64,000 nucleotides of DNA from an uncultured Bacteroidales bacterium (GTDB taxonomy: Bacteria; Bacteroidota; Bacteroidia; Bacteroidales; UBA932): the NCBI GenBank assembly GCA_944326265.1, contig CALVDE010000002.1, forward strand, positions 124,001 through 188,000. The letters are read 5' to 3'. The position numbers and the translations under genes were made by a program. Positions 1-64,000 of this stretch are shown piece after piece; position 1 is the stretch's first letter, and each line of letters starts with the position of its first letter. Below the pieces are notes generated by a model. It saw only the letters and a list, made by a program, of their open reading frames with translations, was not told the origin of the DNA and searched no databases.

Positions 1-1289
1 GACGACCCAACGTAGGTAAATCAACCCTTTTCAACCGCCTTGTAGGTATGCGCCAGGCCATCGTCGATGAGACGGCCGGAGTCACCCGCGACCGCCATTA
101 CGGTCAGTGCGAGTGGTGCGGCACCACTTTCTCGGTGGTGGATACCGGAGGATACACCTCCAACTCCGAGGATGTATTCGAGGAGGAGATCCGCAAGCAG
201 GTGATGATCGCCATCGAGGAGGCCGACGTAATCCTGTTTCTGGTGGAAGTAGGCACCGGCATTACCGACTTCGATGAGGAGATCGCCGACATCCTGCGCC
301 GCAGTTCCAAGCCTGTCCTGCTGGTGGTCAACAAAGTAGACAGCGCGGACAAGCGATTCGACTCATATCAGTTCTACTCCCTGGGACTGGGTGATCCCTG
401 GGACATCTCCTCGGCCAACGGCAGCGGCACCGGCGACATGCTGGACAAACTGGTCTCCATGCTCCCGGCAGACAAGGCAGCCGAAGACCCGCATGCCGGA
501 GTTCCCCGCATCGCCATCGTAGGCCGCCCCAACGCCGGCAAGTCCTCGATTACCAACGCATTCCTCGGAGAGGAGCGCAACATCGTCACCCCCGTGGCCG
601 GCACCACCCGCGACGCAGTGGAATCGTACTACAACAAGTTCGGCCACGAATTCATCCTCGTAGACACCGCTGGTCTGCGCAAGAAGACCAAGGTCAGCGA
701 GGACCTGGAGTTCTACTCCGTAATGAGGGCCATCCGCGCCATCGAGCACTCCGATGTATGCATCCTGATGATCGACGCACAGTACGGAATCGAGGCCCAG
801 GACATGGCCATCTTCAACCTCATTCTCAAGAACAGCAAGGGCTGCGTGGTGGCCGTCAACAAGTGGGACCTCATCGAAAACAAGACCAACAACACCATGA
901 AGGAGTACACCGAGTCCATCCGCAAGCGGCTCGCCCCCTTCAGCGACATCCCGGTCATCTTCACATCGGTAATCAAGAAACAGAGAATCCTCGACGTGCT
1001 GGATGCTGCCGCCAAGGTCTGGGACAACTACTCCCGGAAGATCCCCACCTCCGCCCTCAACGAGGTCATGCTCGAGGAGATCGAGAACTATCCTCCCCCC
1101 TCGACCAAGGGCAAGTTCATCAAGATCAAATACATTACCCAGCTGCCCACCGCCTGTCCGTCATTCGCTTTCTTCTGCAATCTGCCGCAGTATATCGGGG
1201 CTCCTTACAAGAGATTCCTGGAGAACAAGCTGCGCAGTCACTTCGATTTCACCGGCTGTCCCATAAGAATATTTATGAGACAAAAATAA
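1..1289 (+). CDS. der: Ribosome biogenesis GTPase Der (EngA), 5' end missing
   Basis: Tandem-domain GTPase needed for 50S ribosomal subunit maturation. The frame is open from base 3 and the first visible residues, [15 protein letters not shown], are the P-loop of the first G domain, so only a few N-terminal residues are missing. G domain 1 continues with DTGGY (G3) and NKVD (G4). G domain 2 carries [17 protein letters not shown] and NKWD. The last ~90 residues match the KH-like RNA-binding domain of the family. About 428 residues are visible, against roughly 435-450 for full-length Der. The ATG at base 48 is internal to the P-loop region and is not the start. The stop is followed directly by a long inverted repeat. 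Confidence 0.97.
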
Positions 1290-1293
1290 CCGG

Positions 1294-1409
1294 CGCTTCA
1301 GAGCGGGTAAAATGCAAGGCGTCAAGGTTCGCGGTGAGGGAGTTTACTGAGCGTAAATGACCGAGCCGCGATACCGCAGACAACGCAGCAGTTTGCCCGC
1401 TCTGAAGCG
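1294..1409. repeat. 116-nt nested inverted repeat between convergent genes, possible bidirectional terminator
   Basis: The 18-nt left arm at 1294-1311 (CGCTTCAGAGCGGGTAAA) is the reverse complement of 1392-1409 except for one position. Inside it, CGCGG (1330-1334) pairs with CCGCG (1366-1370), and at the centre GTTTAC faces GTAAAT. The whole segment can fold as one long imperfect hairpin on either strand. It fills the gap between the der stop and the stop of the minus-strand gene at 1411. Its position suits a bidirectional terminator; its length and nesting also suit an interspersed palindromic element. No second copy is visible in this window. Confidence 0.75.
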
Positions 1410-1410
1410 T

Positions 1411-1833
1411 TTACTGTTTTTCGATTTTGAGCTGCTCAATGTAGTTCCCGGCATCGTTGGTCTTGACCAGAATCGTGACTGTGAACATATTGCCGCCGCT
1501 GTCCAGATTGCCGACGGCGTATTCCATCGGATATGAGCCGCTCTTATAGACTATCTCAAAGCAACGCGGAGTATAGTCGGTAAAGAAATTACGGATTATC
1601 TGACGGGCCTGATTACGGCTGCAGTTGGAAACCGTTCCCATGACATCTATCTGGAGATTGTCGGCGAACCATGCCGCAAGGCACTCAGCATCACCGCGCT
1701 GCATATACTTAGATATAGGAACAAACACATTGCAGTCATCACTTCCGTCATCACACACTGCCTTGTTCTGGGAGAAAGACGGAAATGAGAAGAAGAATAA
1801 ACATCCGAGAGTCAATAACAATCTATTCATCTG
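1411..1833 (-). CDS. Secreted NTF2-like protein (DUF4783-type)
   Basis: Small exported protein of about 140 residues, of unknown function. From Met at 1833 it begins MNRLLLTLGCLFFFSFPSFSQ, a clean signal peptide ending at the SFSQ site. The mature part, with a conserved-looking segment GDAECLAAWFADNLQIDVMG and a C-terminal beta-rich half ending YIEQLKIEKQ, resembles the DUF4783 group of SnoaL/NTF2-fold proteins common in Bacteroidetes (recognised by eye). An upstream ATG at 1854 would add seven residues (MRAKWNRQ); I prefer 1833 because the signal peptide is then normal and a -7-like box at 1862-1869 would give a short leader. The fold suggests small-molecule binding, but no substrate can be inferred. 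Confidence 0.75.
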   Translation of the reverse strand, partial: QMNRLLLTLGCLFFFSFPSFSQNKAVCDDGSDDCNVFVPISKYMQRGDAECLAAWFADNLQIDVMGTVSNCSRNQARQIIRNFFTDYTPRCFEIVYKSGSYPMEYAVGNLDSGGNMFTVTILVKTNDAGNYIEQLKIEKQ

Positions 1834-1861
1834 TCTGTTCCATTTTGCTCTCATTCTTTAG

Positions 1862-1869
1862 CAAAATTC
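1862..1869 (-). promoter_or_regulatory. Weak Bacteroidetes -7 box for the NTF2-like gene
   Basis: Reading the minus strand, GAATTTTG matches TAnnTTTG at all but the first base. It lies 7 nt before the ATG at 1854 and 28 nt before the preferred ATG at 1833. Confidence 0.35.
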
Positions 1870-1926
1870 AGGCCATTATAAGAAAAGACGTTTAAAATTT
1901 TCTTAGAGACTGTCTGGATTTTTTCT

Positions 1927-1934
1927 TACTTTTG
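1927..1934 (+). promoter_or_regulatory. Bacteroidetes -7 box for rlmH
   Basis: TACTTTTG is a full match to the TAnnTTTG -7 consensus and lies 19 nt before the rlmH ATG at 1954. No convincing -33 TTG is seen. It probably also drives the sensor kinase gene downstream. Confidence 0.6.
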
Positions 1935-1953
1935 TAAGCTAAAGGTCCCAGGC

Positions 1954-2427
1954 ATGAGGATAACATTGATAACAACAGGCAAGACAACCTTTGACTATAT
2001 CAAGGAAGGCATGGCCATATACGAGAAAAGGATAGGCCGGTACCTCCAGTTCTCACGTACCGAGATACCGGCCCTGCAGGGTACGGCATCAATGCCTGTC
2101 CAGGAAATCCGCAACAGGGAAGGCGAGCTGATACTTAAAAAGATAAAGCCTGAGGACCGTGTCGTGATACTCGACGAAAAAGGCAGCCGCTACACATCAG
2201 CCGCCTGGGCCGCGCATCTGGAGCACCTGATGAATACCGGCACACGCAGCCTTGTATTCATCATAGGAGGAGCCTACGGATTCTCCGAGAAGGTCCGCGA
2301 ACGGGCAGACAGCATGCTGTCTCTGTCAGACATGACCTTCTCGCACCAGATAATAAGGCTCTTCTTTGAAGAGCAGCTCTACAGGGCCATGACCATCATC
2401 AAAGGAGAACCGTATCACAACGAATAG
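1954..2427 (+). CDS. rlmH: 23S rRNA pseudouridine-1915 N3-methyltransferase RlmH
   Basis: SPOUT-class methyltransferase that uses S-adenosylmethionine to methylate pseudouridine 1915 in helix 69 of 23S rRNA. The 157-residue length is standard. The N-terminus (MRITLITTGKTTFDYIKEG) fits the family, and the C-terminal trefoil-knot signature is present as FIIGGAYGF followed by LSLSDMTFSHQIIRLFFEEQLYRA, then the usual end PYHNE. A promoter box lies just upstream. The stop is 3 nt before the sensor kinase gene, so the two are very likely cotranscribed. Confidence 0.97.
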   Translation: MRITLITTGKTTFDYIKEGMAIYEKRIGRYLQFSRTEIPALQGTASMPVQEIRNREGELILKKIKPEDRVVILDEKGSRYTSAAWAAHLEHLMNTGTRSLVFIIGGAYGFSEKVRERADSMLSLSDMTFSHQIIRLFFEEQLYRAMTIIKGEPYHNE

Positions 2428-2430
2428 CCC

Positions 2431-5400
2431 ATGAAGAAGCGCCTGAAAGAAATATACGGCTGGACAACCGCCAATCTTACGTCTATATTCTGGCTGCTGG
2501 CCATGGTGTGCTTCTTCGTTTCCTTCCTTGAAATCAGCCCCGCATCACCGGGCAGGAGGGCGGACAAGGTCGAGCGTATGCTGCACAAACGGGAAAAAGT
2601 CCTCCAGGCATATGTGGACAGGGCATTTGACGTTCCGAAAGACGAGTGGGTAAGATTCGAGCACTTTCCGGAGGACATGGTCCTGTACAAATATGTGAAC
2701 GGCACGCTCCAGAGCTGGGTCAACACATTCCCGATAAGCAACGACGGCATATCCGTATCGTCATCCTGGTACAGGATTCATGATCTCAGGAACAAGAACA
2801 TATTCAACACCCCCCTTGCCTTTCTCACTGACAGCGTACAGTATGTCAATCTCGGTCCCAAATGGTACGTGGTCAAGATCTTCGACAGGAGAAACACGCG
2901 CATCATCGCCGCAATCGAGGTACTTGAGCAGTATATGTCCGAGAATCCGGCCCTCAGGAATTCCAACAACCGGAACCTTGGACTCAATTCCCATTATACG
3001 GCCGTGCCTCCGTACATTGACGATGCGAGCGTTGTCCGCGCCTCTGACGGCACCCCGGTATTCTCAGTCCTGCGGACCGACATGATGTCCGGAAACGACC
3101 GGCCTTCAGGCATGAGATGGGCGGCCCTGATACTCGCTGTCTGCGCCATAATGTATTACCAGCACAGACGGAAAGGTCTCCGCGTCATGTACTTCGGCCT
3201 TGGCGGACTGGCAGTCCTGCAGCTGTGCAGTTTTCTGATGACAGGAGACACATCTGCCAATACCAAGTTCTTCTCCCCGATGCTTTATGCTGACGGGAAC
3301 TTCAACTCTCCCGGAGCCCTGCTCATCTTCAATACATTCCTGGTTCTGTACTGCGCTGTCGCATACATGGCCCGGAAATCAATCCTGAGACACATACGCA
3401 CATCCAGGCCCGTACTCAGAAGGCTGAAAATCTCGGTCCTCGGCCTTACGGTACCGGTACTGGCCGCATACATACACTTCACGTTCAAGTCGGTGATTCT
3501 CAACTCAGGCATCAGCCTTGACCTGTACCGAATCAACGCCATAGACACCTATACGGTACTGACCTATCTCTCATACGGGCTGCTTTTCCTGGCCGTGCTC
3601 TTCATAATCACGCTCTTTCTCTCCGCCGCATCAGGCTTCTATGTCCGCCGGCGCAAGAAACTTTCCCGAAGGCTGCTTCTGGGATATATCTTCATAATCG
3701 CAGCCTACATGACCTCAGCCGTAGGCATCTACGGATTTCAAAAGGAATCCGAATACCTGAGGGTACTCACCGGGCGCATGGCAATAGAGCGTGACCTGGA
3801 TCTGGAGATGCAGCTTCAGGCCATAGAGAAAAGCCTTATATCCGACCCGTTCATACGCAGGCTGGCCGGCAATCCGGAATACGAGAACATAATACTCAAC
3901 CGTCTGGCTGAAAGATATTTCTTCAACATCATGCCGGAGTACGACATCAAGTTGACCATCTGCAACATGTACCAGAGGATCCAGACCGACAAATACTCCA
4001 CGACAGGATGCTTCAAATATTTCAAGGACATTATCGACAATTACGGAGTCCCTCTCTCAGACATATCCGCCTTCTACTATCTGGACTATTTCCGCAACAC
4101 GATCAGTTACCTGGGAGCCTTCAGCATCCTGCGCGGCGGCATAAGATATGACCTGTATATCGAACTGGACTCCAAGGGCAGCGCTGACAACATAGGATAC
4201 CCGTCCGTGCTTCTTGACAACACAAGCACAGTCGCCACCTACATCCCCTACCCCTACTCCATGGCACGGTACCACAACGGACGGATAACAAGCCATCAGG
4301 GACGGTACAACTTCCCCGTAACCGTCAATCCCAATATCTACGAGGACGGTTTCTCGCATTATTTTTACGGAGACAACGTAGTATTCATAAACAAATTGCC
4401 GGGCACGAACCTGATAGCCGTAAGCAGACCGGCCAGAGGCTTCTTCCCGTCACTGATATCCTTCTCGTATCTGTTCCTGTTCTGCGCACTCATCATCATA
4501 GGCATACCGAGGCTTTTCAGGAGAAGACACAAGGAATCCCAGTTCCGTACAAAAAGGTCTTTCCGCATGAAGATGACCGTATTCCTGACCATATCCACAG
4601 TCACGGCCCTTATTTTCATGGCCATAGGAAGCGTCCTCATCATTCTGGGATACATCGGCAACAACAACACGGCGATAATGGAGGAGAAACTCATGTCGAT
4701 ACAGGGAGACCTTAACCAGATGTCCGGATCCATCGACAGGTACAGTGAGTTCAACTCTTCAGAGATATTCGACATCCTGGATGCCATATCCAGGAACTCA
4801 CAGGTGGACATCAACCTGTTCAGCCCCAACGGGAAGCTCATCCACACCACGAAGCCGGAGATATTCAACGAATACCTTTCCAGCACCAGAATGAACCAGA
4901 ACGCCTATTACGAACTGGTCATCAACCACAGGATGCAGCTCATTCAGGAGGAACGGATATCCACCCTGGATTACTACTCCCTCTACTCACCCGTGTACAA
5001 CGACAACGGCGAGCTCCTGGGCATAGCCAACATACCGTACTTCGTGACAGACACCAATTTTGAGTACGATGCGACTCCCCTTATCGCCACCATAGTCAAC
5101 CTGTACCTGATTTTCATCATAGCCGCGCTTCTGGTGGGCATCGCCATGTCCAACTCCATAACCAGGCCGCTCAAGGAAATCAGCCGCAACATGCAGGCCA
5201 TGGACATCACCCACAAGGTCGAGCACATCAACTACAAGGCTGACGACGAGCTCGGCCTGCTGGTAAAGACCTACAACAAGATGATCGACGACCTGGACAG
5301 AAGCACCAGGGAGCTGGCCCAGAACGAGAGAGAGAAAGCATGGAGCGAGATGGCCCGCCAGATCGCCCACGAGATAAAGAATCCGCTCACCCCCATGAAA

Positions 5401-6021
5401 ATCAGCATCCAGCACCTTGCCCTCATCAAGAAACAGGGCAATCCGGAATGGAAGGACCGCTTCGATGCTCTTGCGTCCATGCTGATAGAGCAGATAGACA
5501 TTCTGTCCAATACCGCCAGCGAATTCTCCAGCTTCGCCAAACTCTATCAGGAAGAGGAGACTCAGGTAGACCTAGTGAAGATACTGTCAGAACAGAAAGT
5601 CCTGTTCGACAACAGGGACAACATAGTGATGAACTTCCGCAGCCACGTGGAAAAGGCCGTTGTACTCGCAAGAAAAGAGCAGATAACCAGGACATTCGTC
5701 AATCTGATAACCAACGCCATCCAGGCAGTGGAAAGCATGGACGAGGGAATAATAAACATTACCCTGAAAATGAATTCGGGCCGTTTCCAGATAGACATAG
5801 AGGACAACGGCAGCGGAGTTCCGGAAGAGAATCTCGGAAAGCTCTTCAGCCCCAACTTCACCACAAAGAGCAGGGGGTCCGGTCTGGGACTGGCCATCTG
5901 CAGGAGCATTGTCACCCAGAGCCACGGTGACATCTACTATTCCAAGTCACAGGAACTGGGCGGGGCGGACTTCACAGTAACCCTTCCCATGTATATCGAG
6001 GCTTCGGAAGACTACACTTAA
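2431..6021 (+). CDS. Large NtrY-like membrane sensor histidine kinase
   Basis: 1196-residue membrane histidine kinase. An N-terminal membrane segment (~residues 18-35) is followed by an extracytoplasmic region, then a block of about six transmembrane helices (~220-440), a second extracytoplasmic region (~450-670), two more helices around 675-770, a third sensor region, and a last helix (~890-915) leading into a HAMP domain (SNSITRPLKEISRNMQAMD). The kinase core has the H-box MARQIAHEIKNPLTPMK with phospho-acceptor His980, an N-box (NLITNAIQAVE), DNGSGVP and GSGLGLAI. The H-box wording (HEIKNPLTP) is typical of the NtrY family. The gene follows rlmH by 3 nt and converges on an NtrC-type regulator whose stop is 7 nt away, its probable partner. 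The signal sensed cannot be read from the sequence. At ~1200 residues it is much longer than classical NtrY. Confidence 0.93.
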   Translation: MKKRLKEIYGWTTANLTSIFWLLAMVCFFVSFLEISPASPGRRADKVERMLHKREKVLQAYVDRAFDVPKDEWVRFEHFPEDMVLYKYVNGTLQSWVNTFPISNDGISVSSSWYRIHDLRNKNIFNTPLAFLTDSVQYVNLGPKWYVVKIFDRRNTRIIAAIEVLEQYMSENPALRNSNNRNLGLNSHYTAVPPYIDDASVVRASDGTPVFSVLRTDMMSGNDRPSGMRWAALILAVCAIMYYQHRRKGLRVMYFGLGGLAVLQLCSFLMTGDTSANTKFFSPMLYADGNFNSPGALLIFNTFLVLYCAVAYMARKSILRHIRTSRPVLRRLKISVLGLTVPVLAAYIHFTFKSVILNSGISLDLYRINAIDTYTVLTYLSYGLLFLAVLFIITLFLSAASGFYVRRRKKLSRRLLLGYIFIIAAYMTSAVGIYGFQKESEYLRVLTGRMAIERDLDLEMQLQAIEKSLISDPFIRRLAGNPEYENIILNRLAERYFFNIMPEYDIKLTICNMYQRIQTDKYSTTGCFKYFKDIIDNYGVPLSDISAFYYLDYFRNTISYLGAFSILRGGIRYDLYIELDSKGSADNIGYPSVLLDNTSTVATYIPYPYSMARYHNGRITSHQGRYNFPVTVNPNIYEDGFSHYFYGDNVVFINKLPGTNLIAVSRPARGFFPSLISFSYLFLFCALIIIGIPRLFRRRHKESQFRTKRSFRMKMTVFLTISTVTALIFMAIGSVLIILGYIGNNNTAIMEEKLMSIQGDLNQMSGSIDRYSEFNSSEIFDILDAISRNSQVDINLFSPNGKLIHTTKPEIFNEYLSSTRMNQNAYYELVINHRMQLIQEERISTLDYYSLYSPVYNDNGELLGIANIPYFVTDTNFEYDATPLIATIVNLYLIFIIAALLVGIAMSNSITRPLKEISRNMQAMDITHKVEHINYKADDELGLLVKTYNKMIDDLDRSTRELAQNEREKAWSEMARQIAHEIKNPLTPMKISIQHLALIKKQGNPEWKDRFDALASMLIEQIDILSNTASEFSSFAKLYQEEETQVDLVKILSEQKVLFDNRDNIVMNFRSHVEKAVVLARKEQITRTFVNLITNAIQAVESMDEGIINITLKMNSGRFQIDIEDNGSGVPEENLGKLFSPNFTTKSRGSGLGLAICRSIVTQSHGDIYYSKSQELGGADFTVTLPMYIEASEDYT

Positions 6022-6028
6022 AACCGCC

Positions 6029-7186
6029 TTAGCCTGGAAGGGCGAAAGTCATCACATCTTCTTTTGTGATACGGGCATTGGACAGGATAAGAAGACGCTC
6101 CACGACATTGCGCAGCTCGCGTATGTTGCCGCTCCAGGCATGATTGCAGAGCTCTTCCACCGCGTCTGCGTCTATTTCCTTGACCGGCTTGCCCGATTCC
6201 TGGCAGATCTGCCTGATGAAATGCTCTATGAGCATCGGGATATCCTCCCGTCTTTCCGCCAGCGACGGTACGCGGATGACTATGACGCTGATTCGGTGAT
6301 ACAGGTCCTCGCGGAAGTTGCCTTTCTCAATCTCCTCCTTCAGGTTCTTGTTGGTGGCGGCCACGACCCTGACATTGACGGTTATGTCCTTGTCACCGCC
6401 GACCTTGGTCAGCTTGTTCTCCTGCAGCACGCGGAGCACCTTGGCCTGGGCTGCGAGGGACATGTCGCCTATCTCGTCCAGGAAGAGGGTACCGCCGTCA
6501 GCCTGCTCGAACTTGCCCTTGTGCTGTTTCTGCGCACCGGTGAAGGCACCTTTCTCGTGTCCGAAAAGCTCGCTCTCTATCAGCTCGCCCGGAATGGCCG
6601 CGCAGTTGACCTCGACAAACGGCATGGACGCACGGTCGCTCTTCTCATGCAGCCACCTTGCCACCAGTTCCTTGCCGGTACCGTTGGCGCCTGTAATCAG
6701 GACCCTGGCGTCGGTCGGGGCCACCCGGTCGATCATATTCTTGATGCGGACGATGGACGGAGACTCTCCGATTATCTCCTGCACCCCGCCGACCTTCTTC
6801 TTGAGGATCCTGGTCTCACGGACCAGGGAACCCTTATCCACCGCATTTTTCAAGGTGATGAGGATCCTATTGAGGTCCAACGGCTTCTGAATAAAGTCGA
6901 AAGCACCTTTCTTGATGCAGTCCACCGCCGTATCTATCGATCCGTGGCCGGAAATCATCACGACGGGAGTCTCGTTACCGCTCTCGGCGAGCTTGTCCAG
7001 CACCTCCACCCCGTCCATTCCAGGCATCTTGATGTCACAGAATATCACGTCGAAATTACCTGCGGAGGCCGCCTCCAGCCCGGAGGCCCCGTCCTCGGCC
7101 AAAGTTATCTGATGACCCTCAAACTCAAGAATCTCCTTGAGCGTGTTGCGGATGCTCCGCTCATCGTCTATGATAAGTACTTTCAT
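6029..7186 (-). CDS. NtrC-type sigma-54 response regulator without DNA-binding domain
   Basis: 385-residue two-component regulator. Residues 1-120 form a receiver domain with acidic pocket DDE (7-9), phospho-acceptor Asp51 in CDIKMPG and the conserved Lys in FIQKP. Residues ~140-370 form a sigma-54 AAA+ domain with Walker A GANGTGKE, the sigma-54-contacting GAFTGA loop, Walker B TLFLDEIGDM and an arginine-finger region (FREDLYHRI). The protein ends right after the AAA+ helical lid (RITKEDVMTFALPG); the Fis-type helix-turn-helix found in ordinary NtrC (~470 residues) is absent. It probably activates sigma-54 RNA polymerase from solution, as described for FlgR- and CtcC-like activators (inference). 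Its own promoter box lies at 7210-7217. The convergent kinase gene is its likely cognate. Confidence 0.94.
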   Translation of the reverse strand: MKVLIIDDERSIRNTLKEILEFEGHQITLAEDGASGLEAASAGNFDVIFCDIKMPGMDGVEVLDKLAESGNETPVVMISGHGSIDTAVDCIKKGAFDFIQKPLDLNRILITLKNAVDKGSLVRETRILKKKVGGVQEIIGESPSIVRIKNMIDRVAPTDARVLITGANGTGKELVARWLHEKSDRASMPFVEVNCAAIPGELIESELFGHEKGAFTGAQKQHKGKFEQADGGTLFLDEIGDMSLAAQAKVLRVLQENKLTKVGGDKDITVNVRVVAATNKNLKEEIEKGNFREDLYHRISVIVIRVPSLAERREDIPMLIEHFIRQICQESGKPVKEIDADAVEELCNHAWSGNIRELRNVVERLLILSNARITKEDVMTFALPG

Positions 7187-7209
7187 TGCTTTTCAGATTT
7201 TCAAGGAGA

Positions 7210-7217
7210 CAAATATA
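7210..7217 (-). promoter_or_regulatory. -7 box for the NtrC-type regulator
   Basis: On the minus strand TATATTTG is a full TAnnTTTG match, 23 nt before the regulator ATG at 7186. It is back-to-back with the dnaX promoter at 7250-7257. Confidence 0.6.
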
Positions 7218-7249
7218 CAACTTTAATGCCGGAATTCCGACAGTTTCCG

Positions 7250-7257
7250 TATCTTTG
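7250..7257 (+). promoter_or_regulatory. -7 box for dnaX
   Basis: TATCTTTG is a full TAnnTTTG match, 15 nt before the ATG at 7273. Its position rules out the longer reading that begins at a TTG at 7186, which lies upstream of this promoter. Confidence 0.65.
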
Positions 7258-7272
7258 GCAGTTATTCGAGTT

Positions 7273-9030
7273 ATGGAACAGTTTATAGTATCAGCCAGGA
7301 AATACAGGCCCGACACTTTCGAGTCGCTCATCGGCCAGGAGAACATCGCCAGGACCCTGAAGAACTCCATCATCAGGGGGCAGCTCGCCCACGCCTACCT
7401 CTTCTGCGGACCGCGCGGAGTGGGCAAGACCACCACAGCCAGGATATTCGCCAAGTCCATCAACTGCCTCAATCCCGGCCCCGACATGGAGCCCTGCGGC
7501 AAGTGCGAGTCCTGCCTGTCCTTCGCCGAGGGCCGCTCCTACTGCATCCATGAGCTCGACGCAGCCTCAAACAACTCCGTGGACGACATCCGCAACCTCA
7601 CCGACATGGTCCGCATCCCGCCCCAGGTCGGCAGATACAGCGTCTACATCATCGACGAGGTGCACATGCTCTCGTCCGCAGCCTTCAACGCCTTCCTCAA
7701 GACCCTCGAGGAGCCGCCGGCACATGCGATTTTCATACTGGCCACCACCGAGAAGCACAAGATACTCCCGACCATCCTCTCACGCTGCCAGACATTCGAC
7801 TTCAACCGCATCAGCGTCCCCGACATCGTGCGCAACCTCACGGACATCGCCGCCAAGGAAAGCATCACCATAGACAACGAGAGCCTGCACGTCATCGCGG
7901 TAAAGGCCGACGGAGCCATGAGGGACGCCCTCACGATCTTCGACCAAACCGTGGCTTTCTGCGGAAAGGAAGTCCGGTACGAGGATGTCATCCGCGACCT
8001 GAACGTACTGGACTACGAATACTACTTCAGGATAGTGGACAATTCCCTGGCCGGGGACTACATGTCCTCCCTGCTGCTGCTGGACGAGATCCTCTCCAAA
8101 GGATTCAATGCCCTGTATTTTGTATCAGGACTGAGCACGCATCTGCGTGATCTTCTTATATGCCGCAGTTCGACCGGGTCCTCCCTGCTGTCACTGCCGC
8201 CGTCTCTGGTGGACAGATACAAGGAGCAGGCCGCCCGGTGCTCCGTACAGTTCATTTTCAACTCTCTCAGCATCACGACAGGATGCGAGGCGGCCTACAG
8301 ACAGAGCGGCAACCAGCGTCTGCTCATCGAGTTCGCCCTGATGCGGCTTGCGGAGAAGAATGCGACGCAGCCTCCCGCCCGACCGGCGGAGCAACCGGAA
8401 AAACAGTCCGGGATGCAGCCTGAAAAGCAACCCGAAAAGCAGCCTGAAAGACAGCCGGAGAAACAGATGACTGCGGCCGGACAACCCGGGACACCACAGG
8501 CGGAAGCTCCACGGACAACCGGACAGCAGCCCGCACCACGGACGGAAGGACCACGGACAGGCCTGCCAGGATTCTCCCTGAAAGAAATGCTCAGCAAGGC
8601 TGAGAAGATGGAATCCGACGGGAATACGGGGGAAGAAGTGCTTGAAGACGTGCCGCTCACCTATGAATCCATAATGGATGCATGGCAGGGACTCGCCGAC
8701 TCCTGGAAAGCAGCCGGCAGAAGTTCCATGTCCACTGTAATGATGCTGCACAGTCCCGGCATAGATATTGAGAATGCTGTGCTGACATTTTACGTCAGCA
8801 ACTCAGCACAGCAGGATTTCATACGGGAGAAGAACCTGACCAAGATGGAAGCCTCGCTGCGCAGAGCATTGAGAAACAGAACCATTAAGATAGATGTCCA
8901 GATCTACGAGCCAGAAGACGGCGGAAAGAAAGCAGTACCCTACATGCCCACGGACAAAGCCCGCTTCCTGACAGCCAGAAAGCCCGAGCTGGGTGAGCTG
9001 GTGAAGGATCTTGAACTGGATGTCAAATAA
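7273..9030 (+). CDS. dnaX: DNA polymerase III subunit gamma/tau
   Basis: Clamp-loader ATPase of the replisome. From ATG 7273 the protein is 585 residues and begins MEQFIVSARKYRPDTFESLIG, the usual DnaX start. It shows Walker A GPRGVGKTTTARIFA, a zinc knuckle (CGKCESC with a preceding Cys), Walker B/DEVHMLS, and the sensor segment around PTILSRCQTFDF. Residues ~375-430 form a Gln/Pro/Glu/Lys-rich linker with tandem QPEK units, followed by a C-terminal domain (~445-585) that would be tau-specific. I looked for an A-AAA-AAG-type slippery heptamer in the linker and saw none in frame, so a separate gamma form is not supported. lptB follows after 18 nt. Confidence 0.95.
   Translation: MEQFIVSARKYRPDTFESLIGQENIARTLKNSIIRGQLAHAYLFCGPRGVGKTTTARIFAKSINCLNPGPDMEPCGKCESCLSFAEGRSYCIHELDAASNNSVDDIRNLTDMVRIPPQVGRYSVYIIDEVHMLSSAAFNAFLKTLEEPPAHAIFILATTEKHKILPTILSRCQTFDFNRISVPDIVRNLTDIAAKESITIDNESLHVIAVKADGAMRDALTIFDQTVAFCGKEVRYEDVIRDLNVLDYEYYFRIVDNSLAGDYMSSLLLLDEILSKGFNALYFVSGLSTHLRDLLICRSSTGSSLLSLPPSLVDRYKEQAARCSVQFIFNSLSITTGCEAAYRQSGNQRLLIEFALMRLAEKNATQPPARPAEQPEKQSGMQPEKQPEKQPERQPEKQMTAAGQPGTPQAEAPRTTGQQPAPRTEGPRTGLPGFSLKEMLSKAEKMESDGNTGEEVLEDVPLTYESIMDAWQGLADSWKAAGRSSMSTVMMLHSPGIDIENAVLTFYVSNSAQQDFIREKNLTKMEASLRRALRNRTIKIDVQIYEPEDGGKKAVPYMPTDKARFLTARKPELGELVKDLELDVK
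8392..8466 (+). repeat. Tandem 12-nt repeats encoding QPEK units in the DnaX linker
   Basis: Degenerate 12-nt units (CAGCCTGAAAAG-like) encode QPEK, QSGM, QPEK, QPEK, QPER, QPEK in a row between the ATPase core and the C-terminal domain of DnaX. Unit-number change by slippage would leave the frame intact. Confidence 0.7.
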
Positions 9031-9048
9031 CAATAACCCACATCAAAC

Positions 9049-9795
9049 ATGAAGCTGTACAGTGACAATCTGATCAAGAAATACGGAGCCAGAACTGTTG
9101 TAAAAGGTGTCTCCATCAATGTGGAGCAAGGCGAGATAGTCGGTCTGCTGGGTCCCAACGGAGCCGGCAAGACCACAAGTTTCTACATGATAACCGGCCT
9201 CATCAAGCCCAACTCCGGACGGATATTCCTCAACGACGAGGAGATAACCGATCTGCCGATGTACCGCCGCGCACAGAAGGGCCTGGGATATCTTGCCCAG
9301 GAGGCATCTGTCTTCCGCAAGATGTCCGTAGAAAACAACATCATGTCCGTAATGGAATTCTCGCACTTCTCCAAAAAAGAGCGCAGGGAACGCCTGGAGT
9401 CCCTTATCGACGAGTTCGGTCTGGCGAAAGTACGCAAAAGCTACGGTATCCAGCTCTCGGGAGGCGAACGCAGACGCTGCGAGATCGCCCGCGCCCTGGC
9501 CATAGATCCAAAGTTCATTCTGCTAGACGAGCCGTTTGCGGGAGTCGACCCGATCGCCGTAGAGGACATCCAGCACATCATCGCAAAGCTCAAGACGAAG
9601 AACATAGGCATCATCATCACCGATCACAACGTCCACGAGACCCTGGCCATAACCGACCGCGCCTACCTTCTGTACGAGGGCAGTATCCTGGAAAGCGGCA
9701 CGGCCGAGGAACTGGCCGGCAACCCCGAAGTCCGGAAGAAATATCTCGGACAGAACTTCGAGCTGCGCAAGGCCGTGCTCCGGCCACGCGACTAG
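9049..9795 (+). CDS. lptB: LPS export ABC transporter ATP-binding protein LptB
   Basis: Cytoplasmic ATPase of the LptB2FGC complex that extracts lipopolysaccharide from the inner membrane. The 248-residue protein has Walker [12 protein letters not shown], a Q-loop in [10 protein letters not shown] (typical LptB wording), the ABC signature [15 protein letters not shown], Walker [14 protein letters not shown] and the switch His in IIITDHNV. It lies 18 nt after dnaX and may be cotranscribed with it. No lptF/G or lptC gene is adjacent, which is common in Bacteroidetes. The last ~12 residues form a basic tail. Confidence 0.95.
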
Positions 9796-9813
9796 ACGCG
9801 CCTCATGTCCCTG

Positions 9814-10680
9814 CTATAGCTTGGAAACAGCCTCGGCCACCTTATCCAGCTGCCAGCGGATAGTAGAGGTAGCTCCGCAGATACCAACCGTATCGTCCGG
9901 GCGGAATATTCCGTCAGGAATCTCATCGGCACTCTCTACCTTATAGGAGCGCGGATTGACCGAACGGCACAGGTCGAAGAGGACCTTGCCGTTGGAACTC
10001 TCCCTGCCGCAGACAAAAATGATGACCGAACAGGACGCCGCAAATTCGCGGAGAGCGCGGTGACGGGAAGAAACGTGACGGCAGACAGTGTCGTAGACCT
10101 CCAGAGACGGACATTCCTCACGCAGCCGGGCCGCCAGGGCCACAAACTCCTCGGGATCCTTGGTCGTCTGCGAGAAAAGGGCCAGAGGACGGCTGACATC
10201 GATGACCCGGGAAGAAAGTTTATCCTCAAGATCGGCCATGTTCTCCACTACCACGGCACGGCCGTCGGTCTGACCTACCAGACCGTTGACCTCGGCATGT
10301 CCGCGCTTGCCGAAAATAATGACAGTGCCCCCTGCCGATGAAAGCCCGGCATACTTGGCCGCAATCTTCTTCTGCAGGGCCAGCACGACCGGACAGGTGC
10401 AGTCAATCAGACGGACCCCGGAGCGTTCTGCCAGCTTATATGTCGACGGAGGCTCTCCGTGAGCGCGTATCAGCACTGTCGAGCCGCGCAGCGACGGCAG
10501 ATCGTCATAGCCCGCCGTGCGCAGGCCGAGCCCGGCCAGGCGGCGTATCTCCGCATCATTGTGGACTATGGCACCCAGAGAATACAGCGTACCGTGCTCC
10601 TTGAGATAGTTCTCGGCAACGGATATCGCTCTGCCGACACCGTTGCAGCAGCCCGAATGCTCATCAGTCAGAACCCGCAT
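9814..10680 (-). CDS. ispH: 4-hydroxy-3-methylbut-2-enyl diphosphate reductase
   Basis: Iron-sulfur enzyme for the last step of the MEP isoprenoid pathway, reducing HMBPP to IPP and DMAPP. The 288-residue protein shows the three cluster-ligand cysteine regions: SGCCNGVGRAI at the N-terminus, DCTCPVV in the middle and YDTVC later. Substrate-binding segments LGAIVHND, IRAHGEPPS, FGKRGHAEVNGL and SQTT are present, as is the late SSNG/S-N contact region (ESSNGKVL). The start overlaps the end of cmk by 13 nt, giving a cmk-ispH transcript on the minus strand, an arrangement also seen in other Bacteroidetes. Confidence 0.95.
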   Translation of the reverse strand: MRVLTDEHSGCCNGVGRAISVAENYLKEHGTLYSLGAIVHNDAEIRRLAGLGLRTAGYDDLPSLRGSTVLIRAHGEPPSTYKLAERSGVRLIDCTCPVVLALQKKIAAKYAGLSSAGGTVIIFGKRGHAEVNGLVGQTDGRAVVVENMADLEDKLSSRVIDVSRPLALFSQTTKDPEEFVALAARLREECPSLEVYDTVCRHVSSRHRALREFAASCSVIIFVCGRESSNGKVLFDLCRSVNPRSYKVESADEIPDGIFRPDDTVGICGATSTIRWQLDKVAEAVSKL

Positions 10681-11381
10681 AGATGACGCTCCTTCAGAAT
10701 ATTACGGAACCATACAATCTGATCTTCGACACTCATGTCGCTGTTGTCGAGCAGCACGGCGTCATCCGCCCGCCTGAGCGGAGCCACGGCACGGTGGGTG
10801 TCGATATAATCGCGCTCGCTCAGATTGCTGAGAATATCCTCGTAAGTAACATTCTCACGCCCACGGGAGCGCATTTCCTCATAACGCCGCCGGGCCCTGA
10901 CCTCAGGCCTGGCCGTCATGAATATCTTCAGCTCCGCATCGGGAAATACAGCCGTACCGATATCACGGCCGTCCATGACAACACCTTTTGCGGCACCGAT
11001 CTCCCTGAGACGGTTGTCCACATAATCCCTCACGAAAGGCTCCGCTGCCACATAACTGACCAGCCTGGAAATTTCGAGAGTACGGATGCTCCGCTCGACG
11101 TTCTCACCGTCCAGCCATGTCTCGCTGACACTGCCCGGTCCGGATGTCCGGAAGGAGATCTCCACTGCGGGCTTTCCGTAAAGTATTTTCCTGAGTCCGT
11201 CAAAGTCTATGGTCTGACCGGCCCCCGCAAGCGAGGACCTGACTGCCAGGAGCGTCACAGCCCTGTACATGGCTCCCGTATCTATGTAGATATAACCGAG
11301 CTCACTGGCTATCGCCTTGGCGAATGTGCTCTTGCCTGTGGAAGAGTAACCGTCCACGGCTATGATAATCGGTGAAGTCAT
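10668..11381 (-). CDS. cmk: (d)CMP kinase
   Basis: Cytidylate kinase, phosphorylating CMP/dCMP with ATP in pyrimidine nucleotide metabolism. The 237-residue protein begins MTSPIIIAVDGYSSTGKSTF with the P-loop at residues ~12-18, followed by the typical IYIDTGAMYRAVTL. The CMP-binding signature MDGRDIGTAVFPDAELKIFMTA is present, and the C-terminal part has R-R-A-E/YEEM and SERDYIDTHRAVAPL. It is the first gene of a pair with ispH. Its -7 box ends only 4 nt before the ATG, so the transcript should be leaderless or nearly so. Confidence 0.95.
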   Translation of the reverse strand: MTSPIIIAVDGYSSTGKSTFAKAIASELGYIYIDTGAMYRAVTLLAVRSSLAGAGQTIDFDGLRKILYGKPAVEISFRTSGPGSVSETWLDGENVERSIRTLEISRLVSYVAAEPFVRDYVDNRLREIGAAKGVVMDGRDIGTAVFPDAELKIFMTARPEVRARRRYEEMRSRGRENVTYEDILSNLSERDYIDTHRAVAPLRRADDAVLLDNSDMSVEDQIVWFRNILKERHLCGF

Positions 11382-11385
11382 ACTA

Positions 11386-11393
11386 CAAAAATA
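11386..11393 (-). promoter_or_regulatory. -7 box for cmk, almost abutting the start codon
   Basis: On the minus strand TATTTTTG is a full TAnnTTTG match; only TAGT separates it from the cmk ATG. The predicted transcription start falls at or next to the ATG. Confidence 0.6.
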
Positions 11394-11417
11394 ATGATAT
11401 TTATCTAGAAACTGTTT

Positions 11418-11425
11418 TAAATTTG
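11418..11425 (+). promoter_or_regulatory. -7 box for the 11449 gene
   Basis: TAAATTTG is a full TAnnTTTG match, 23 nt before the ATG at 11449. It is divergent from the cmk promoter within the same 67-nt gap. Confidence 0.55.
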
Positions 11426-11448
11426 CGGAAATTTAATTCAGACCCTAT

Positions 11449-12360
11449 ATGAGAAAAGTTATTGCCGCACTTCTTGCCCTGTCCGCAGCCTTTTCGGCAG
11501 CCGCCCAGGACTCCCCGGGCATAGACATGGAGATCAAACAGTTCGAGGACCGCAAAGTGGACTCGGGAAGAGAATATTACGGTGACATCCCGGCAAGGAT
11601 GACCAAGGTAGTCACAGCCGGAGACAACTCCATGACGGACCTGCTGTTCATGGATGCTGTCAGGGAAGGCTGGAACATCTCCCCCTTCGAGTTCTGCACC
11701 TACGAAGAGTTCGACCGCATCAAGACCGACACCAGCTACTATTTCCTTATACGCGCCGACAAGATGCACCGCAAGAGTTCCGATCCGTCCATCGAGTTCA
11801 TCTGCTTCCTGAAAGGCAATGAAAAGGCCGGGGACAACCTTGCCGCCATGCCGGAGCTCATAGCCCTTCCGCTCTTCGCCGCCGAAGGATACGACGACCG
11901 CGTCTTCACATACCTTCCCGCATACATGAACATCATCCAGAACTACATACAGGACATCGTGGACGGAAAAATCTACCCTCCCGGAAACGGCAGGATATCC
12001 CTCAAGACCCCCGACAAGTCCCGCAACAGCACGATACTGTTCAATAAGGACGACATGGACTACAGTCCGTACATGCAGGAATTTGAAAGAATGTTCCGGG
12101 GCAGGGCACAGGTAGTTCCCCAGGAGAAAATCGACGCGGCCCTTAAAGACGCGGCACCCAGGACCCTGGTATCGCTGACCGTCGCACCCTCGGACAACAG
12201 AAAAGGATCCTACTGCTACAAGATGCTGATAAGCGCGGACACCTACGGACTCTATTACTACAAGAGACACCGCATATCACCGCGCAAAGGTCCCGGATTC
12301 CTCAAATCCGACCTCAAGCGGATCTCCAGACTCGTAACACCTGAATTCAAGACCAGATAG
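11449..12360 (+). CDS. Exported protein of unknown function
   Basis: 303-residue protein with a signal peptide (MRKVIAALLALSAAFSAAAQ, cleavage after AAAQ likely). I do not recognise the family. The mature part has no transmembrane helix and few cysteines. It contains charged alpha/beta-looking stretches, for instance ESFE-like EIKQFEDRKVDSGREYYG near the start and a Tyr-rich C-terminal segment (SYCYKMLISADTYGLYYYKR) ending in a basic tail. It is the first gene of a probable operon with an M16 peptidase 3 nt downstream and an O-methyltransferase after that. A periplasmic role is likely from the signal peptide; anything further would be guesswork. Confidence 0.7.
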   Translation: MRKVIAALLALSAAFSAAAQDSPGIDMEIKQFEDRKVDSGREYYGDIPARMTKVVTAGDNSMTDLLFMDAVREGWNISPFEFCTYEEFDRIKTDTSYYFLIRADKMHRKSSDPSIEFICFLKGNEKAGDNLAAMPELIALPLFAAEGYDDRVFTYLPAYMNIIQNYIQDIVDGKIYPPGNGRISLKTPDKSRNSTILFNKDDMDYSPYMQEFERMFRGRAQVVPQEKIDAALKDAAPRTLVSLTVAPSDNRKGSYCYKMLISADTYGLYYYKRHRISPRKGPGFLKSDLKRISRLVTPEFKTR

Positions 12361-12363
12361 GCA

Positions 12364-13587
12364 ATGAGATTCGCTTTCAAGCACAGTCTCTCGCCCGTAG
12401 CCTACTGCGCCCTGCACATCAAGTCCGGAACCAGATATGAGGCACCAGGCCAGGGAGGTCTGGCACATTTCACCGAGCACCTTCTGTTCAAGGGCACGGA
12501 AAGCAGAAGCGCAGGCACGGTCAACTCCTTCATCGAGAAACTGGGAGGAGAGCTGAACGCCTACACCACCAAGGAAGAGACCGTCATCCACGCCACAGTG
12601 CTTAAAGAAGATCTGCGCAAGGCCGTGGATCTGCTGACGGACATAGCCTTCCGATGCATTTTCCCGGAAAGGGAGATCGAGAAGGAAAGAGGTGTCGTAC
12701 TCGAGGAGATCAACACCTACAGGGACTCTCCCTCAGAGCAGATATTCGATGACTTCGAGGAGATGCTGTTCGAGGGCACACCGCTCTCGATGCCGGTGCT
12801 GGGCAAGGCCAGATATCTCAAGAAAGCCGGAAGGGACACGGTGCAGAGCTACTACAACGCCATGTTCCGTCCGGACAACATGTACTTCACCATAGTGGCG
12901 GGACTTGACGAAAAAAAGGCCGGGGACATGGTGGTCAGGGCCATGGAACGGTACTCCACATCCGGATGGAGCCTCGAACGGGAGCAGTCAGAAACCTGTC
13001 CCGCTTCCGCCGCTCCGTTTCCCGGAAGCGGCCGTATACCTTTCGACAAGACCATTGCCCGGCACAACCATCAGGCCCACTGCATCATCGGAGCCAGAGC
13101 ATATTCTGCATACGACAGCCGCAGAATACCGCTGAGCCTGCTGATCAATATTCTGGGCGGTCCGGTGGCCAACTCCCGTCTCAACATCCTGCTCAGGGAG
13201 AAATACGGACTGGTCTACAGCGCGGACGCATCCTACAGTCCCTACTCTGACGACGGTGTGGCCGCCATATACTTCGGATGCGAGAAATCCAATGTGGGCA
13301 GATGCACCGCCATCATTGACAGGATGCTGGACGGATTCAGGAACGGAACGATATCCCCCAGGGCACTCGCCTCAGCCAAGAAGCAGTTCCTGGGACAGCT
13401 GGCCATAGCCTCGGACAACGGTGAGGCCCAGGTCCTGTCAATGGGCAAGAGCCTCATGACTTACGGCAGGGTCATAGACAACAAGGAAACGGCCGCCATG
13501 ATAGAAGCAGTCACGGCAGAAGACCTGCGCCGCACTGCCGCTGAGATTTTCGCTCCGGAGGCCATATCCAGACTGACTTACATCTGA
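12364..13587 (+). CDS. M16 family zinc metallopeptidase
   Basis: Insulinase-type peptidase of 407 residues. The catalytic inverted zinc motif HFTEHLLFKGT (HxxEH) is at residues ~36-40, with the distal Glu ligand in the segment EREIEKERGVVLEEIN. The C-terminal half (~residues 190-407) is the catalytically inactive M16 domain, with the substrate-contacting LREKYGLVYSADASYSPY sequence. Length and architecture match single-chain bacterial M16 peptidases that act as dimers. No signal peptide, so it should be cytoplasmic. The start is 3 nt after the preceding secreted protein, and an O-methyltransferase follows after 11 nt. Confidence 0.92.
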   Translation: MRFAFKHSLSPVAYCALHIKSGTRYEAPGQGGLAHFTEHLLFKGTESRSAGTVNSFIEKLGGELNAYTTKEETVIHATVLKEDLRKAVDLLTDIAFRCIFPEREIEKERGVVLEEINTYRDSPSEQIFDDFEEMLFEGTPLSMPVLGKARYLKKAGRDTVQSYYNAMFRPDNMYFTIVAGLDEKKAGDMVVRAMERYSTSGWSLEREQSETCPASAAPFPGSGRIPFDKTIARHNHQAHCIIGARAYSAYDSRRIPLSLLINILGGPVANSRLNILLREKYGLVYSADASYSPYSDDGVAAIYFGCEKSNVGRCTAIIDRMLDGFRNGTISPRALASAKKQFLGQLAIASDNGEAQVLSMGKSLMTYGRVIDNKETAAMIEAVTAEDLRRTAAEIFAPEAISRLTYI

Positions 13588-13598
13588 TCCGCGCAGCC

Positions 13599-14204
13599 AT
13601 GGATACAGCAAGACTCAAAAAAGCGCTGGCCTTCATCGAGCGTCAGACACATCTGCGGACAAAGTCCTACCGTATGCTCTCAGACGGCGTACAGGGAGAG
13701 TTTCTGCAGGCATTTTCCCTCATGGTCAGACCAGGCGCGATACTGGAAATCGGCACTTTCACCGGCTACGCCACCCTGTGTCTCTGCCGGGGACTCCGCC
13801 CGGGCGGTACCGTGGACACCATAGAAAAGGACGACGAGATGACGGACATCTTCACCGAGGCATTCTCCATAGCCGGAGCTGACGGAATAAGATGCCTTCC
13901 GGGAGATGCCGCCGGCATTATTCCTAAACTCGACACGGTCTACGACATCGTCTACATCGATGCGGACAAACGCGAATACTCCGCCTACTATGACATGGTC
14001 CTGGACAAAGTGCGGCCCGGGGGCTACATCCTGGCGGACAATGTGCTGTGGAGCGGCAAGGCCGGATCTGAGACGCCGGGCCACACGGACAGGCAGACAG
14101 AAGCCATCATGGAGTTCAATAAAAAAACAGCCTCCGACCCAAGGGTACGGAGACTGATTCTTCCGATAAGGGACGGACTGGCCGTCCTGTATAAAATCCG
14201 CTGA
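13599..14204 (+). CDS. Class I SAM-dependent O-methyltransferase
   Basis: 201-residue methyltransferase of the caffeoyl-CoA/catechol O-methyltransferase type. The SAM-binding motif I is EIGTFTGYATLCLCRGL at about residue 47, followed by an acidic ribose-binding residue (DTIEKDD), a metal-binding acidic segment VYIDADKREYSAYYD and ADNVLWSGK. These are the characteristic motifs of the divalent-cation-dependent family. The physiological substrate is unknown. It is the third gene of the 11449-14204 operon and converges on efp with only 3 nt between stop codons. Confidence 0.92.
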   Translation: MDTARLKKALAFIERQTHLRTKSYRMLSDGVQGEFLQAFSLMVRPGAILEIGTFTGYATLCLCRGLRPGGTVDTIEKDDEMTDIFTEAFSIAGADGIRCLPGDAAGIIPKLDTVYDIVYIDADKREYSAYYDMVLDKVRPGGYILADNVLWSGKAGSETPGHTDRQTEAIMEFNKKTASDPRVRRLILPIRDGLAVLYKIR

Positions 14205-14207
14205 CCG

Positions 14208-14774
14208 CTACTTCACTCTCTCACCGTAGCTGCGGTCAGTTGTGTTGACGCGGATCCTGTCACCCTGGTTGATGAACAGGGGCACCATGATCTCGGCGCC
14301 GGTCTCCAGCGTAGCGGCCTTGAGAGCATTGCTGGAAGCCGTATCGCCCTTGACTGCCGGCTCGGTATAGGTAACCTCAAGCTCGACGTAAGTGGGAAGC
14401 TCGCATGTCAGGCACTTCTCCTCGTCAGCCAGGAACATCATCTCCACATACTGTCCCTCCTTCATGAGATCGGCGTTCTCCACCATCTCCTCGGGAATGC
14501 TTACCTGCTCGTATGTCTCGGTATGCATGAAGTTGTAGCCCATGTCATCCTTGTAGAGATACTGGTAAGGTCTCCTCTCCACATTGATAGGCTCGATCTT
14601 CTCTCCTGCCGTAAACGTGCGGTCAAGAATCTTGCCGTTCTCAAGATTGCGTAATTTTGTCTTCACGAAAGCCGGGCCCTTGCCGGGTTTCACATGCTGG
14701 AACCAGATGATGGACACTGGTTTGCCCTCATAATTGAAATAAAGTCCGTTTTTGAAATCTGCTGTTGTTGCCAT
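14208..14774 (-). CDS. efp: Translation elongation factor P
   Basis: Factor that relieves ribosome stalling at polyproline. The 188-residue length is normal. The three beta-barrel domains are recognisable: N-terminal KOW-like domain with the loop PGKGPAFVKTKLRNL, in which the residue at the modification position is Lys (in GKGPAF); a central domain with RPYQYLYKDDMGYNFMHTETYEQ; and a C-terminal OB domain ending DRIRVNTTDRSYGERVK. Monocistronic, with its own -7 box at 14819-14826. No EF-P modification enzyme gene is seen nearby. Confidence 0.96.
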   Translation of the reverse strand: MATTADFKNGLYFNYEGKPVSIIWFQHVKPGKGPAFVKTKLRNLENGKILDRTFTAGEKIEPINVERRPYQYLYKDDMGYNFMHTETYEQVSIPEEMVENADLMKEGQYVEMMFLADEEKCLTCELPTYVELEVTYTEPAVKGDTASSNALKAATLETGAEIMVPLFINQGDRIRVNTTDRSYGERVK

Positions 14775-14818
14775 ATATGCTAAAATGCTGTTTCCTTTTA
14801 AAAAACGCGCGAATATAG

Positions 14819-14826
14819 CAAAAATA
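14819..14826 (-). promoter_or_regulatory. -7 box for efp
   Basis: On the minus strand TATTTTTG is a full TAnnTTTG match, 44 nt before the efp ATG. It lies immediately after the M23 peptidase stop codon. Confidence 0.5.
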
Positions 14827-14831
14827 TTTCA

Positions 14832-16220
14832 TTAAGACACAATAGTGTCAACAAGCTGATACAGGACAGTCCGCGCCATATACCTTGAAGCCGCCCGTTC
14901 CGAGACAGCCATGCTCCTGCGGAATGAGTCCATGTCGTCACTTGAGAGAGGTTCGGCCGGAGGCGACTCCATCTTGAGCGGATTAATCGGTGTTCCGTTC
15001 TTCCAGATCCGGAAGTCCAGATGAGGGCCTGTGGAATATCCGGTGCTGCCCACATATCCGATGACCTGACCCTGACGGACGCGGTCACCCACACTGAGCC
15101 CCTTGGCATAACGCGACAGATGCAGATATGCCGAAGTGTAGACAGAATTGTGCTTGATCTTTATCATGTTGCCCTCAGCTGTCTTGTATCCCTTGTACAC
15201 CACCACTCCGTCACCGATGCTCATAACCTCCGTACCGGCCGGAGCCGCATAATCGATACCGGTATGCGGACGTACTTTTCTGGTTATCGGATGCCGCCTG
15301 TGATACGTGAATCCGGAACTGATCCTGGTATAGCTCAGAGGAGCTCTCAGAAATGCCTTGCGCATACTCTCCCCCTTCTCGTTCCAGTAATAATTGCCGC
15401 TTCCGTCATCGAACCAGTAGCACTTGTATGACTCGCCCCCGTGCGTGAACTCGGCATAGAGGACCTTCTCCACATCCAGCACTTCTCCGTCACACACAGT
15501 CTTCTCGTACACGGCCTTGAAGGAATCACCCTTCTGCAGGCCGAAGAAGTCTATGCTCCACGCATATATATCCGCCAATGAGACCGCAAGGAGAGCCGGT
15601 GCCCCGGCATCGATTATATCCTGCCACAGGGAATTCTCGATGCTCACCTCCACATAGTCGGTGACACTGGTGATGTCTTTCTCATACACGTTGACCGACA
15701 GCGAGTCTCTCAGCGTGAACACCACGTATGAGGCATTGTCCTTCTCATAGACCACATAAGCGAGAGTGTCCGGCTCAGTCAGAGTGTAGTAGGCATGGTA
15801 GTGATACCCGACCTTTATCTGCCTCATGTCAAAGACACCCTTTGAAAGAGCGTCCAGAGCATATATGTCGTTCTGCGAGGCTCCCAGCCTGGTCATCAGG
15901 GTCGAGAAAAACTCTCCCCGGCGGATCGTCCCTTCCTCTTTGCGGTACCTGGATATAGGGATGTTGTACTCGTAGACCTCCTCCTCACCGCAGCGGTCCG
16001 GTGATCCTGCCTCCGCCGGCATATCCCCGCGTCCTGCCGGAGACTCCACCGTCTCCGCCTCCCGCACGGCCGGACCTTTCTCTCTTTCCGGAACAGAGCG
16101 GAAGATATATATTCCCAGCAGCACCGCGAACTCCACCGCCAGAACACCCAGCACACCTGCCATTATACCGTGAACAAACCTGTCAGTCAGTATTTTCTCT
16201 TTCAGTTTATCTAGATTCAT
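14832..16220 (-). CDS. Membrane-anchored M23 (LytM-type) metallopeptidase
   Basis: 462-residue cell-wall endopeptidase candidate. A short basic N-terminus precedes one transmembrane helix (~residues 18-40, GIMAGVLGVLAVEFAVLLGIYIF). A periplasmic region of ~250 residues follows, including segments resembling the OapA/LysM-like domain of MepM-type peptidases. The M23 domain (~300-430) has the zinc ligands in RPHTGIDYA (HxxxD) and GPHLDFRIW (HxH-type), with the expected GTEVMSIGDGVV and VRQGQVIGYVGSTG. It should cleave peptidoglycan cross-links. Divergent from mraZ; the shared 106-nt gap carries four 10-bp repeats that may be an MraZ operator. Its -7 box ends 4 nt before the ATG. Confidence 0.92.
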   Translation of the reverse strand: MNLDKLKEKILTDRFVHGIMAGVLGVLAVEFAVLLGIYIFRSVPEREKGPAVREAETVESPAGRGDMPAEAGSPDRCGEEEVYEYNIPISRYRKEEGTIRRGEFFSTLMTRLGASQNDIYALDALSKGVFDMRQIKVGYHYHAYYTLTEPDTLAYVVYEKDNASYVVFTLRDSLSVNVYEKDITSVTDYVEVSIENSLWQDIIDAGAPALLAVSLADIYAWSIDFFGLQKGDSFKAVYEKTVCDGEVLDVEKVLYAEFTHGGESYKCYWFDDGSGNYYWNEKGESMRKAFLRAPLSYTRISSGFTYHRRHPITRKVRPHTGIDYAAPAGTEVMSIGDGVVVYKGYKTAEGNMIKIKHNSVYTSAYLHLSRYAKGLSVGDRVRQGQVIGYVGSTGYSTGPHLDFRIWKNGTPINPLKMESPPAEPLSSDDMDSFRRSMAVSERAASRYMARTVLYQLVDTIVS

Positions 16221-16224
16221 AGTA

Positions 16225-16232
16225 CAAATTTA
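16225..16232 (-). promoter_or_regulatory. -7 box for the M23 peptidase, almost abutting the start codon
   Basis: On the minus strand TAAATTTG is a full TAnnTTTG match; only TACT separates it from the ATG at 16220. Its -33 position would fall near 16252, inside the first 10-bp repeat of the candidate MraZ operator. Confidence 0.6.
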
Positions 16233-16249
16233 GAAAAGAATTCCAAATT

Positions 16250-16289
16250 GTGGAAAAAAATGTAAAAAAGTGGAAAATTATGTAAGAAT
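16250..16289. promoter_or_regulatory. Four 10-bp direct repeats, candidate MraZ operator
   Basis: Consecutive units GTGGAAAAAA, ATGTAAAAAA, GTGGAAAATT and ATGTAAGAAT give TGKAA four times at exact 10-bp spacing. MraZ of Escherichia coli is known to bind TGGGN repeats with 5-bp spacers, that is the same 10-bp period. The array ends 6 bp before the mraZ -7 box and covers the -33 zones of both mraZ and the divergent M23 peptidase gene. Binding is inferred, not shown. Confidence 0.6.
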
Positions 16290-16295
16290 TTTAGC

Positions 16296-16303
16296 TATTT
16301 TTG
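16296..16303 (+). promoter_or_regulatory. -7 box of the dcw cluster (mraZ promoter)
   Basis: TATTTTTG is a full TAnnTTTG match, 23 nt before the mraZ ATG at 16327. It would be the main promoter of the 15-kb division and cell-wall cluster and lies directly downstream of the 10-bp repeats. Confidence 0.65.
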
Positions 16304-16326
16304 CAGGAAATAAACGGACTCACAGG

Positions 16327-16773
16327 ATGATCAGGTTCATAGGCGAATACAAGGCACGGACGGACGACAGGGGGCGGCTGGTTTTCCCCTCTGCATTCAA
16401 GGCCATGACAGGCCCTGAGGAGCCTGTACGGCTCGTTGTCAAGAAAAGCCTGTTTTCTCCATGCCTGGACATCTACACCTACGGAGAGTGGGAGAAAGAG
16501 GCCGAGGAGCTTAAGGCCCGGCTCAATTTCTTCAACAGGGGACATGCCGCCCTGTGGAGGGGATACATGAGCGGCAGGGCGGTCGTGGAGCCTGACGGCA
16601 AACTTGGAAGGATATCCATCCCCAGGCAGCTGCTGGAGAGTGCCGGAATCGGCAAGGAAGCCGTGTTTGTAGGCGCAGGACACAAGATCGAACTGTGGGC
16701 ACGTGACAGATACGAGAGCTCCGTTATCAGCGACGAGGACTATGTCGCTCTAGCCGAGGAAATATTAGGATAA
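16327..16773 (+). CDS. mraZ: Transcriptional regulator MraZ
   Basis: Double-AbrB-fold DNA-binding protein that represses the dcw cluster in characterised bacteria. From ATG 16327 it has 148 residues and begins MIRFIGEYKARTDDRGRLVFPSAFK, the typical first SpoVT/AbrB domain; the second appears as the duplicated motif VEPDGKLGRISIPRQLLE. A longer reading from GTG at 16270 is rejected because it would start upstream of the -7 box. It opens the dcw cluster, with rsmH 21 nt downstream. Autoregulation through the repeats at 16250-16289 is likely. Confidence 0.95.
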   Translation: MIRFIGEYKARTDDRGRLVFPSAFKAMTGPEEPVRLVVKKSLFSPCLDIYTYGEWEKEAEELKARLNFFNRGHAALWRGYMSGRAVVEPDGKLGRISIPRQLLESAGIGKEAVFVGAGHKIELWARDRYESSVISDEDYVALAEEILG

Positions 16774-16794
16774 CACATTACAAGCCTGCACAGC

Positions 16795-17706
16795 ATGTCA
16801 GCAGTATACCATACGCCGGTGTTGCTCAAGGAGAGCGTCGGGATGCTGGGGATCAGACCCTCGGGCATCTATGTCGATGCCACGCTCGGAGGAGGCGGCC
16901 ACAGCCGCGCCATCCTTTCTGAGCTCGGTCCCGACGGCAGACTCATCGTCTTCGACCAGGACAGGGACGCGATGGCAAACGCGCCGTCAGACAGCCGGGT
17001 TACAGCCGTCAGGGCGAATTTCAGGTTCATCCATCATTTCCTGCACTACATGGGGATAGACGGCGTGGACGGGATTCTGGCCGACCTCGGTGTATCCTCG
17101 CACCAGTTCGACACCCCGGAAAGAGGCTTCTCGTTCAGATTCGACTCCTCGCTGGACATGAGGATGAACACATCCTCCTCCGAAAGTGCCGCACATCTGC
17201 TGAACACCTGCTCCGAAGACAGGCTGGCCGACATACTGCGCCTCTACGGAGAAGTGGATGGAAGCAGGAGGGCATCCGCCCTTATCTGCCGCGCCAGGGA
17301 GAAGGCTCCCATCCAGACCACAGCCGACCTCAACAAAGCCTTGGAGACGATCCTGCCGCCCGTCGCGCCACACAAATTCCTGGCCAAGGTATACCAGGCT
17401 CTCAGAATTGAGGTGAACGGGGAGATGAGGAGCCTTGTCCGGCTTCTGGACGGCATCAGGGACTCTCTCAAGCCATCAGGCACAGCCGTGATCATCACTT
17501 ACCACTCACTGGAAGACAGGATGGTCAAGAATTTCTTCAAGACAGGCAACGTCAACGGAACATATACCGCAGACCTCTACGGACGCAGAAGCACCCCTTT
17601 TACGGTCATCACCAGGAAGCCTATCCTCCCGGGCGGGAACGAGGTGGCCGGCAACACGAGGGCCAGAAGCGCGAAACTCCGGGCGGCACGGCGCACCGAA
17701 TCATGA
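16795..17706 (+). CDS. rsmH: 16S rRNA (cytosine-1402-N4)-methyltransferase RsmH
   Basis: SAM-dependent methyltransferase acting on C1402 in the ribosomal P site. The 303-residue protein begins with the family signature YHTPVLLKESVGML, has the SAM motif VDATLGGGGHSRAIL, the catalytic-region motif GILADLGVSSHQFD, ERGFSFR and the C-terminal YHSLEDRMVKNFF. Near the end RSAKLRAA is also typical. Second gene of the dcw cluster; its stop overlaps the start of the FtsL-like gene by 4 nt, suggesting translational coupling. Confidence 0.97.
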   Translation: MSAVYHTPVLLKESVGMLGIRPSGIYVDATLGGGGHSRAILSELGPDGRLIVFDQDRDAMANAPSDSRVTAVRANFRFIHHFLHYMGIDGVDGILADLGVSSHQFDTPERGFSFRFDSSLDMRMNTSSSESAAHLLNTCSEDRLADILRLYGEVDGSRRASALICRAREKAPIQTTADLNKALETILPPVAPHKFLAKVYQALRIEVNGEMRSLVRLLDGIRDSLKPSGTAVIITYHSLEDRMVKNFFKTGNVNGTYTADLYGRRSTPFTVITRKPILPGGNEVAGNTRARSAKLRAARRTES

Positions 17707-18026
17707 ACGTAAGGATTCTTGAGAACATTCTGGGAGGACAGATTCTGGCAAAAGGCAGCCTGACCAGGCAGTGGAGATTCATCCTGTACGTCTTCCTGCT
17801 GGTAATACTTTACATAAGCCTGCACTTCTGGACGCGCAACACCATGCAGACCAAGACGCGAAACGAGGAGATTATCCGCAACCTCCGTTCCGAATACATG
17901 GGCAAGTACACCAGGCTGCTCCATACCGGCAAGAGAGGCGAGATTGAAAAACTACTCGAGGACAACGGACTGAGTCTCATTCCGCCCCAGTCCCCTCCCA
18001 CGAGAATAAAACTGAAGGAGGACTGA
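17703..18026 (+). CDS. FtsL-like cell division protein
   Basis: 107-residue bitopic membrane protein in the ftsL position of the dcw cluster. A ~25-residue cytoplasmic stretch precedes a single transmembrane helix (WRFILYVFLLVILYISLHFW, residues ~24-43), followed by a short coiled-coil-prone periplasmic region with heptad-like charged residues (RNEEIIRNLRSEYMGKY) and a C-terminus rich in Pro. This is the layout of FtsL, which forms the divisome FtsQ-L-B complex. Sequence similarity to proteobacterial FtsL is low, as is usual in Bacteroidetes, so the call rests on topology and location. Confidence 0.85.
   Translation: MNVRILENILGGQILAKGSLTRQWRFILYVFLLVILYISLHFWTRNTMQTKTRNEEIIRNLRSEYMGKYTRLLHTGKRGEIEKLLEDNGLSLIPPQSPPTRIKLKED
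18016..18021 (+). promoter_or_regulatory. Shine-Dalgarno AGGAGG before ftsI
   Basis: AGGAGG sits 6 nt before the ftsI ATG, inside the end of the FtsL-like gene. Strong Shine-Dalgarno sites are uncommon in Bacteroidetes, so this supports efficient internal initiation within the cluster. Confidence 0.6.
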
Positions 18027-18027
18027 C

Positions 18028-20133
18028 ATGAGCGGAGCCAGAAGCACATTCAAGCGTTTTCTTTACGTCTACGTCCTGTTTCTGGTGGCCGGAGCGGCTG
18101 CCATAGGCCGGATAATCGCCGTCCAGACGAGCAGGGACCGCGTGACTGCGGAAGACATCTACAAGGAGCAGGTGCTCATGCCCTCCAGGGGAAGCATTCT
18201 CTCCTATGACGGCCGCCCGCTGGCCGTATCGATACCCGTATACCAGCTGCACTGGGATTCGGAGGCCATGTCCCGCGAGACCCTGATGTCCGGCATCGAC
18301 TCCCTGTCGCTGTGCCTGTCGCAGCTGTTCGGGGACAAGAGTGCGTCCCGCTACAGGAAAGACCTTCTGCAGGCCAGGAAAGACGGCAAGCGGTACTACA
18401 GGATAGGCAACCGCGACGTTGATTTCGGAGAACTGGAAGAGGTGCGCGGTTTCCCTATATTCAGGCTCGGACAGTTCAAGGGAGGCCTGATTGCAGACAC
18501 CAGAAGCGACCGGATCAATCCTTACGGGAAACTTGCGGACAGGACCATAGGCTATCTCAACGCCGACGGGGGCGGAACCGGCATAGAATACACCTACGAC
18601 TACAGACTCAGGGGTGAAAAGGGCATACAGACGGTGCACCGCAGCCTTGGAGGACAGTGGATTCCCGTGAACGGAGCTCCGGCCGAACCGGCCGTGGACG
18701 GCTGCGACATAAGGACCACGATAGACGTGAGGATCCAGGAGGCCGCAGAGACCGAGCTCCGGGCACAGCTTGCCATGAGCGACGTATTCGAGGGCGGCAC
18801 CGCAGTAGTCATGGATGTCGCCACAGGGGCAGTAAGGGGCATAGCCAACATGTTCAAGAAAAGCGACGGCTCATTCGACGAGTCCTACAACTACGCCATA
18901 GCCCACGCCACGGAACCCGGGTCCACACTCAAACTTGCAGCACTCACCGCCATGATAGAGGACGGATGCATCACACTGGACACCGAAGTGGACGGAGGAG
19001 ACGGAATCTGGTACTACGGAGGAGTCAGGATCACCGACACTCACAGAGGGGGGTACGGCAAGATGACTGCCCTCGAGGCTTTCGAGAAATCCTCCAATAT
19101 CGCATTTGCGAAGATGATCACCGAGTCATACGGAGACAATCCATCGGCATACGTGTCCAGGCTGCACAGCATGAAACTTATGGAAAAGCTCAGTCTCGAC
19201 ATCGGCGGAGAAGGCTACGCCTACATCACCAGCCCGGACGACCCTCAGTGGTCAATGTCCACCCTGGCCAGCCTCGGCTACGGATATGCGGTAACCCTGA
19301 CACCGCTCCACATACTGACCTTCTACAACGCCGTAGCCAACGGCGGAAAGATGATGAGACCCTACTTCATCGAAGATTTTGAAAGAGACGGCATAACTGT
19401 CGAACAGCTGGGGCCCTCGGTGGTGAGCGGATCCATCTGCTCCAAGAGCACTCTGGCAGCAGTCCGGAAAGCCCTGCGCGGTGTCGTCGAGAACGGAACA
19501 GCCAAGAACTGCAACGACCCCAGATACGCCATAGCCGGAAAGACCGGCACTGCGAAAGTCGCTGAGAACGGCCGCTACGAGGACGAGCACGGATACCGCA
19601 GATACCAGGCCTCGTTCGCAGGCTACTTCCCGGCCGACGATCCTAAATATTCCTGCATAGTCGTGCTCTACACGGGAAAGACCAGGGGGGATTTCTACGG
19701 AGCCACGTGGGCGGCACCCGTGTTCAAGCGCATAGCGGACAAGATCTACACCTCACACCCTGAATGGAACAGTCCGGTGAGCTCAAAAGGCGCGGTTCCT
19801 CCGGACAATCCCAGAATCGCCTCGGGCCTGGCCGGCAGGAACGGTATGCCGGTAGACTATCTGCCCATGAACTCAAGGCCGCAGACAGGCAAGGCCGGCT
19901 GGATACAGGTCAGACAGGGAGAGGACGGAGAGCCGCCGGCAGTAAGCAGCCTGACAATAGAGCAGGGTACGGTCCCCGACGTAAGGGGCATGGGACTCAA
20001 GGACGCGCTCTATCTGCTGGAAAATGAGGGATACCGCGTCACCTTCAGCGGATCCGGCCGCGTAAGGACCCAGACACCGGAAGCCGGAAGCGGGCTCGCC
20101 AGGGGAGGCAGGATAACATTGGAATTAAAATAG
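18028..20133 (+). CDS. ftsI: Division transpeptidase PBP3 with C-terminal PASTA domain
   Basis: 701-residue class B penicillin-binding protein that cross-links septal peptidoglycan. One N-terminal transmembrane helix (~residues 10-32) leads to a dimerisation/pedestal domain (RGSILSYDGRPLAVS) and the transpeptidase domain with SxxK at Ser299 (STLK), SSN in FEKSSNIAF and KTGT in AGKTGTAK. The last ~60 residues (VPDVRGMGLKDALYLLENEG and on) form one PASTA domain. PASTA on FtsI is common in Bacteroidetes and is thought to bind wall fragments. It partners FtsW encoded 4 kb downstream. Confidence 0.96.
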   Translation: MSGARSTFKRFLYVYVLFLVAGAAAIGRIIAVQTSRDRVTAEDIYKEQVLMPSRGSILSYDGRPLAVSIPVYQLHWDSEAMSRETLMSGIDSLSLCLSQLFGDKSASRYRKDLLQARKDGKRYYRIGNRDVDFGELEEVRGFPIFRLGQFKGGLIADTRSDRINPYGKLADRTIGYLNADGGGTGIEYTYDYRLRGEKGIQTVHRSLGGQWIPVNGAPAEPAVDGCDIRTTIDVRIQEAAETELRAQLAMSDVFEGGTAVVMDVATGAVRGIANMFKKSDGSFDESYNYAIAHATEPGSTLKLAALTAMIEDGCITLDTEVDGGDGIWYYGGVRITDTHRGGYGKMTALEAFEKSSNIAFAKMITESYGDNPSAYVSRLHSMKLMEKLSLDIGGEGYAYITSPDDPQWSMSTLASLGYGYAVTLTPLHILTFYNAVANGGKMMRPYFIEDFERDGITVEQLGPSVVSGSICSKSTLAAVRKALRGVVENGTAKNCNDPRYAIAGKTGTAKVAENGRYEDEHGYRRYQASFAGYFPADDPKYSCIVVLYTGKTRGDFYGATWAAPVFKRIADKIYTSHPEWNSPVSSKGAVPPDNPRIASGLAGRNGMPVDYLPMNSRPQTGKAGWIQVRQGEDGEPPAVSSLTIEQGTVPDVRGMGLKDALYLLENEGYRVTFSGSGRVRTQTPEAGSGLARGGRITLELK

Positions 20134-20141
20134 ACTCGGAC

Positions 20142-21590
20142 ATGAGACTGAATGATATATTAAAAGGTACGGCCGTCATCGGCGACATCGGACAGAACCC
20201 TGAGATTACGGACATCACGTCCGATTCCAGAAAATGCACTCCGGGATGCCTGTTCATCGCCATCAGCGGATTCGACAGCGACGGCCACCGCTTCATAAAG
20301 GATGCAGCAGCCAGAGGGGCGGCGGCAGTAGTGTACCAGGATCCCTCCGCCGATATCCGGGCTGCATCTCCCGGCATCACAGCTGTCCGGGTAGAGGATT
20401 CACGCAGTGCCGCCGCCGTCATCGCGGGCAACTACTTCCGTCATCCCGACCTGGAGGTCAGCCTGGTGGGAATCACCGGAACCAACGGAAAGACCACCAT
20501 CGCCACCCTGCTGTACCGGCTGTTCACCGGTCTAGGGTACAGATGCGGCCTGCTCTCGACCATAGCCAACTACGTCTGCGGTGAACGGTTCGAAACCACC
20601 AACACCACACAGGATCCCATTACCGTCAACCGCCTGCTGCGCCTGATGGCCGACCGGGGATGCAGATACTGCTTCATGGAAGTCAGCTCACACGCACTGC
20701 ATCAGGGAAGGGTCAGGGGACTCCGCTTCACGGGTGCGGTATTCACCAACATCACCCACGACCATCTGGACTACCACAAGACTTTCAGCGAATACATCCG
20801 GTGCAAGAAACTGCTGTTCGACTCCCTGCCGGAGAGCGCGTTCGCCCTCGTCAACTCCGATGACCGCAATGCCCGGATCATGGTGCAGAACACAGCCGCA
20901 AGAGTATACCGCTACTCGGAGGGAACCATGTCCGAATTCAAGGTCAGGATTGCAGAGCGCAGTCTCGAAGGCTATCTGCTCAACATAGACGGCAGGGAGG
21001 TATGGACCCGATTCATAGGAGACTACAACGCGCACAACATCTGCGCGGTCTATGCGGCGGCAGTACTTCTGGGAGCCGACAAGGAGGATGCCCTGAAAGA
21101 GATCAGCGGCATGGGTCCTGTGACCGGAAGAATGGAATATCTGCGGGGACGCAGGGGCATCACCGCAGTCGTCGACTACGCCCATACTCCCGATGCCCTC
21201 GAGAATGTCCTCAGGACACTGCTGGATCTCAAGGGCGGCTCACAGCTCATAGCCGTATTCGGCTGCGGAGGCAACAGGGACCGCACGAAGCGTCCGGAAA
21301 TGGCCGCCATCGGAGCCAGATATGCCGACAGGGTGATAATCACCTCGGACAACCCCAGGATGGAGGATCCCCAGGCCATCATTGAGGACATGAAACAAGG
21401 ACTGGACAGCGCAGGCATGGCGAAATCCCTGTTCATAACCGACCGCAGGGAAGCCATACGCACGGCCATACTCACCGCCCCGGACGGAGCCATCATCCTG
21501 GTGGCCGGCAAGGGGCATGAGGATTACCAGATAATCAACGGAGTCAAGTCCCACTTTGACGATAAGGAAATAATACGGGAGGTACTATGA
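20142..21590 (+). CDS. murE: UDP-MurNAc-tripeptide synthetase
   Basis: Mur ligase adding the third stem amino acid to UDP-MurNAc-L-Ala-D-Glu. The 482-residue protein has the ATP P-loop GITGTNGKTTIATLL, the central motif FMEVSSHALHQGRV, ITHDHLDYHKTF, and the C-terminal DNPR box (TSDNPRMEDP), which in characterised enzymes marks meso-diaminopimelate as the substrate. It therefore predicts a DAP-type peptidoglycan. Its stop overlaps mraY by 4 nt. murF is not between murE and mraY, as in other Bacteroidetes. Confidence 0.96.
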   Translation: MRLNDILKGTAVIGDIGQNPEITDITSDSRKCTPGCLFIAISGFDSDGHRFIKDAAARGAAAVVYQDPSADIRAASPGITAVRVEDSRSAAAVIAGNYFRHPDLEVSLVGITGTNGKTTIATLLYRLFTGLGYRCGLLSTIANYVCGERFETTNTTQDPITVNRLLRLMADRGCRYCFMEVSSHALHQGRVRGLRFTGAVFTNITHDHLDYHKTFSEYIRCKKLLFDSLPESAFALVNSDDRNARIMVQNTAARVYRYSEGTMSEFKVRIAERSLEGYLLNIDGREVWTRFIGDYNAHNICAVYAAAVLLGADKEDALKEISGMGPVTGRMEYLRGRRGITAVVDYAHTPDALENVLRTLLDLKGGSQLIAVFGCGGNRDRTKRPEMAAIGARYADRVIITSDNPRMEDPQAIIEDMKQGLDSAGMAKSLFITDRREAIRTAILTAPDGAIILVAGKGHEDYQIINGVKSHFDDKEIIREVL

Positions 21591-22765
21591 TTTATCATTT
21601 TTTCGAGCATATTCAGTATCTGGACTTCCCCGGATCGGGAATCATGAGATACATCTCGGTGCGCGCCATCCTGGCCAGCATCACAGCCATAGTGCTGATA
21701 CTGTGCTTCGGCAGGCCTTTCATAAGGCTCATGCAGAGAAAACAGCTCGGCGAGGAGATACGCAACCTCGGACTTGAGGGCCAGCTTGCAAAGAAAGGCA
21801 CGCCCACCATGGGAGGAGTCCTGATACTCGGCGCCGTCCTCGTATCCGTACTGCTTTTCGGAGACCTGACGAACATGTACATACAGCTGCTGCTCATCAC
21901 CCTGGTCTGGCTCGGAGCACTCGGATTCACCGACGACTACATAAAGGTCTTCCGTAAAAACAAGGAAGGAATGCCCGGGAAATACAAGATTCTGGGACAG
22001 GTCATTCTGGGCCTGGCCGTCGGAATAACCATCTGCGTACACGAGGACACGGTGAGCACCCTGACCACCATTCCCTTCATCAAGGACAATGAGTTCGACT
22101 ACGCATGGCTGGCCGCCGGCAGCGGCAAGACAAAGGAACTGCTTCAGGTGGTCATCTACGTGCTGGTCATCATCTTCATCATCACCGCCATGTCCAACGC
22201 GACGAATCTCACCGACGGCATGGACGGCCTTGCAGCAGGCATCACGGCGATTGCCGGAGCCGCCCTGGGAGTACTGGCCTACCTTTCGGGCAACGTCATA
22301 TACTCAGACTACCTCAACATCATGTACATCCCGGACTCAGGAGAGATAGTCGTCTACCTCTCGGCCTTGATCGGAGCCCTGCTGGGATTCCTCTGGTACA
22401 ACTCCTACCCCGCCCAGGTGTTCATGGGAGACACAGGCAGCCTGGCCCTCGGAGGCATCATCGGAGTGACAGCCGTGCTGATCCGGAAAGAACTGCTGCT
22501 CCCCATCCTCTGCGGCATATTCTTCGCCGAGTCAGTCTCCGTAATAGTGCAGAGACTTTATTTCAAGTACACCAAGAAAAAATACGGAGCCGGACGCAGA
22601 GTTTTCAAGATGGCTCCCCTGCACCATCATTTCCAGAAAGAAGGGGTGCCGGCTCTCATCACCAGACCGGCCGAAGCCATACCTGAAGCCAAGATCGTCA
22701 TGAGATTCTGGCTCATAAGCATCATACTCGCCATACTGACAATAATAACACTTAAAATACGATAG
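21587..22765 (+). CDS. mraY: Phospho-N-acetylmuramoyl-pentapeptide-transferase
   Basis: Integral membrane enzyme making lipid I from UDP-MurNAc-pentapeptide and undecaprenyl phosphate. The 392-residue protein shows about ten hydrophobic helices and the family motifs KKGTPTMGG, the catalytic Asp pair in GFTDDYIK, NATNLTDGMDGLA and MGDTGSLALGG, and APLHHHFQ near the C-terminus. The extended N-terminus (YHFFEHIQYLDFPGSGIMRY) is normal for Bacteroidetes. It overlaps murE by 4 nt and murD starts 3 nt after its stop. Confidence 0.97.
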   Translation: MIYHFFEHIQYLDFPGSGIMRYISVRAILASITAIVLILCFGRPFIRLMQRKQLGEEIRNLGLEGQLAKKGTPTMGGVLILGAVLVSVLLFGDLTNMYIQLLLITLVWLGALGFTDDYIKVFRKNKEGMPGKYKILGQVILGLAVGITICVHEDTVSTLTTIPFIKDNEFDYAWLAAGSGKTKELLQVVIYVLVIIFIITAMSNATNLTDGMDGLAAGITAIAGAALGVLAYLSGNVIYSDYLNIMYIPDSGEIVVYLSALIGALLGFLWYNSYPAQVFMGDTGSLALGGIIGVTAVLIRKELLLPILCGIFFAESVSVIVQRLYFKYTKKKYGAGRRVFKMAPLHHHFQKEGVPALITRPAEAIPEAKIVMRFWLISIILAILTIITLKIR

Positions 22766-22767
22766 CC

Positions 22768-24102
22768 ATGAAACGGATAGCAGCACTCGGAGGCGGTGAG
22801 AGCGGTGTCGGAGCGGCCGTCCTCGCCAAGGTCAAAGGACTGGACATTTTCCTCTCGGACAACAGCACCATATCACAGGAAGCGAAAGCCGTACTGGAAA
22901 AGTACGGCATACCCTACGAGGAGGGAGGACACAGCAGGGAGAGGATTCTCAATGCGGACGAGATCATAAAGAGTCCCGGAATACCCGACACGGCGCCGAT
23001 CGTGGCAGAAGCGCTGAATCTAGGAATCCCGGTCATATCCGAGATCGAGTTCGCCGGAAGGTACGACAGAGCCAAGAAAATCTGCGTCACCGGAAGCAAC
23101 GGCAAGACGACCACTACGTCACTGATCTACTACATGCTCCGAAACGCCGGGCTCAACGTGGGCCTGGCCGGCAACATAGGCAAGAGCTACGCCTACCAGG
23201 TCGCCACAGAGGACTTTGACATCTATGTCCTGGAACTCAGCAGCTTCCAGCTTGACGGCATGTACGACTTCAAGGCCGACATAGCAATCCTGCTCAACAT
23301 CACTCCGGACCATCTGGACCGTTACGGACACAACATGCAGAACTACATCAAGGCCAAGTTCCGTATCACGCGCAACATGTCCGGAGAAGACTGCTTCATA
23401 TTCTGCGATGACGACAGCGTGACCGTAGGACATATCAACGAGATAGTTCTCCGGGCCAAGATGCTCCCCTTCTCACAGAAGCACGAAACCGCCCAGGGAG
23501 CATTCTCCGACGGGGAGAAGATCACTGTCCGTTACGAGGGCGAGGAATGTGTCGTAAGGACTGACGAGCTGTCCCTGCAGGGACGCCACAACATATACAA
23601 CTCCATGGCGGCTGCCATCACCGGCAAGATAATGAACATCACCAATGATGTCATACGCCGCAGCCTGGCCACGTTCGAGAACATCGAGCACCGTCTGGAG
23701 AAGGTCATGAGCGTGCGCGGAGTCCTGTACATCAACGACTCCAAGGCGACCAACGTCAATTCAACCTGGTATGCCCTGGAATGCATGAAGCATCCCGTGG
23801 TATGGATCGCCGGCGGCACGGACAAGGGCAACGACTACTCGGAGATTGAGCAGCTGGTGCGTGAGAAAGTCAAGGCCCTCATCTGTCTCGGCAAGGACAA
23901 CAGCAAGCTGCACAGCTTTTTCGGTCCCATAGTCCCGTCAATCACCGATGCATCGTCCGCCGAGGAGGCTGTCAGGAAAGCCTACGGACTGGCTGAGGAA
24001 GGAGACGTGGTCCTGCTGTCCCCCTGCTGCGCCAGTTTCGACCTCTTCAAGAACTACGAGGACAGGGGCAGGCAGTTCAAGCAGGCCGTAAGAGCACTTT
24101 AA
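22768..24102 (+). CDS. murD: UDP-MurNAc-L-alanine:D-glutamate ligase
   Basis: Cytoplasmic Mur ligase adding D-Glu to UDP-MurNAc-L-Ala. The 444-residue protein begins with an N-terminal Rossmann-like domain (LGGGESGVGAAVLA), then the P-loop VTGSNGKTTTTSL, the central LELSSFQLDGM and NITPDHLDRYG, and the C-terminal NDSKATN motif characteristic of MurD, followed by IAGGTDKG. Order and spacing are standard. It sits between mraY and ftsW; ftsW begins 15 nt after the stop. Confidence 0.97.
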   Translation: MKRIAALGGGESGVGAAVLAKVKGLDIFLSDNSTISQEAKAVLEKYGIPYEEGGHSRERILNADEIIKSPGIPDTAPIVAEALNLGIPVISEIEFAGRYDRAKKICVTGSNGKTTTTSLIYYMLRNAGLNVGLAGNIGKSYAYQVATEDFDIYVLELSSFQLDGMYDFKADIAILLNITPDHLDRYGHNMQNYIKAKFRITRNMSGEDCFIFCDDDSVTVGHINEIVLRAKMLPFSQKHETAQGAFSDGEKITVRYEGEECVVRTDELSLQGRHNIYNSMAAAITGKIMNITNDVIRRSLATFENIEHRLEKVMSVRGVLYINDSKATNVNSTWYALECMKHPVVWIAGGTDKGNDYSEIEQLVREKVKALICLGKDNSKLHSFFGPIVPSITDASSAEEAVRKAYGLAEEGDVVLLSPCCASFDLFKNYEDRGRQFKQAVRAL

Positions 24103-24117
24103 CTCAGCAGAAGACCG

Positions 24118-25326
24118 ATGAGCGACACCGGAACATACAACAAAGTAAGGATAGGCAGGCTCAAGGGCGACCGTGTCATCTGGGTGATCATACTTCTGCT
24201 TGCGATGATCTCCCTGGCCGTGGTGTACTCGGCATCCAGCGCACTGGCCTACAGGGGCAGCACCACGCCGTTCAGCATCATGATCCACCAGGCCATGTAC
24301 TACGTGCTCGGCTTCCTGATCCTGCTGGCATGTTACCGCATCCCGCTGACTTTCTACCGAAGGCTGGCATACGTCTTCATGGGAGCCGCCATAATACTGC
24401 TGGCGGTACCTGTCTTTACCGACAGACTCAGGACCATCGCCATCGGAGGTGTCAGCATCCAGCCCTCGGAGATAGCCAAGATAGCCGTTGTCCTCTACCT
24501 GGCCAGGGTCATAGAGACCTCCAGGCTCAGCACTTTCAAGGAATATCTGCTGAAGATTCTTCTTCCGCTCGGGGCCGTATGCGTGCTGTGCCTGGCCGGC
24601 AGCGTGTCCGCAACGCTCATTGTCTGCTTCATCTCGTTCATCATTCTCATCTGCTCGAAAGTTCCGGGCAAATACCTGCTCTGGACCGTGCCCATAGCCA
24701 TAGGAGCTGTCGGCGTGATCTTCACCGTCCATGAACTCACCGGGGCCTTCAGCCGTATCGACACCTTCGAGGCCAGGGTCGTAAGATTCGTCAGCAGGGA
24801 CGACAGCGCGGAGATGAGCGCGGCGGAGCTTCAGGAGCAGCGCGACAAGACTTTCCAGGAGCAGCAGGCCCGGGAAGCCATACAGCTGGGCGGCATACTT
24901 GGGCGCGGCCCCGGTAACAGCATCAAGAGGGACATTCTTCCCAACGCCTACGACGACTACATCTACTCGATCATCGTCGAGGAATACGGTCTGGCCGGAG
25001 GGGCATTCGTCATCTTCCTGTACCTGTGGTTCTTCTACAGATGTCTGAAGATAGCCAGCTCGTGCCGGAAAGACTTCTCCCTGATTGCGGTACTGGGACT
25101 GTCCTCACTTATAACCCTGCAGGCCCTGCTGCACATATTCGTCAACACCGGCATCATACCGGTGACAGGCCAGACCCTGCCCATGATCAGCCGAGGAGGC
25201 TCCTCCCTGGTAATCATGAGCAGCGCGTTCGGAATCATCCTGTCCGTCAACAGGACAGTGGAAATTCAGGATTTAAGGATAAAAGCAGAAAAGGAGGCAC
25301 AGACATGCGGCAACACAGAATCATAA
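24118..25326 (+). CDS. ftsW: Septal peptidoglycan glycosyltransferase FtsW
   Basis: SEDS-family polymerase that works with FtsI at the septum. The 402-residue protein has about ten transmembrane helices beginning with VIWVIILLLAMISLAVVYSASS. Family motifs include QPSEIAKIAVVLYLAR, the periplasmic loop segment ending QAREAIQLGGILGRGPGNS, DYIYSIIVEEYG and the C-terminal TGQTLPMISRGGSSL. A long charged loop of ~70 residues between helices 7 and 8 is normal. The 3' end overlaps the murG start by 22 nt. Confidence 0.97.
   Translation: MSDTGTYNKVRIGRLKGDRVIWVIILLLAMISLAVVYSASSALAYRGSTTPFSIMIHQAMYYVLGFLILLACYRIPLTFYRRLAYVFMGAAIILLAVPVFTDRLRTIAIGGVSIQPSEIAKIAVVLYLARVIETSRLSTFKEYLLKILLPLGAVCVLCLAGSVSATLIVCFISFIILICSKVPGKYLLWTVPIAIGAVGVIFTVHELTGAFSRIDTFEARVVRFVSRDDSAEMSAAELQEQRDKTFQEQQAREAIQLGGILGRGPGNSIKRDILPNAYDDYIYSIIVEEYGLAGGAFVIFLYLWFFYRCLKIASSCRKDFSLIAVLGLSSLITLQALLHIFVNTGIIPVTGQTLPMISRGGSSLVIMSSAFGIILSVNRTVEIQDLRIKAEKEAQTCGNTES
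25292..25297 (+). promoter_or_regulatory. Shine-Dalgarno AGGAGG deciding the murG start
   Basis: AGGAGG lies 7 nt before the ATG at 25305, within the ftsW coding sequence. It fixes the murG start at 25305 rather than any upstream in-frame codon. Confidence 0.7.
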
Positions 25327-26444
25327 TAAGCGGAGGCGGAACAGGCGGACACATATTCCCGGCCCTGTCCATAGCCGACGCGGTAAGGAAAGCTGATCCT
25401 TCCGCGGAGATACTGTTCGTAGGAGCGGAAGGGAAAATGGAAATGGAAAAAGTGCCGGCGGCCGGTTACAGGATCATCGGACTTCCGGTAGCGGGCCTCC
25501 AGCGCAGGATCACGGCAGCCAACCTCAGCATCCCGTTCAAGGTGCTCAGAAGCCTCAGGAAAGCCTCGGAGATCATCCGCACGTTCAGACCCGATGCCGT
25601 AGTCGGTGTCGGAGGCTATGCCAGCGCACCCATGCTGTGGAAAGCGCAGTCCAAAGGCATCCCCACCCTGATTCAGGAACAGAATTCCTACGCAGGCCTG
25701 ACCAACAGGACGGTCGGCAGGAAAGCCCGCCGGATATGCACGGCCTACGAGGGCATGGAGAAGTTCTTCCCGGCAGACAGGATCGTCCTCACAGGCAATC
25801 CGATAAGAGACAACATCAGACCGTACACTATCGAAGAGAAAGCACAGGGACAGCGGTTTTTCCATCTCGACCCGTCCCTGCCCACAGTGCTGATAGTAGG
25901 CGGAAGCGGAGGCTGCGGAACATTCAATTCCGTAATGAGCTCGGCATGCCGCGCCACCGGCGGCGCGTTCCCCTACCAGATTGTATGGCAGAGCGGAAAA
26001 GGCTACCGCACATCCGTATCGGAGCTGTTCGGAAGCCTGGAGGGGACCACGGAGGAAGACGGTCTGCGCATCTGCCGCAATGTCCGCAACTGCGACTTCA
26101 TCACAAGGATGGACATGGCGTTCGCTGCAGCGGACATAGTGGTGTCCAGGGCCGGAGCCGGAACCATCTCGGAACTCTGCGCCATAGGCAAGGCCACCAT
26201 CTTCGTTCCCTCCCCCAATGTCGCCGAAGACCACCAGACTCACAACGCGGAGGCACTTGTGGAGAAGAACGCGGCACTGATGGTACGGGACTGCGACGCA
26301 GCCGCAGAGCTGCTCCGGCAGGCCGGAGAACTTCTGAACGACAGGGACCGCATACAGATGCTTGAGCAGAATATCCTGTCCCTGGCCAGACCGGACGCAG
26401 CAAGGGACATCGCGGCCGAGGTACTGAAACTCATAGACAACTGA
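25305..26444 (+). CDS. murG: UDP-GlcNAc:lipid I N-acetylglucosaminyltransferase
   Basis: Membrane-associated GT-B glycosyltransferase converting lipid I to lipid II. The 379-residue protein starts MRQHRIIISGGGTGGHIFPA with the glycine-rich loop, then GVGGYASAPMLWKA, LIQEQNSYAGLTNR, the second glycine-rich loop VGGSGG and the donor-binding VSRAGAGTISELCAIGKATIFVPSPNVAEDHQ. The frame stays open upstream inside ftsW, but the first family residues and the AGGAGG at 25292 place the start here. It overlaps ftsW by 22 nt; murC follows after 3 nt. Confidence 0.97.
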   Translation: MRQHRIIISGGGTGGHIFPALSIADAVRKADPSAEILFVGAEGKMEMEKVPAAGYRIIGLPVAGLQRRITAANLSIPFKVLRSLRKASEIIRTFRPDAVVGVGGYASAPMLWKAQSKGIPTLIQEQNSYAGLTNRTVGRKARRICTAYEGMEKFFPADRIVLTGNPIRDNIRPYTIEEKAQGQRFFHLDPSLPTVLIVGGSGGCGTFNSVMSSACRATGGAFPYQIVWQSGKGYRTSVSELFGSLEGTTEEDGLRICRNVRNCDFITRMDMAFAAADIVVSRAGAGTISELCAIGKATIFVPSPNVAEDHQTHNAEALVEKNAALMVRDCDAAAELLRQAGELLNDRDRIQMLEQNILSLARPDAARDIAAEVLKLIDN

Positions 26445-26447
26445 AAC

Positions 26448-27806
26448 ATGAAGAAATACAATCATATCTACCTGATCGGCATCGGCGGCATAGGGATGAG
26501 TGCCCTGGCACGCTGGTACCGTCACGCCGGATTCAGCGTATCCGGCTACGACAGGACTCCGTCGGCAGTGACGGGTGCCCTGGAAGAAGAAGGCATTCCC
26601 GTGCACTTCGACAGCAACATCAGCCTGATTCCTCCTGTACCGGAAGACACGCTGGTCATCTACACTCCCGCCGTTCCGAAAGAGATGCCGGAAATGGTCT
26701 ATGTACGCAGCAGGGGCTACAGAGTCATCAAACGGTCAGAAGCCCTGGAGGAGATCACTGCCAGCAAGAGATGCCTGGCCGTATCAGGAACCCACGGCAA
26801 GACTACCACCAGCACCATGCTGGCGCACATTCTCACAGTCTCGGGAGAAGGATGCACGGCGTTTCTAGGCGGCATCTCCAAGAACTACGGCACCAACCTG
26901 CTGCTGAGTTCCAACGATGTCATCGTCGCTGAAGCCGACGAATTCGACCGCTCCTTCCTGAGACTGTATCCCGAGATGGCCGCAGTCACCTCTATGGACG
27001 CTGACCATCTGGACATCTACTCGGACCTGGAGGATCTGCGCAGCACGTTCGTCAGGTTCGCACAGCAGACCGGACGGTATCTGGTCATAAAGAAAGGACT
27101 CGAGGACAGATTCCTCCGGGCGGGCATGAAGGCATCCGTCCTCACCTACGGAGAAGGCGGTGACTTCTATGCCTCGGACATAACCGCCGGAGATGACGGC
27201 AGGATGGAGTTCAGCCTCAACACTCCCTACGGAAGAATCGAACGGTGCCGTGCCGGAGTACCCGGACTGGTCAATATAGAGAACGCCACAGCCGCCTCGG
27301 CACTCGCCCTGCTTCACGGAACCGACATGGAAAGCATCCGCGAGGCCATCAGCTCGTTCAGAGGAGTCTCCAGACGCTTCGACATCCGCCTCAATATCCC
27401 CGGCCATCTGCTCATAGACGACTACGCCCATCATCCGGCCGAGATAGCGGCTACGATTAAGTCCATAAGGCAGCTCTATCCCGGACGGAAGATATGCGGA
27501 ATATTCCAGCCGCACCTCTACACCAGGACCAGAGACTTCCACAAAGAGTTCGCCGACAGCCTCAGCCTGCTTGACTCAGTCATATTGCTGCCGGTATATC
27601 CGGCCAGGGAGAAGCCCATAGAAGGCGTGACCAGCGACATGATACTGGAGCTTGTCACCACGGCTGACAAGAAGACCATCTCCCGCGAGGCCCTGACAGG
27701 AGAACTGGCCGGACGCGACACCGACATAGTGGTAACCTTCGGGGCCGGAGACATAGACCGTCTCGTCCAGCCCCTGGAAGACCTGCTCAGAACGAAATAT
27801 GCTTAG
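26448..27806 (+). CDS. murC: UDP-N-acetylmuramate:L-alanine ligase
   Basis: First amino-acid ligase of stem peptide synthesis. The 452-residue protein has the N-terminal UDP-binding GIGGIGMSALARW, the P-loop VSGTHGKTTTSTMLAHI, EADEFDRSFL, DADHLDIYSD and the C-terminal DDYAHHPAEIAATI and FQPHLYTRTRDF, all standard for MurC. The start is 3 nt after murG, and the last 8 nt overlap the start of ftsQ. No ddl follows. Confidence 0.97.
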   Translation: MKKYNHIYLIGIGGIGMSALARWYRHAGFSVSGYDRTPSAVTGALEEEGIPVHFDSNISLIPPVPEDTLVIYTPAVPKEMPEMVYVRSRGYRVIKRSEALEEITASKRCLAVSGTHGKTTTSTMLAHILTVSGEGCTAFLGGISKNYGTNLLLSSNDVIVAEADEFDRSFLRLYPEMAAVTSMDADHLDIYSDLEDLRSTFVRFAQQTGRYLVIKKGLEDRFLRAGMKASVLTYGEGGDFYASDITAGDDGRMEFSLNTPYGRIERCRAGVPGLVNIENATAASALALLHGTDMESIREAISSFRGVSRRFDIRLNIPGHLLIDDYAHHPAEIAATIKSIRQLYPGRKICGIFQPHLYTRTRDFHKEFADSLSLLDSVILLPVYPAREKPIEGVTSDMILELVTTADKKTISREALTGELAGRDTDIVVTFGAGDIDRLVQPLEDLLRTKYA

Positions 27807-28611
27807 GAAAATCCTCACATACACAGCCGTAATATCCGCAGCCCTTGTCTTCTGCGGATATTTCACCGCCGCATCCGTTCTTTCGGCCAGAGGCAGCCGG
27901 GAAGAGATGTGCACCGGCATAGCCGTCCGCATACTGGACAGCGCGGCCAACCGCTTCGTCTCTCCTGCTGAAATCGAGGGCATCGTAACCTCGTCGGAAC
28001 TCAACCCGGTAGGACAGCTCCGCAGTACGGCCGACCTGTGCGCGATAGAGGATCTTCTGGAGAGCAGAAGCGCCATAAAGCACTGCGACGCATGCATAGG
28101 CAAGGACGGCATCCTGCGCGTGAGCATTACCCAGCGAAGGCCCCTGATAAGAATCCAGACTTCCAACGGGGCATTCTACATAGATGACACAGGGTATATC
28201 TTCCCGTGGGTCAGCACGTTCACCTCTTATGTCCCGGTAGTATCCGGTCATATTCCGGTAAAACTGGAGGAAGGATACAGAGGCGTACCCGAAAAATCGG
28301 ACAGGAAGTGGGTAAGCCAGATGATATCGCTGGCCAACTACCTGGACAGGCATCCGGTATGGAACGCGCAGATACAGCAGATCTACATCGAGCCCGGTGG
28401 GGACATGGTTTTCTACACCGTAGTGGGTGACCAGAAGATAATTTTTGGAGAAATTGACGATTTTGATTATAAATTTGCAAAACTGAAGGCATTCTACACC
28501 GGTATCGTCCCCGTCTACGGCTGGGAGAGATATTCGGCAGTCAACCTGAAGTTTTCAGACCAGATTGTCTGCACGCGCAGGCATACACACGATAAAAGCA
28601 ACAGGATATGA
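27799..28611 (+). CDS. ftsQ: Cell division protein FtsQ
   Basis: 270-residue bitopic divisome protein. A single transmembrane helix lies near the N-terminus (residues ~5-25, LTYTAVISAALVFCGYFTAASVL), followed by a POTRA-like region (residues ~45-115, containing IEDLLESRSAIKHCDACIGKDGILRVSITQRRPLIRI) and a beta domain with ENEDDFDYKFAKLKAFY-like repeats ending in a VNLKFSDQIVCTRR strand. Length and layout fit Bacteroidetes FtsQ, and the location between murC and ftsA is diagnostic. It overlaps murC by 8 nt and ftsA by 4 nt. Confidence 0.92.
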   Translation: MLRKILTYTAVISAALVFCGYFTAASVLSARGSREEMCTGIAVRILDSAANRFVSPAEIEGIVTSSELNPVGQLRSTADLCAIEDLLESRSAIKHCDACIGKDGILRVSITQRRPLIRIQTSNGAFYIDDTGYIFPWVSTFTSYVPVVSGHIPVKLEEGYRGVPEKSDRKWVSQMISLANYLDRHPVWNAQIQQIYIEPGGDMVFYTVVGDQKIIFGEIDDFDYKFAKLKAFYTGIVPVYGWERYSAVNLKFSDQIVCTRRHTHDKSNRI

Positions 28612-30017
28612 ACAACAGCAGATACGTTACAGCCCTGGACATCGGCTCATCCAAAGTAGCCGCCATCGTCGGTGAGAAGACAGCCGCCGGAATCAAGATC
28701 ATAGGATACAGCGAGGTGCCCTCCGACGGTGTCACACGCGGGGAGATCATAAAGATACAGAAGGTCGCGGCTGCCGCAGGCACTGCCCTCAACAATGTCA
28801 GGGAACAGATACAGGCCGTCACGGATACTGACGGTTACAGGATCCGCAAGGTCTATGTCAACATCTCCGGGCCCAACATCCGCTGTGTCCAGGGAAGCAT
28901 CCACAGGGACAGACCAGATCCCCTTGCCGCCATCGACAAGGAAGAGATAGGCTCCATGCTCGAGGAAATGTACGGCATGAAGGTAGAACCCTCGGAACAG
29001 GTCCTCTACGTGGCTCCGCAGTACTACGATGTCGACGACCACATGGGCGAGCCGGATCCTGAGTACATGGACGGCAAGAGCATAGACGGCGAATACAAGG
29101 TCTTTATAGGCCGGTCCGTATCAGTGGCCCGCTGCAAGGCGGTCATAGACAAGCTCAATCTCAGCGCGGGCAATCTCATACTCACTCCCATGGCATCAGG
29201 CGCCGCCCTGCTGACCGATGAGGAAAGAGAGCTCGGCTCGGTTCTCGTGGACATAGGAGCCGGCACCACAGACGTAGTCATCTACCACGGGGACATTCTC
29301 CGCTATGCCGCCGTCATTCCCTTCGGAGGCAACTCCGTATCGGAGGACATCAGCCAGACATGCAGCATCTCCATGCGCAACGCTGAGCAGCTCAAGATCC
29401 AGAGGGGAATGTGCATAAGCGAGTTTTCCAAGGAGAACACAATAATCATAAAGGAAGGCGGCATGACAGTCAAGGACGTACCGGCAAAACTGCTGAGCCA
29501 GGCCGTGGAGGCCAGGGTATGCGAGATACTGGCTACAGTAAGGCACATCATAGAAGTGTCCGGATTCAAGAACAAGCTCCACAGCAGGGCCGTGCTTACC
29601 GGAGGAAGCGCCAATCTCAACCTGATCCAGCTGCTTGCCAAGAACATACTGGGAATGGATGTCAGGACCGGACAGCCCGACAGCAGCATAATCACCGGCA
29701 ACTCCGTGGAGCAGGTCTTCCGCCCCCAGGCCTCCACAGCCGTCGGCTTGGTCATAGAAGCATTCCGGCAGCAGGACAGTTCGGAAGAGGAAGATTCCAT
29801 ACCGGAAGAGACCTGGACCGGCAACACGGACGACAGGACAGACAGCGACGGAGAGCCCTCGCTCTTCACCAAGGAAGAGACAGGCCCGGTCACGCAGCCC
29901 GCAAAATCCCACGAGCAGAGAGAGCGCGGTGACGGAAGCGGCAAGAACAAGAAAGTAGGTATCAAGAACATACTTCAGACACTTTTCCCCACTACGGAAG
30001 AAGACGGAGAAGCCTGA
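28608..30017 (+). CDS. ftsA: Cell division protein FtsA
   Basis: Actin-like ATPase tethering FtsZ to the membrane. The 469-residue protein begins VTALDIGSSKVAAIVGE (phosphate 1), has the inserted 1C domain (~85-165), VDIGAGTTDVVIYHGD (phosphate 2) and LTGGSANLNLI (adenosine motif). A long acidic, low-complexity linker (~395-445) leads to a C-terminal amphipathic helix (KKVGIKNILQTLFP), the likely membrane-targeting sequence. The stop TGA shares one base with the ftsZ ATG. Confidence 0.96.
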   Translation: MNNSRYVTALDIGSSKVAAIVGEKTAAGIKIIGYSEVPSDGVTRGEIIKIQKVAAAAGTALNNVREQIQAVTDTDGYRIRKVYVNISGPNIRCVQGSIHRDRPDPLAAIDKEEIGSMLEEMYGMKVEPSEQVLYVAPQYYDVDDHMGEPDPEYMDGKSIDGEYKVFIGRSVSVARCKAVIDKLNLSAGNLILTPMASGAALLTDEERELGSVLVDIGAGTTDVVIYHGDILRYAAVIPFGGNSVSEDISQTCSISMRNAEQLKIQRGMCISEFSKENTIIIKEGGMTVKDVPAKLLSQAVEARVCEILATVRHIIEVSGFKNKLHSRAVLTGGSANLNLIQLLAKNILGMDVRTGQPDSSIITGNSVEQVFRPQASTAVGLVIEAFRQQDSSEEEDSIPEETWTGNTDDRTDSDGEPSLFTKEETGPVTQPAKSHEQRERGDGSGKNKKVGIKNILQTLFPTTEEDGEA

Positions 30018-31267
30018 TGACAAAACAGCCAGAGATTATGACAGACTACAGCATACTACCCGACGGGATAACCGAGAACAACGCCAACATCAAGATCATC
30101 GGCGTGGGCGGAGGCGGATGCAACGCCGTCACCCGTCTCTACAACGAAGGCATTCAGAATGTGGAGTTCATGGTCTGCAACACGGACAAGAACGCGCTTG
30201 ACCTTTCTCCCGTACCTGAGAAAATAGTACTCGGCACCAACCTTACAAAAGGTACCGGAGCCGGAATGGATCCAGAGATAGGGCGCAACGCCGCCCTGGA
30301 GTCCTACGAGGATCTGAAAAGGTCCATAGGTCCCAACATCCAGGTGGTGTTCATCACCGCCGGCATGGGAGGCGGCACGGGCACGGGAGCCGCACCGGTA
30401 ATCGCACAGATCGCCCATGAGGCCGGTATGCTCACCATTGCGGTGCTCACATATCCGGAGCACGACCTGGTGGGCTTCCTGCAGAGAGCTTACGAGGGCA
30501 TAGAGGAAATCCGCAAGTACACGGACTCCATCATCATCGTGGACAACCAGAAGATGTATGACTTCTACGGAGACCTGGACGTTCAGTCAGTGCTGGAGAA
30601 AGCCGACAGCGTGCTTGACACGGCGGTCAGGGGCATTTCCGAGATTATCACGAAGCCCGGCTACATGAACGTTGACCTTCAGGATGTCAAGACCGTCATG
30701 CGCAACAGCGGCATGGCCCTCGTCGGAACCGGACTGTCAAGCGGGGACAACAGAGCCGTCGAGGCCGTGGAGCAGGCATTCACCTCCCCTCTGCTCAAGG
30801 ATTTCGACCTGAGCACTGCCAAGAAAATCCTGGTCAATGTGACATACAGCCGGACCACCTCGCTCAAGATGTCGGAACTGACCATAATAAACGAGTACAT
30901 CCGCAAGTATACCGGCAACGGCATCACAATGAAGAAAAACGGACTCGGCATAGACAACAGGCTCGAGGACGGAGAAATCTGCGTGACCGTACTTGCCACC
31001 GGATTCAAGATCAACAATACCCCTCCTTCAAAGATGCTGATATCCACAGACAACGGTGACACTGTGGAACTCGGGGAAACAGGCACGGAGGACGAAGGCA
31101 AAGTCATCAGTCTCTCCGCCGGAAGCACCGACAGCCTGGACGAGAATCTCAGGGAGCTTGACACGAAGAACATCTTCTACTACGAGCCGGGATGCAACCT
31201 GTCCGATCTGCAGAACGAGACGGCCCTCGCCCGCAGGGAGAGACTGCGCAGGCAGCGGCAGGACTGA
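30017..31267 (+). CDS. ftsZ: Cell division GTPase FtsZ
   Basis: Tubulin homologue forming the Z ring. The 416-residue protein has the N-terminal [17 protein letters not shown], the GTP signature [13 protein letters not shown], the NxDxxD-type T7 region around [20 protein letters not shown], and the C-terminal domain to about residue 320. A linker of ~75 residues ends in a basic tail ([11 protein letters not shown]) rather than a canonical hydrophobic CCTP; a possible FtsA-binding segment is [15 protein letters not shown]. It is the last dcw gene; the queA stop on the other strand is 2 nt away, with no terminator between. Confidence 0.97.
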
Positions 31268-31269
31268 CC

Positions 31270-32388
31270 TCAGTCGATTATAAGCATCGCATCACCGTAC
31301 ATGCCGAACTGATATCCTTCCTTCAGGGCTGTGCGGTATGCCTTCATCACATTGTCATACCCGCCGAATGAGGCCGCCGACATGAGCATTGTGGAATTGG
31401 GCAGATGGAAATTGGTTATGACCGCATCCGGTATGGAGAACTGATAAGGAGGAAATATAAACTTGTTGGTCCATCCGTCAAACGGCTTGAGCTGCCTGGT
31501 AGTCGTGACCGGAGTCTCGATGGCACGAACGACAGTCGCGCCTACAGCGAAAATCTTGTGACCCGCATTCTTGGCCATGTTCACTGCCTCCGCAGTCTCT
31601 TCCGGGATAATGACGCGCTCAGAGTCGATCTTGTGCTTGGAGAGATCCTCCACATCCACATTACGGAAATGGCCCAGTCCCATGTGCAGGGTAATGAACC
31701 TGGCTTCCACACCCTTGATTTCCATCCTCTTGAACACCTCGCGGCTGAAATGCAGACCGGCAGCGGGAGATGCCACAGCACCCTCCTCCGAGGCATATAT
31801 GGTCTGGAAACGGTCAGCGTCGAACGGCTCCGAATAGATATAGGGTCCCGTAGGTCTCACCGGAGGGATACCGTCTCTCTCCCTCTTGGCCTGGCGCGCC
31901 ACATAGACATACTCAGGCACAGGTATCTCGCCCATTGAATAAAGAGTGGACTTGAACTCGTCATACGGTCCGTCGAAGAGAAAGCGCAGGGTCCTGCCCC
32001 TGGACGTGGTGTTGTCTATCACCTCGGCGACAAGAGAGTCATTCTCTCCGAAATAGAGCTTGTTGCCTATCCTTATCTTCCTGGCGGGGTCCACAAGCAC
32101 GTCCCACAGCCGCTGATCCTTGTTGAGTTCCCTGAGCAGAAAGACGACGATCTCCGCACCGGTCTTCTCCTTGTTGCCCTTAAGTCTAGCCGGAAAGACC
32201 TTGGTGTCGTTGAAGACGAAGACATCGCCCTCGTCGCAGTAATTGATGATATCCTTGAATATCCTGTGCTCGATATCCCCGGTGGTACGGTGTAGGACCA
32301 TCATCCTGGACTCGTCCCTGTACTCGGCCGGATAGGGAGCGATATTCTTCCTGTAATCCAGGTCAAAACTAAATTGTGAAAGTTTCAT
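31270..32388 (-). CDS. queA: S-adenosylmethionine:tRNA ribosyltransferase-isomerase
   Basis: Enzyme transferring the ribosyl part of SAM to preQ1-modified tRNA to form epoxyqueuosine. The 372-residue protein contains the family segments [57 protein letters not shown] and [21 protein letters not shown]. It is the last gene of the rpiB-truB-queA operon on the minus strand and lies 22 nt after truB. The stop faces the ftsZ stop across 2 nt. Confidence 0.97.
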
Positions 32389-32410
32389 ATCTATCTCTTA
32401 TACGAAATTC

Positions 32411-33142
32411 CTAGTAAAAAGTTTCAATATCCTTGATGGAAAGTGCGTTTTCCAGTGCAAAACCGCCAGAGGCAGTACGCACAAGGCCCGAGAGATGGGC
32501 ACCGCTCCCCAGGGCCACGCCCAAATCCCTGGCAAAAGCCCTGATGTACGTTCCCTTGGAGCACCGTATCTCCACCCTGAGTACCGGAGGCTCATAGGCG
32601 ATTAACCTTGTCCCGTAAATCACCACCGGGGCGGCCCTGAGCTCCACCTCCTCGCCCTGACGCACCTTGTCATAAGCCCTGACACCGTCCACATACTTGG
32701 CAGAATATGCCGGCGGCAGCTGCATCCGCGCCCCTGTCATGCCGGAAAGGGCATCTTCCACCGCATCCAGCCCGATATGCTCCCACGGATAGACCGCATC
32801 CACCTCTGTCTCCCTGTCGAAGGACGGAGTCGTCGCCCCGAAAGTTATATCCGCCACGTATGTCTTGCTCTCCTCCTGAAGGCTCTGCGACGATTTCGTG
32901 GCCCGGCCTACGCAGAGCACCAGCACTCCGGTCGCAAGAGGGTCGAGCGTCCCTGCATGACCGACCTTCACGTTCCGCACCTTATAGCGTTTCTGCAGAC
33001 CGAACTTGACTTTCCGCACCGCGTCCGCCGACGTCCAGCCGTAAGGCTTGTCCAGGACCACCACATAACCGTCCGGATACTGCTCCGGAGCCAGGGATAC
33101 TCCGACAGGCGTGTTCCTGTCGATGACCGCATACTGTCCCAT
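32411..33142 (-). CDS. truB: tRNA pseudouridine-55 synthase
   Basis: Pseudouridine synthase acting on U55 of the T-loop. The 243-residue protein has the substrate loop VLDKPYGWTSADAVRKVK, the catalytic-Asp motif VGHAGTLDPLATGVLVLCVG, PAYSAKYVDGVRAYD and the C-terminal CSKGTYIRAFARDLGVALGSGAHLSGLVRTASG. The start codon is directly adjacent to the rpiB stop. The short form without a PUA extension is common in this phylum. Confidence 0.97.
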   Translation of the reverse strand: MGQYAVIDRNTPVGVSLAPEQYPDGYVVVLDKPYGWTSADAVRKVKFGLQKRYKVRNVKVGHAGTLDPLATGVLVLCVGRATKSSQSLQEESKTYVADITFGATTPSFDRETEVDAVYPWEHIGLDAVEDALSGMTGARMQLPPAYSAKYVDGVRAYDKVRQGEEVELRAAPVVIYGTRLIAYEPPVLRVEIRCSKGTYIRAFARDLGVALGSGAHLSGLVRTASGGFALENALSIKDIETFY

Positions 33143-33589
33143 CTACTCCTGCGGCACGAGAGGTTTGCAGGGAATCTTGTTCACCCTTCTCTGATGCCGG
33201 CCTCCCTCGAAAGAGCTTTCCAGGAACGTCCTGACTATCCTCTTCGCGAGATCCACGGATATGAAACGGGCAGGAAGCGAGAGCACGTTGGCATCATTGT
33301 GCTGACGCGCCAGAGCAGCCAGCTCCTCGTTCCAGCACAGCGCGGCCCGCACTCCCTGATGCTTGTTGAGCGTCATGCTTATTCCGTTGCCGGAGCCGCA
33401 AAGAGCAATTCCGAGGGCCACCTCTCCCCTCTCAATGCTCTCCGCCAACGGATGCGCCACATCCGGATAATCCATACTTTCAGGCGAATAGGTACCGAAG
33501 TCCCTGACTTCCTGACCCAGCTCCGCCAGATATTTCCTGAGCTCCTCCTTCATCTCGAAGCCCGCATGATCTGAGGCAATTCCTAACAT
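33143..33589 (-). CDS. rpiB: Ribose-5-phosphate isomerase B
   Basis: RpiB/LacAB-type isomerase interconverting ribose 5-phosphate and ribulose 5-phosphate in the pentose phosphate pathway. The 148-residue protein begins MLGIASDHAGFEMKEELRKYL and contains the active-site Cys loop ALCGSGNGISMTLNKHQGVRAALC and HNDANVLSLPARFIS. It is the promoter-proximal gene of rpiB-truB-queA; its -7 box is at 33615-33622, divergent from galE. Confidence 0.96.
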   Translation of the reverse strand: MLGIASDHAGFEMKEELRKYLAELGQEVRDFGTYSPESMDYPDVAHPLAESIERGEVALGIALCGSGNGISMTLNKHQGVRAALCWNEELAALARQHNDANVLSLPARFISVDLAKRIVRTFLESSFEGGRHQRRVNKIPCKPLVPQE

Positions 33590-33614
33590 AATGACTGTGA
33601 ATTAAAATAAGGGC

Positions 33615-33622
33615 CAAAATTA
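33615..33622 (-). promoter_or_regulatory. -7 box of the rpiB-truB-queA operon
   Basis: On the minus strand TAATTTTG is a full TAnnTTTG match, 25 nt before the rpiB ATG. It lies 11 bp from the galE -7 box on the other strand, so the two promoters overlap back to back. Confidence 0.6.
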
Positions 33623-33633
33623 GAAAAAATGAG

Positions 33634-33641
33634 TATATTTG
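33634..33641 (+). promoter_or_regulatory. -7 box for galE
   Basis: TATATTTG is a full TAnnTTTG match, 19 nt before the galE ATG at 33661; the leader is A-rich, as usual for initiation in this phylum. Confidence 0.6.
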
Positions 33642-33660
33642 CAGACAAAATTTCAACAAA

Positions 33661-34701
33661 ATGAACAAAGGCAGGGTACTTGTCACTGGAGCAGCCGGAT
33701 ACATCGGCTCCCATACCGTAGTGGAACTCACCGGCGCCGGCTACGATGTCGTAGGTGTCGACAACTTCTCGAACTCGTCTCCGCAGATGCTGGACGGCAT
33801 CAGGCAGATCACAGGGTCGCCTCTGACTTTCATCGAAGCCGACTGCAGCGACAGGAACCAGCTGGCACGTGTCTTCGAGCAGTACCCGGACATCCGCGCA
33901 TCCATTCACTTCGCAGCCCACAAAGCCGTGGGAGAAAGCGTGCAGCAGCCGCTCAAATACTTCGAGAACAACCTCACGTCCCTGCTCAACCTCATAGGTC
34001 TGTCAACAGCTGACGGCAACAGCAGAGGCATAGTATTCTCCTCCTCATGCACGGTCTACGGGGAGCCCGATCCCGAGAATCTTCCTATAAAAGAAACAGC
34101 TCCGGTCAAACCGGCCACCTCGCCCTACGGACGCACCAAGCAGATGTGCGAGGAGATACTGCACGACTGCACGGCCGCCTGTCCCGGACTGAAAGTCATT
34201 GCACTCAGATATTTCAACCCCATCGGAGCGCATCCCTCGGCCCTCATCGGCGAGATGCCTGCGGGAGTTCCCCAGAACCTGGTTCCCTACATCACCCAGA
34301 CAGCCGCCGGTATCCGTAAGGAACTCAAGATATTCGGCAACGACTACCCCACTCCCGACGGCACATGCATCCGCGACTACATCTACGTCGTCGACCTGGC
34401 CAAGGCCCACGTAGCCGCAGTAGACAGAATCCTCGGCACGACCGGCTCCGACCGCTACGAGATCTTCAACCTCGGCACCGGCACCGGACTGTCCGTCCTG
34501 GAACTTGTCAACCACTTCATCTCCGCCACCGGAGTCAATCTGCCCTACAGCTTCGCCCCCCGCCGCGCAGGAGACATCATCAAGGTATGGGCCGATCCCG
34601 GGAAAGCCAACAGAGTCCTCGGCTGGAAAGCGGACACACCGGTGGACGACGTGCTGCGCTCGGCTTGGGAATGGGAGAAGAAAGTCAGAGGAATCCGATA
34701 G
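33661..34701 (+). CDS. galE: UDP-glucose 4-epimerase
   Basis: NAD-dependent extended short-chain dehydrogenase interconverting UDP-glucose and UDP-galactose for surface polysaccharide and galactose use. The 346-residue protein has the NAD loop VTGAAGYIGSHTVVEL, HFAAHKAVGESV, catalytic SSSCTVYG with the YGRTK Tyr/Lys pair, RYFNPIGAHPS and the C-terminal RDYIYVVDLAKAH and RRAGDI. It lies 3 nt upstream of the sigma-like gene and may be cotranscribed, although no functional link is obvious. Confidence 0.95.
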   Translation: MNKGRVLVTGAAGYIGSHTVVELTGAGYDVVGVDNFSNSSPQMLDGIRQITGSPLTFIEADCSDRNQLARVFEQYPDIRASIHFAAHKAVGESVQQPLKYFENNLTSLLNLIGLSTADGNSRGIVFSSSCTVYGEPDPENLPIKETAPVKPATSPYGRTKQMCEEILHDCTAACPGLKVIALRYFNPIGAHPSALIGEMPAGVPQNLVPYITQTAAGIRKELKIFGNDYPTPDGTCIRDYIYVVDLAKAHVAAVDRILGTTGSDRYEIFNLGTGTGLSVLELVNHFISATGVNLPYSFAPRRAGDIIKVWADPGKANRVLGWKADTPVDDVLRSAWEWEKKVRGIR

Positions 34702-34704
34702 CCG

Positions 34705-35871
34705 ATGGGGCACAGCATAGAAAAGGACATCCTTGAGCTGCTCACCAAGGAAAACGAGCGGTACCGTCTTGAGCGCATCGGTTTCTTCCGTTGCGTACAG
34801 GAAGAGGCCGCGCTCGTCGCCTCCAGGTTTCCGCCTGAGGCTGGCGAGAGTTTCGCCGCATGGAAAAGCCGCTGCCTGAAAGAATACTACAGGCTTAAAG
34901 GATTCAGCCTCTTCTGCAGGAACAATGTCGACCGGCCTGAATTCGAGGCCATGGTAATGTCCCTTGTAAGGACGCATCTGCGCAGAATCTTCGAGTCATC
35001 AGAAAGAACCGCCGCCGACAAGTATCTTGCCCCTGACGGAGACACTGTCTCATACGCCCTGTCCGACAAGCTCTTCCAGGAGATTTTCACCATGAGTTTC
35101 TCCACCGTGCCGTCATTCGGCAACTCCACCGAGCTGGACAAATTCTGCGGCAGCATGGCCTCCGGCAATTTCCCCACACCCGAGTCCCGCATAATCAAGG
35201 ACATGCAGGACAACTACGGATTCTACTGGGAGAAATTCTACCTGAAGCTCAAGCCTCTGGCTGCCGCATACTGCTACCAGATGTCCGGAGTGTCCGGCCC
35301 CTCCAACACACATGACATATGGAGCGACACATGCATATCCGTCAACAGGGCCGTTGTCGAGCGCAGGCTCAAGGAGCCGGTTGACTCCAAAGCCATAATT
35401 TCCTATTCGGTGGGCATCCTCAAGAACAAGAACCGCGAGCTGGCCAGAAACAAGGCAAGGACTCCGGCCGATGTGGACACACTCCAGTACAGGCTCACCG
35501 CCGAGGAAGAAAACAGATATTTTGACAATCCCGTAACTTCTCCTGAGAATTTTCCGTCACAAATAGACAGCCTGTGCAATTATATCGACTACAGTGACAA
35601 GGACTCTGTCCAGGGATACTTCATCGTCATCCTGTACAACAAGGAGCATCCGCTGCACGATGCCCTTGTAAAAGGATACGAGGACAAGGTGGACAAGCTG
35701 TTCGAGCACTACATCGACGGCCTGTCATACGAGGAGATGGTCGCCAGGCACTGCGGTGTCACTGACAGCAGAAAGGCCGCGAAAGAATGCGCAAGACTCC
35801 GGCAGGAGATCAAGCGCCTGAAAAAAAGCCTGCTGGACAGATTTGACAAAATGTTGGAACAATATAAATGA
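34705..35871 (+). CDS. Long sigma-factor-like protein
   Basis: 388-residue protein I read as a divergent sigma-70-type factor with a long N-terminal extension. Residues ~195-275 resemble an ECF region 2: an acidic DIWSDTCISV, then IISYSVGILKNKNRELARNKA, which matches the YLYRIARNLALDELRR type of core-binding and -10 recognition helices. Residues ~320-385 (EHYIDGLSYEEMVARHCGV... ARLRQEIKRLKKSL) look like region 4 with its helix-turn-helix. The first ~190 residues have no recognisable domain. The stop overlaps by 4 nt the start of a gene for a zinc-finger anti-sigma protein, strong support for the reading. It could instead be a degenerate sigma-like regulator; a search is needed for the family. 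Confidence 0.6.
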   Translation: MGHSIEKDILELLTKENERYRLERIGFFRCVQEEAALVASRFPPEAGESFAAWKSRCLKEYYRLKGFSLFCRNNVDRPEFEAMVMSLVRTHLRRIFESSERTAADKYLAPDGDTVSYALSDKLFQEIFTMSFSTVPSFGNSTELDKFCGSMASGNFPTPESRIIKDMQDNYGFYWEKFYLKLKPLAAAYCYQMSGVSGPSNTHDIWSDTCISVNRAVVERRLKEPVDSKAIISYSVGILKNKNRELARNKARTPADVDTLQYRLTAEEENRYFDNPVTSPENFPSQIDSLCNYIDYSDKDSVQGYFIVILYNKEHPLHDALVKGYEDKVDKLFEHYIDGLSYEEMVARHCGVTDSRKAAKECARLRQEIKRLKKSLLDRFDKMLEQYK

Positions 35872-36284
35872 ACGGACATATAGACATAGAACGGCTCAGC
35901 AGATACTTCCTCAGCATACTTCCGCCAGAAGAGGAAACGGCGGTCCAGGAGCATCTGCGCACATGTCCCCGGTGCGCGGCACGGCTGGAGGCGATGAGGA
36001 AGCTGCGCAAAGGATTCGAGGAAGACAGGGAGGCTTCCGGCGGAAAGACCGTATTCTTCAGGGTCATCCGCTCCGGATGGACGAAAGCCGCAGCGGCGGC
36101 CGTAGTGGCGGCAGCAGTAAGCATCATAACCCTGGAGACAGTACGGGACAGGAGCAGTGTACTCGAACAGCATGAGATTATGGACGGAGAGCAGATCGAG
36201 AATCAGGTGTTCGCCATAGACACCTTTGACAAGGAGGACTCCACTTATTACCGCAATAAATACGGAGAGGATTTTAAATTCTGA
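35868..36284 (+). CDS. Zinc-finger anti-sigma factor, membrane anchored
   Basis: 138-residue protein with the anti-sigma zinc-finger (ZAS) motif His-x3-Cys-x2-Cys in EHLRTCPRCAARLEA (residues ~26-40), preceded by HIDIERLSRYFLSILPPEEE. A single transmembrane helix (~residues 69-87, AAAAAVVAAAVSIITLETV) leads to a ~50-residue extracytoplasmic tail. This is the RsiW/RseA-like architecture of membrane anti-sigma factors that hold a partner sigma factor until a signal arrives. It overlaps the sigma-like gene by 4 nt, so the two are almost certainly partners. A strong intrinsic terminator follows at 36294. Confidence 0.82.
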   Translation: MNGHIDIERLSRYFLSILPPEEETAVQEHLRTCPRCAARLEAMRKLRKGFEEDREASGGKTVFFRVIRSGWTKAAAAAVVAAAVSIITLETVRDRSSVLEQHEIMDGEQIENQVFAIDTFDKEDSTYYRNKYGEDFKF

Positions 36285-36293
36285 AACTTTTTG

Positions 36294-36323
36294 AAAAACG
36301 GGTATTTTCTCACCCGTTTTTTT
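36294..36323 (+). terminator. Intrinsic terminator after the anti-sigma gene
   Basis: AAAAACGGGT (36294-36303) and ACCCGTTTTT (36312-36321) form a perfect stem around the 8-nt loop ATTTTCTC, followed by more T. It ends the galE/sigma/anti-sigma transcript. Confidence 0.85.
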
Positions 36324-36352
36324 ATTTTACCGCAGGAGGTACCGCTTCCGGC

Positions 36353-36360
36353 TATATTTG
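36353..36360 (+). promoter_or_regulatory. -7 box for dprA, almost abutting the start codon
   Basis: TATATTTG is a full TAnnTTTG match only 6 nt before the dprA ATG at 36367, predicting a leaderless or near-leaderless mRNA. Confidence 0.6.
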
Positions 36361-36366
36361 CCGGAT

Positions 36367-37488
36367 ATGGAATACGACGAGACTGTTTACGCCTGTGCTG
36401 TCAACAGGATATTCAACTACAACTGCCGCGAGGCCCGCATCCTCACGGACATGTTCCCCTCGCCCGGCGGGATATTCTCGCTCTCCCGCGCCGAGCTGTC
36501 CCGCCTCATTCACAGGCAGGACCTGATAGACGCGCTCTCCGACCGGGAGCAGCTCAGAAAGGCATACGAGGAAGTGGAATGGGCACGCGCCCACGGGATA
36601 CATATAATATATATAGGTGACAGCTGCTATCCTCCCAGACTGAAAGAATGCCCGGACGCACCGGTGGTCCTGTTCTTCAAGGGCAGCGGCACCGGATGCC
36701 TCAGCCCGGCCAGGGCAGTCGCCGTAGTCGGCACACGGAAAGCCACTTCCTACGGGCTGCGCACATGCAGGGAGATCATCCGGGAGCTGTCCAGGCTCTC
36801 GCCGAGACCGGTGATAATCAGCGGGCTTGCCTACGGCATCGACATCTGCGCCCACCTGACCGCACTGGAATGCGGGATGGAGACAGTCGCGGTGCTGCCC
36901 ACAGGAATGGACTCCATATATCCCCGTGCCCACAGGGAATACGCAATAAGAATTACAGGCGGAGGAGGACTCGTAACCGATTTTCCAAAAGGATCGGCAC
37001 CGCAGGCCGTGACATTCCTGCGCCGCAACCGCATCATCGCGGGCCTGGCCGATGCCGTCCTGCTCATAGAGTCAGCATCAAAGGGCGGAGGACTCATCAC
37101 CGCGTCACTCGCACAGTCCTACAGCAGGGAAGTCATGGCCGTCCCCGGAAGACTGACCGACATGTATTCCGCCGGATGCAACGCACTCATCGCCCGGAAC
37201 GCCGCCGCCATCATCCAGTCAGCCGATGCGCCCGCAAAAATTATGGGATGGGATTATCCTGACAGACAGAGTCATAAGGCAAGACTGCAAAAAATCTTTG
37301 AAGATTGCGGCTACATCAAACGGAATATTTTACTAGCTTTAGCCGCTGAATCGGTGGTCGGACGCGACACTCTGATAGAAAAAGCAGGAGGCGATCCGTC
37401 AGAAGTGCTGCCGGCCGTCACGGAACTGGAACTGGACGGCGTCATCGAATCGGACCTGTACGGAAACTATAGTTTGAAGAATCTATGA
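36367..37488 (+). CDS. dprA: DNA-processing protein DprA
   Basis: Single-strand DNA-binding recombination mediator that loads RecA on incoming DNA during natural transformation. From ATG 36367 the protein has 373 residues. The N-terminal SAM-like part is followed by the Rossmann-like core with VAVVGTRKATSYGL, SGLAYGIDICAHL, AVLPTGMDSIYPRAH, RNRIIAGLADAVLLIESASKGGGLITASLA and VPGRLTDMYSAGCNALI. The C-terminal ~65 residues (LIEKAGGDPSEVLPAVTELELDGVI) form the winged-helix DML1-like domain. It heads a dprA-tatD-asparaginase operon; the stop overlaps tatD by 4 nt. Confidence 0.95.
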   Translation: MEYDETVYACAVNRIFNYNCREARILTDMFPSPGGIFSLSRAELSRLIHRQDLIDALSDREQLRKAYEEVEWARAHGIHIIYIGDSCYPPRLKECPDAPVVLFFKGSGTGCLSPARAVAVVGTRKATSYGLRTCREIIRELSRLSPRPVIISGLAYGIDICAHLTALECGMETVAVLPTGMDSIYPRAHREYAIRITGGGGLVTDFPKGSAPQAVTFLRRNRIIAGLADAVLLIESASKGGGLITASLAQSYSREVMAVPGRLTDMYSAGCNALIARNAAAIIQSADAPAKIMGWDYPDRQSHKARLQKIFEDCGYIKRNILLALAAESVVGRDTLIEKAGGDPSEVLPAVTELELDGVIESDLYGNYSLKNL

Positions 37489-38258
37489 TCGACACGCATA
37501 CCCATCTTTACGATGAGGCTTTTGCCGACGACTTCACCGAAGCCGTAGAAAGGGCCGCGCGCTCCGGCGTGGAGCACCTGATCTTCCCCGGCATCGACTC
37601 ATCGGTCCATGACCGCATGATGGAGTGTGCATCCATGACCGGAGGAAAGGCCGGCACGGCCACCGGCCTGCATCCGACTTCAGTCAGGGAGGACTGGAAA
37701 AAAGAACTCGGCTTCGTGGAGAACAGACTGTCGGAGGGAGGATGGGCGGCCATAGGCGAGATAGGTCTGGACCGCCACTGGTCGGACACTTTCTTCCGCG
37801 AGCAGACTGAAGCGTTCCGCATCCAGATGCTCTGGGCGGCAGAGGCCGGACTGCCGGTAATCATTCACGTAAGGGAAGCCCACGACACACTTTTCGAAAT
37901 ACTGGACAGCCTGCAGGAAAAAGGCGTTCCGATGCGCGGTGTCATGCACGCATTCTCCGGCAGCCTGGAGACGTACCGCCGGATAAAGTCCTACGGAGGA
38001 TTCAAGGTCGGAATAGGCGGTGTCGTCACCTACAGGAACGCCGGAATCGCCGTGACCGTCAAGGACATCCCGCTCGAAGACATCGTACTTGAAACCGACT
38101 CGCCCTGGCTGACACCGGTGCCTTTCCGTGGAAAGAGAAACGAGTCCGCCTACCTGCGCATCATCGCCGAAAGGCTTGCCGATATAAAGGGCCTGACCAT
38201 GGAAGAAGTGGACAGGGTCACTACAGACAACGCAAAATCACTATTCAACATCAAATAA
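37485..38258 (+). CDS. tatD: TatD family metal-dependent DNase
   Basis: 257-residue TIM-barrel hydrolase of the TatD group. Metal-binding motifs are present: MIDTHTHLYDEAF at the start, IGEIGLDRHW, IIHVREAHDTLFE, GVMHAFSGSLETY and LETDSPWLTP. Family members are 3'-5' exonucleases or D-aminoacyl-tRNA deacylases. It overlaps dprA by 4 nt and asparaginase follows after 6 nt, so it belongs to the same transcript. Confidence 0.95.
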   Translation: MIDTHTHLYDEAFADDFTEAVERAARSGVEHLIFPGIDSSVHDRMMECASMTGGKAGTATGLHPTSVREDWKKELGFVENRLSEGGWAAIGEIGLDRHWSDTFFREQTEAFRIQMLWAAEAGLPVIIHVREAHDTLFEILDSLQEKGVPMRGVMHAFSGSLETYRRIKSYGGFKVGIGGVVTYRNAGIAVTVKDIPLEDIVLETDSPWLTPVPFRGKRNESAYLRIIAERLADIKGLTMEEVDRVTTDNAKSLFNIK

Positions 38259-38264
38259 CCGCTC

Positions 38265-39305
38265 ATGCAAGACAAGACTTCCATACTGCTGGTGTACACC
38301 GGAGGAACTATCGGAATGAAGCAGGACCCGGTATCATTCGACCTCCGTCCCTTCGACTTTTCACAGATACTTGAGGAGATGCCTGAACTGAAGAAATTCG
38401 GATACAGGATTGACACCTACTCCTTCGATCCGGTGATAGACTCGTCCGACGTGGACATAGACTTCTGGATCAGGCTCACCAGGCTCATAGAGACCAACTA
38501 CGGCAACTACGACGGATTCGTGATCCTCCACGGCACCGACACCATGTCCTTCTCCGCATCCGCCCTGAGCTTCATGCTGGGCGACATCGAGAAGCCCGTC
38601 ATCTTCACAGGCAGCCAGCTTCCCATAGGAATGCTCCGCACGGACGGCAAGGAGAACCTGATCTCCTCCATCGAGATCGCCGCGTCGAAAGACCGCGACG
38701 GCCATCCCATGGTGCCGGAAGTCTGCATATACTTTGAAAGCCAGCTCTACAGGGGCAACCGCACCACCAAATACACTGCGGAGAATTTCAGGGCATTCCG
38801 CTCCGCCAACTATCCCGTCCTGGCCGAAGCCGGTATCCACATCAAGTTCAACACAGCCTTCATCCGCTATCCCGAGACCTGGGGCAAGCCCCTCAGGCCT
38901 GTCTACGACCTGGATCCGTCGGTACTTATCATAAAAGTCACACCCGGGATGAAACGGGAACTGCTGGACTCCCTGGTCAGCATCGGCGGAATAAGGGCCA
39001 TAATCCTCGAGACCTACGGCTCCGGCAACGCCCCCTCCGGCAAATGGTTCACCGACTGCATCAAGAAAGCCATAGACCGCGGCCTCATCGTGCTCAACGT
39101 CACGCAATGCCAGGCCGGAAGAGTGGACATGGATGCCTATTCCACAGGTAAATCTCTCAAAAACATAGGAGTTACCGGAGGAAGCGACTGCACTACGGAG
39201 GCCGCTGTCGCCAAACTGTTTTTTTTGCTAGGCCAATATACTGACAATAAGGATATTATCAATTTATTGAAAAAAAATATACGCGGAGAACTCACAGAAA
39301 TGTAG
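38265..39305 (+). CDS. ansA: Type I (cytoplasmic) L-asparaginase
   Basis: 346-residue asparaginase/glutaminase-fold enzyme hydrolysing L-asparagine to aspartate and ammonia. The N-terminal catalytic threonine loop is VYTGGTIGMKQD and the second catalytic motif is VILHGTDTMSFSASALSFML. GSQLPIGMLRTDGKENLI and the C-terminal ETYGSGNAP segment also fit. There is no signal peptide, which suits the cytoplasmic type. It is the last gene of dprA-tatD-ansA; the tRNA-Ser gene begins 42 nt after the stop. Confidence 0.92.
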   Translation: MQDKTSILLVYTGGTIGMKQDPVSFDLRPFDFSQILEEMPELKKFGYRIDTYSFDPVIDSSDVDIDFWIRLTRLIETNYGNYDGFVILHGTDTMSFSASALSFMLGDIEKPVIFTGSQLPIGMLRTDGKENLISSIEIAASKDRDGHPMVPEVCIYFESQLYRGNRTTKYTAENFRAFRSANYPVLAEAGIHIKFNTAFIRYPETWGKPLRPVYDLDPSVLIIKVTPGMKRELLDSLVSIGGIRAIILETYGSGNAPSGKWFTDCIKKAIDRGLIVLNVTQCQAGRVDMDAYSTGKSLKNIGVTGGSDCTTEAAVAKLFFLLGQYTDNKDIINLLKKNIRGELTEM

Positions 39306-39325
39306 ATTTTATGAAAAATAATTTC

Positions 39326-39333
39326 TAATTTTG
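39326..39333 (+). promoter_or_regulatory. -7 box for tRNA-Ser
   Basis: TAATTTTG is a full TAnnTTTG match whose last base is 14 nt before the tRNA 5' end at 39348, an appropriate distance for a stable RNA promoter. Confidence 0.6.
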
Positions 39334-39347
39334 GCGGTAATTTTCAA

Positions 39348-39435
39348 GGAGAGGTGGCCGAGTGGTCGAAGGCGCGCGCCTGGAAAGTGCGTAAGCTCCA
39401 AAAGGGCTTCGCGGGTTCGAATCCCGCCCTCTCCG
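39348..39435 (+). tRNA. tRNA-Ser (anticodon GGA)
   Basis: Cloverleaf of 88 nt. The acceptor stem is GGAGAGG (39348-39354) with CCTCTCC (39428-39434) and discriminator G. The anticodon stem CGCGC/GTGCG encloses the loop CTGGAAA with anticodon GGA, reading UCC/UCU. A long variable arm (TAAGCTCCAAAAGGGCTTC region), as expected for serine tRNA, precedes the T arm GCGGG-TTCGAAT-CCCGC. The 3' CCA is not encoded. Confidence 0.97.
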
Positions 39436-39481
39436 CAAACTCATTTTAAAATTTGTTTAACAACTAATCAAAATTGATTGT

Positions 39482-40279
39482 ATGAAAAAAATCTTCATGT
39501 TTTTGGCAGTTATCGGTCTTATGACTTTTTCTGCACAATACGCATCTGCTCAGGATGGAGACACTCTCGCTGCTTCAGCAGACTCCTCCGAACTGGTAGC
39601 ACTTGAGACAGTGGCCGAGGCCACCGTCGAGGAGGCTCCCGCTGAGGCTCCCATGCACCAGGAAATCAAGAGGCTCTTCATTGAGGGAGGTGCCGGCTTC
39701 ATGGCCACCATCATCGCCTGCCTTGTATTCGGCCTCGCAGTGGCAATCGAAAGAATCATCTACCTCAACCTTGCCAGCACCAATACTGAAAAGCTTCTGA
39801 AGAAAGTCGAGGAAGCTCTCAACAACGGCGGCGTAGAGGCTGCAAAGGACGTATGCCGCAACACACGCGGTCCCGTAGCATCCATCTTCTATCAGGGTCT
39901 TCTCCGCTATGACAAAGGTGTCGAGGAGGTTGAGAAATCCATCACATCCTACGGTTCAGTTCAGATGGGCCAGCTCGAGGGCGGTCTCTCCTGGATTACT
40001 CTCTTCATCGCCGTTGCACCTATGCTCGGATTCATGGGAACTGTGATCGGTATGATTCAGGCATTCGATGAGATTCAGAGAGCAGGTGATATCAGCCCGA
40101 CCCTCGTTGCAGGAGGTATGAAAGTCGCTCTGATCACCACCGTCGGCGGTCTTATCGTCGCCATCATTCTTCAGATACTTTACAACTACCTTATCTCGAA
40201 AGTTGACGGTATCGTCCTCTCCATGGAAGACGCATCCATCTCACTCGTGGATATGATCGTAAAATATCAGAACAAGTAA
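39482..40279 (+). CDS. exbB: MotA/TolQ/ExbB family proton channel protein
   Basis: 265-residue inner-membrane channel subunit of an ExbB-ExbD motor that energises TonB- or Tol-type systems. It starts with a cleavable-looking signal sequence (MKKIFMFLAVIGLMTFSAQYASAQ), then an acidic, Ala/Glu-rich stretch (~25-55), the first channel helix (FMATIIACLVFGLAVAIERI), a cytoplasmic domain, and the two conserved C-terminal helices (WITLFIAVAPMLGFMGTVIGMIQAF and TLVAGGMKVALITTVGGLIVAIILQILYNYL). First gene of an exbB / 4-TM / exbD / exbD operon. It follows tRNA-Ser by 46 nt, and only a degenerate -7-like box (AAAATTTG) is seen in the gap. Confidence 0.93.
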   Translation: MKKIFMFLAVIGLMTFSAQYASAQDGDTLAASADSSELVALETVAEATVEEAPAEAPMHQEIKRLFIEGGAGFMATIIACLVFGLAVAIERIIYLNLASTNTEKLLKKVEEALNNGGVEAAKDVCRNTRGPVASIFYQGLLRYDKGVEEVEKSITSYGSVQMGQLEGGLSWITLFIAVAPMLGFMGTVIGMIQAFDEIQRAGDISPTLVAGGMKVALITTVGGLIVAIILQILYNYLISKVDGIVLSMEDASISLVDMIVKYQNK

Positions 40280-40291
40280 TTAAAATAAACT

Positions 40292-40759
40292 ATGACTAGT
40301 AAATTCACTAAAATATTAGAAATCTGTCTACTGGTCATCTCTCTGGTAGGTCTGATAGCGTTCTTCATCTACAACGGCAACACAGGTATGTACACCGTTG
40401 CCAACGAGGCTGAGGCGCTGGCTACCACCGGTCTGCTTGACATAGTGCTCTTCTGGGCCTACGCGCTGGTCATCGCAGCGCTTATACTTGTCGTGGTGCT
40501 CTCCCTGATCAACATGGCAGGCAACCGGAAGTCACTCAGAAAGACAGGTATCGTGCTGCTGATAGCCGTTGTGCTTATCGGCGCGTCATTCCTGCTGGCA
40601 AGTGGAGATCCCATCGCTGTCAATATGGCGGTTCAGCCTTCACATGCTACACTGAAAATGACCGACACACTGCTCAACCTGAGCTACGCGCTGGTTGTCA
40701 TCGCATTACTCGCCTTGGTATGGGGCAGCGTAAGAAATCTTATTAAAAAAGGTAATTAA
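40292..40759 (+). CDS. Four-helix membrane protein of the ExbB-ExbD operon
   Basis: 155-residue integral membrane protein with four predicted helices: ILEICLLVISLVGLIAFFIY (~8-27), a segment at ~50-72 (DIVLFWAYALVIAALILVVVLSLI), ~85-103 (GIVLLIAVVLIGASFLLASG) and ~128-147 (LLNLSYALVVIALLALVWGSV). I know of no function. It lies 12 nt after exbB and 5 nt before the first exbD, a placement also seen in other Bacteroidetes, so it is probably an accessory part of the motor complex (inference from neighbourhood). Confidence 0.75.
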   Translation: MTSKFTKILEICLLVISLVGLIAFFIYNGNTGMYTVANEAEALATTGLLDIVLFWAYALVIAALILVVVLSLINMAGNRKSLRKTGIVLLIAVVLIGASFLLASGDPIAVNMAVQPSHATLKMTDTLLNLSYALVVIALLALVWGSVRNLIKKGN

Positions 40760-40764
40760 TCATT

Positions 40765-41346
40765 ATGGCATCTAAGAAAACACCTGAAATTAACGGAGGT
40801 TCGATGGCAGACATCTCGTTCCTCATGTTGATTTTCTTCCTCATGGTGAGTACGATGGACCCTGAGACCGGTCTTTCCCGCCGCCTTCCGCCTATGCCTC
40901 CTGAGAACGCACAGGTCGAAGACCTCAAGGTCAATCGCCGCAACATGCTGGATGTGAAGATCAACTCCAGGAATGGCGTTATGGCAGGCGGTTCTGTTAT
41001 TATCTCGGATGCTCAGCTTGAAGAAATCGTTATCGAATTCCTTACCAACCCTTCGGACCGTTCAGACCTGCCTTCAAAGACGATCAAGAATATTGAAGGA
41101 TTCGGAGAATATCCGGTTTCAGACGGCGTGATTTCCCTGCAGAATGACCGTCAGAGCAGCTACAGCAAGTATGTAGAGATTCAGAACGTTCTGGTAAGAG
41201 CTATCAACAAGGTCAGAAATGACTTCGCCATAGCTCACTTCGGAGACGTATTTGAAGAGCTCAACGCGGAGGAGCAGGCAATAGTCACAGAAGCAATCCC
41301 CAACAGGATATCTGAGGCAGAACCGTTAGATGTAACTAAAAAATAG
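40765..41346 (+). CDS. exbD: ExbD/TolR family biopolymer transport protein (first copy)
   Basis: 193-residue bitopic protein. A short cytoplasmic N-terminus (MASKKTPEINGGSMADISF) leads to one transmembrane helix (LMLIFFLMVSTM, ~18-32) that has Asp at the start (ADISFLML), the proton-relay position of ExbD. The periplasmic domain has the ExbD-like repeat pattern and a C-terminal extension ending EAEPLDVTKK, longer than in Escherichia coli ExbD (141 residues). It is one of two non-identical exbD genes in this operon. Confidence 0.92.
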   Translation: MASKKTPEINGGSMADISFLMLIFFLMVSTMDPETGLSRRLPPMPPENAQVEDLKVNRRNMLDVKINSRNGVMAGGSVIISDAQLEEIVIEFLTNPSDRSDLPSKTIKNIEGFGEYPVSDGVISLQNDRQSSYSKYVEIQNVLVRAINKVRNDFAIAHFGDVFEELNAEEQAIVTEAIPNRISEAEPLDVTKK

Positions 41347-41350
41347 GAGG
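41345..41350 (+). promoter_or_regulatory. Shine-Dalgarno AGGAGG before the second exbD
   Basis: AGGAGG overlaps the first exbD stop codon and lies 8 nt before the ATG at 41359. Confidence 0.6.
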
Positions 41351-41358
41351 ATTATACA

Positions 41359-41832
41359 ATGGCAAAATTCCTAAAGAAAGGCGACAAGGGCACTCCCGGT
41401 ATCAATACCGCGTCACTTCCGGATATTGTGTTCATGATCCTCATGTTCTTCATGGTCTCCACAAGTATGCGTCAGACCGACCGTATGGTCAACGTGAAGC
41501 TGCCTGAGGCCAGCGAGATCATCAGACTCGAGAGAAAGGACCTGGCATGTTACATCTTTATCGGAACTCCTTCCATGCAATACCAGAAAGAATTCGGTAC
41601 GGACTCGCGTATCCAGCTTAATGACTCATTCAGGAACACTTCCGACATCAGGGACTTCATCGCTGCCGAGCGTGAGGCTCTCGACGAGGTTGACCGCGAA
41701 TTCATGACTGTCTCTCTCAAGATTGACGAGAACACCAGGATGGGTATCGTTACTGATGTCAAGCAGGAACTGCGCCGCTGCTCCGCCCTGAAGATAATGT
41801 ACGCAGCAAGGAAAACAGTCACAAACGACTGA
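41359..41832 (+). CDS. exbD: ExbD/TolR family biopolymer transport protein (second copy)
   Basis: 157-residue bitopic protein of the ExbD/TolR family. Residues ~1-20 (MAKFLKKGDKGTPGINTASLPDIVF) precede a transmembrane helix (MILMFFMVSTSM) that carries the conserved Asp in LPDIVF. The periplasmic part ends with KQELRRCSALKIMYAARK, matching ExbD's KxxDxG/vxxAL region. It differs clearly from the first copy in length and sequence. It is the last gene of the operon and is followed by a strong terminator at 41854. Confidence 0.92.
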   Translation: MAKFLKKGDKGTPGINTASLPDIVFMILMFFMVSTSMRQTDRMVNVKLPEASEIIRLERKDLACYIFIGTPSMQYQKEFGTDSRIQLNDSFRNTSDIRDFIAAEREALDEVDREFMTVSLKIDENTRMGIVTDVKQELRRCSALKIMYAARKTVTND

Positions 41833-41853
41833 TTCCGCTCTGCGGATAATGTG

Positions 41854-41890
41854 AAATGGGTGCCTCATGCTTAGTGGGACACCCATTTTT
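41854..41890 (+). terminator. Intrinsic terminator of the ExbB-ExbD operon
   Basis: AAATGGGTG (41854-41862) pairs with CACCCATTT (41880-41888) around a 17-nt loop, followed by TT and then AACTAAG. It lies 21 nt after the second exbD stop. Confidence 0.75.
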
Positions 41891-41935
41891 AACTAAGTTA
41901 AAGTACTGTAAAACAACAATCCTCACACACAACAG

Positions 41936-43144
41936 ATGAAAAAAACGGCACTTATCGTCATACTGGCACTGATACCCGTCCTGGCAATAGCGGGCACAGG
42001 CAGGGCGAAATACGTATTCTTTTTCATCGGAGACGGAATGGGCTTCAACCACGTCTCCCTGGCCGAATACTACAGCGGCCACACAGAAGGACTGCACGGC
42101 AGCCTTCCGCTGTCCTTCTCCGCCTTCCCGGTCCTGGGCTGGGCGGTGACCCACTCCGCATCCAACCTCATTACCGACTCCGCCGCAGCAGGGACAGCCC
42201 TGTCCACCGGAACGAAGACCAATAACGGGATGCTGGCGACAGCCCCGGACTCCACTACTTCACTGAAAAGCATTTCCTACAAAATACATGAGGCCGGCTA
42301 CAGGGTAGGCATCTCCTCCACGGTCGGACTCAACCACGCCACCCCCGCTGCATTCTACGGAAGCAGCATCAGCCGCAACGACTACTACGGCATAGCCGCG
42401 CAGATTCCGGCTTGCGGATTCGAGTTCCTCGCAGGAGGAGGACTCATAGACAGCAGAGGAAGCGACGGGAACTGCACGTCAGCCTACGACATTATCGAAA
42501 ACAGCGGCTACACGATAGCCGAAGGTCTGGACGATTTTGCCGGGAAAAAGAACAGCACTGACAGAATCATGCTTCTGCAGGAAAACGGAAGAGAAAGGAC
42601 AGAGCTGCCTTTCGCGATTGACCGCAGCGCAACCGACATGACCCAGGCCGACCTGGTCCGGGCATCCATAGACTTCCTCTACTCCGAGGACGGACCTGGA
42701 TTCCTGATTATGTCTGAAGGCGGCAAGATAGACTGGGCCAGCCACTCCAACGATACCAAGGCTGCGATACTCGAGACAATCAGCCTTTCAGACGCAGTGG
42801 CCGTAGCCGTTGCGTTCTACGAGCAGCATCCGGACGAGACACTCATCGTCGTGACCGCCGACCACGAGACAGGAGGACTCACCCTCGGCCTGGAGGACGG
42901 CTACAATCTTTATTTCGACAAGATTGACAGCATAGACTGCTCCAGGGACAAGGCATCGGAAGACGGAAAAGACATGATGAAGGAGCTCTCACGCGAGGCC
43001 CGCATCGGCTGGACTACCTCCGACCATTCGGCAGCCAACGTACCGGTATTCGCCATCGGAGCCGGCAGCAGCCTGTTCTCCGGACGGATGGACAACACGG
43101 AGATACCCGAGAGAATATGCAAGGCAATGAATATAATATTTTAA
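41936..43144 (+). CDS. Alkaline phosphatase, exported
   Basis: 402-residue PhoA-family phosphomonoesterase. A signal peptide ([22 protein letters not shown]) indicates the periplasm. Metal and active-site motifs are present: the metal Asp in [13 protein letters not shown], the nucleophile Ser in [28 protein letters not shown] with a metal-binding His, [14 protein letters not shown], and the last metal His in [18 protein letters not shown]. It would release phosphate from organic esters. It follows the ExbD terminator; asnS begins 12 nt after its stop. No Pho box or clear -7 box is visible in the 103-nt gap before it. Confidence 0.93.
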
Positions 43145-43155
43145 AACTTCACAAT

Positions 43156-44550
43156 ATGACACTGAAAAGACAGAGAGTATCAGAACTGCTCAAAGAGACC
43201 CCGGGCAAGGACGTGCTCGCCAAGGGATGGGTAAGGACCAAAAGAGGCAACAAGAACATTGCGTTCATCGCACTCAACGACGGTTCTACCATCAACAACA
43301 TACAGATAGTCTGCGATTTCTCCAACTTTACCCCCGACGGGACATTCAAGGACATCTCCACAGGCTCAAGCATTGCCGTCACCGGCAGGCTGGTGGAATC
43401 GCTCGGCAGCGGACAGAAAGTAGAGATCCAGGCACATAAAATCGAGCTCTACGGCACCGCCGACCCCGAGAAGTATCCCCTGCAGAAAAAGGGACACAGC
43501 ATGGAGTTCCTGCGTGAGATAGCCCATCTGCGTCCCCGGACCAATACTTTCGGAGCCGTGCTCAGAATCCGCCACGCCATGGCTTTTGCCATTCACAAAT
43601 ATTTCAATGACAGGGGTTTCTACTACCTCCACACACCGCTTATCACAGCTTCTGATGCCGAAGGTGCCGGAGCCATGTTCCAGGTGACCACCCTTGACGT
43701 GAGCAATCCTCCCCGCACCCAGGAGGGAAAGGTGGACTGGTCGCAGGACTTTTTCGGAAGACATACCAACCTGACTGTAAGCGGGCAGCTGGAAGGTGAG
43801 CTCGGAGCCATGGCCCTGGGCAACATCTATACTTTCGGCCCCACCTTCAGGGCCGAGAACTCCAACACCCCCAGACACCTGGCGGAGTTCTGGATGATAG
43901 AGCCCGAAATGGCCTTCTACGAGATAGAGGACAATATGGATCTGGCCGAGGACTTCATCAAATACCTCGTGCGCTATGCCCTGGACAACTGCATGGACGA
44001 CCTGATCTTCCTCAACAACATGATAGACAAAGAGCTCATCGAGAGACTCAAGGGAGTGGTCAACACCAGCTTCGTCCGCACTACCTACACTGAGGCAGTC
44101 AACATCCTCACCCGGTCCGGCGTACAGTTCGAGTACCCTGTATCGTGGGGCGTGGACCTTCAGAGCGAGCATGAGCGGTACCTGGTCGAGAAACATTTCG
44201 GCAAGCCGGTCATCCTGACAGACTATCCCAAGGACATCAAGGCTTTCTACATGAAGCAGAACGATGACGGCAGGACCGTCCGCGGAATGGACGTGCTCTT
44301 CCCCAAGATCGGCGAGATCATCGGCGGCTCGCAGAGGGAGGAGTCATACGACAAGCTGATGGCCCGCATAGAGGAGCTGCACATGGACACCACCAACCTG
44401 TGGTGGTACCTTGACACCCGCCGTTTCGGCACGGCCCCCCACAGCGGCTTCGGCCTCGGTTTCGAGCGGCTGCTGCTCTTCGTCACCGGCATGGCCAATA
44501 TCCGCGACGTGATACCCTTCCCCAGGACTCCCAAGTCAGCTGAATTCTAA
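43156..44550 (+). CDS. asnS: Asparaginyl-tRNA synthetase
   Basis: Class II aminoacyl-tRNA synthetase charging tRNA-Asn. From ATG 43156 the protein has 464 residues, normal for AsnS. The N-terminal OB anticodon-binding domain contains [21 protein letters not shown]; motif 2 is [27 protein letters not shown]; motif 3 is [32 protein letters not shown] longer reading from an ATG-less upstream codon at 43117, within the alkaline phosphatase gene, is rejected. udk follows after 12 nt. Confidence 0.97.
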
Positions 44551-44562
44551 TCCGCGCCCGCC

Positions 44563-45180
44563 ATGCTCACGATAGGTATCGCCGGCGGCACCGGATCAGG
44601 CAAGACCACTGTAGTCCGGAAGATTGCAGAGCACTTCCGGCAAGGCGAGGTCGTTGTTGTCCCCCAGGACTCCTATTACAGGGACAACAGCGACATTCCC
44701 CTGCTGGAGGACAGGCAGAAGATCAACTTCGACCATCCGGACGCGATCGACTTCGACCTGCTCATCCGCCAGCTAGGCGACCTTCAGCAGGGCAGGACCA
44801 TCGAGCAGCCGATCTACTCCTACCTGACATGCACCCGTGCCAAGGAGACACTGACTGTCAGGCCCGCCCACATCATCATAGTCGAAGGCATCCTGATATT
44901 CACCGACGAGAGACTGCGCAGGATGCTGGACATACTGGTGTACGTGGACGCGGACCCCGATGACAGACTCGTGAGGGTCATTGCCAGGGACACCATGGAG
45001 AGAGGACGGGACGTAGGCAAGGTCATCGACCGCTACGAAAGGGTACTCAAGCCCATGCATCAGCTTTTCATCGAACCTACCAGAAAATACGCAGACCTGA
45101 TCCTGCCGCAGGGCGGACACAATCAGGTGGGCATAGACATGCTCATAGCCTCCATTGAAAATCATCTCAAACATAACTGA
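44563..45180 (+). CDS. udk: Uridine kinase
   Basis: 205-residue P-loop kinase phosphorylating uridine and cytidine in the pyrimidine salvage pathway. It has Walker A GIAGGTGSGKTTVVRK, PQDSYYRD, FDHPDAIDFDLL, the lid-like IEGILIF region (IIIVEGILIFTDERL) and RVIARDTMERGRDVGKVIDRYERVLKPMH, typical of Udk. It is cotranscribed with asnS upstream. Its last 26 nt overlap the start of the TonB-like gene. Confidence 0.96.
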   Translation: MLTIGIAGGTGSGKTTVVRKIAEHFRQGEVVVVPQDSYYRDNSDIPLLEDRQKINFDHPDAIDFDLLIRQLGDLQQGRTIEQPIYSYLTCTRAKETLTVRPAHIIIVEGILIFTDERLRRMLDILVYVDADPDDRLVRVIARDTMERGRDVGKVIDRYERVLKPMHQLFIEPTRKYADLILPQGGHNQVGIDMLIASIENHLKHN

Positions 45181-45928
45181 CCGCCTGCGGAAATACCTCC
45201 GCGTGGACACCGACCGCAAGGCCGGAGTGTACCTCACGCTCATCTTCCACCTGGCCGTCATCATCGTACTGCTGTGCTGGTCCATTCACAGACAGCTGGC
45301 TGAGGATTCCTCTTTCGTCATCGACTTCTCCGCCCAGGAGGCTCAGGAAGCGGTGGAGGCCAGGGCCAGGATGCAGGAAAGCGTCAGCGAGGAGATAGAG
45401 GCAGAGCTGGATGCCCTGCTCAACGCCTCACGCAGCCAGAACGCCCGGTCTGTGCGCAATGTGGCCGTAGACGCATCGGAGCCCCTGCGCGATGACCGCT
45501 ACGAGCACCCCGAGGACATATACAGGGAGGCCCGCGAGCTTCAGGAACGTCTTGACCGGTCACGCAGGGAAATCGAGGAAGCCTCAGATGCCGGGGACCA
45601 GGTCCCAGTCTACAAAGAAGACAGCGGAAACAATGCCGGAGCCTACCGGGGTCCGTCCGTAATTTCCTACACCCTGGACGGACGGAAAGCCATGAGCCTG
45701 CCCGTCCCGGCCTACAAATGCCTGGGCGGAGGAGATGTCGCTGTCAGCATCATCGTCAACCGCAAAGGCTACGTAGTCGGTGCCAAAATCATCGAGAGCG
45801 TCTCTTCAGCTGACCAGTGCCTGAGAGACTATGCTCTCCGGGCTGCCGAACGTTCCCGATTCACCGCCTCTCAGGATGCCCCGGAACGCCAGGCCGGCGA
45901 GATTGTCTACCGCTTCATCGCCCAGTAG
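45155..45928 (+). CDS. TonB-like energy transducer protein
   Basis: About 257 residues. A basic N-terminus and one transmembrane helix (VYLTLIFHLAVIIVLLCW, ~25-42) are followed by a long charged coiled-coil-prone region (~45-165, many Glu/Arg heptads, for example EDIYREARELQERLDRSRREIEEA) and a C-terminal TonB-like domain (~185-257) with the strand pattern VAVSIIVNRKGYVVGAKII and RSRFTA. The only available starts are TTG at 45155, overlapping udk by 26 nt, or GTG at 45203; the TTG reading keeps residues ahead of the helix and is preferred. It probably transmits proton-motive force across the periplasm, though its motor partner is unknown. Confidence 0.75.
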   Translation: MKIISNITDRLRKYLRVDTDRKAGVYLTLIFHLAVIIVLLCWSIHRQLAEDSSFVIDFSAQEAQEAVEARARMQESVSEEIEAELDALLNASRSQNARSVRNVAVDASEPLRDDRYEHPEDIYREARELQERLDRSRREIEEASDAGDQVPVYKEDSGNNAGAYRGPSVISYTLDGRKAMSLPVPAYKCLGGGDVAVSIIVNRKGYVVGAKIIESVSSADQCLRDYALRAAERSRFTASQDAPERQAGEIVYRFIAQ

Positions 45929-45976
45929 GCCGGATTCTCCGGGCAGCCCCCGGAATTCAAAATTTCCGCCGAACAT

Positions 45977-46007
45977 TTGCGAATTATCCCTGTATTTTTT
46001 ATCTTTA
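45977..46007 (+). promoter_or_regulatory. Possible promoter for the 46048 gene
   Basis: TTG (45977-45979), 20 nt, then TATCTTTA (46000-46007), which matches TAnnTTTG at all but the last base; 40 nt before the ATG. Confidence 0.4.
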
Positions 46008-46047
46008 TCTGACTATTAACCGATAATCAGACATAACATACAGCACC

Positions 46048-46563
46048 ATGAAAAGAATATTTCTACTTACCGCATTCGTTCTGCTGTCAGTCACAGCCAA
46101 GGCACAATACGCAGACGGAGAACCGCTGTTTCTGGAGCGCAGGGGCGGCAATCTGTATACAGTGACGGATGTCGCACTCGACAAGATTTCTGCCAGAAAC
46201 ATACTTACCGAAGATGCATACGAGCAGTACTGCACCGGAAAGGACCTCTTCAACGCAGGCATCATCATAAGCGCGACCGGCGGAGGTCTTTTTGCAATAG
46301 GCACGGCTGCAATGATAGCCGGAATGACAGTTCCGGGAAACGGAAGCTGCACACCGCCGGGGTTGCCCGTGTTCTTCGCCGGCTTCTGTAGCGTAATGGC
46401 CGGAGGTGCGCTGGCCGTAATCAGTATACCTGTCTACTGCGTAGGCATCAGCAAGCTGAACAAGGCAATGCGCGGCATACGGAAACCAGGTGGACTCGCA
46501 TTTGCCCCGGAGATTTCCATTGGCCCCCAGCCATGCGGCATAGGCTTCGGCATCCGATTCTGA
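46048..46563 (+). CDS. Exported or membrane protein of unknown function
   Basis: 171-residue protein with a signal peptide (MKRIFLLTAFVLLSVTAKAQ). Two hydrophobic segments follow: ~70-95 (NAGIIISATGGGLFAIGTAAMIAGMTV) and ~108-135 (GLPVFFAGFCSVMAGGALAVISIPVYCVG), each Gly/Ala-rich, so the mature protein is likely membrane-inserted. The C-terminus (PEISIGPQPCGIGFGIRF) ends in an aromatic residue. Small Bacteroidetes proteins of this layout are common, but I assign no function. It starts a stretch of two small orphan genes before the efflux operon. Confidence 0.65.
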   Translation: MKRIFLLTAFVLLSVTAKAQYADGEPLFLERRGGNLYTVTDVALDKISARNILTEDAYEQYCTGKDLFNAGIIISATGGGLFAIGTAAMIAGMTVPGNGSCTPPGLPVFFAGFCSVMAGGALAVISIPVYCVGISKLNKAMRGIRKPGGLAFAPEISIGPQPCGIGFGIRF

Positions 46564-46593
46564 CAATACAAACACATTAATTATTTGAATCCT

Positions 46594-47105
46594 ATGAATA
46601 AGAGAATACTTCGTTTTGTACTCCTACAATATGCGGAGTACTTCTTACCGGGAGCTGTCTTGTCGATTGGAATTACGGAACAGAATACCGCTATGTGAAC
46701 AACTGCAGTACCAGTGTCAGCATATACCATGTAACGACCGACTACCCTTATCCCCTGGAAAATGACACCCTGCTGGTTGCCGAAATAGAGCCGGGAGAGA
46801 AATCTTCTTTATTCTTTTCAACAATGGGGGATTTTACAGATCCATTTACTGACCCGGCACCGTTTCTGGCATTCCCTACCCCTGACGGAGGAATGTTTTC
46901 GTATCTCGTAGACGAGCAGATCCTGGTTTTCGGCAACGGGACGGAGATCGTGCATACCTACGACTCCGACGGAGACAATGTGGTCTTCACCCTGGCGGAA
47001 CACAACATCTGCGACAAGGACAGCTACGTGTTTTCGGAGCCGGAAAAGCGGCTTAGGGTCTACACATACACTTTCACGGACGCTGACTGGAAAGACGCTC
47101 AGTAG
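46594..47105 (+). pseudogene. Lipoprotein gene interrupted by a frameshift near its 5' end
   Basis: The ATG at 46594 opens a typical signal sequence start (MNKRILRFVLL) but this frame stops at 46696-46698. A different frame, lacking any start codon after a TAA at 46599, reads TICGVLLTGSC at 46626-46658, a perfect lipobox, and runs on through LVDWNYGTEYRYVNNCSTSV to the stop at 47105. Joining the two gives a normal lipoprotein (~170 residues); one base appears to have been lost around 46621-46628. A GTG at 46695 could start a 136-residue fragment without a signal peptide, which seems unlikely to be functional. The mature part is Tyr/Asp-rich and unrecognised. A sequencing or assembly error is an alternative. 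Confidence 0.7.
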
Positions 47106-47111
47106 GAGCAC

Positions 47112-47142
47112 CGGCATCCCCCTGCCGAACGGCATATTTTTT
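47112..47142 (+). terminator. Possible intrinsic terminator after the frameshifted lipoprotein
   Basis: TGCC-GAAC-GGCA (47123-47134) is followed by a T-rich run (TATTTTTT); an upstream CGGCA (47112-47116) can compete for TGCCG. The stem is short. Confidence 0.35.
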
Positions 47143-47194
47143 GCGGATACTGTTCCATCGGCATTAACCGGCTATTAAATACGTTTACTATACG

Positions 47195-48295
47195 ATGAGA
47201 CAGGTGGTATTACACGCCATTGCGGCTGTTGCCGCAATGGCTTCTTTAATTGGAGCGGCCACAGGCTGCAAGTCAGGCGGCTCGGACAACGGCAATAACG
47301 GAAAGGAACAGACTGTTCCAAATGTAAGGACTGCAGCAGCGCAGAGCATCGGCAGCACCCGCACCGTCACCTACCCTGGCCGGATACAGCCGGCTAAAGA
47401 TGTCAACCTGTCATTCAGGGTTGCCGGTCCTGTAGCCGCAGTACACTTCCGCGAGGGACAGCACGTCCGTCAGGGTGACACACTGGCCGAAATAGAGGAG
47501 CGCGACTACGCCATTCAGCTGGCCGCCACCACCGCCCAGTACGAGCAGGTCAAGGCCGAGGCCGGCAGGGTCATCGAGCTATCGGACCGAGGCAGCGCGA
47601 CTCAGAACGACTACGACAAGGCCCGCTACGGCCTGGAGCAGATAACCGCCCTCTACCACGCCCACCAGAACGCCCTCAATGACACAAAGATGCTCGCTCC
47701 TTTTGACGGCTACGTCCAGCAGGTGCACTTCGAGGCCGGCGAGACGGTCGGAGCCGGTATGCCGGTCATCACCCTCATCAGCGACGGTGCCCCGATCGTC
47801 AAGGTGGACATACCCGTGGATGACTTCGTCAACATCGACAAGGCCGCCCGCAGCTGGTGCACCGTGGATGTCTATCCCGGAAAGACATTTGAGCTCAGGC
47901 TCATCGACATAACCAAGAAGGCCAATCTCAACCAGCTCTTCACCGCCCGCTACGCCCTCCGCCCTGCCTCTGACGGGACCATGCCCCACTCCGGCATCAG
48001 CACCGGAGTCTGCATCGAGTACCGCACTGACGAGGAGGGGACGGTCAGCATCCCGGCCACAGCCCTCTTCGAGGACAGGGGAGAGACCTGCGTCTGGGCA
48101 GTAGGCCCGGACAACACGATTCAGAGAAGGGCCGTTACCGCCGATGACATCGACCGCGACGGCAACGCCCGCATCATCTCCGGGCTGAAGGCCGGGGAGA
48201 CAGTCGTAACCGCCGGAGTCAATTCCCTGAAGGACGGAGCCCGCGTCAAGGTACTTACAGGCAAGTCCGCCACAAACCCCGGCAATCTTCTGTAA
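47195..48295 (+). CDS. RND efflux periplasmic adaptor lipoprotein
   Basis: 366-residue membrane fusion protein (AcrA/MexA type) linking an inner-membrane RND pump to an outer-membrane channel. The signal sequence ends in a lipobox (IGAATGC, Cys at about residue 25). The barrel-sandwich lipoyl halves (VNLSFRVAGPVAAVHFREGQHVRQGDTLAEI and LAPFDGYVQQVHFEAGETVGAGMPVITLI) flank an alpha-hairpin (~110-160); the beta-barrel and membrane-proximal domains follow (ENTIQRR-like DNTIQRRAV, GLKAGETVVTAGVNSLKDG). First gene of a three-gene efflux operon. Confidence 0.93.
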   Translation: MRQVVLHAIAAVAAMASLIGAATGCKSGGSDNGNNGKEQTVPNVRTAAAQSIGSTRTVTYPGRIQPAKDVNLSFRVAGPVAAVHFREGQHVRQGDTLAEIEERDYAIQLAATTAQYEQVKAEAGRVIELSDRGSATQNDYDKARYGLEQITALYHAHQNALNDTKMLAPFDGYVQQVHFEAGETVGAGMPVITLISDGAPIVKVDIPVDDFVNIDKAARSWCTVDVYPGKTFELRLIDITKKANLNQLFTARYALRPASDGTMPHSGISTGVCIEYRTDEEGTVSIPATALFEDRGETCVWAVGPDNTIQRRAVTADDIDRDGNARIISGLKAGETVVTAGVNSLKDGARVKVLTGKSATNPGNLL

Positions 48296-48307
48296 ACCTA
48301 CGGAGCC

Positions 48308-51300
48308 ATGAACATAGCAGAATACGCCCTGAAGAACAAGATACTGGTCGTAGCGGTGCTCATCTGCCTCGTCGTGGGCGGAGCATTTGCCTACAACAGC
48401 ATGAGCAAGCTCGAGGACCCGGAGATCAAGGTCAAGGTCGCAGTTGTGGCCGCCGTCTACCCCGGGGCGACCGCCTACGAGACGGAGCTGGAGGTAACCC
48501 GCCCGCTCGAGGAAACCATCCGCAGGATCAGCGAGGTGGGAACGGTAACCTCCCAGTCCTTCGATGACATGGCCATCATCACGGTCACCCTCAAGACCAC
48601 TACCCCCGACTCCGACACCCAGCAGGAGTGGGACATGCTCCGCCGCAAGGTCAATGACGCCAAAGCCACCCTCCCCGCCTCCGCCCAGGTCATGGTCATG
48701 GACGACTACGGGGATGTCTACGGCATGTTCTACGCCCTGACATTCGACGGATACGGATATGAGGAGGCCGGACGCTACGCAGACATGGTCTGCCGGGAGC
48801 TCAGCGACATCGAGGGAGTGTCCAAGGCCATCACCTACGGGGAGCGCACCCGCTGCGTGAACATCGACATGAAGGCCGACCGCATGGCCAACCTCGGAGT
48901 GCATCCCACCGAGCTGCTGACCACCCTCAATTCCCAGAACTCGGTCATCTACTCCGGATACTTCGACACCCCGGACCACAGGATTAAGATAGAGATGGGG
49001 GATGCCTACGAAAGCATCGAGGACATACGCAGCCTCATCATCCAGGGCCATGAGGACGACCAGCTCAAGCTCTCCGACGTGGCCGATGTCACCTACGGCT
49101 GGCAGACACCCGTGCGCAACTCCATGAAATACGACGGACAGCCGGCCATCGGCCTGCTCATCTCCGCAGAGTCCGGCACCGACATCATCAAGATAGGCAA
49201 GGAAGTAGAAGCCAGACTTGAGGAGATAAAGGCCGAGTCCGTCCCCACAGGCATGGAGTTCCACAAGGTCTTCTTCCAGCCCGAGATAGTCGGCAGTTCC
49301 ATCAACACCTTCATCGTCAACCTGATAGAATCCATCGTAATCGTCATCCTGCTGCTGATGCTGACAATGGGCTTCCGCAGCGGTGTCATCATAGCCACCA
49401 GCCTGGTGGTGATAGTCTTCGGCTCGTTCTTCATCCTGGATATGATGGACGGTACCCTACAGAGGGTATCCCTAGGCTCCTTCATCGTAGCGATGGGCAT
49501 TCTGGTGGACAACGCGATAGTGATAGTGGACGGCATCCTCGTGGACATGAAGCGCGGAGTACCCAAGCCCCAGTGCCTGACCAACATCTGCAAGAAGACG
49601 GCCATGCCCCTGCTCGGAGCCACGGTCATCGCCATACTGGCATTTTTCCCGATATTCATGTCCCCGGACATGGCCGGAACCTACGTGAGGGACCTCTTCA
49701 TCGTCCTGGCCGTCTCCCTGCTGCTGAGCTGGGTGCTGGCCCTGACCCACGTCCCGGTCCACTGCGACCTGACCCTGCGCTATCTCAAGGGCAGCGGCAC
49801 CGCTTCTGAAAGCGTCGATCCTTTCGACTCCAGGATATACCGCTGGTTCCGCCGCGTGCTGGACCATGTGCTCTCCCACCGCCTCATCACCGTCGGCATC
49901 GCAGTCATACTGGTGCTCGGCAGCGTATGGTGCTATCAGTACATCCCCCAGATGTTCTTCCCCGACATGGCCTACAACCAGCTCTACATCGAGTACCGTA
50001 TGCCCGAGGGCACCGCTCCCGGCAAGGTGGAGAAGGATCTGGAGGAGATGGAGGCATATATCCGTCAGGATGACAATGTCAATCACGTCGTCACCTCCCT
50101 CGGCGGCACTCCGGGACGGTACTGCCTGGTAAGGGCCATCGCAGACCCCTCGCTGAGCTACGGAGAGCTGATCATCGACTATGAGGATTACGACAAAATG
50201 ATAGAGAGCATCCCCAGGATGCAGAAGGAGCTGATGGCCGCCTACCCCGAGGCATACGTCAGGGTAAAGCAGTACAACCTGATGTACCGCCCCTACCCCG
50301 TCGAGGCCATGTTCCAGGGGCCTGACCCCGCCGTGCTCAAGGATCTCTGCGCCCAGGCTCAGGCCATAATGGAGGAGAGCGACGCCACCTGGCTGGTGAC
50401 CGACGACTGGTCTCCGATGGTACCGGCTGTCAAAGTAGAATACGACCAGGCGGCTGCCCGTCAGGCCGGGATATCCCGCAGTTCGGCCGGTATCTCCGTG
50501 ATGGCTGCGGCAGAGGGCATACCCTGCGGTACCCTCAATGAGGAAGGCGAAAGGATAGGCATCTACATCCGCAGCACCGGTATGGACGGGGAGCCCGTGG
50601 AGAGCATCCGCAACACCCCGGTATGGGGCCTGCTGCCGTCCGTATCGTCGGTAGCCAACATGGAGACCGTACAGGGAGTGATGACCGGCACCACCGGCCG
50701 GGCGGACATCATCGACGCGCTGGTATCGCCCCTGCCCCTGAACACCATAACCTCGGGCACCGTCATCGAGTGGAACGAGCCCAAGATCTGCCGGTATAAC
50801 GGGCAGAGAGCCATCAAGGCCCAGTGCAACAACACCGCAGGATACACCGCAGCCCAGGCCCGCGACGCCGTCAAGGACCGGATAGAGGCCATTGAGCTGC
50901 CCGACGGCTACACCCTCACCTGGCTGGGCGAGTACGATGCCAGCCGGCAGTCCACCCGATACCTGTTCAAGTACTTCCCGCATGCGATAGTGGTCATGCT
51001 GCTGATCATGATAGCCCTGTTCAAGGACATCAAAAAGCCGCTGATCATAGTCTGCTGCCTGCCCCTGGTGGCCATAGGCATAGTCTTCGGCATGCTGGCC
51101 GCCGGCATGAGCTTCGGCTTCGTAGCCATGGTCGGCTGCCTGGGCATCATCGGCATGATGATCAAGAACGGCATCGTCCTCATCGACGAGATAGACCGGC
51201 AGCTGAGCCTCGGAGTCGAGCCCTACAAGGCCGTAGTCGACTCCACCCTGTCCCGTCTGCGCCCCGTGATGATGGCCTCGATGACCACCGTCCTGGGTAT

Positions 51301-51436
51301 GGCGCCCCTGCTCTTCGACCCGCTCTTCGGCTCGCTGGCGGTGACCATCATGGGCGGACTGACGGTGGGCACCCTGATTACCCTCGTCTTCCTGCCCGTA
51401 CTGTACTCATTGTTCTTCAAGATTAAAAAGGCATGA
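48308..51436 (+). CDS. RND family efflux transporter permease
   Basis: 1042-residue inner-membrane proton antiporter of the AcrB/hydrophobe-amphiphile type. It has the usual 12 helices with two large periplasmic loops. The N-terminal helix begins NIAEYALKNKILVVAVLICLVVGG. Helix 4 reads GILVDNAIVIVD, with Asp-Asn in place of the AcrB Asp-Asp pair, a variant seen in other RND branches. Helix 10 has the conserved Lys in GIIGMMIKNGIVLIDEID. The C-terminal segment LRPVMMASMTTVLGMAPLLF is standard. It starts 12 nt after the adaptor and its stop overlaps the TolC-like gene. Substrate unknown; drugs, bile salts or detergents are typical. Confidence 0.94.
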   Translation: MNIAEYALKNKILVVAVLICLVVGGAFAYNSMSKLEDPEIKVKVAVVAAVYPGATAYETELEVTRPLEETIRRISEVGTVTSQSFDDMAIITVTLKTTTPDSDTQQEWDMLRRKVNDAKATLPASAQVMVMDDYGDVYGMFYALTFDGYGYEEAGRYADMVCRELSDIEGVSKAITYGERTRCVNIDMKADRMANLGVHPTELLTTLNSQNSVIYSGYFDTPDHRIKIEMGDAYESIEDIRSLIIQGHEDDQLKLSDVADVTYGWQTPVRNSMKYDGQPAIGLLISAESGTDIIKIGKEVEARLEEIKAESVPTGMEFHKVFFQPEIVGSSINTFIVNLIESIVIVILLLMLTMGFRSGVIIATSLVVIVFGSFFILDMMDGTLQRVSLGSFIVAMGILVDNAIVIVDGILVDMKRGVPKPQCLTNICKKTAMPLLGATVIAILAFFPIFMSPDMAGTYVRDLFIVLAVSLLLSWVLALTHVPVHCDLTLRYLKGSGTASESVDPFDSRIYRWFRRVLDHVLSHRLITVGIAVILVLGSVWCYQYIPQMFFPDMAYNQLYIEYRMPEGTAPGKVEKDLEEMEAYIRQDDNVNHVVTSLGGTPGRYCLVRAIADPSLSYGELIIDYEDYDKMIESIPRMQKELMAAYPEAYVRVKQYNLMYRPYPVEAMFQGPDPAVLKDLCAQAQAIMEESDATWLVTDDWSPMVPAVKVEYDQAAARQAGISRSSAGISVMAAAEGIPCGTLNEEGERIGIYIRSTGMDGEPVESIRNTPVWGLLPSVSSVANMETVQGVMTGTTGRADIIDALVSPLPLNTITSGTVIEWNEPKICRYNGQRAIKAQCNNTAGYTAAQARDAVKDRIEAIELPDGYTLTWLGEYDASRQSTRYLFKYFPHAIVVMLLIMIALFKDIKKPLIIVCCLPLVAIGIVFGMLAAGMSFGFVAMVGCLGIIGMMIKNGIVLIDEIDRQLSLGVEPYKAVVDSTLSRLRPVMMASMTTVLGMAPLLFDPLFGSLAVTIMGGLTVGTLITLVFLPVLYSLFFKIKKA

Positions 51437-52893
51437 CCATGAGACATTTACCCGCATATACCCGGATTCTGGGCCTGATGGCGGCGGCCCTCCTGCTGCT
51501 TCCTGCCGCAGCCACGGCCCAGCCGCAGAAACGCTTCCTGACCCTGGAGCAGTGCCGGAGCATTGCCCTGGACAGCAGTGCCGTACTGCGCAGCGCCAAG
51601 CTGATGGAGGAGAAGACAGCACTGGACCGCAAGGCGGTAATTACCAACTTCCTGCCCAAATTCTCCGCCTACGGCCTCTACCTCTGGACCTCCAGTTCAT
51701 TTGACTACGATTTCAGCGGCGGAGCCCTGCCCATATACAAGAACGTCTACGGCAACCTGGTACCGGACCTGATGCGGGATCCCTCCGGCAACATAATCTA
51801 CAACGGAGGCATTCCCGTCTTCAACCAGTATGCCGTTATCCCGCCGATGACTCTGAGCGTGGACCTGGCCAACACATTCACCGCAGGAGTCTCCGTCACG
51901 CAGCCGGTGTTCATGGGCGGCAAGATCATCTCCGGCTACAGGATGGCCGACATAGGCACCGATATGGCAGAGCTCAACTCACAGCTTAAGGCAGACGAGA
52001 CAGTGGTATCGGTGGACGAGGCCTACTGGCTGTATGTCAAGACATGCAGGCTGCTGGAGACAGCCGGGAGCTTCAGCGGAACAGTCGACAGCCTGTACAC
52101 ATTCGTCTCCAATGCGGTGGATGCGGGAATGGCCACATCCACGGATCTGCTGAAGGTGCGGGTACAGCGCGACAACGCAGCCCTGTCCCTGGCCAGGGCA
52201 CGCAACGGGAAGCGGCTGGCGATGATGAACCTGTGCCATATCCTGGGGCTGCCGCTGACCACGGAGATCGAAGTGGACCAGAGCGGATTCGGCCCGGACA
52301 GCGCGTCCCTCTCCCCTCAGTCCGTACTTATGGACGAGGATTCAGTGGCCGCCAGAGCCGATTACCGACTGCTGGAGATGCAGGCCGAGCTCAAGCGCAG
52401 GAACGTGGATTTTGTCCGCTCGGACTTCCTGCCGCAGCTGGGAGTCATGGCCAGCTACGGATATTCATACGGACTTAAGCTCATGGGCGAGACCCTGCTC
52501 AACCAGGCCGGATTCACAGTCATGGCCACTCTCAAAGTGCCCATCTTCGCATGGGGCGAGGGCTGGCTGAAGGTGCAGTCCGCCAAGAAAGAGCATGAGA
52601 TGGCGGTCACGGAGCTGGAGCAGCTCTCGGGCCTGATGGAGCTCGAGATCGCCCAGGCCCGCTACGCTGTGTCCGAGGCGGCTCTCAGGGTAAGCATGGC
52701 AGAAACCTCGCTTGAAAGCGCGGAGACCAATCTGAAAGTCTGCCGCGACCAGTACGAGCTGGGCATGGAGACCCTGGTCAACGTGCTTGAGGCACAGACT
52801 CAGTGGAGCCAGTGCAGCAGCGGCCTGGTAGAGGCCGTCGCAGACTATAAACTGGCCTGTACCAAATACTTGAAAGCAACCGGCAATCTCTAG
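51433..52893 (+). CDS. TolC-family outer membrane efflux channel
   Basis: 486-residue outer-membrane factor of the RND system. A signal peptide (~residues 1-30, LMAAALLLLPAAATAQ) is followed by FLTLEQCRSIALDSSAVLRSAKL, the typical first alpha-hairpin repeat, and a second internal repeat (~300-480) with long alpha-helical stretches (EMAVTELEQLSGLMELEIAQARYAV). Helix-strand duplication is as in TolC. Either ATG 51433 (overlapping the permease stop by 4 nt) or ATG 51439 could be the start. Third gene of the efflux operon. Confidence 0.93.
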   Translation: MTMRHLPAYTRILGLMAAALLLLPAAATAQPQKRFLTLEQCRSIALDSSAVLRSAKLMEEKTALDRKAVITNFLPKFSAYGLYLWTSSSFDYDFSGGALPIYKNVYGNLVPDLMRDPSGNIIYNGGIPVFNQYAVIPPMTLSVDLANTFTAGVSVTQPVFMGGKIISGYRMADIGTDMAELNSQLKADETVVSVDEAYWLYVKTCRLLETAGSFSGTVDSLYTFVSNAVDAGMATSTDLLKVRVQRDNAALSLARARNGKRLAMMNLCHILGLPLTTEIEVDQSGFGPDSASLSPQSVLMDEDSVAARADYRLLEMQAELKRRNVDFVRSDFLPQLGVMASYGYSYGLKLMGETLLNQAGFTVMATLKVPIFAWGEGWLKVQSAKKEHEMAVTELEQLSGLMELEIAQARYAVSEAALRVSMAETSLESAETNLKVCRDQYELGMETLVNVLEAQTQWSQCSSGLVEAVADYKLACTKYLKATGNL

Positions 52894-52903
52894 GAATTAT
52901 TTT

Positions 52904-52933
52904 TTGTGTTCTCGGTGCAAATAGCGATATTTG
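52904..52933 (+). promoter_or_regulatory. Promoter of the caspase-led surface locus
   Basis: TTG at 52904-52906, a 19-nt spacer, then GATATTTG (52926-52933), which matches TAnnTTTG at all but the first base. This is the best -33/-7 pair in the window, 37 nt before the ATG at 52971. Confidence 0.65.
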
Positions 52934-52970
52934 CAGGATAAATTGATTATTTTCGAGAACAAACATTACT

Positions 52971-55649
52971 ATGAAATTATTTCGTGCGTTTTGTATTGTA
53001 ACCGCTGCATTGTGCACGGCTTATCCGGCCCATGCCCAAAGCGGGAAACAGGAAACAGAGCCTTCATTCAAATGGCTGAGAACAGTCCAGGGGCAGAGTC
53101 TCAGACCCTATTCCGGCGGATTCGCCGCTTTCTATGAAGCCGGGAAATGGGGCTACGAGGATCTGGCGGGCAATGTCGCCATCCCCGCGTCGTTCGAGGA
53201 GGCTGGAGACTTCAGCAACGGCCTGGCGATTGTCAGGAAAGACGGCAAGTGGGGTGTCATAGATCCCTCTGGCAAAGCTGTTTTCGAGTGCATATACGAC
53301 ACCATCGCCCCGTTCCATGACCGTACCGCCCTCGCCATGATAGGCAAGACGAGCTACTATCTCTACTCCAACGGCAAGAGCCGGTCGCTGCCGTCAGATC
53401 TGAAATTCTACTCCTACAACAACGGCATAGCCAAGGTCATGCAGCACACCAGAAAAGGCGACCTCTACGGATACATCAACGAGAAAGGATTCTTCATAAT
53501 CGAGCCCATGTTCGAGGAGGCAAGCGACTTCTTCGGAGAAAGAGCGTTCGTAACCCTCAGAGGAAAGCATTTTTCCATCAACTCCAAAGGAAAGCGCAAG
53601 CTGCTGGATTTCCCGTTCAACTCCGCCAACACATACCTTTCCGGCACAGTGGGCAGCGGATTCATCAAACAGGGCGACAAATACATCTTCGTGAAATACG
53701 ACAAGGGCCGGTACTCCCTGCAGCCGGCCAGGTTTGACAAGGTATCCGAATTCAAGGAAGGAGTCGCGCTGGTGCGCACGGAAAAAGGGAAACTGATGTA
53801 CCTCAATCCGGACGGAACGAGAGCCCTCACACTTCCTGACATCTGCACCGCAGCCGGTGATTTCTCCGAAGGAAAGGCATGGGTGTGCATGAACGGCAAG
53901 TACGGATACATCGACAAGAAAGGCACGATCGTCATAGACACTATATTCTCATACACATCTGACTTCAGCAACGGCATAGCCTACGTGGCCTACGGAGGCA
54001 GACAGGGAGTGATCAGGGAAGCCGCCAGATACGAGAAATATCCTGACCTGAGAATCGAGAGCATTACCCTGGCCGATGTCAACGGCAATTCCACAGTAGA
54101 GTCAGGAGAAAGATTCAGGCTCGAAGTCCTGCTCAGGAACCACGGAGACGACCCTGTCAACGGCATAGACGTGGTCCTGACCGGAAAATCAGGACAGTCG
54201 GCATGGTTCTCCTACGAAAGCAACCAGCAGAGAGTCGCCTCGCTGGCCCCCGATGAGAGCACGGTCGTAACCTTCGAGGGCGAGGCCAACATGGATCTGG
54301 TATCGGAGGACATTCTGGTCAACTTCAAGGCCCAGGCCGACAACCAGTTCCTTGCGACCACCTCCTCCCTGACATTCCCCTCCATGGGCATAAACCAGTG
54401 CAAGCCGCTGCTCGCCTCCTACTGGATACATACTCCCGACCACTCGGCGATGGCACCCGGCAAGAACGCCGTAATAGAATTTTCCGTAGTCAACGAGGGC
54501 ACGGACATCGCCAAGGACATCACCGTGGAGATGAAATGGCCGGACGGCATCACGTCCTCCTCATCCGTGCTCAGGCTGGGAGACATCAATCCTGACGAGA
54601 CCCGGACCTTCACCCACTCATTCGCCATGGACACCACCGTCTCCCCTGCGGGACAGCTCTCCATAGTAGCGACTCTGACTGACTACACCAAGAAACACAC
54701 CGATGTCAAGTACCTGATGTTCGAGACCGGCAGGATGAACATGGAAGTCAATCTGCTGTCCGGAACATCTTACACCGGTGCCATGCCGCCGGCCTACTAC
54801 GCACAGGCCCCCGACATGAGCCTGACGACAGCCGCAGAGACTCCTGCTGAGCAGACTGCCACTGTCGCCGCCTCCGACTCCGAGCTTCTTTCGGGACTCA
54901 CCCAGATCAAAACTCCGGACCGCAACAAATACGCGCTGATTATCGGCAACGAGGACTACAACTCCTTCAAGCAGCAGACCCTTTACGAGCCCAACGTGGA
55001 CTTCGCGGTGTCCGATGCCGAGGCATTCAGCGAATATGCCAAGAACATCATCGGAGTACCCGAGTCCAACATCGTGCTCCTGAGAAATGCCACATACTCA
55101 CAGATGAACCTAAACATCAACAAGATAGCCAGGATTGCAAGTCTTAGTCCCGGACAGGTGGAACTCTACGTCTACTATGCTGGACACGGACAGGTTGACG
55201 GCACCACCAAGGAAAGCTACCTGATACCTGTCGATGTCAGCACAACGGCGCCATCCGAGGGCATCAAGCTGGAGAAGATGTACGCCACCCTCAGCGAGAG
55301 CGGATGCCGCAGGGCGATGGTCTTCCTGGACGCATGTTACAGCGGCGTGGGACGAGGCATCATCATACAGCCGAAAGCCACTCCCGTCAAGGGCAACCTG
55401 GTGGTCATGACCGCATCCTCCGCAACCCAGAGATCCATGCCCTACCAGGAGAAAGGACACGGCATGTTCACCTACTTCCTGCTCAAGCAGCTCAAGGATT
55501 CCTACGGAGACATAACCATCGAGGACCTCTTCAAGTCCGTCAAACAGGAAGTTCAGTCCAACTCCATCTGGATCAACAACATGGAGCAGACCCCCGAGCT
55601 TCTTAGCGGTCCCGGCATCGATAACGGCTGGGAAGACTGGAAACTATAA
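52971..55649 (+). CDS. Exported WG-repeat, CARDB-like and caspase-fold protein
   Basis: 892-residue multidomain protein. After a signal peptide (MKLFRAFCIVTAALCTAYPAHAQ), residues ~45-345 hold several WG repeats (GKWGYEDLAGNVAIPASFEE, GKWGVIDPSGKAVF and later copies such as GKYGYIDKKGTIVID). Residues ~355-620 form two CARDB-like beta domains (SITLADVNGNSTVESGERFRLEVLLRN; later NAVIEFSVVNEGTDIAKDITVEMKW). Residues ~650-880 form a caspase-fold C14 peptidase domain: KYALIIGNEDYNSF, YYAGHGQ with catalytic His739, and FLDACYSG with catalytic Cys789. The dyad is intact. The combination points to a surface or periplasmic protease with a ligand-binding N-terminal half; substrate unknown. It has its own promoter and heads the locus that continues to the window end. 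Confidence 0.85.
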   Translation: MKLFRAFCIVTAALCTAYPAHAQSGKQETEPSFKWLRTVQGQSLRPYSGGFAAFYEAGKWGYEDLAGNVAIPASFEEAGDFSNGLAIVRKDGKWGVIDPSGKAVFECIYDTIAPFHDRTALAMIGKTSYYLYSNGKSRSLPSDLKFYSYNNGIAKVMQHTRKGDLYGYINEKGFFIIEPMFEEASDFFGERAFVTLRGKHFSINSKGKRKLLDFPFNSANTYLSGTVGSGFIKQGDKYIFVKYDKGRYSLQPARFDKVSEFKEGVALVRTEKGKLMYLNPDGTRALTLPDICTAAGDFSEGKAWVCMNGKYGYIDKKGTIVIDTIFSYTSDFSNGIAYVAYGGRQGVIREAARYEKYPDLRIESITLADVNGNSTVESGERFRLEVLLRNHGDDPVNGIDVVLTGKSGQSAWFSYESNQQRVASLAPDESTVVTFEGEANMDLVSEDILVNFKAQADNQFLATTSSLTFPSMGINQCKPLLASYWIHTPDHSAMAPGKNAVIEFSVVNEGTDIAKDITVEMKWPDGITSSSSVLRLGDINPDETRTFTHSFAMDTTVSPAGQLSIVATLTDYTKKHTDVKYLMFETGRMNMEVNLLSGTSYTGAMPPAYYAQAPDMSLTTAAETPAEQTATVAASDSELLSGLTQIKTPDRNKYALIIGNEDYNSFKQQTLYEPNVDFAVSDAEAFSEYAKNIIGVPESNIVLLRNATYSQMNLNINKIARIASLSPGQVELYVYYAGHGQVDGTTKESYLIPVDVSTTAPSEGIKLEKMYATLSESGCRRAMVFLDACYSGVGRGIIIQPKATPVKGNLVVMTASSATQRSMPYQEKGHGMFTYFLLKQLKDSYGDITIEDLFKSVKQEVQSNSIWINNMEQTPELLSGPGIDNGWEDWKL

Positions 55650-55669
55650 TCTATACCTTCATTGACTTT

Positions 55670-56287
55670 ATGAGACATTTAAGAATACTTGCGGCCGTAC
55701 TCCTCCTGACGATGTGCGGACTGTCTGCCAAAGCGCAGTTCGTCAAGTTCTCCTTCGGAATAGAAGGAGGCGGATACGGCACATACATCAATTCCGAACC
55801 GCAGCTTTATCCTCCATTCGGATACGGAGGTTACGGCGGAGCCAACTTCGAGCTCCGTCTGGGCAGGGTCATCGGACTGTACGTCGAGGGCATCTACTCC
55901 TATCAGACCGGCAGCCATACCCTGATGGACAACAACGAGATACCGGTGACCCTTACCCGGCAGTACTTTCACATCCCCGTGGCCCTGCACCTGTGGATGG
56001 GACGCGGAGCCATATTTGAAGTCGGTTTCCAGCAGTCCATACTGATGAATTCCCAGTATGACGAGGACGGCCTGATCCTGAATCCCGACGAAGGAGCACT
56101 GAAATACTATACGAGTGTCGTAGCCGGATTCAAGTTCAACATGGGCCGGGTAGTCTACCTCAATCTGCGCGGCACCTACGGACTCAGTCCCTCATACGTG
56201 GTGAGGGGCGAGGGATTCCCCACCATATCGGCATCAGTAGGTCTGGGCTTCAGACTGTACACCTACAGAAAGTCCGCGTTCAAATAA
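55670..56287 (+). CDS. Small outer-membrane beta-barrel protein
   Basis: 205-residue protein with a signal peptide (MRHLRILAAVLLLTMCGLSAKAQ) and alternating hydrophobic/polar strands typical of an 8-stranded barrel (for example RVIGLYVEGIYSYQTG, HIPVALHLWMGRGAIFEVGFQ, VVAGFKFNMGRVVYLNLRGTYG). The last strand, SVGLGFRLYTYRKSAFK, carries aromatics near the end, as in porin-fold proteins. PorT/OmpA-like barrels of this size are common in Bacteroidetes. It lies 20 nt after the caspase gene and 8 nt before the BACON-LRR lipoprotein gene, so the three are likely cotranscribed. Confidence 0.8.
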   Translation: MRHLRILAAVLLLTMCGLSAKAQFVKFSFGIEGGGYGTYINSEPQLYPPFGYGGYGGANFELRLGRVIGLYVEGIYSYQTGSHTLMDNNEIPVTLTRQYFHIPVALHLWMGRGAIFEVGFQQSILMNSQYDEDGLILNPDEGALKYYTSVVAGFKFNMGRVVYLNLRGTYGLSPSYVVRGEGFPTISASVGLGFRLYTYRKSAFK

Positions 56288-56295
56288 TCTAAAGA

Positions 56296-58773
56296 ATGCT
56301 CATCATGAACAGAATCATACAGATCTTCTCAATACTCGCAGTCTGCGCCCTCGCCGGCCTGACTCACGGCTGCACCTCCGATGTTGACGGAATATACGGC
56401 AGTTTCCCCTATCTGGAGATAGAGGAGAACAGTTTCAATGTCGGGTGCGAAGACACCACCATCCACGTGAACGTACTTACCAACAGAAGCATCAAGGTCT
56501 CGTCCAACCAGCAGTGGATTACCGCAAACACAGCAAGAGACCGCATTACCATCACAGTCAGAGAGAACACGTCTGAATCCGTAAGGACCGCCATCATAAC
56601 CGTAAAGGACTCGAAAGGAACATGCAGCAGGAACATTACGGTACATCAGGATGACAACGGCATCCACTCCAACAAAGGAAACACTCTGCTGCAGGACGAC
56701 GGCTCGATAGAGGATTTCGTGAAGATATACAACCGCATCGACGGCAACCTGCTGCTGGGCTATACCGGAGACAGCGATGAATGGAGGTCTTCCGCATCTC
56801 CCGCATCCGAGACTGACTCCTACAGCTGCAATGTCGGCGGAGAGAGATACGACTTCGTCCGCTCCGCCTCGATAAGGGACATCAGTCCGATAGAAGAGGG
56901 CATAACGGAGATTACCGGAAGCGTACACATCATACTCAACTCCCGTCTAGACGATCTGAGCCCCCTGTTTGACTTCGGCATCACGGACTGGACCCTGGTG
57001 GGCAACGACATGATTACATCCATCAGGCCGCTCACGGACCTAGGCATAGAGCGGCTGACCATCCAGCACTCCCCCATGATTGAGGACTTCGACGAGATCG
57101 GTGACATGACATCGCTGGACTACCTCGACCTGTCGAAGAACGAGCTTGACGACATATCCTTCCTTGAGGGCCTGCATCTGACCACTCTGATTCTCGGAAG
57201 TGCGTCCGGAGAGAGCAATGCCATCAACGACATATCGCCCCTGTTCGGTATGACGACTCTCGAAAAACTGACTATCAGCGGCCTGCCCGTTCCTCAGAGC
57301 CAGATAGACTCCCTGCGGCATTTCGTGCCCGGCTGCGACGTAACGGCCCAGAACATGCCCAACGAGCTGCCGTCGCTCGGCGGCCTGACATTCGACAGCG
57401 ATGCCACAGGCATGACTCTCAGCTGCAGAATAGAAGAGACCGCTACGGAGATCATCAGCAAGGGCTTCTACTTCGGTGCAGACGCAGACAACATGGATGT
57501 GTACATCGATGAATCCGACGGCAATTCCATCAACTGCACACTCACAGGACTGGATTCCTCATCCTACTACTACGCATACGCTTTCGCCGTAGCCGGCAAC
57601 AATCTCGGCACCGTCACCACGGAGAGAGTCCAGGTATACACCCGAGGACGGACTGTGTTCGACGGCATCCCCGAGATATCTTCCTCATCCTCGAGCATAA
57701 GCGTAACCGGAACGATGCTGCATCCGGGAGATCCCGAGACAGTCGAGTTCGGAACCCTGCTCGGAGTAAGCGGAGATCTCAGCCTGGACAACTGCACTGA
57801 GATCGCATCCAACACACTTGACAAAGAGGACGAGCCCATGCCCTACACCTGGACCGACCGTATCTCCGGCCTGACACCGGGAACCTACTACTACGTCAGG
57901 ACCTACGCAATCGTAGAAGGCATGGGAACAACCTATTCCGAGCCTCAGAAAGTGTCTACGGCAGGAACGCCTGACATGTCCTGCACCTTCTTCCTCAACG
58001 TTGACGCTCCGGCCTGGGCCGACCCTGATGATGCAGATGTGTTCCAGCCCGCGCAGATGTTCGGATACTATTTCCGCGACGACATCACCGGAAGCGGCAC
58101 GGCCATCACCGGCAACAGGCAGACCGACAATCTATACTCCTTCAGCTTCCCCGCCGGAGTACAGGACATCGTCTTCTCCAGTCTCGAAGGCAGCACCCCG
58201 TCCTCTGGAAACGGACTGCTGGAGTGGAGGATGACCGGCTCATCAGGACTCCGTTCAGATCTGCTCGTACATACTCTGACCGACGAAGAGCTGACAGGCA
58301 ACGTCCAGCAGACCGCAGTACCCGAAAGGGTCAGCACCAGGATATCGTCACTTACATTCTCCTACTTCGATGAGACAGGAGTGAAGTACGGCGACCTCTC
58401 ATCGGTCATCTCCGGCATAAGGGTGACCGCAACGGGAGTATCCACGGCATACACCCTCAACAGTGACTTTACCGGCACCTATTCCGGCAACGGCACCGTA
58501 GCGCTGACTTCGGGCACGGTTACGGACACCGACATCCAGGTTCTGGCAGAGGATCTGCACGTGCTGCCGTCTTCCGGCAACGAGCCGTTCGCATTCACGG
58601 TAAGCATCACTTTCCTTGACGGCTCATCCGTCACCAGAGCCGGCTCGTTCAAGAGCCTCAGGGCCAACTGTGACTACTCCCTGGCCATCAACCTCTACGA
58701 CTTCACCAACGAGACCGGCAATTCCTTCACGGTCGATGTCATACAGATTAAAAACGATGAAATAGAGTTCTAG
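56296..58773 (+). CDS. Surface lipoprotein with BACON and leucine-rich repeats
   Basis: 825 residues from the first ATG; the second ATG at 56305 is an equally good start. The lipobox LTHGC puts the lipidated Cys at residue 26 (CTSDVDG follows, an acidic tail compatible with surface export). Residues ~40-115 form a BACON domain (YLEIEENSFNVGCEDTTIHV ... WITANTARDRITITV). Residues ~190-350 hold a short leucine-rich-repeat block (LTDLGIERLTIQHSP, LDYLDLSKNELDDISFLEGL). Residues ~365-560 contain two fibronectin-III-like domains (GFYFGADADN, YYYAYAFAVAGN; YYYVRTYAIVEG). The remaining ~260 residues are beta-rich and unassigned. The gene follows the barrel gene by 8 nt and precedes a fimbrillin-like gene by 5 nt. 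Confidence 0.82.
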   Translation: MLIMNRIIQIFSILAVCALAGLTHGCTSDVDGIYGSFPYLEIEENSFNVGCEDTTIHVNVLTNRSIKVSSNQQWITANTARDRITITVRENTSESVRTAIITVKDSKGTCSRNITVHQDDNGIHSNKGNTLLQDDGSIEDFVKIYNRIDGNLLLGYTGDSDEWRSSASPASETDSYSCNVGGERYDFVRSASIRDISPIEEGITEITGSVHIILNSRLDDLSPLFDFGITDWTLVGNDMITSIRPLTDLGIERLTIQHSPMIEDFDEIGDMTSLDYLDLSKNELDDISFLEGLHLTTLILGSASGESNAINDISPLFGMTTLEKLTISGLPVPQSQIDSLRHFVPGCDVTAQNMPNELPSLGGLTFDSDATGMTLSCRIEETATEIISKGFYFGADADNMDVYIDESDGNSINCTLTGLDSSSYYYAYAFAVAGNNLGTVTTERVQVYTRGRTVFDGIPEISSSSSSISVTGTMLHPGDPETVEFGTLLGVSGDLSLDNCTEIASNTLDKEDEPMPYTWTDRISGLTPGTYYYVRTYAIVEGMGTTYSEPQKVSTAGTPDMSCTFFLNVDAPAWADPDDADVFQPAQMFGYYFRDDITGSGTAITGNRQTDNLYSFSFPAGVQDIVFSSLEGSTPSSGNGLLEWRMTGSSGLRSDLLVHTLTDEELTGNVQQTAVPERVSTRISSLTFSYFDETGVKYGDLSSVISGIRVTATGVSTAYTLNSDFTGTYSGNGTVALTSGTVTDTDIQVLAEDLHVLPSSGNEPFAFTVSITFLDGSSVTRAGSFKSLRANCDYSLAINLYDFTNETGNSFTVDVIQIKNDEIEF

Positions 58774-58778
58774 AAGAC

Positions 58779-60557
58779 ATGAGAAAGTCCATCCATACAG
58801 CACTTCTACTGATTCCGGCGGCACTTGCCTCCTGCACCGTACAGGAGGTCATCGGCCCCCGGCCCGAATACGACAACATCCTGAAGATACAGACCTCCTC
58901 CCAGACGGCCGGGACCAAAAGTCTCATAGCCCTCGGCAGCGACATGGTCTACGCCTATCCCTTCAGCCTGGACGGCGGGCTTCAGGCCGTGACCGGAGTC
59001 CCCATTCCGGCCACTTCGATCATCGGCAGCGAATACACGTACTACATGCCCCAGCCCGCCCAGGACATCATCTTCACCAATGTGATTGACGGCAACGGCG
59101 GCTACGAGGTCACATCTCCCGCAGACGGTGACACCCTGATGAAAATCACCCTGCCCGACGGCACGTCAGGAAGCGATGTGGACCTGGTACTGGGAGATCT
59201 GCGCAAGAACAGTATCGATCCGGACAATCCGGAGGTGTATCCGGTACATCTCTCCCGCAAAGTAGCCCAGGTCTCCCTGACCTTCCAGGTCAAGGAGAAA
59301 GAGAGCGGAGAGCTTATCGGTGACCTTTCGGAATTCTTCTCGGAGGTGTCAGTCTCCATTCCCACATACTCAACCTTATGCCTGACAGACTTCAGTTCAT
59401 TTGTGTACTACGGCCTGGCGGACAATATCTGGAGCTCCGCAGTGGAGCAGCAGAGCAGTCAGCTGCGTCTCGCCGACGGAGTCTTCGTATTTCCTTCATC
59501 AGAAGCCTTTGAGGATGCGGATCACGGCCCGGCCATCACCCTGAAGGCCGTCTCCCCCACCGGCAACACCCTCGAGCTCCAGTCCGAACTGGATTACCCC
59601 ATTGAGGCCAACACCCACTACAACCTCACCCTGAGCCTGCGCCAGAAGAGCGATGCTTTCGACTTTGAGATTGAGAGCATCATCCAGGACACTATGGACG
59701 TGGACCTGGAATACACCGATGTGTTCATCACTCCCTCCCTCGGCATAGAGATGTCCCGTGCTGAAGCCGACACCCTGTACAGCAATCCTGGCCTGACCCT
59801 GGGCGAGGATACCCTCTACTGCTATCCTTTCCTGGATGCCAATGGCGACTCCCTGGCCACCGGATATCCCAAGGCCCAGACTGCCATCCTTAACGGCCAG
59901 TACCTGTTCAACATCCCGACAGGCACCCAGAACCTCATCTTCTCCAACATCAACCTCACGGACGGTGTCTCGAAATACTACCTCCAGTCATCCGATCCAA
60001 GTCTGCCGCTCATTTATGACGAAGACCACTCCCTGTACATACTCATGCGCGACAAAGGGACCCCGGCCACAGAACCGCTGTACGTCGGCAAAATGGAGAA
60101 CTTTACTCCAGCAAGCGGAGGCTCGCATATATCAGTACCTCTGGAACATGTCACCACAGGGTTCCGCGTACTTTTGAAAATCTTAGACGGGGACAGCACT
60201 GTGTTTCCGCAAATGACAGACTTGCTTCAGTATTATTGGGTCAGTATCAAAACTTACTGCACCTCATACTGTATGTACACCGGTCTAACCAAATACTCAC
60301 AGTTAACAACTGCTACAACGGAAGCGCGTACTCCGGAAAAGATACGCAATGTTGTATATAATGGGGAGAATCTGCTGCTGCTGTCAGACTACCTCTATGT
60401 CATGGCAGAACCTGATGAGGATAACTACGCCTCTGCTTATTTTGACATTCTTACCAATGACGGCATGACACGCAGTTTCTATTATTCTATCAGAGGTGCG
60501 GATTATGTAAATGGCTATAATACATTTGTTATACAATCACTCATTGATAATATGTAA
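58779..60557 (+). CDS. Fimbrillin-like lipoprotein with an internally duplicated module
   Basis: 592-residue lipoprotein (signal sequence MRKSIHTALLLIPAALASC, lipid Cys at ~residue 19). It resembles FimB/Mfa2-type fimbrial anchor or fimbrillin-like proteins. A module occurs twice: copy 1 near 58941-59084 (MVYAYPF, later YTYYMPQPAQDIIFTNV) and copy 2 near 59808-59960 (TLYCYPF, later QYLFNIPTGTQNLIFSNI). The same module appears once more at the start of the next gene. The 3' ~400 nt are visibly AT-richer than the rest. It may be a structural or anchor subunit of a surface fibre (inference). Confidence 0.75.
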   Translation: MRKSIHTALLLIPAALASCTVQEVIGPRPEYDNILKIQTSSQTAGTKSLIALGSDMVYAYPFSLDGGLQAVTGVPIPATSIIGSEYTYYMPQPAQDIIFTNVIDGNGGYEVTSPADGDTLMKITLPDGTSGSDVDLVLGDLRKNSIDPDNPEVYPVHLSRKVAQVSLTFQVKEKESGELIGDLSEFFSEVSVSIPTYSTLCLTDFSSFVYYGLADNIWSSAVEQQSSQLRLADGVFVFPSSEAFEDADHGPAITLKAVSPTGNTLELQSELDYPIEANTHYNLTLSLRQKSDAFDFEIESIIQDTMDVDLEYTDVFITPSLGIEMSRAEADTLYSNPGLTLGEDTLYCYPFLDANGDSLATGYPKAQTAILNGQYLFNIPTGTQNLIFSNINLTDGVSKYYLQSSDPSLPLIYDEDHSLYILMRDKGTPATEPLYVGKMENFTPASGGSHISVPLEHVTTGFRVLLKILDGDSTVFPQMTDLLQYYWVSIKTYCTSYCMYTGLTKYSQLTTATTEARTPEKIRNVVYNGENLLLLSDYLYVMAEPDEDNYASAYFDILTNDGMTRSFYYSIRGADYVNGYNTFVIQSLIDNM

Positions 60558-60578
60558 TACGACATCAACACATATATT

Positions 60579-63500
60579 ATGCGAACTATAATAAAACTCA
60601 CCATAACCGCTGCACTGACCGTCCTCGCCGCAGCCTCCTGCCACCGCGAGGAACTGACTCCTGTCCATAATCCGGACAGGGCCCTTAAACTGACCGTCAC
60701 ACGTCCCGAATTCGACATCACCGGGACCAAGGCCGCCATGGAGAGCGACTCCATCTTCGCCTGGCCTTTCGACAGCCGGACAGAGACCCCCGTACAGCCC
60801 CTACGCTACGACGCATACAGCGACGGACAGTATTACTTCACCATTCCCTCCGGCACTGAGAGTATTCTCTTCACCAATGTAGCCGGACACGAGAGCGGCA
60901 TCACGGTACTCTCTCCCATGCCGGATGCTCTGCTGGAGATAAGCTGCGGTCCTGACAGCTGCATAGGCCACGACATCTGCTACGGCGGCATTGAGTCGTA
61001 CTCTGAGGACAGCCACGAAGAGGCCATATCCCTCACCCGTCTTGTGTCCCGTCTAAGACCTGTCCTGAAGATTGTCGTGGGTGAGGATACGCTCAGCAAC
61101 CTCACGAACCAGTTCGACAGTGTCAGCATATCCTTCTCCGGGATACACACAGGCGTAACCGTAGGCAGGGATTTCTCGACCGCCTACACCGGTTCCGGCC
61201 AGTTCACCGCTCCCATGACCCTCACATCCGCATCATGCGCATCCGAGGGCATATACACTTTCCCCGGAGAAAGCACCAACCCCGGAATTACCGTCCACGC
61301 CTACCTCAAAGACGGCACCTGCGCCAATTTTCCGGGCATCCTGCCCTCCCCGATAGAGGTCAACCGGGACTACGCCATAAACATCTATCTCCACAAGGAC
61401 AACCTTGAGGCCGGATTCACTCTCGGAAACATAATCATGAACGATCTGTACAGTGATGGAGCCTATAGCTCCGATTTCGATCTTGTTACTCTAAGCGAGG
61501 AACTGCTGTATTTCGGTGTGAATGAAGGCGATGTCAACGAACTGATAGTCAGCAGCCGTCTCGGACAGTGGAGCGCGGCCATCCCTGCAGAAGCACTGAC
61601 CTACTTCCGGATAGAGAACAAACGCACCGGCAGCCCCGCCACGTCCCAGACACCGACCATCACCGGACTGTCCGGAGACACCCTGGTATTCACCACTGTC
61701 AACAATATTTCCGACAGAGAGGCCCCGGCCTTTTTCGAGATACCTTTCAAGGCTGAGGAGCACAACATATACGGGCTGACCGTCATTCAATCCAACGGCA
61801 AAACCCAGGAAATAGAGTTTGTGACAAATACAGACTATTATATAGATGTTGAAGGATATTGTAATCTGTATAACGAGGACAATACACTCGTTGCCAATAT
61901 AAATACCATGGGATATGAATATTCCGGCACAGTACAAGTAACAGGCGGGAAAACCTACCGGCTTTCCGGAGATTTCATATACAGCCTGGACATATACAAT
62001 CCGACATATCTTAAATTCAACAACTGTCAATCACTTGTAGATCTGACACTCGAGAACATCGGCATACAGGAACCGGACCTCAGTGGACTCACTGCCCTCA
62101 GTACTCTGACCATTTCGAATTCAAACATACTGAACAGACTTGACTTATCCGGTCTGTCCGGACTTCAAGTCATCGAGATAGCAAACGTTTCCAATCTTAC
62201 TGAAATTACGGCTGCTGACGGACTGCCTGAGTTGAGGACCATAAGCATAGAGAACTGCCCGCTGCTGACCACCCTCTCGTCCGCTACATCCGAAAGTCCG
62301 CTTCTGGAAAAAATATCACTGTCGGGTATACCTGTGACAGAACTGGATCTGAGCAAGGCCACAGCACTCCGGAGTTTCTTTGCCAGCGGCTCACATCTGA
62401 AAGAGCTGGACTTCTCCAACAGTCCGCTGCTCAATGACCTCTATCTGTCTGAAGACGGCCATGACCCATATACCAGAAAGATAATTCTGGATAACTGCCA
62501 AAACATCTCTGAAGTCCATTTCAACTACCTGGACTATCTCAATACGATCAGTATGGAGAATACTGCTGTCGGAAAACTGCAAATATTTGTCAACGACTCC
62601 CTGCGGAAACTGGATTTCTCCACAGGAGTGGTCGAGGATGCTCTCTTATCAAACATGAGCAGTCTGGAATATCTCAATGCTGAAAACACCGACCTTAAAA
62701 AACTTGTTATCGAAAACACCTTCAACATAACTGATCTCCTGCTCAGAGGCTGCCGGCAGCTCGCGGAATACGATGTGCCCAATCAAAGTAGCCTGAAAAA
62801 CCTGGACCTGAGGGACTGCGGGCTTCTCAGCACACCACTTGAGCTCAATTACATATCCGAAGCAGAATCTATAAGACTGAGCGGATGCCGCTCACTGAGA
62901 AGTTTCAGCATGAACAGCAGCGACCTGACGCTTCTGGACAGCCTGGACTTCACCGGCTGCTCTTCCCTGGAGACAGTCACGCTTGAGCACAGTTCCTCCT
63001 ACACGGACAGGAACAATGTGGCCGCACTGATCTTCGACGGCTGCAGTTCACTCAAGACAGTGGATATCTACGGATACGGGAATCTCGGTACTGTCAGCTC
63101 GGAAGAGACGGCTATTCAGGATATGTATCTCAATGGCTGCGCAGGACTCTCCATCCTGAATCTCAACGGACATAGTGTAAAGAACCTGCACATAGGAGAC
63201 AGAGCACCATGGAACGATCTGATATTCCTCTATACCAGCAGTTCCGGCATCGAGACTCTGTCTGTAAACGACATGGAAGGACTGACCAGAGTCTATGCCG
63301 ACAACTGCCAGGCACTTGAGACCGTAGAGATGCTGGATTGTGAGAACCTGTACGACATCGACCTATCCAACAGCGGCAATGTCAAGACCCTGCACATCCT
63401 GAGCGACAGCAAGTCCCAGCTGTCATCCCTGGAGATCGGCCATCTCACAGAACTGACGGATCTGCAGCTGGAAAATGTGGTCAATATTCCGAGAATGGAT

Positions 63501-64000
63501 CTGACTCCCAACAGGAAACTGCAGACACTCGTGCTCCAAAAGTCCGAGAAATCCTCGGCCGTCAAATATCTCAACTGCTCCGGTCTGTCCGCACTGAGCA
63601 ACTTGGAATACAACGTAATACCGGACACGCTCATCCTCGACAACTGCAGTTCCCTTGAGAAACTGACAGTCAACGGAAATAAAGTAAGATCCGTAAGCCT
63701 CGCCGGAATGACCGGACTGAAAAAACTGATATACATGGGAGTAGATATGGACACGATAATCCTGCCTGATCTGCCGTCCCTGACAGACCTGACTATCTCC
63801 GGCAGCTACAATACCCACGTATTATACGCAGAAGGCACATACAACGTCAAACGGCTTACCTTTAACGAAAGTCCGATTGGATTCAAGGCCTGCCGGATGA
63901 ATTTCGCCCGGACCCTGGAAGAACTGACCATCACGCCAAAGAGTTATGGTAATGTAAGCGCATACGCTCCTGACACCATTGATTTCAGCAACCACACCAG
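60579..64000 (+). CDS. Very long leucine-rich-repeat lipoprotein, 3' end beyond the window
   Basis: The frame opens at ATG 60579 and is uninterrupted to base 64000 (at least 1140 residues). The start reads MRTIIKLTITAALTVLAAASC, with the lipid Cys at residue 21 followed by acidic residues. Residues ~45-100 repeat the fimbrillin-like module of the upstream gene (SIFAWPF, then QYYFTIPSGTESILFTNV). From about residue 485 onward the protein is a long array of degenerate leucine-rich repeats with the pattern NCxxLxxLxLxx (for example NCSSLEKLTVNGNKVRSVSL, DGCSSLKTVDIYGYGNLGTV), more than twenty units by eye. It begins 22 nt after the fimbrillin-like gene. A host- or surface-binding adhesin is the natural guess; the missing C-terminus may hold more repeats or an anchor. 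Confidence 0.8.
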   Translation, partial: MRTIIKLTITAALTVLAAASCHREELTPVHNPDRALKLTVTRPEFDITGTKAAMESDSIFAWPFDSRTETPVQPLRYDAYSDGQYYFTIPSGTESILFTNVAGHESGITVLSPMPDALLEISCGPDSCIGHDICYGGIESYSEDSHEEAISLTRLVSRLRPVLKIVVGEDTLSNLTNQFDSVSISFSGIHTGVTVGRDFSTAYTGSGQFTAPMTLTSASCASEGIYTFPGESTNPGITVHAYLKDGTCANFPGILPSPIEVNRDYAINIYLHKDNLEAGFTLGNIIMNDLYSDGAYSSDFDLVTLSEELLYFGVNEGDVNELIVSSRLGQWSAAIPAEALTYFRIENKRTGSPATSQTPTITGLSGDTLVFTTVNNISDREAPAFFEIPFKAEEHNIYGLTVIQSNGKTQEIEFVTNTDYYIDVEGYCNLYNEDNTLVANINTMGYEYSGTVQVTGGKTYRLSGDFIYSLDIYNPTYLKFNNCQSLVDLTLENIGIQEPDLSGLTALSTLTISNSNILNRLDLSGLSGLQVIEIANVSNLTEITAADGLPELRTISIENCPLLTTLSSATSESPLLEKISLSGIPVTELDLSKATALRSFFASGSHLKELDFSNSPLLNDLYLSEDGHDPYTRKIILDNCQNISEVHFNYLDYLNTISMENTAVGKLQIFVNDSLRKLDFSTGVVEDALLSNMSSLEYLNAENTDLKKLVIENTFNITDLLLRGCRQLAEYDVPNQSSLKNLDLRDCGLLSTPLELNYISEAESIRLSGCRSLRSFSMNSSDLTLLDSLDFTGCSSLETVTLEHSSSYTDRNNVAALIFDGCSSLKTVDIYGYGNLGTVSSEETAIQDMYLNGCAGLSILNLNGHSVKNLHIGDRAPWNDLIFLYTSSSGIETLSVNDMEGLTRVYADNCQALETVEMLDCENLYDIDLSNSGNVKTLHILSDSKSQLSSLEIGHLTELTDLQLENVVNIPRMDLTPNRKLQTLVLQKSEKSSAVKYLNCSGLSALSNLEYNVIPDTLILDNCSSLEKLTVNGNKVRSVSLAGMTGLKKLIYMGVDMDTIILPDLPSLTDLTISGSYNTHVLYAEGTYNVKRLTFNESPIGFKACRMNFARTLEELTITPKSYGNVSAYAPDTIDFSNHT

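Follow-up and report, generated by a model that had tools for sequence, protein, structure and literature searches.

Introduction

The regulator MraZ is conserved very widely among bacteria. Its boxes in Escherichia coli are reportedly the subject of work by Eraso et al. in 2014; in E. coli K-12, used here as a positive control, the region upstream of mraZ contains GTGGGaaattGTGGGgcaaaGTGGG, that is, GTGGG three times at a spacing of 10 bp.

The other described sites are those of the Mollicutes. In excerpts of a study of these bacteria (PMC8475190) the MraZ site is given as AAAGTG[T/G], MraZ is called a repressor in E. coli, with a repressor role also in M. genitalium, and filamentation of M. 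gallisepticum is said to be accompanied by increased FtsZ. A solved structure, 9sz7, bears the title 'CryoEM structure of MraZ in complex with 4 box promoter', and going by this title four boxes are an accepted layout for an MraZ site. Descriptions of MraZ sites that we came upon concern E. coli and the Mollicutes. A search of literature titles and abstracts, with most subscription journals outside its coverage, found no description of MraZ boxes in Bacteroidales or of a divergent promoter shared by mraZ and an M23 peptidase gene.

Here we describe a repeat array upstream of mraZ in a Bacteroidales genome. The array lies in a window of 64 kb (the whole stretch of DNA that was analysed), and is very probably the MraZ operator of the dcw cluster. 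It is an operator of a known kind with a core that is not new; what is new is the Bacteroidales example.

Results

The repeat array in the window

Four tandem repeats of 10 bp are found ahead of mraZ at 16250-16289 (Table 1). A preliminary description of this DNA had claimed these repeats, with TGKAA in each of them, and direct reading agrees, the four TGKAA starting at 16251, 16261, 16271 and 16281. The two -7 boxes that it had named are likewise present, at 16296-16303 on the plus strand and 16225-16232 on the minus strand. It was wrong, however, in having the array touch the mraZ -7 box, since six bases (16290-16295) separate them. The cores of the boxes read, in order, GTGG, ATGT, GTGG and ATGT, with an exact 10-bp period, and 37 nt lie between the end of the array and the mraZ ATG at 16327.

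Table 1 Features of the mraZ region in the window.
Feature	Position	Strand	Evidence or remark
efp, elongation factor P	14208-14774	-	PF09285, PF08207, PF01132
M23 metallopeptidase with Csd3_N2 domain, 462 aa	14832-16220	-	PF01551 4.9e-33, PF19425 1.4e-7
M23 promoter -7 box TAAATTTG	16225-16232	-	Predicted start site 16220, the A of the M23 ATG
MraZ box 1 (putative) GTGGAAAAAA	16250-16259	+	Near the -33 position of the M23 promoter
MraZ box 2 (putative) ATGTAAAAAA	16260-16269	+	Sequence reading
MraZ box 3 (putative) GTGGAAAATT	16270-16279	+	Near the -33 position of the mraZ promoter
MraZ box 4 (putative) ATGTAAGAAT	16280-16289	+	Its core is 15 nt ahead of the mraZ -7 box
mraZ promoter -7 box TATTTTTG	16296-16303	+	Primary sigma of Bacteroidota, TAnnTTTG consensus
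mraZ, 148 aa	16327-16773	+	Pfam PF02381 1.6e-15; AlphaFold2 model matches solved MraZ
rsmH (mraW)	16795-17706	+	PF01795 3.4e-89
ftsL-like	17703-18026	+	PF19579 8.5e-17
Division transpeptidase with PASTA domain	18028-20133	+	PF00905, PF03717, PF03793

Four TG[G/T] cores at 10-bp steps occur once on the plus strand of the 64-kb window, at the array itself, and nowhere on its minus strand; they did not arise once when the 150-nt upstream region was put through 20,000 dinucleotide shuffles. In the whole genome (2,356,363 bases) the stricter pattern RTGKAAN4RTGKAAN4RTGKAA has two overlapping matches, both at the array, and the reversed control of this pattern has none.

The array shares with the E. 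coli boxes the direct repeats, the 10-bp period, the position just upstream of mraZ and the A-rich spacers. It differs in that three copies of GTGGG and then GGGG are found in E. coli, whereas in the window GTGGA and ATGTA alternate, and the sigma factor of the promoter is a different one. With the Mollicutes operator (M. genitalium and M. gallisepticum) it has in common direct repeats upstream of mraZ, the TG[G/T] core and, if the title of 9sz7 is followed, the number of four boxes in the solved complex. All four boxes in the window have TG[G/T] and two have GTGG, while none has GTGGG. Unlike the Mollicutes site, two of the four are ATGT and a single one fits AAAGTG[T/G] in full (AAAGTGG at 16267-16273, an exact box of the Mollicutes type), and the array is flanked on its other side by a divergent M23 gene. 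The core had at first been presented as altered; it is not novel, since TG[G/T] is already part of the Mollicutes site as given in the excerpts of PMC8475190.

Conservation across Bacteroidales

The main sample comprised 123 regions upstream of mraZ, of which 19 are from the genus of the window, 88 from 21 other genera of its family and 16 from other families. The extended sample of 150 loci adds the 27 further loci of other families that had the best MraZ scores. The genomes came from three sets: a first one with MraZ in 51 of 59 genomes, 50 of them examined (G055 was left out); a second with MraZ in 180 of 199, 107 of them examined (the 19 of the genus and 88 spread over the listed genera); and an order-level set with MraZ in 120 of 148, which gave the 27 best-scoring new loci. 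It is worth adding that no mraZ was detected in 28 of these 148 order-level genomes, whose completeness is 90% or more. Genus g43 gave the same result for 12 of its 13 genomes, many of them being incomplete; mraZ seems to have been lost repeatedly within Bacteroidales.

At least four TG[G/T] cores at 10-bp steps are present upstream of mraZ in 103 of the 123 genomes, the mean for shuffled sequences being 0.04 (50 rounds). No locus of the 123 has as many at periods of 8, 9, 11 or 12. When the threshold is lowered to three cores, period 10 is found in 113 of these loci, period 11 in one and period 12 in 25. A stricter scoring with RTGK, requiring at least three of four boxes at 10 bp, retains 86 of 123 loci, compared with 20 for the reversed core (KGTR at 10 bp) and 2 for the complementary strand; the reversed-core count is probably raised by TGGTAA units, which contain GGTA.

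With at least three cores as the measure, arrays were found in 18/19 loci of the genus, 83/88 of the other genera of the family and 36/43 of other families (24 of the 27 further genomes among them), or 137 of 150 in total. Of the 13 loci with fewer than three cores, five are among the 88 of the family, and one of these five, G067, has no upstream sequence. The proposal that the repeats would prove to be conserved at 10-bp spacing upstream of mraZ in Bacteroidales has therefore held. Because arrays were located by their TG cores, the invariance of TG within them is there by construction, and the weight of the evidence lies in frequency, period and spacing.

Within the genus, 18 of 19 genomes have a four-core array, and TGT is the second core in as many. 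In G008, which departs from this, GGG replaces the second core and the others are at 0, 20 and 30. The exact three-box pattern has 20 matches in 13 of 35 genomes of the genus and family, all of them just before mraZ; the remaining 22 genomes lack a match because the pattern is strict. Strict alternation of TGG and TGT (third bases GTGT) is seen in 15 of the 19 genus genomes, and other genera have other orders, for example GTTG or GGGG.

In the units from other families (n=47) the commonest bases spell AAAGTGG, with A at frequencies of 0.87, 0.81 and 0.70, G at 0.74, and a last position of G (0.77) or T (0.23), the T and G between these being fixed by the search. This commonest unit is the Mollicutes site AAAGTG[T/G], as excerpted from PMC8475190, and is close to the E. 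coli GTGGG. The bases directly after the core are mixed in these families (A 0.36, then 0.51), and TG[G/T] at 10 bp is kept.

The mraZ promoter and the MraZ protein

The -7 consensus for the primary sigma factor of Bacteroidota is given as TAnnTTTG in excerpts of two papers (PMC7366714, PMC6847099), and both the mraZ and the M23 promoter conform to it. Neither has TTTG at the expected -33; this element is described, in the excerpted parts of PMC6847099, as much less evident in F. johnsoniae. The array had been said to cover the expected -33 zones of both promoters, and it does so, box 1 falling at that of M23 and box 3 at that of mraZ. Between the last core and TAnnTTT[G/A] the spacing is nearly fixed, being 13-15 nt in 114 of the 137 arrays of at least three cores. 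The same excerpts place transcription starts 4-5 nt past the -7 element (PMC6847099), and by this measure the array is predicted to cover about -19 to -58 of mraZ, with the -33 region included. Since it lies over this region, repression by occlusion is favoured as the probable sign of control.

As to the protein, homologues align to ATG 16327, which is for this reason the likely start of mraZ. A mechanical reading of open reading frames had started at GTG 16270; this was rejected, as the frame there merely extends into the repeats. The MraZ of the window is 30% identical to that of E. coli. In an alignment of nine sequences, E. coli MraZ included, D13, G16 and R17 and likewise D90, G94 and R95 are invariant, and these residues (D13/G16-R17 and D90/G94-R95) we take to be DNA contacts. 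The AlphaFold2 model, built from nine sequences, has a mean pLDDT of 85.5, and its best structural matches, 9sz7 (TMq 0.71-0.75) among them, are the MraZ proteins of M. genitalium and M. pneumoniae; 9sz7 is the structure with four boxes in its title. By the alignment with E. coli MraZ and by the fold match, both DNA-binding halves of the linked MraZ are intact. The second motif, encoded at 16594-16611 on the plus strand, reads DGKLGR, one residue more than the DGAGR of E. coli, and its length is common to most of the relatives aligned. Further downstream, we infer that the transpeptidase at 18028-20133 is FtsI-like.

The divergent M23 gene

The divergent gene encodes an enzyme that shares with the ShyA/Csd3-type M23 endopeptidases both the M23 and the Csd3_N2 domain, and its relatives in the PDB, with long matches, are 3slu, 6muk and ShyA (6u2a). 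Unlike the genes of that group, it is divergent to mraZ. The efp gene lies 57 nt downstream of it on the same strand and is possibly co-transcribed with it; regulation of M23, if there is any, could thus extend to elongation factor P.

Divergence of the M23 gene from mraZ was counted in loci with at least 700 nt upstream (genus and family, and 15 of the loci from other families). It holds for 73 of the 102 family loci, among them 18 of the 19 from the genus. In other families it is found in 0 of 42 loci (the 15 just mentioned and the 27 further ones). The arrangement is conserved in the family.

In the window's genus the M23 promoter keeps close to the array. Over all 18 genus loci with divergent M23, CAAANNTA, the -7 box of M23, starts ahead of the first TG by 26 nt in 13 genomes and by 27 nt in 5 genomes, and in 16 of the 18 it is exactly 4 nt from the ATG, so that a leaderless M23 mRNA, starting at 16220 in the window, is predicted. 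These counts are not independent, as the genomes of the genus are related. The -33 position of the M23 promoter is at about 16253, inside box 1, and in all 18 loci the array overlaps this expected -33 region. The minus strand has its nearest TTTG at 16247-16244, and the 11 nt between this and the M23 -7 box are too few for a -33 element. Loci of other genera mostly have a longer intergenic region, and in them the distance from the M23 promoter to the array varies.

Were the M23 gene selected for control by MraZ, orthologues situated away from mraZ should sometimes carry boxes. Twelve such orthologues were examined (G008, G023, G024, G026 and eight more). For two of the 12 (G059 and G078) the contig carries mraZ as well, at a distance of about 5 kb. 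An array is present at the start of none of the 12, within 200 nt upstream and 60 nt of the gene, the start codons being uncertain for some of them, and the longest run of cores there is two. The whole loci, of 3.5-4.2 kb, contain no run of more than three cores, and the three-core runs in G122 and G023 are hundreds of bases or more from gene starts. The idea of an M23 regulon with an operator independent of mraZ was rejected on the count of 0/12. In G026 the M23 orthologue is present and mraZ is not detectable. As for mraZ without an adjacent M23 gene, at least three cores are present in 24 of 28 loci from other genera of the family and in 35 of 42 from other families, counting loci with at least 700 nt upstream.

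Given that the array is missing from the 12 orthologues and is kept at mraZ without M23, control of the M23 gene would probably be a by-product of its proximity to mraZ. The orthologue result counts against a conserved membership of M23 in the MraZ regulon, and not against control within the genus. There the -33 region of M23 lies within box 1, so bound MraZ should hinder the M23 promoter as well, an effect that we regard as plausible, if somewhat doubtful.

A second element beside the array

In other Bacteroidales families a palindrome, GTTATYAAC, is found directly upstream of the first core (GTTRATAA in the family of the window). For the other families, 26 of 36 arrays have GTTnnnAAC no more than 60 nt away, compared with a mean of 0.5 after base shuffling, and in 22 of the 36 the centre of the element is 8-10 nt before the first TG. 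Across the family's other genera, GTTRATAA or TTATYAAC was seen in 27 of 82 (1.05 in base shuffles), with 22 of the centres 8-10 nt away. The window's genus has no element of this type in any of 18 loci, the window itself having none at 16225-16250, and its place is occupied by the upstream part of the M23 promoter.

GTTATYAAC is presumably one mismatch from the DnaA box TTATCCACA. The dnaA loci of 17 Bacteroidales genomes (of 18 with a DnaA match) were therefore compared over their first 1,250 nt, regions which are AT-rich. They contain 25 DnaA-box-like matches, among which TTATCAACA and TTATTAACA are the commonest with 5 each and TTATCCACA does not occur, a result with a possible bearing on the binder of GTTATYAAC. 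Pairs of TTATCMACA are present in 6 of 19 genomes, and in 2 of 19 for the reversed control. The fixed centre of GTTATYAAC would be better fitted by a symmetric site than by a DnaA box. The presence of the element suggests that the dcw cluster has another regulator.

Discussion

The identification of the array as an MraZ-type operator is supported by the conserved repeats, the 10-bp period and the promoter spacing across Bacteroidales. We infer that MraZ binds here as a single ring placed on four successive boxes, on one face of the DNA. By lying over the -33 region it would repress mraZ and the genes downstream, giving negative autoregulation. In the window's genus, where the M23 promoter stands back to back with that of mraZ and has its -33 position in box 1, the same bound MraZ would hinder it.

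Other explanations for the repeats themselves have to be considered. The units are A-rich, and according to the excerpts of PMC6847099 there are promoters in F. johnsoniae with AT-rich motifs separated by one helical turn, at -18 and -28; the repeats could on this basis be helically phased A-tracts and nothing else, acting by promoter curvature or as an UP-like element. This is very improbable. In other families the A's after the core have been lost and TG[G/T] at 10 bp has been kept, which makes curvature alone unlikely and is why it was rejected as the whole explanation, and in 35 genomes the exact three-box pattern is found only at mraZ. There is similarly little chance that a regulator other than MraZ binds the repeats, for example one that acts together with the adjacent GTTATYAAC. 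LexA has been reported at an mraZ homologue from a gut metagenome, at a Firmicutes-type site and by gel shift with B. subtilis LexA (excerpts of PMC3998124), and in other families the conserved element at 8-10 nt before the first core means that more than one protein may act there. Nevertheless, core, period, copy number and position all match the characterised MraZ sites, and the array stays with mraZ rather than with the neighbouring gene.

The operator reading leaves the role of the M23 gene to be weighed. It is an even question whether the operator serves mraZ and the dcw cluster only, the overlap with the M23 promoter being a matter of genome compaction and any effect of MraZ on it negligible or unselected. 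That the array persists at loci without an adjacent M23 gene (24/28 and 35/42), that it is absent from the starts of all 12 distant orthologues, and that the position of the M23 promoter varies between genera are all as this would predict. Against it, all 18 loci of a genus in which MraZ identity falls to 54% have the M23 -7 box 26-27 nt from the first core, and 73 of 102 family loci have the divergent linkage. A more far-reaching proposal, and an unlikely one as a whole, is that within the genus one MraZ ring shuts both the dcw promoter and that of the leaderless M23 gene, with efp behind it, and that in other families GTTATYAAC serves a second division regulator placed in register with MraZ. 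If true, septal wall synthesis and wall cutting would rise and fall together under one division switch. The shared divergent promoter of the genus, if functional, would likewise tie peptidoglycan synthesis to hydrolysis.

For the operator itself, the comparison gives a Bacteroidales consensus of AAARTG[G/T] in 3-4 copies, with the last core 13-15 nt before the -7 box. With this consensus, control by MraZ can be tested in a phylum whose sigma factor is different.

The M23 enzyme offers one further observation. Its C-terminal metal motif is GPHLD(F/Y) in 30 of 30 orthologues, and GPHLH in two aligned solved relatives. The orthologues have HxD where these have HxH, and the third zinc ligand of the enzyme may be Asp.
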